From an uncultured Burkholderiales bacterium (GTDB taxonomy: Bacteria > Pseudomonadota > Gammaproteobacteria > Burkholderiales > Burkholderiaceae_C): DNA of 14,496 nucleotides. A program made the position numbers and the translations under genes. This document shows positions 1 to 14,496 of this stretch, in pieces. The DNA lies in NCBI GenBank assembly GCA_903856875.1, contig CAIODE010000290.1:1-14496 (forward strand), read 5' to 3'. Below the pieces are notes generated by a model that made no database searches, was not told the DNA's origin, and saw only the letters and a program-made list of their open reading frames with translations. Numbering within the stretch: the first letter of the stretch is position 1; every line of letters begins with the position of its first letter.

Positions 1-35
1 ACAAACATGTGGATAGATTTGGGATAACAACATGC

Positions 36-44
36 TTATCCACA
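36..44 (+). promoter_or_regulatory. Perfect-consensus DnaA box
   Basis: TTATCCACA matches the canonical high-affinity DnaA site exactly. It sits in an AT-rich setting 20 bp from an inverted near-match at 8-16, which gives two opposed sites as often seen in origins. Confidence 0.8.
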
Positions 45-152
45 ATTAATTTTCATTTTCAAAGTTGTTCATATGGGCGTGACAACTCAGAAGCAAGCTC
101 ATGCACACCCTTCAAAATGATTCAATGCATTGATCTATAAAGAAAAAAGAGA

Positions 153-169
153 CTTGTCCACAGAACAAG
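153..169 (-). terminator. Weak possible terminator for the oxidoreductase gene
   Basis: CTTGT (153-157) and ACAAG (165-169) form a 5-bp stem with a 7-nt loop. Read on the minus strand it is followed by a T-rich run (complement of the A-rich 140-149), as in a factor-independent terminator. It lies about 75 nt beyond the stop of the gene at 243. The stem is short, overlaps a DnaA box, and may be incidental. Confidence 0.25.
154..162 (+). promoter_or_regulatory. DnaA box (one mismatch) next to the unwinding-like element
   Basis: TTGTCCACA differs from TTATCCACA only at the third base. It is the box nearest the C-rich patch and the CTA triplets at 181-192, so it is the natural candidate to anchor DnaA loading onto the trio strand. 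Confidence 0.6.
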
Positions 170-180
170 CCTCCCCTTAT

Positions 181-192
181 CTACTACTACTA
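181..192. repeat. Four tandem CTA triplets, DnaA-trio-like
   Basis: Four exact CTA copies lie 18 bp downstream of a DnaA box, separated by a C-rich patch and followed by TGT, ATT, AAT and CTA in the same register. Known DnaA-trios read GAT, or close variants, 3' to 5' on the bound strand, which is what the complement shows. The match comes from reading the pattern, not from a scored motif search. Confidence 0.6.
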
Positions 193-242
193 TGTATTAA
201 TCTATCTAAAAGAAGAATACAAAGACAAAGTCAGAATTCAAA

Positions 243-3200
243 TTAAATGGCTTTTCTGAATGCATCCATGCAGTTTTGCCACTGAACCATGACGGCAGCC
301 AGGTGTTTTTCTTTCACGTGACCAAATCCTTTGATTTGTTCAGTCACATTGGCCATTTTGACCGCCAAGGCATGATTATCTGAATTCAAGGATGCTAACA
401 ATTCATGGACAGCATCTTTGTACTCTTGAATGAGAGCACGTTCTGTTTGCCGCTCGTCGGTGCGACCAAAAATATCCAAAGCCGTGCCGCGTAAAAATTT
501 AAATTGAGCCAATACTTTGAAAACCAGCACCATGTGAGGGCTCATTTTTTGTTTAATGAGCTGACCCTTGTCATTGCGTTTGGCAATGATGGGTGGGGCT
601 AGATGGTAGAAAACCTTGAAATCGCCTTCAAACTGCGTTTTAACGCGTTCTAGGAACTGTTTGTCGGTGTGCAAGCGGGCCACTTCGTACTCATCTTTGT
701 AAGCCATCAATTTGAACAATTGACGCGTGACAGTTTCAGTCAGCAAGGTAGAGCCCAAATGACTTTCTTTGGCTTTGACCATCGAAATAAAGTCTTCGTA
801 TTGTTTGGCGTAAGCAGTATTTTGATAATCGGTTAAAAACTCAACGCGTCTGGCGATCAAATCTTCTAAACGATCACGTTTTTTAAACGAAATGATTTGC
901 AGTGGTTTTAACAAGGTTTGAACAGCCGGCAATTGATGGGCCGCATGGCGGCCCCATTCAAAGGCGGCTAGATTTTGAGCAACAGCCACATCATTCAATG
1001 TGATGGCACGTTGTAAAGCTTCAAGACTTAAAGGGACCCAGCCCTTTTGCCAGGCATAACCTAAAAGCATAGGGTTGATGTAAATCGTATCGCCCATCAA
1101 TTGAGATGAAAGTTGATCGGCATCAAATGAAGCCAAACCATGAAGCCCAACCGTAGAAGCAATGTCAGCAGCACAACTGTCAGCTGGGTTTTGCCAAAGT
1201 GTATTTTTAACAAACTCTGCAGTGGGTGTGCTGTGAGAATTCAAGGCAACACGCGTTCTGCCTTCTATCATGCGTGATAAGGTTTCTTTGCCAGCTGTCA
1301 CGATGGGATCACAACCCAGAATTAAATCAGCCGCCGCCATGCTGACTCGAGTGGTTTGGATGTCATCTTGGTGTTTGGCCAATAAAACATGACTCCAAGT
1401 TGCGCCACCTTTTTGTGCCAAGCCTGCAGAATCTTGGGTCACGATGCCAAGTCCATCTAAGTGAGCGGCCATGCCCAAGAGCTGACCAATTGTGATCACA
1501 CCTGTGCCGCCAACACCAGCAACAACAACGCCATAGGGTTGCTGTGCCTTGCCTAAATCGGGCAACACAGGCAAAGGCAAAGCGGGCAAAACATCGGAGC
1601 TGTACTTTTGTTCTTTGGACTTCTTTTTTAATTGTCCACCTTCAATGCTGATAAAACTGGGACAGAAGCCTTTGAGACAGCTGGTGTCTTTGTTGCAAGT
1701 ATTTTGATTGATGACTCGTTTGCGGCCAAACTCAGTTTCAAGAGGCTCAACAGACAAACAATTGGATTGAACACCACAATCGCCGCAGCCTTCACAAACC
1801 AACTCATTGATCATGACACGCACTGCAGGGTCGACCATGGTGCCGCGCTTGCGACGACGACGCTTTTCAGTGGCGCAGGTTTGGTCATAAATAATGACCG
1901 TACAACCCTTCACTTCGCGCAGTTGTCGCTGCACCGCATCAAGCTCGTCGCGGTGATGAACCAAGACACCTTCAGCCAAAGCAATGCCGTCGTATTTTTC
2001 GGGTTCATCGGTCACGACCTTGATCACCATGGCGCCTTCAGCGCGCATGCTTTGCGCAATTTGAACAACCGTGTGTCCTTCCGCGCGCTCGCCGACGCGC
2101 TGACCACCCGTCATGGCAACCGCATCGTTGTACAAAATTTTGTAGGTGATGTTGACGCCAGCGGCAATGCTTTGACGGATGGCCAAGATGCCGCTGTGAA
2201 AATAAGTGCCATCCCCGATGTTGGCAAACACATGTTTCTCATGGCTGAAGTGTTGTTGGCCTATCCAAGGCGTGCCCTCGCCCCCCATTTGCGTAAAGCC
2301 AACCGTGCTGCGGTCCATCCACACACTCATGAAATGGCAACCAATGCCCGCCATCGCACGCGATCCTTCGGGTACTTTGGTGCTGGTATTGTGGGGACAA
2401 CCTGAGCAGAACCAAGGCGTGCGGTCTGCCGATGGATTTAGAACCAAATTATTTTGTGCGCGCTCCTTGGCTTCGATGATCTGAAGTTGACCATTGATGC
2501 GTGCCAAAACATCAGAAGGTAAATCTAATTTGAAGAGCCGCTTGGCCAAGGCCTTGGCTATCAAGGTGGGCGTGAGGTCGGCATTGGCGCGAAGAAGGCG
2601 ATGCGCCACTGGGTTGGGCACAGACCACTCGCCGCCAGAGTGATCGCCTTCGATCTCATCAAATTTGCCAACAATGCGCGGCCGCTGTGAGTCGGGCCAG
2701 TTGTACAACTCTTCCTTCAGTTGGTATTCAATCATTTGGCGTTTTTCTTCAACCACCAAAATCTCTTTCAAGCCTTTTGCAAACTCACGAGTGCTTTGCG
2801 CCTCTAACGGCCAAACCACAGAAACCTTGTGAACACGAATACCCAAACGCTTGCAGGTTTCTGTGTCTAAACCCAGATCCACCAGGGCTTGTCGGGTGTC
2901 GTTGTAGGCTTTGCCGCTGGCCATGATGCCGTAGCGATCGTTCGGGCCTTCTATGACGTTGTAATTCAAACGATTGGCGCGAATGTAGGCCAGCGCGGCG
3001 TACCATTTGTAATCAAACAAACGGGCTTCTTGATCAAGTGCCGAGTCGGGCCATCGAATGTGAACACCGCCTGGCGGCATTTCAAACTCCGGCAAAATGA
3101 TCTTGACCCGATCTGCGTTGATGTCAGCGGTGGCACTAGATTCAACAATTTCTTGAATGGTTTTCATGCCAGACCACACACCTGCAAAACGGCTTAGCGC

Positions 3201-3797
3201 AATGGCGTGAACACCCAGATCTAAAACCTCTTGAACAGAAGCGGGAAAGAACACGGGCAAGCCACAGGCCTTGAAAATGTGATCGCTTTGGTGTGCGGCG
3301 GTAGAGCTTTTGGCAATGTGATCGTCCCCTGCCACGGCCAATACGCCGCCCAAGGCTGTTGTGCCCGCCATGTTGGCGTGCTTGAACACATCGGAACAAC
3401 GGTCCACCCCCGGCCCCTTGCCATACCAAATGCCAAAGACGCCATCTAGTTTTTGACTTCCTGGGGGCGCAAAGCCCAATTGTTGGGTGCCCCACAAGGC
3501 CGTGGCCGCGAGCTCCTCGTTGACCCCGGGTTGAAAAACGATGTTGTGTTTTTCCAGGTAAGACTTGGCCTTCCATAAAGCCTGGTCATAGCCGCCCAAT
3601 GGCGAGCCACGATAGCCGCTGATCAAGGCACCGGTACTTTTGCCGGCCAATGCATCTCGTTCTTGCTGCAGCATCGGCAAGCGAACCAGGGCTTGAACGC
3701 CGCTCATAAAGGCCCGGCCTGATTTCAAACTGTATTTGTCGTCTAGGGTGACGTTGGCCAGCGCGAGCCGCAGGTGTTCAGGCAGAGGAGCGTTCAT
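243..3797 (-). CDS. Indolepyruvate:ferredoxin oxidoreductase, single-chain fused form
   Basis: This is a thiamine-diphosphate and iron-sulfur enzyme of the 2-oxoacid:acceptor oxidoreductase family. It converts aryl pyruvates (indolepyruvate, phenylpyruvate) plus CoA to aryl-acetyl-CoA and CO2 and passes electrons to ferredoxin; it is cytoplasmic. At 1184 residues it has the length of the proteobacterial form that fuses the alpha and gamma parts. The N-terminal pyrimidine-binding region lies around residues 20-260. A CSGCPHN motif is at 464-470, and the thiamine-diphosphate motif begins with GDG at 528-530 and reaches N557. A cysteine-rich region (C668, C671, C674, C680, then C701, C707, C712) should hold [4Fe-4S] cluster(s). 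The gamma domain opens with the glycine-rich GVGGTGV at 761-767, and a family-specific C-terminal domain follows from about 970. The ATG at 3797 gives the normal family N-terminus; a weak AAAGTGG lies upstream. The gene is intact. The true preferred 2-oxoacid cannot be read from sequence. Confidence 0.93.
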   Translation of the reverse strand: MNAPLPEHLRLALANVTLDDKYSLKSGRAFMSGVQALVRLPMLQQERDALAGKSTGALISGYRGSPLGGYDQALWKAKSYLEKHNIVFQPGVNEELAATALWGTQQLGFAPPGSQKLDGVFGIWYGKGPGVDRCSDVFKHANMAGTTALGGVLAVAGDDHIAKSSTAAHQSDHIFKACGLPVFFPASVQEVLDLGVHAIALSRFAGVWSGMKTIQEIVESSATADINADRVKIILPEFEMPPGGVHIRWPDSALDQEARLFDYKWYAALAYIRANRLNYNVIEGPNDRYGIMASGKAYNDTRQALVDLGLDTETCKRLGIRVHKVSVVWPLEAQSTREFAKGLKEILVVEEKRQMIEYQLKEELYNWPDSQRPRIVGKFDEIEGDHSGGEWSVPNPVAHRLLRANADLTPTLIAKALAKRLFKLDLPSDVLARINGQLQIIEAKERAQNNLVLNPSADRTPWFCSGCPHNTSTKVPEGSRAMAGIGCHFMSVWMDRSTVGFTQMGGEGTPWIGQQHFSHEKHVFANIGDGTYFHSGILAIRQSIAAGVNITYKILYNDAVAMTGGQRVGERAEGHTVVQIAQSMRAEGAMVIKVVTDEPEKYDGIALAEGVLVHHRDELDAVQRQLREVKGCTVIIYDQTCATEKRRRRKRGTMVDPAVRVMINELVCEGCGDCGVQSNCLSVEPLETEFGRKRVINQNTCNKDTSCLKGFCPSFISIEGGQLKKKSKEQKYSSDVLPALPLPVLPDLGKAQQPYGVVVAGVGGTGVITIGQLLGMAAHLDGLGIVTQDSAGLAQKGGATWSHVLLAKHQDDIQTTRVSMAAADLILGCDPIVTAGKETLSRMIEGRTRVALNSHSTPTAEFVKNTLWQNPADSCAADIASTVGLHGLASFDADQLSSQLMGDTIYINPMLLGYAWQKGWVPLSLEALQRAITLNDVAVAQNLAAFEWGRHAAHQLPAVQTLLKPLQIISFKKRDRLEDLIARRVEFLTDYQNTAYAKQYEDFISMVKAKESHLGSTLLTETVTRQLFKLMAYKDEYEVARLHTDKQFLERVKTQFEGDFKVFYHLAPPIIAKRNDKGQLIKQKMSPHMVLVFKVLAQFKFLRGTALDIFGRTDERQTERALIQEYKDAVHELLASLNSDNHALAVKMANVTEQIKGFGHVKEKHLAAVMVQWQNCMDAFRKAI

Positions 3798-3827
3798 TTT
3801 GAGCCACTTTCAAAAGCATGGAGACAC

Positions 3828-3856
3828 AGTGTAGGGCGACACGGCCTATCTTGGAA
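3828..3856 (-). promoter_or_regulatory. Possible sigma70-type promoter for the oxidoreductase gene
   Basis: On the minus strand a TTCCAA -35-like hexamer (3851-3856) and a TACACT -10-like hexamer (3828-3833) are separated by exactly 17 bp. They lie across the mltA stop codon and 30-60 nt upstream of the oxidoreductase ATG. The hexamers match only three and four of six consensus bases, so this is tentative. Read-through from mltA is the alternative. Confidence 0.28.
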
Positions 3857-4997
3857 GTAAAACCCATGCGCGCATGTCTTGTTTGAGACGACCCGCCAAC
3901 TCGCCTGCGGCATCGCCAGAGCCTGCAAAATAGTCCGCGCGCACGGCGCCTTGAATGGCGCTGCCTGTATCTTGTGCAAAGACCAGTCGGTTTAAAGGCG
4001 TTTGAGGCCCGACGCTGGAAAGCCAGACGGCCGAACCGTAAGGAATGCTCCCAGGATCCACCGCAATGGACCTTCCGGGCGTTAAGGGAACGCCCATCGC
4101 CCCTTTGGGGCCTAACAATGCCTCAGCGCCGTTAAGTGGCTCTTCTTTGAAAAAAATGAAGCGCGGGTTGCGCCACATGAGCTCATTGGTTTTGCGCGGA
4201 TTTTGAGCAATCCAAGCCTTGATGCCAGGCCAGGTGGCATCTTTGGTGAGGTTTTGATCGAGCAGCCATCGGCCAATGCTTTGATACGGGTGGTCGTTGG
4301 TTCCGGCGTACGCCAATCTGATTTGGATTCGGCGGCCATCACTCTCAGTGAGCCACAAGCGGCCCGACCCTTGAATGTGAAGCACCATGGCATCAACAGG
4401 GCTGGCAATGAAGGCAATTTCTTTGCCTTTGAGTGCGACTTGGGCTGCCGGCAATTTGGAAATCTCTTCTCTGCTGTACCAAGGTGTGCGCGCCTTTAAT
4501 TGGGCAGGCAAGCCATACAAGGGCACGTCAAAGCCAGGCTTTGCACTTCGAGAGGCTTCAAAAACGGGCTCGTAATAAGACGTCAAAAGGCCAATGGCAG
4601 GCGCGGCGGCGGCATTGAGGTTTTCAACGCGGTAGGGTTGAAAGTTTTGCACCACCCAGCTTTTTTGCAACTCGGAAGGCTGTCCGTCTAAGCGCTTGAC
4701 TTCGGCACAAAGGCTTTGGGTGTTGGGTAAACTGCGTGCACAGTTTTGCCGCCAAGCGACCCACGCCTCGTTGAAGTTGTCTGAGTTAAAACCAGGAAGA
4801 TCTGACCAACTGGCCAAGAACCAGCGACTTTTGGACTTCAGTAAAACTGCGGGTGAGTTGTCACCAACAGAGGCCTCTGGCGGTGTGACCAAGGCTTGAG
4901 GCCTTGGCGATTTCTCTGGGGCGGCGCAGGAAGCCAAAAGTAAAGCACCTAAAACACAGAAGCTTCCTACAATCCATGATCCTAGGAGTTGATGCAT
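3846..4997 (-). CDS. mltA: Membrane-bound lytic murein transglycosylase A (outer-membrane lipoprotein)
   Basis: MltA cleaves the MurNAc-GlcNAc glycosidic bond of peptidoglycan to leave 1,6-anhydro-MurNAc ends, for wall turnover and remodelling. From the ATG at 4997 the protein has 383 residues, near the E. coli length. A hydrophobic segment at residues 4-22 ends in the lipobox LLASC, so lipidation is expected at C24. Family motifs follow: YYEP at 141-144, HIQGSGR at 207-213, NPRFIFF at 277-283, and QDTGSAI at 342-348, where D343 matches the catalytic Asp of the 3D-barrel family (E. coli D308), then RADYF near 353-357. The open frame extends 58 codons further to 5171. That extension would put a long tail before the signal peptide and lies antisense to a better small gene, so the short start is preferred. 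Weak points: no clear Shine-Dalgarno precedes 4997, and the signal n-region has no Lys/Arg. Confidence 0.88.
   Translation of the reverse strand: MHQLLGSWIVGSFCVLGALLLASCAAPEKSPRPQALVTPPEASVGDNSPAVLLKSKSRWFLASWSDLPGFNSDNFNEAWVAWRQNCARSLPNTQSLCAEVKRLDGQPSELQKSWVVQNFQPYRVENLNAAAAPAIGLLTSYYEPVFEASRSAKPGFDVPLYGLPAQLKARTPWYSREEISKLPAAQVALKGKEIAFIASPVDAMVLHIQGSGRLWLTESDGRRIQIRLAYAGTNDHPYQSIGRWLLDQNLTKDATWPGIKAWIAQNPRKTNELMWRNPRFIFFKEEPLNGAEALLGPKGAMGVPLTPGRSIAVDPGSIPYGSAVWLSSVGPQTPLNRLVFAQDTGSAIQGAVRADYFAGSGDAAGELAGRLKQDMRAWVLLPR
4968..4973 (+). promoter_or_regulatory. Possible -10 element for the small membrane protein gene
   Basis: TACAAT matches TATAAT at five of six bases. It would place the transcript start near 4980, just before the Shine-Dalgarno at 4984-4988. 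I found no convincing -35 hexamer 16-18 bp upstream. The site lies inside the mltA signal-peptide coding region on the opposite strand. Confidence 0.35.
4984..4988 (+). promoter_or_regulatory. Shine-Dalgarno of the small membrane protein gene
   Basis: AGGAG sits 7 nt before the ATG at 4996, the ideal form and spacing. It decides this start and is the main reason to accept such a short gene. Confidence 0.7.
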
Positions 4998-5142
4998 GGG
5001 TTTGATTTTGTTAGAAGCGTTGTTGGCGTTGGTTGTCTTATTGGCGATTGTTTGGTGGACCATGTTTTCAGGTCGAGACAAGGGCGAACTTAAATCAGAA
5101 AAGCCAAATGAGCGCCAACAAAAGCGGCCGCCCACAGAATGA
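4996..5142 (+). CDS. Small single-pass membrane protein, 48 aa, unknown function
   Basis: This short frame encodes 48 residues and ends in TGA at 5140-5142. It starts MGLILLEALL, continues as a hydrophobic helix through about residue 24 with a tryptophan pair (W20-W21) and TMFSG, then turns into a charged Lys/Arg/Glu tail (27-48). That is a clean single transmembrane segment with a cytoplasmic-type basic flank. A perfect AGGAG precedes the ATG at 7 nt and a TACAAT -10-like box lies further up. It runs divergently from mltA; the two ATGs share the palindrome CATG (4995-4998). The stop is followed by a small hairpin at 5145-5163. I have an unverified impression that similar short proteins occur in Burkholderiales, and I know of no function. 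The alternative is that it is a chance frame opposite a longer mltA, but the opposite-strand translation looks less protein-like. Confidence 0.65.
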   Translation: MGLILLEALLALVVLLAIVWWTMFSGRDKGELKSEKPNERQQKRPPTE

Positions 5143-5144
5143 AA

Positions 5145-5163
5145 GAAAGATGGGCGATCTTTC
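5145..5163. terminator. Perfect inverted repeat between convergent gene ends, weak bidirectional terminator candidate
   Basis: GAAAGAT and ATCTTTC form a perfect 7-bp stem around a 5-nt GGGCG loop. It starts 2 nt after the stop of the small membrane protein gene and lies 8 nt beyond the stop of the response regulator on the other strand. On the minus strand it is followed by TTTCATTCT, a modest U-rich tail. The stem has only two G-C pairs, so termination would be weak. Its position between convergent gene ends is the main support. Confidence 0.4.
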
Positions 5164-5171
5164 AAACGCAT

Positions 5172-5816
5172 TCAAATCTCCCGCAATAAATTTGCCAATT
5201 CGACAGCAGACTTCACATCCATTTTTTCGAAAACGCGCGAGCGATGAACCTCAACGGTGCGCACGCTGATGTCAAGTTGGTTGGCGATGAGTTTGTTGGG
5301 CAAGCCCGCCACCACCAGCTGCATCACATCGCGCTCTCGCTCTGTTAAATCTTGAAGGCGCGAGACCAGTCCCGCACTTTGGAGGTGAACCGCCAAGCGC
5401 TCATTGGACAAAGCCAAGGCTTGTTCTACGCGATCAACCAAGGCGTTGTCGGAGAACGGTTTTTCGCAAAAATCAAATGCGCCGCGCTTGACGCTGTCAA
5501 CAGCCGTTGGCACATCGGCATGTCCCGTCAAAAAAATAACGGGCCAAGTGTGGGCCAAGCCGTTGCCGATGAGTGTCTCAAATAAGGCCAAGCCACTTTG
5601 TCCTGGCATTCGAACGTCTAACAAGACACACCCGGCTTGGGTAGGCACGGGCGTTTTGGGGCCAGGAAACCGCTCTAGCAGCATGCGCTCAAAATCATCG
5701 GCACTGGCAAAAGCCTCGCTCATCAGTCGACGAGAGCGTAGCAACCAAGCCATCGCTTCGCGAACACTTGCATCGTCATCAACGATGAAGACACAGGCGT
5801 TTAGGGCGGGTTGCAT
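5172..5816 (-). CDS. Two-component response regulator, FixJ/DctR type (receiver plus LuxR-type HTH)
   Basis: This 214-residue protein is a DNA-binding transcription regulator controlled by phosphorylation. The receiver domain (about 6-125) has the acidic triad D13-D14-D15, the phospho-acceptor D67 in LLDVRMPG, T97 in the FLTGHAD stretch, and K119 in EKPF; FxEKPF-like endings are typical of the FixJ group. A LuxR/GerE-type helix-turn-helix covers about 155-214, beginning LTERERDVM and including SVRTVEVHRSRVFEKM. Between beta-2 and the phospho-acceptor strand there is a Pro-rich insert (about 48-62) that makes the receiver slightly longer than usual. The start lies 19 bp after the stop of the histidine kinase gene, so the two form a pair and are probably co-transcribed. 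The target promoters are not evident in this window. Confidence 0.93.
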   Translation of the reverse strand: MQPALNACVFIVDDDASVREAMAWLLRSRRLMSEAFASADDFERMLLERFPGPKTPVPTQAGCVLLDVRMPGQSGLALFETLIGNGLAHTWPVIFLTGHADVPTAVDSVKRGAFDFCEKPFSDNALVDRVEQALALSNERLAVHLQSAGLVSRLQDLTERERDVMQLVVAGLPNKLIANQLDISVRTVEVHRSRVFEKMDVKSAVELANLLREI

Positions 5817-5835
5817 GAACGGATTTTAGCCTTGC

Positions 5836-7896
5836 TCACAGCTCAGGGGCCGTAGGCAGGGTAAAGCGAAAGAGCGTGCCGCAGGGTTCTTGCGCTTCGA
5901 ACTCCAAATGACCACCGTGTTGCTCGACAACGGTTCGGCAAAGACTGAGGCCCAGGCCCATGCCCTCTGCTTTGGTTGTGAAAAAGGGCGTGAACAATTG
6001 TTGTGCAATGTCTGGAGAAATGCCGATCCCCATGTCGGTGATAGAAAACTCAAGCCACCCATGTGACTCGCTGGACGCGGCCCTTTTAACTTGAAGCGTT
6101 AGGAGCCGCTTGCGACAGTCAGGGTGGTCCATCGCCTGCATGCCATTGCGCGCCAAGTTCAACAAGACTTGTTCGACCATGGTTCGGTCACACAGAACAG
6201 GTGATAAGCGCTCACTCAATTTGGTTTCGATGCGAACGTGCAATTTGTGCGCTTGCAACTGCACAAGTGGCATGACCGCATTGATGATGGCTTGAGGGGT
6301 GACGATTTCCTTGTCCTGATCGCGCCGCCGCACAAAATCATGAACGCTGTTGATGACCTTGCCTGCACGACCCGCTTGCTCAGAAATTCTTTCAAAGGCC
6401 ATTTGAAGGTCGTTCAATTGGTGCTGCGCGTTGCTGTGTTCTGGATGCCGCAGCAAGTTCAATGAGCCCGTTGCATAACTTGAAATGGCGGCCAGAGGTT
6501 GGTTCAACTCATGGCTTAAAAGTGATGCCATCTCGCCCACCGTCGCCAAACGCGCTGTGGCCTGCAAGCGCTCTTGACTAGAACGCGAAAGCTCTTCAAT
6601 GCGGCGTTGTTCGCTGATGTCCAAAAACGCACTCATCCAACCTGTTTGTTGCCCCAATACATTGATCAAGGGGGCTTCAAAAATAAGGACCGGAAAACGC
6701 GAGCCATCTTTCCTCACAAAAACCGACTCAAAACCCTCTCGCGGCGGCGCGTTGCCTGCCAATCGAACAGCTTGGCGTTGTTGATACTCGCCCACCATTT
6801 CAGGCGGCCAATACGGCATGGGTGCAGATTGCCCCAAGAGTTGATCGGCTTCAAACCCCACCATCTGACAAAACGCGGGATTCACATAAGTGATTCGACC
6901 TTTTAAATCACGCGCACGCAGACCCGTGACCAAGGAGTCCTCCATGGCTTTTCGAAAAGCAAGCGCATCCGCCAAATCGCGCTCCGCTTTAAGTCGGCGA
7001 CGAGAATCTTTCACCAACAAAACCAAAACGGAGACCAGTGCAATTGACATGGCCATGACCAAGGCCGGCAAGATATTTGGAAAGCGATCAGGCGCAGCGC
7101 GGCGTCCATCCATTCGAAGCATCAGCGTAGTGCCTGGCAGGTCTAATAACTGTGTTGCAGTGAAAAACCGTTTGGCGCGCGGCAAAGTACCATGAACGGC
7201 CAGCCGCGTGCCGTCGGGCTCAATGAAAGAGATTTCATTGCGCCGGCCATAAGTCTCGCCCAATTCTGTGGCCAAAATTTCTTGAAGGCCGTAAGTTAAA
7301 AGCGTAAAACCAACGGCACTGCCGCGCTCAATGATAGGCAGACACATTTCCATCACTTCCAAACCAATGCCATTGGCTTGAGGCACAAAGTAACTTCTGG
7401 AATAAGCGGGTCCCTTGACTCGTTTTGAGCGCAAACACGTTTGAACGATTTCAGCTTGCTCATTCATTCGGTTGTTAGCGTCAAACAGTGTGGGCTTGAA
7501 GGGAGAGATGGCGGCCTCCAAAATCAGGACTTGCAAGTCGCGCCTTTCAACGCGCAGCCAAGATCTGTTTTGATTCAATAAAAGCTGAAACTCTGCTTGC
7601 CATAATTTGGAGGGCAGCGACTTCACTTGTAAGTTTTGCAGGCTCACAATGTGTCTGCTGAAACCATTGCGAAGGTCACTTACAGCATCTGCCGTATCAC
7701 GGTCTAATTCCGCCTGATATTGACTGGCTTCATACCGACCCGCAAGCCAAACCAAGGTTACCAAAAGCGCAACCACCAGCCCAACCAAGGCAATCCACAA
7801 TGAAAAGCGACGGTCGGTGAAGGAGCGAGTTGCAGTTTTGAAAAACTGCCAAAGCGGACGTGTGTTTTGCGGCGATGAAGCGTCAGTTGGCGTCAT
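5836..7896 (-). CDS. PAS-domain sensor histidine kinase, DctS/FixL-like
   Basis: This is the membrane sensor kinase partner of the downstream regulator. From the ATG at 7896 it has 686 residues. TM1 is at about 31-53, then a periplasmic sensor of about 220 residues with C154 and C185, and TM2 at about 275-295. A PAS domain (about 315-430) ends in the usual FLDISEQR linker. The dimerisation helix carries SHELNQPL with phospho-acceptor H462. The ATPase domain has an N-box with N580 and N584, DMGIGI from D621, FTPFFTTK, and GMGLGL at 645-650. This architecture resembles C4-dicarboxylate (DctS/DctB) and FixL/TtrS-type kinases, but no transporter gene lies nearby to name a ligand. A TTG ten codons upstream (7926) would overlap yhdP and lacks a ribosome site; the ATG leaves a 19-bp gap after yhdP and has GTGGG upstream. 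Confidence 0.92.
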   Translation of the reverse strand: MTPTDASSPQNTRPLWQFFKTATRSFTDRRFSLWIALVGLVVALLVTLVWLAGRYEASQYQAELDRDTADAVSDLRNGFSRHIVSLQNLQVKSLPSKLWQAEFQLLLNQNRSWLRVERRDLQVLILEAAISPFKPTLFDANNRMNEQAEIVQTCLRSKRVKGPAYSRSYFVPQANGIGLEVMEMCLPIIERGSAVGFTLLTYGLQEILATELGETYGRRNEISFIEPDGTRLAVHGTLPRAKRFFTATQLLDLPGTTLMLRMDGRRAAPDRFPNILPALVMAMSIALVSVLVLLVKDSRRRLKAERDLADALAFRKAMEDSLVTGLRARDLKGRITYVNPAFCQMVGFEADQLLGQSAPMPYWPPEMVGEYQQRQAVRLAGNAPPREGFESVFVRKDGSRFPVLIFEAPLINVLGQQTGWMSAFLDISEQRRIEELSRSSQERLQATARLATVGEMASLLSHELNQPLAAISSYATGSLNLLRHPEHSNAQHQLNDLQMAFERISEQAGRAGKVINSVHDFVRRRDQDKEIVTPQAIINAVMPLVQLQAHKLHVRIETKLSERLSPVLCDRTMVEQVLLNLARNGMQAMDHPDCRKRLLTLQVKRAASSESHGWLEFSITDMGIGISPDIAQQLFTPFFTTKAEGMGLGLSLCRTVVEQHGGHLEFEAQEPCGTLFRFTLPTAPEL

Positions 7897-7915
7897 GTGC
7901 AAAGACCCACAAGGC

Positions 7916-10900
7916 TTAAGGGGCAACAGCGTTGGCTGTAACTTTGGTCACCTTGGGGTCGCTCCAGGTGCCGTCAATTAAGAACTCTTGTGTGTTGACC
8001 CGGCTGAGAGGTTGTTTGAGAACCAGTTGTGCCAAGAAAGTGCTTAAACCAATCGCGGGGTTCAGTGCGATGGCCGCCAACAAAGAGGCGGTACCCGCAT
8101 CCACTTCGGGCAAGATCAGGACGCGCAAATTTTGCGTTTCTCTTTCAATGTCAGAACTGCCATCCATTTGCACGACCGCATTGACGCCCTTCATTTGCAG
8201 ATTGCGTGTACTGGCAATGCCTTGTTGAATCAAGACATCGCCGCGGACCGTGTCAAAGGCAAAACCAGCACTGAAGACGTCTCTGAAATCAAACAACAAA
8301 CGCCGCGGCAAGGCTTGCAAACTTAAGACGCCCAACAACTTGGCGACACCTGGCTCAGCTTGAAGAAACTGTCCCCGCCCCATGTTCACATTGAAGCGGC
8401 CGCCCAAGCTGGGGTAGTGTAAGGTCATAGGAGAGCCTTGCCAGTTGACCTGCCCCTCTAACTTGCCAGCGCCGCCGCGCAGTGCGTCTTTGGTCCCTAA
8501 ACGCGTTAGCAAATCACCGGCATCAGAAACGTCCAGTCGAAAATTCATTTCGGTGCTGGCTTGTTGCGCGCCCTCTCGAGAGGTGATCCATCTGCCATTG
8601 GCTTTGAAGCTGGCTTCAGGCAGCGTGATGTTCAGCTTGTTCAAACGCCATTCGCGGCCAGCCGCATTGCGCGGCACCGACGAATCTGTATTGACAGCCT
8701 CAATTTCAACGCGCCCCAATTTTTTGCCACGCAACTCCAGGTCCTCCACCACAATGTCCAGTGCAGGAATGCTTAAGGGAGAGTCCTCTAGCAGGGACTC
8801 CACGGTTTGATCTGCCGAAGGCGGCAAACTTAAGCGCGCTAAACGCGCATAAATGCGACCGGCATTTTGGTTGTTGGGCTGCCGGTATTCTAAATAACCA
8901 CTGAACTCTTTGGCGTCTAAATTGGATCGCCACAAATAGCCTTCGCGCGAGCCGCTGACAAAAACATTGTGCATTTGACGACCTTGCACAGTGACCTCAG
9001 TGGCTTTCAGTGTCATGCGCGTTGGCAGGTAGTTTAGCGTTGCCGCACTCAGTGGTGCGTTTGGGATCGAGTTCCAAGCGGGGCTAGACTTTGGTGGCGA
9101 GAGCACTTGCACCCAGTCGTCGACAGAAACAGAGGGCAAATTGAAAGAGGCGCTTACCCCAGAGTCGGAGAGGCCGCTGCCAGCTGTTGCAAAGCTTTCA
9201 CCGACTTGCCATCGGCCCTGGATGACGCGAGGATCGGCGCCACTCACATCGCGCAAATAAGTTGCCGACAAAGAACGCCCCCACATCAGCTGGAGTTGAT
9301 CGCGTTGAGCCTTGCTGGGGTTTGAGTTGCTGACGCTTTGAACCAGATTCTCAAACTTGAAGGCCACCTGTTCATCGGCCTTCTTTTGAAGGGGCGCAGG
9401 CAAACTCAATGCCAAACCTTGAAGTTGCGATTGAATGCTCAATTCGCTTTGCCCGCCTTTAAAACCCAGGCTGGCCGTGTAGTTGCTTGCGCCATTGGCA
9501 TGTTGAGCGAGCAAGCTCAGGGCTGGAATTTCTTTGGCTTGTCGCAAACCATTGGCAGTCACTTGACCTTGAATGCGAATGAGAGGATTGGCTTCTGTGC
9601 TGCGTGGTGCAAGTTTTCGAGTGCCGCCCTCCAGCTTGATGGGGCCACCTAAAAACTGCGCGTTGACGCCCATCAAACTGAAGCCAGCTTCTGTGAACTG
9701 AATGGTGCCTTGTGCTTTTTCAAAAACGGGCACCACGGACTGCATGCGAATGTCATTGCCACTGAGGGCAACGCTGCCTTGAAGGCTTGTTTTTTCAAGG
9801 TCAGCCAAGGGCAGAGTCATCTTTAGGCGCGTCGTCAATGTGCCGGTGCTGCTGGCTTGCATCAAAGCGCCACTGATCATGTAGTTCACAGGTGAAAGGC
9901 GCAGCTCATTCAAGACCACATTGGCGCTGGCCTTTGAGTCTCCTTGAACGTTCACAATCACCGGGCCATTGAGATGGGGGATTTCCGCTTTAATTTGCGT
10001 GAAGGGCATGTTGCCCCATTTGCCTGAAGCACCATTGACTTTGAAGTTAAGTCGGTCAAACAGAATGTCACCATTGACGCTGTTCATGATCGGCCAAATG
10101 CCCTCTGAGCTTGCATTGCGATTGGCCGGGTTGGGGCTTGCCGGTGGAACGTAGGCGTATTGAGCCTCTTTGACCTTGCCAGCAAATCTGAACTCGCCCT
10201 CTTTGGGGTTTACAAATGGAACTTGTTTCAGATCGCCTTTGATTTTGACGGCAACGCTCTGAAGACTGCCTTTTAAAACCGAATCGCGGACATAGTAGCG
10301 AACACTTTGTGAAATGCTCAAAGGCAGGTAACGATGAACACGTGAAGCATCGCCTTGTTGGATGTTGCCTTGCAAATCCAAAACACCCAAACTGTCCGGA
10401 AGCGGGCTGGGTTTCCAGCTGCCTTTGAAATCACCCGTCAAATCGGCATTGCTTAAGCTCAATTGCCATTCGGGAACCACCAGTTGATTTTTTTGCTGCT
10501 GCCACTTGATGGCGGCCTGCAGTTTGTCCAAGGGGATGCGCGGATCTTCAAGAATGCGATTAATTTGAAGCGCCCCTTTTTGAATCGAGGCGTTGACATG
10601 GCCGCCTTCTGCATTCATGTCAAAGCTGATGTTTGCATTCTCAATGCCGGGCCAATTTTCGGAAGATGAGCCAGGTTTTCCACCTTCAAAATAGAAATTA
10701 TCAAAGCGGCCGTTGGCGGCTTTGACTTGGTACGTTTTGTCTTGGCCCGTGTATTTTTCGGTCCACTCGATGTGCAGCGGATTGACCAAACCACTGACTT
10801 TGTGTTCCAGCAAAGTTTGTCGCGCTGGCTCAGGCAATGGCAATTGCAGTGCAATTTTTCGAAGTGCGAGCAAGTCTAATTTTTCGCCATGAAAACGGCC

Positions 10901-11974
10901 CTGTGCGCTGGCGCCCTTGTCAGCCTCTGCATAAGAAAGGCTGATGTTACCGCCCGGCCAATGCAAACCATCGGAGGTATCAAAACGCAAACCTTCGGTT
11001 GAAAAATCAAAGCCACTGGCCATGGGTTTGAACGATACACGCCCTGCAATGCTCTTGAATGACAAACTTTCCAATTCGGGGCTGAGTTGCGCTTTGGCAT
11101 TCTCTAGCACCAAGTCTGCAGTCGCCTGTTGAATGTCGCCATGGTTTAAATCAAGCCACATGCGCAAGGCGCCTTGGCCTTGCGTGGCGTTGACTTTCCA
11201 AGGCAGGTGGGGCCCTAGTTGTGACAGATTCACATCTGAGAATTCAGCATGAATCTGACCACTCCAATCTTTGACTCGCCCTGGATGTGTCGATAAAAGG
11301 CCACGGCGTAGATCGCCCATCAAAATGAAGGGATCGCCCCAACCTGAAGGGGGTGCCGCGTCTAGTCGCCATTGATGATGGCGTGCCGTATTTCGCAAGA
11401 GCCAAGACACCTGACTCAAATTCACGGTTGACTTGTCTCTGTTTAAAGGGTTGAACTCGTCGGTCCAAACCACGGTGCCATGCTGCACAAGGATTTCTTT
11501 TTGCGAAAAAACCCAGTCAGCGAAAGCGGAGTCGGGTGAGTTGTCTTTTTTCAAGGCAAGACCAGCAATTCGCCAGTCGCCATTTGCTGCCCGACGAATG
11601 TCCAAGGTGGGAGACTCAATGACCAACTGCTCGACGCCAAGCCTAAGCACCGATTGAACGCTGATGGCAAAAATAACTTTGGGCAGCGTGAGGGCGCGCC
11701 GTCCCTCTGGGTCCAGCAAACTGAGGTCATGGATTTCGAAAGTTGGCATCCAACCCGATGAAATGGCCAACAACTTGCCCATGTGAACCGGCACCCCAAT
11801 GGCTTGCGTGGCCAAGTTTTCGAATTTGGGCCTGAAGTCTTCAATTCGAGGCACAATCCAAAAATGCAACGCAGCCCACGCCAGGCCCAAAACAAAGCCG
11901 CTCACCAACAAAACCCACGCGGCAAAGCGCAGGGCACTGCTGCAAACTTGGGCAAGGGTAGAAAACTTCAACAT
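7916..11974 (-). CDS. yhdP: YhdP family AsmA-like inner-membrane phospholipid transport protein
   Basis: This very large protein has one N-terminal membrane anchor (about 18-42 from the chosen start) followed by a long periplasmic part rich in beta-strand patterns. That fits the YhdP/TIGR02099 group of AsmA-like proteins, which bridge the periplasm and carry phospholipids toward the outer membrane. At 1352 residues it is slightly longer than E. coli YhdP (about 1266). The C-terminus has the family's usual ending: a hydrophobic stretch with ALNPAIGLSTFLAQ, then a short FLIDGTWSDPKV segment. The frame runs upstream to an ATG at 12052, but the first 26 residues would overlap glnE. The ATG at 11974 places MLKFSTLAQ directly before the anchor, as expected; no strong Shine-Dalgarno is visible there. 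It is divergent from glnE and heads a possible transcript with the kinase and regulator. Confidence 0.92.
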   Translation of the reverse strand: MLKFSTLAQVCSSALRFAAWVLLVSGFVLGLAWAALHFWIVPRIEDFRPKFENLATQAIGVPVHMGKLLAISSGWMPTFEIHDLSLLDPEGRRALTLPKVIFAISVQSVLRLGVEQLVIESPTLDIRRAANGDWRIAGLALKKDNSPDSAFADWVFSQKEILVQHGTVVWTDEFNPLNRDKSTVNLSQVSWLLRNTARHHQWRLDAAPPSGWGDPFILMGDLRRGLLSTHPGRVKDWSGQIHAEFSDVNLSQLGPHLPWKVNATQGQGALRMWLDLNHGDIQQATADLVLENAKAQLSPELESLSFKSIAGRVSFKPMASGFDFSTEGLRFDTSDGLHWPGGNISLSYAEADKGASAQGRFHGEKLDLLALRKIALQLPLPEPARQTLLEHKVSGLVNPLHIEWTEKYTGQDKTYQVKAANGRFDNFYFEGGKPGSSSENWPGIENANISFDMNAEGGHVNASIQKGALQINRILEDPRIPLDKLQAAIKWQQQKNQLVVPEWQLSLSNADLTGDFKGSWKPSPLPDSLGVLDLQGNIQQGDASRVHRYLPLSISQSVRYYVRDSVLKGSLQSVAVKIKGDLKQVPFVNPKEGEFRFAGKVKEAQYAYVPPASPNPANRNASSEGIWPIMNSVNGDILFDRLNFKVNGASGKWGNMPFTQIKAEIPHLNGPVIVNVQGDSKASANVVLNELRLSPVNYMISGALMQASSTGTLTTRLKMTLPLADLEKTSLQGSVALSGNDIRMQSVVPVFEKAQGTIQFTEAGFSLMGVNAQFLGGPIKLEGGTRKLAPRSTEANPLIRIQGQVTANGLRQAKEIPALSLLAQHANGASNYTASLGFKGGQSELSIQSQLQGLALSLPAPLQKKADEQVAFKFENLVQSVSNSNPSKAQRDQLQLMWGRSLSATYLRDVSGADPRVIQGRWQVGESFATAGSGLSDSGVSASFNLPSVSVDDWVQVLSPPKSSPAWNSIPNAPLSAATLNYLPTRMTLKATEVTVQGRQMHNVFVSGSREGYLWRSNLDAKEFSGYLEYRQPNNQNAGRIYARLARLSLPPSADQTVESLLEDSPLSIPALDIVVEDLELRGKKLGRVEIEAVNTDSSVPRNAAGREWRLNKLNITLPEASFKANGRWITSREGAQQASTEMNFRLDVSDAGDLLTRLGTKDALRGGAGKLEGQVNWQGSPMTLHYPSLGGRFNVNMGRGQFLQAEPGVAKLLGVLSLQALPRRLLFDFRDVFSAGFAFDTVRGDVLIQQGIASTRNLQMKGVNAVVQMDGSSDIERETQNLRVLILPEVDAGTASLLAAIALNPAIGLSTFLAQLVLKQPLSRVNTQEFLIDGTWSDPKVTKVTANAVAP

Positions 11975-12002
11975 TCGAATGACGTTACGGACATAAAGAC
12001 CT

Positions 12003-12011
12003 AGGCAGGGA
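12003..12011 (+). promoter_or_regulatory. Ribosome-binding site of glnE
   Basis: AGGCAGGGA gives two overlapping Shine-Dalgarno-like matches, AGG at 12003 and AGGGA at 12007-12011, upstream of the ATG at 12015. This supports the 12015 start over the in-frame ATG at 12051, which is preceded by GACCCAGAC with no purine-rich site. Confidence 0.5.
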
Positions 12012-12014
12012 ATT

Positions 12015-14496
12015 ATGACCGCCACAAGCCCTTTTGCGACAGACCCAGACATGGATTCAAAACGCCCCCCTGCGCTCTCAGAAGGCTCGCGTTTTTTTCA
12101 AAGGCTTCAAAGGCGCTATGCCAATGTTTTCTCCAGCCTACCATCGGGCGTGCCGCACCGTGCGCTTTTAAATCAGGCCTACCAACAATTGCGCAGCCAA
12201 GGCTACGGTGTAGGCCCCGCTTTGCGTATCTTGCGCCAGTGGGCCATGGCGCGTCTCCTGACATTGGATTGTGAGCAAGAGGCGCCACTCGAAACCATCA
12301 CCCTGGGGGTGACCCACTTGGCGGAAATCGCCCTGGACGAAGCCTGTCAGCAGGCATTTCAGGACTTAGATGAACGCCACGGAGCGCCCCTGTTGGCCTC
12401 TGGCGAAAGAGCAGAGTTTTGGGTGGTCGGTATGGGCAAGTTAGGTGCTCGCGAACTCAATGTCTCGAGCGACATCGACCTCATTTATGTGTACGACGAA
12501 GATGGCGAAACAGCCGGCAACGCACTGGGCTCAGGAAAAATTTCGGTGCAAGAGTATTTCAGCCGAGCCGTAAAGGCGCTCTTCACTTTGATTGGCGAGA
12601 CCACTGAACATGGTTTTGTTTTTCGAATGGATTTGGCACTTCGGCCGAACGGCAACTCAGGACCCAGCGTGGTCTCTTTGGGCGCTTTGGAAGAGTATTT
12701 GTTGGTTCAGGGCCGCGAGTGGGAGCGCTTTGCTTGGATGAAAAGCCGGGTCATCGCACCCAAACGTGCCCTCCAAAATGGTTCCGCAACCAAGCTTCGC
12801 AGTGTGGTTTTGCCCTTTGTGTTCAGACGCTATTTGGACTACAACGTATTTGAGTCTTTGAGAACCTTGCACCAACAAATTCGAGATCACGCTGCCAAGA
12901 GAAGCGCAGGACACCCTGAGCGCGCCAACGATGTCAAACTTTCAAGGGGCGGCATTCGAGAAATTGAATTCACGGTGCAGTTGTTGCAGGTGGTGCGGGG
13001 CGGCCAGTTTCCAGAGCTGCGAACGCGCCCCACTCTCGATGCCATTCAGCGCGTGGCCAAAGCCGGTTTGATGCCCGCAGAAACTGCTCAGGCTTTGACC
13101 CAGGCCTATGTGTTTCTGCGCAAAGTGGAACATCGCATTCAATACTTAGACGATCAGCAAACACATGTGTTGCCCTCGCAAGATTCAGATTTGCAGTGGA
13201 TTGCGTGCACCATGGGCTATGCGGCGAGCCATGATTTCCTGACCGATTTAGATGCGCACCGCGAAATCGTGGCACATGAGTTCGACATCTTGTTGGGGGG
13301 TGATCGCCAATGCAAATCTTGTCAGACGGACGCCTCCCGTGAGCGGCCCGAGCTAGAGGCGGTGTTAGACCTTTTTCAGGGCGAGGCTAGAGCGCGCTTG
13401 GCCCATTGGCAAGACAGCCCCAAGGTCAAAAGCCTTCGGGATGATGCAAGAGGCCGCCTCATGCGGCTATTGCAGCGCACGGCGCAATGGCTCCAAGAAG
13501 GCCGAGTCGAAGAGGATGCCGTGGTGCGAATGGCAGACTGGATGGAGCCTTTGATGCGCCGCGAAAGTTATTTGGCCATGATGCTAGAGCGCCCTTCTGT
13601 CCATGAAAGATTGCTACGTTTGCTGGGCGCGGCCAAATGGCCTGCACGCTATTTGGTTCAGCATCCAGGTGTGATTGATGAACTGGCCAATGGCGATATG
13701 TTGCAACAAAGGTTTGTGGCGCAAGACTTTGAGTCAGAGCTTCAGGCCCGACGGGCCGCCTTAAAAAGAACCCACGAAGACGATGAAGAGAACTTGTTGA
13801 ACTTGCTTCGGCGTGCACACCATGCCGAGGTTTTTAGAACCTTGGCGCGTGATGTGGAGGGGCGCTTGACCGTGGAGCAAGTGGCCGACGACTTGAGTGC
13901 CATGGCCGATGCCGTTTTGCGCATTACCGCCGAATGGTGTTGGTCGTGTTTGAAAAACCGGCACCGTGAGGTGCCCCTGTTTGGCATTGTGGCTTACGGC
14001 AAATTGGGCGGCAAAGAACTGGGTTATGGCAGCGACTTAGACATCGTTTTTGTTTATGAGGACGCCGATGAGCGAGCGCAAGAAGCCTATGGCGCCTTTG
14101 TCAGAAAGCTCATCAATTGGTTTACCGTGAAAACCTCAGAAGGTGATTTGTTTGAAATCGATACGGCGCTTCGCCCCAATGGAAGCTCAGGTTTGTTGGT
14201 AACCACTTTCGCTGCATTTGAGGATTATCAACAGCAAAGAGGAAGCAACACTGCGTGGACGTGGGAGCATCAGGCCATGACGCGCGCACGTTTTGTGATG
14301 GGCAATGAAGAAATGGCAAGTCGGTTTAACCAAGTCAGACGCAGCGTCATCAGCGCACCCCGTGATGAAACCTCTTTGAAGTCTGAAATCGTGACCATGC
14401 GCAATCGGGTCCGAACAGCACACACCATCAAGCCCGACCTTTTTGATGTGAAGCACAGTCCGGGCGGCATGGTGGATGCCGAGTTTGCCGTGCAGT
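12015..14496 (+). CDS. glnE: Bifunctional glutamine synthetase adenylyltransferase / adenylyl-removing enzyme, 3' end beyond window
   Basis: GlnE attaches AMP to, and removes it from, a tyrosine of glutamine synthetase (GlnA) in response to PII protein and glutamine, so it sets nitrogen assimilation. The frame is open to the right edge: 827 complete codons are present, and the family length (roughly 900-950) suggests about 100 residues are missing. Both nucleotidyltransferase domains are visible. The N-terminal adenylyl-removing domain has GMGKLGARELNVSSDIDLI with metal-binding D153 and D155. The C-terminal adenylyl-transferase domain has YGKLGGKELGYGSDLDI with D674 and D676. Helical regulatory parts lie between them, including KLSRGGIREIEF. 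The start at 12015 gives MTATSPF and has a Shine-Dalgarno; an in-frame ATG at 12051 is the alternative. The gene is divergent from yhdP across a 40-bp gap. Confidence 0.95.
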   Translation, partial: MTATSPFATDPDMDSKRPPALSEGSRFFQRLQRRYANVFSSLPSGVPHRALLNQAYQQLRSQGYGVGPALRILRQWAMARLLTLDCEQEAPLETITLGVTHLAEIALDEACQQAFQDLDERHGAPLLASGERAEFWVVGMGKLGARELNVSSDIDLIYVYDEDGETAGNALGSGKISVQEYFSRAVKALFTLIGETTEHGFVFRMDLALRPNGNSGPSVVSLGALEEYLLVQGREWERFAWMKSRVIAPKRALQNGSATKLRSVVLPFVFRRYLDYNVFESLRTLHQQIRDHAAKRSAGHPERANDVKLSRGGIREIEFTVQLLQVVRGGQFPELRTRPTLDAIQRVAKAGLMPAETAQALTQAYVFLRKVEHRIQYLDDQQTHVLPSQDSDLQWIACTMGYAASHDFLTDLDAHREIVAHEFDILLGGDRQCKSCQTDASRERPELEAVLDLFQGEARARLAHWQDSPKVKSLRDDARGRLMRLLQRTAQWLQEGRVEEDAVVRMADWMEPLMRRESYLAMMLERPSVHERLLRLLGAAKWPARYLVQHPGVIDELANGDMLQQRFVAQDFESELQARRAALKRTHEDDEENLLNLLRRAHHAEVFRTLARDVEGRLTVEQVADDLSAMADAVLRITAEWCWSCLKNRHREVPLFGIVAYGKLGGKELGYGSDLDIVFVYEDADERAQEAYGAFVRKLINWFTVKTSEGDLFEIDTALRPNGSSGLLVTTFAAFEDYQQQRGSNTAWTWEHQAMTRARFVMGNEEMASRFNQVRRSVISAPRDETSLKSEIVTMRNRVRTAHTIKPDLFDVKHSPGGMVDAEFAVQ

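Follow-up and report, generated by a model that had tools for sequence, protein, structure and literature searches.

The origin of E. coli lies away from dnaA and carries an IHF site between its DnaA boxes. According to two published accounts of the basal unwinding system (BUS), DnaA on a trio-adjacent box loads a filament 3′ to 5′ along the trio strand (PMC6669920, PMC8287927). PMC10225481 places E. coli oriC between gidA and mioC and, like PMC9584773, shows that an oriC may lie at a distance from dnaA. According to PMC4403523, a few bacteria, Ralstonia pickettii 12D included, have been proposed to carry two origins on one chromosome. Among the papers listed, none dealt by title with the origins of the family studied here, and none was found on minCDE in Limnohabitans; DoriC tables and subscription papers, which lay outside the scope of this search, may hold a prediction for a relative.

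The window analysed in the present study is a whole contig of 14,496 nucleotides (C290) from a draft assembly of 2,600,801 bases in 592 contigs, 88.88% complete. Among the matches listed, the nearest relatives of its indolepyruvate ferredoxin oxidoreductase-type (IOR) protein come from Limnohabitans and Comamonadaceae assemblies, and on this basis we take the host to be a Limnohabitans-type freshwater bacterium. Positions 1 to 242 of the window are very probably the chromosomal replication origin, oriC, as predicted from the sequence and from the GC skew of relatives. The points in favour are a single motif match, the skew change, a constant 14-bp distance, the nearby mnmG, rsmG, parA and parB, and the lack of detectable MinC and MinE in the window's clade. 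The architecture of this predicted origin is ordinary; its location, the apparent Min loss and the re-siting across the family are the interest.

Parts of the element and their likeness to described origins

Table 1. Features at the left edge of the window, with positions counted from its first base
Feature	Position	Strand	Remarks
Predicted oriC	1..242	+	Truncated at left, contig starts at base 1; matches in kin, box cluster, GC-skew change of relatives
DnaA box 1, CTATCCACA	8..16	-	1 mismatch
DnaA box 2, TTATCCACA	36..44	+	Perfect
Weak DnaA box 3, TCATGCACA	99..107	+	2 mismatches vs TTATCCACA, 1 vs TTWTNCACA
IHF-like site, CAATGCATTG	123..132		Fits CAANNNNTTG; between boxes 3 and 4
DnaA box 4, TTGTCCACA	154..162	+	Adjoins trios
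Spacer, GAACAAGCCTCCCCTTAT	163..180	+	18 bp: 14 bp variable with C-rich end, then TTAT
Four DnaA-trios, 3′-GAT-5′ on lower strand (CTACTACTACTA on upper)	181..192	-	Four exact CTA triplets
Predicted A+T-rich unwinding stretch	181..242		74% A+T vs 48% for the window
IOR gene	243..3797	-	3′ end at 243, converging on the element; Pfam POR, TPP_enzyme_C, DUF6537; enzyme name assigned by eye

The DnaA boxes form a cluster above background, and an A+T-rich stretch flanks them (74% at 181–242). The first-pass annotation had claimed one perfect box, which is indeed found at 36–44, and a C-rich patch followed by four exact CTA triplets after the innermost box, which were recovered at 163–180 and 181–192, respectively. 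Its count of four boxes with at most one mismatch holds for the degenerate TTWTNCACA, but only three remain with the strict TTATCCACA, as 99–107 has two mismatches. The claimed order of box, GC-rich patch and trio stands as well, but the 18-bp spacer exceeds the published maximum of 16 bp. An RNA element was rejected, as the Rfam scan of the window gave zero matches at gathering score.

Where BUS origins have at least three trios of the form 3′-NAN-5′, the window has four exact 3′-GAT-5′ ones at 181–192. Read outward from box 4, the trio strand is 3′-GATGATGATGAT-5′, in agreement with the BUS model. Relative to BUS origins as described in PMC6669920 and PMC8287927, the element is alike in the order of box, spacer and trios, in the 3′-GAT-5′ consensus and in the predicted 3′ to 5′ loading. 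In contrast, it has a single good box adjoining the trios, and the distance from this box to the first trio is 18 bp (14 bp plus TTAT), whereas the published search program accepts no more than 16 bp (PMC8287927); we therefore call the element BUS-like. No 9-mer with four or fewer mismatches lies within the spacer clear of the trios.

With E. coli oriC the element shares a place off dnaA, mnmG (gidA) in the neighbourhood and an IHF-like motif between boxes. It is unlike E. coli oriC in its immediate neighbour, which is IOR in the window or minC in 25 of 29 other genomes, in its exact trios, and in its distance of 82–240 kb from dnaA in eight same-genus genomes. A likeness to the dnaA-adjacent origins of many bacteria exists within the family, where four modules lie between dnaA and dnaN (L226, L230, L231, L238). 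In contrast, the element of the window's genus lies at dnaA in none of the eight genomes in which the two share a contig.

The element was matched in 45 of the 60 same-genus genomes searched, own included; the other 15, including seven of the 35 good-quality genomes, gave no match, which counts against the oriC reading. Dropping identical copies left 37 distinct copies of the genus for alignment. In the column of box 1, aligned relatives often carry TTATCCACA, TTGTCCACA or CTATCCACA; in that of box 2, all 37 carry a box within one mismatch of TTATCCACA; and the CACA portion of box 3 is kept. A regular expression allowing 13–15 bp between box 4 and TTA recognised the core in 34 of the 37, and this distance was 14 bp in every one of the 34, although the intervening sequence varies. 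An extra T or C follows TTA in 26 of these cores, while TTA directly precedes CTA in the other eight, giving 14 bp to an in-register NAN triplet. In the three unrecognised copies (L126, L016, L158), CTA replaces TTA and the distance is unchanged. Of the 34 cores, 21 carry CAANNNNTTG, which we take to be the core of IHF sites, at 31 bp ahead of box 4, against 0.43 expected from shuffles, a contrast overstated by the relatedness of the sequences. One HU/IHF-family protein was detected in the own genome.

These parts suggest the following course of events. DnaA would bind boxes 1–4, and bending of the DNA at the IHF-like site that separates boxes 3 and 4 may assist it. A DnaA filament starting at box 4 would load 3′ to 5′ onto the 3′-GAT-5′ trios of the lower strand and stretch that strand, whereupon the A+T-rich stretch would open and the helicase could be loaded. 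We infer DnaA binding, unwinding and IHF action here, as well as the deletion and inversion proposed below and their direction.

How far chance could produce such a site was judged with a composite pattern of two trios, TAA, 11–17 free bases and a box, scanned on both strands with the reversed pattern as control. It matched the own 2.6-Mb genome once, at 154–186, and the control did not match. Since perfect boxes are no commoner in this genome than their reversed control (6 vs 7), single boxes are meaningless and clusters are what count. The left edge has the top box count per 200 bp in the window (4, by TTWTNCACA). In G006, a relative of the same genus assembled as one contig of 2,948,795 bases, 400 contiguous kb contain 38 boxes with at most one mismatch, four of them within 250 bp at the element against one at each of the other places listed. 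Box density elsewhere, which the first-pass annotation had proposed as a check, is thus far lower than at the element in G006. The element or module also holds or shares the top rank per 250 bp in G033 (2 boxes), G013 (3), G131 (3) and G190 (4), the contrast being less sharp than in G006. A relaxed module scan gave one module each in 400 kb of G006, 360 kb of G013 and 300 kb of G131; its reversed control gave 0, 0 and 1 matches, respectively, the match in G131 counting against the oriC reading. The same scan found no match in G033, a further point against it, as box 4 of that genome, TTGTACACA, has more mismatches.

GC skew and the position of dnaA

In the own genome, dnaA (identified by Pfam) lies on contig C155 and not on the contig of the element, between a group formed by rpmH, rnpA, yidC and trmE and the pair dnaN and gyrB (neighbours named by eye). 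A DnaA-domain search covered 12 same-genus relatives, mostly of few or long contigs. In eight of them dnaA and the element share a contig, at distances of 82 kb (G006, G001), 83 kb (G031), 136 kb (G025), 148 kb (G033), 155 kb (G035), 183 kb (G013) and 240 kb (G053); in four they are on different contigs (G055, G023, G026, G027). Thus, dnaA was found within 1–2 kb of the element neither in the own genome nor in these relatives. The own rpmH–dnaA gap contains one perfect box, whose place upstream of dnaA counts against the element as oriC, and two 9-mers with two mismatches; the module scan found no trio module in it. On these grounds rpmH–dnaA was rejected as the origin.

As the own draft of 592 contigs does not permit a skew test, the inference runs through relatives. 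GC skew was calculated from fetched stretches: for G006, 100–500 kb contiguous plus 20 samples elsewhere; for G033, G013, G131 and G190, the element–dnaA region only (plus two samples in G013), so that in these four the minimum may lie elsewhere. In G006, the twelve 20-kb bins at 100–340 kb are negative and the eight at 340–500 kb positive. Beyond them, 10 of 10 samples are positive at 0.55–1.82 Mb and 8 of 8 negative at 1.9–2.82 Mb; before 100 kb, the sample at 50–70 kb is negative and that at 0–20 kb positive inside an otherwise negative arm, which counts against the reading. From these signs, the shift at 335–345 kb looks like the genome-wide one. The change point falls at 335 kb, the element at 343.3 kb (log-likelihood loss 1.81) and dnaA at 260.6 kb (loss 40.49). 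In other words, the skew changes sign 8 kb from the element, and dnaA is 82 kb from the element.

The fit is closer still in two other genomes. G033 has its change point at 377.0 kb and its cumulative minimum at 376,556, with the element at 377,564 (loss 0.00) and dnaA at 228.6 kb (23.08); corresponding values for G131, a one-contig genome of another genus, are 141.0 kb, 140,532, 139,580 for the module (0.00) and base 70 for dnaA (20.63). The skew change in both is at most 1.5 kb from the element or module and 140–148 kb from dnaA. In G013, the skew is locally ragged and has its minimum at 1,235 kb; the change point, at 1,217 kb, is 67 kb off the element at 1,284 kb (4.48), which counts against the reading; dnaA is at 1,467 kb (20.24). 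In G190, the change point at 4,516 kb is 11.5 kb from the module found by the pattern at 4,504.5 kb (5.40), with dnaA at 4,615.5 kb (33.01). This also counts against the reading, though a second, box-rich module at 4,515.6–4,515.8 kb lies less than 1 kb from the change point.

The element or module therefore beats dnaA in all five genomes and fits closely in three, a number that rises to four with the second G190 module. The cumulative skew minimum goes with the element closely in G006, G033 and G131, and more loosely in G013 and G190. Had the skew minimum and dnaA both been far away, the origin call of the first-pass annotation would be in doubt; dnaA is far, but the skew change is at or near the element (G006, G033, G131) and not at dnaA. 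The skew change in relatives and the low box density elsewhere support that call for the left edge.

The skew also bears on whether the real oriC is at rpmH–dnaA and the element a locus near the origin for DnaA titration or reactivation. In E. coli, datA and DARS2 are DnaA-box clusters with IHF away from dnaA, and the element, too, has clustered DnaA boxes and an IHF-like motif at a distance from dnaA. Nevertheless, a datA- or DARS-like role appears very unlikely, because in each of the five genomes examined the skew change agrees much better with the position of the element than with that of dnaA, and because the own rpmH–dnaA gap has a single perfect box and two 2-mismatch 9-mers without a trio module.

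Neighbouring genes and the Min system

Sixteen of the 60 same-genus genomes, own included, match the element with E 1.7e-23 or better and form a window-type clade (G000, G001, G003, G005, G006, G009, G012, G019, G020, G031, G032, G034, G036, G042, G051, G056). The IOR gene lies 4–17 bp from the matched element in all 16, so the observation that the origin sits directly beside an indolepyruvate oxidoreductase gene extends to the whole clade. Among 14 other loci compared, minC is 44–83 bp from the matched part in 12, and neither minC nor IOR is present in L025 and L032. Of the 29 non-clade genomes with the element, 25 have a MinC domain on the same contig within 1 kb (464–628 bp); it is 5.4–6.3 kb away in G046, G048 and G044, and on another contig in G047. 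In the non-clade loci looked at, minC is just downstream of the element.

MinC (PF03775) was undetected in 18 of the 60 genomes, namely the 16 of the clade, including the one-contig G006, plus two that lack an element match too: G041, which is 70% complete, and G058, which is in 680 contigs. Thirteen genomes have MinC and no element match. MinE was undetected in the eight clade genomes tested and present in all five others. The clade appears to have lost the minCDE division-site system; loss is preferred to gain because minC is the commoner state in the genus.

The arrangement of genes suggests how the two neighbourhoods are related. In L170 the order is mltA, aldolase-like, OYE-like, metal-ATPase-like (reversed), LTXXQ, membrane protein, small membrane protein, element, minC, minD, IOR (reversed), Lrp-like, mnmG, rsmG and parA. 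In L154, from the clade, it is mltA, IOR, element (reversed), LTXXQ, pirin, OYE-like, MFS-like, aldolase-like, mnmG, rsmG, LysE-like, parA and parB. Here MltA, pirin, MnmG, MinC, MinD, LTXXQ, IOR and DnaA were checked by Pfam, and the other genes were named by eye. Inverting the aldolase-to-IOR segment and deleting minCDE interconverts these orders, save for the ATPase-like, Lrp-like, MFS-like and pirin genes. Judged by gene order, loss of minCDE together with a local inversion that carried the origin best accounts for the IOR neighbour. The oriC of the genus would lie off dnaA, most commonly just upstream of minCDE; in the clade, minCDE would have been lost and the segment from the aldolase-like gene to IOR, with oriC, inverted between mltA and mnmG, so that oriC came to abut IOR at its 3′ end.

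In L126 and L170 (L170 9581–9790), a conserved hydrophobic protein of 70 amino acids stops some 13 bp short of the element. It is found near the element in 17 of 30 loci, in both arrangements, and frequently an LTXXQ (PF07813) protein accompanies it.

The change of neighbours also helps to judge whether the element is a DnaA-regulated promoter region of the flanking genes and no origin. Since minC is beside it in 25 of the 29 non-clade genomes, DnaA could also control minCDE. However, the clade element, at the 3′ end of IOR and without minC, is still conserved, and the skew of G006 changes at the element; the promoter explanation is thus extremely improbable. IOR itself was followed into other genera by examining 600 bp downstream of the gene in 80 of 596 matching stretches. 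Box clusters occurred among these 80 in only L034, L035, L036 and L038, which means that IOR does not mark origins in general; single boxes occurred in L047 and L081, and L037, L042, L055, L057 and L061 end there.

Putative origin modules across the family

The composite motif was present in 29 of 250 family genomes, own included, and its reversed control in one (G137). The strict pattern was found in 18 of 126 genera, and a missing match elsewhere says nothing on those origins. dnaA was searched in 14 of the 29 motif genomes, plus G013, G035 and G000 in separate searches; it is on the contig of the module in 13 of the 14 and on another contig in G145. The distances between them range from 0.7 kb (G236, G132), or 0.6 kb in G166 if its contig is circular, through 8 kb (G276, G088), 14 kb (G170), 38 kb (G303), 83 kb (G232) and 86 kb (G279), to 111 kb (G190), 132 kb (G075), 139 kb (G131) and 180 kb (G299, of the window's genus). 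The flanking genes of the other family modules, read by eye, differ. In G170, which belongs to another genus, the module is beside minC-minD (L217), 14 kb from dnaA; the minC neighbourhood may thus predate the genus.

Two modules in the same orientation occur 326 bp apart in G300, 621 bp in G232, 1.2 kb in G228 and 11 kb in G190; the double-module loci are L271 (G190:C1:4500001-4520000), L220, L229 and L235. They are possibly bipartite or duplicated origins. With such pairs known at spacings from 326 bp, 621 bp and 1.2 kb to 11 kb in other family members, the window could hold half of a bipartite or doubled origin, the other half being beyond the contig end. In G006, however, the sequence extends past the corresponding point and the scan gives one module in 400 kb, which makes a missing half very unlikely.

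With oriC at the left edge as the preferred reading, we give an even chance to a wider scheme in which the family origin is a small portable module that has changed place several times, at distances of up to about 240 kb from dnaA, through inversion and through duplication and loss of modules. It would have become the upstream neighbour of minCDE in the window's genus, linking the origin and the division-site genes, and one clade would then have lost Min entirely while its origin stayed next to a metabolic gene of unrelated function.

A probable origin has now been located for a freshwater lineage; if genome coordinates were counted from dnaA, the origin would be off by 82–240 kb in the relatives measured. 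Moreover, these related genomes form a series in which oriC has moved relative to the dnaA, min and par genes, which makes the effect of such moves testable. Finally, the origin neighbourhood and the missing MinC and MinE coincide in one clade, raising the question of how the division site is placed in these cells.
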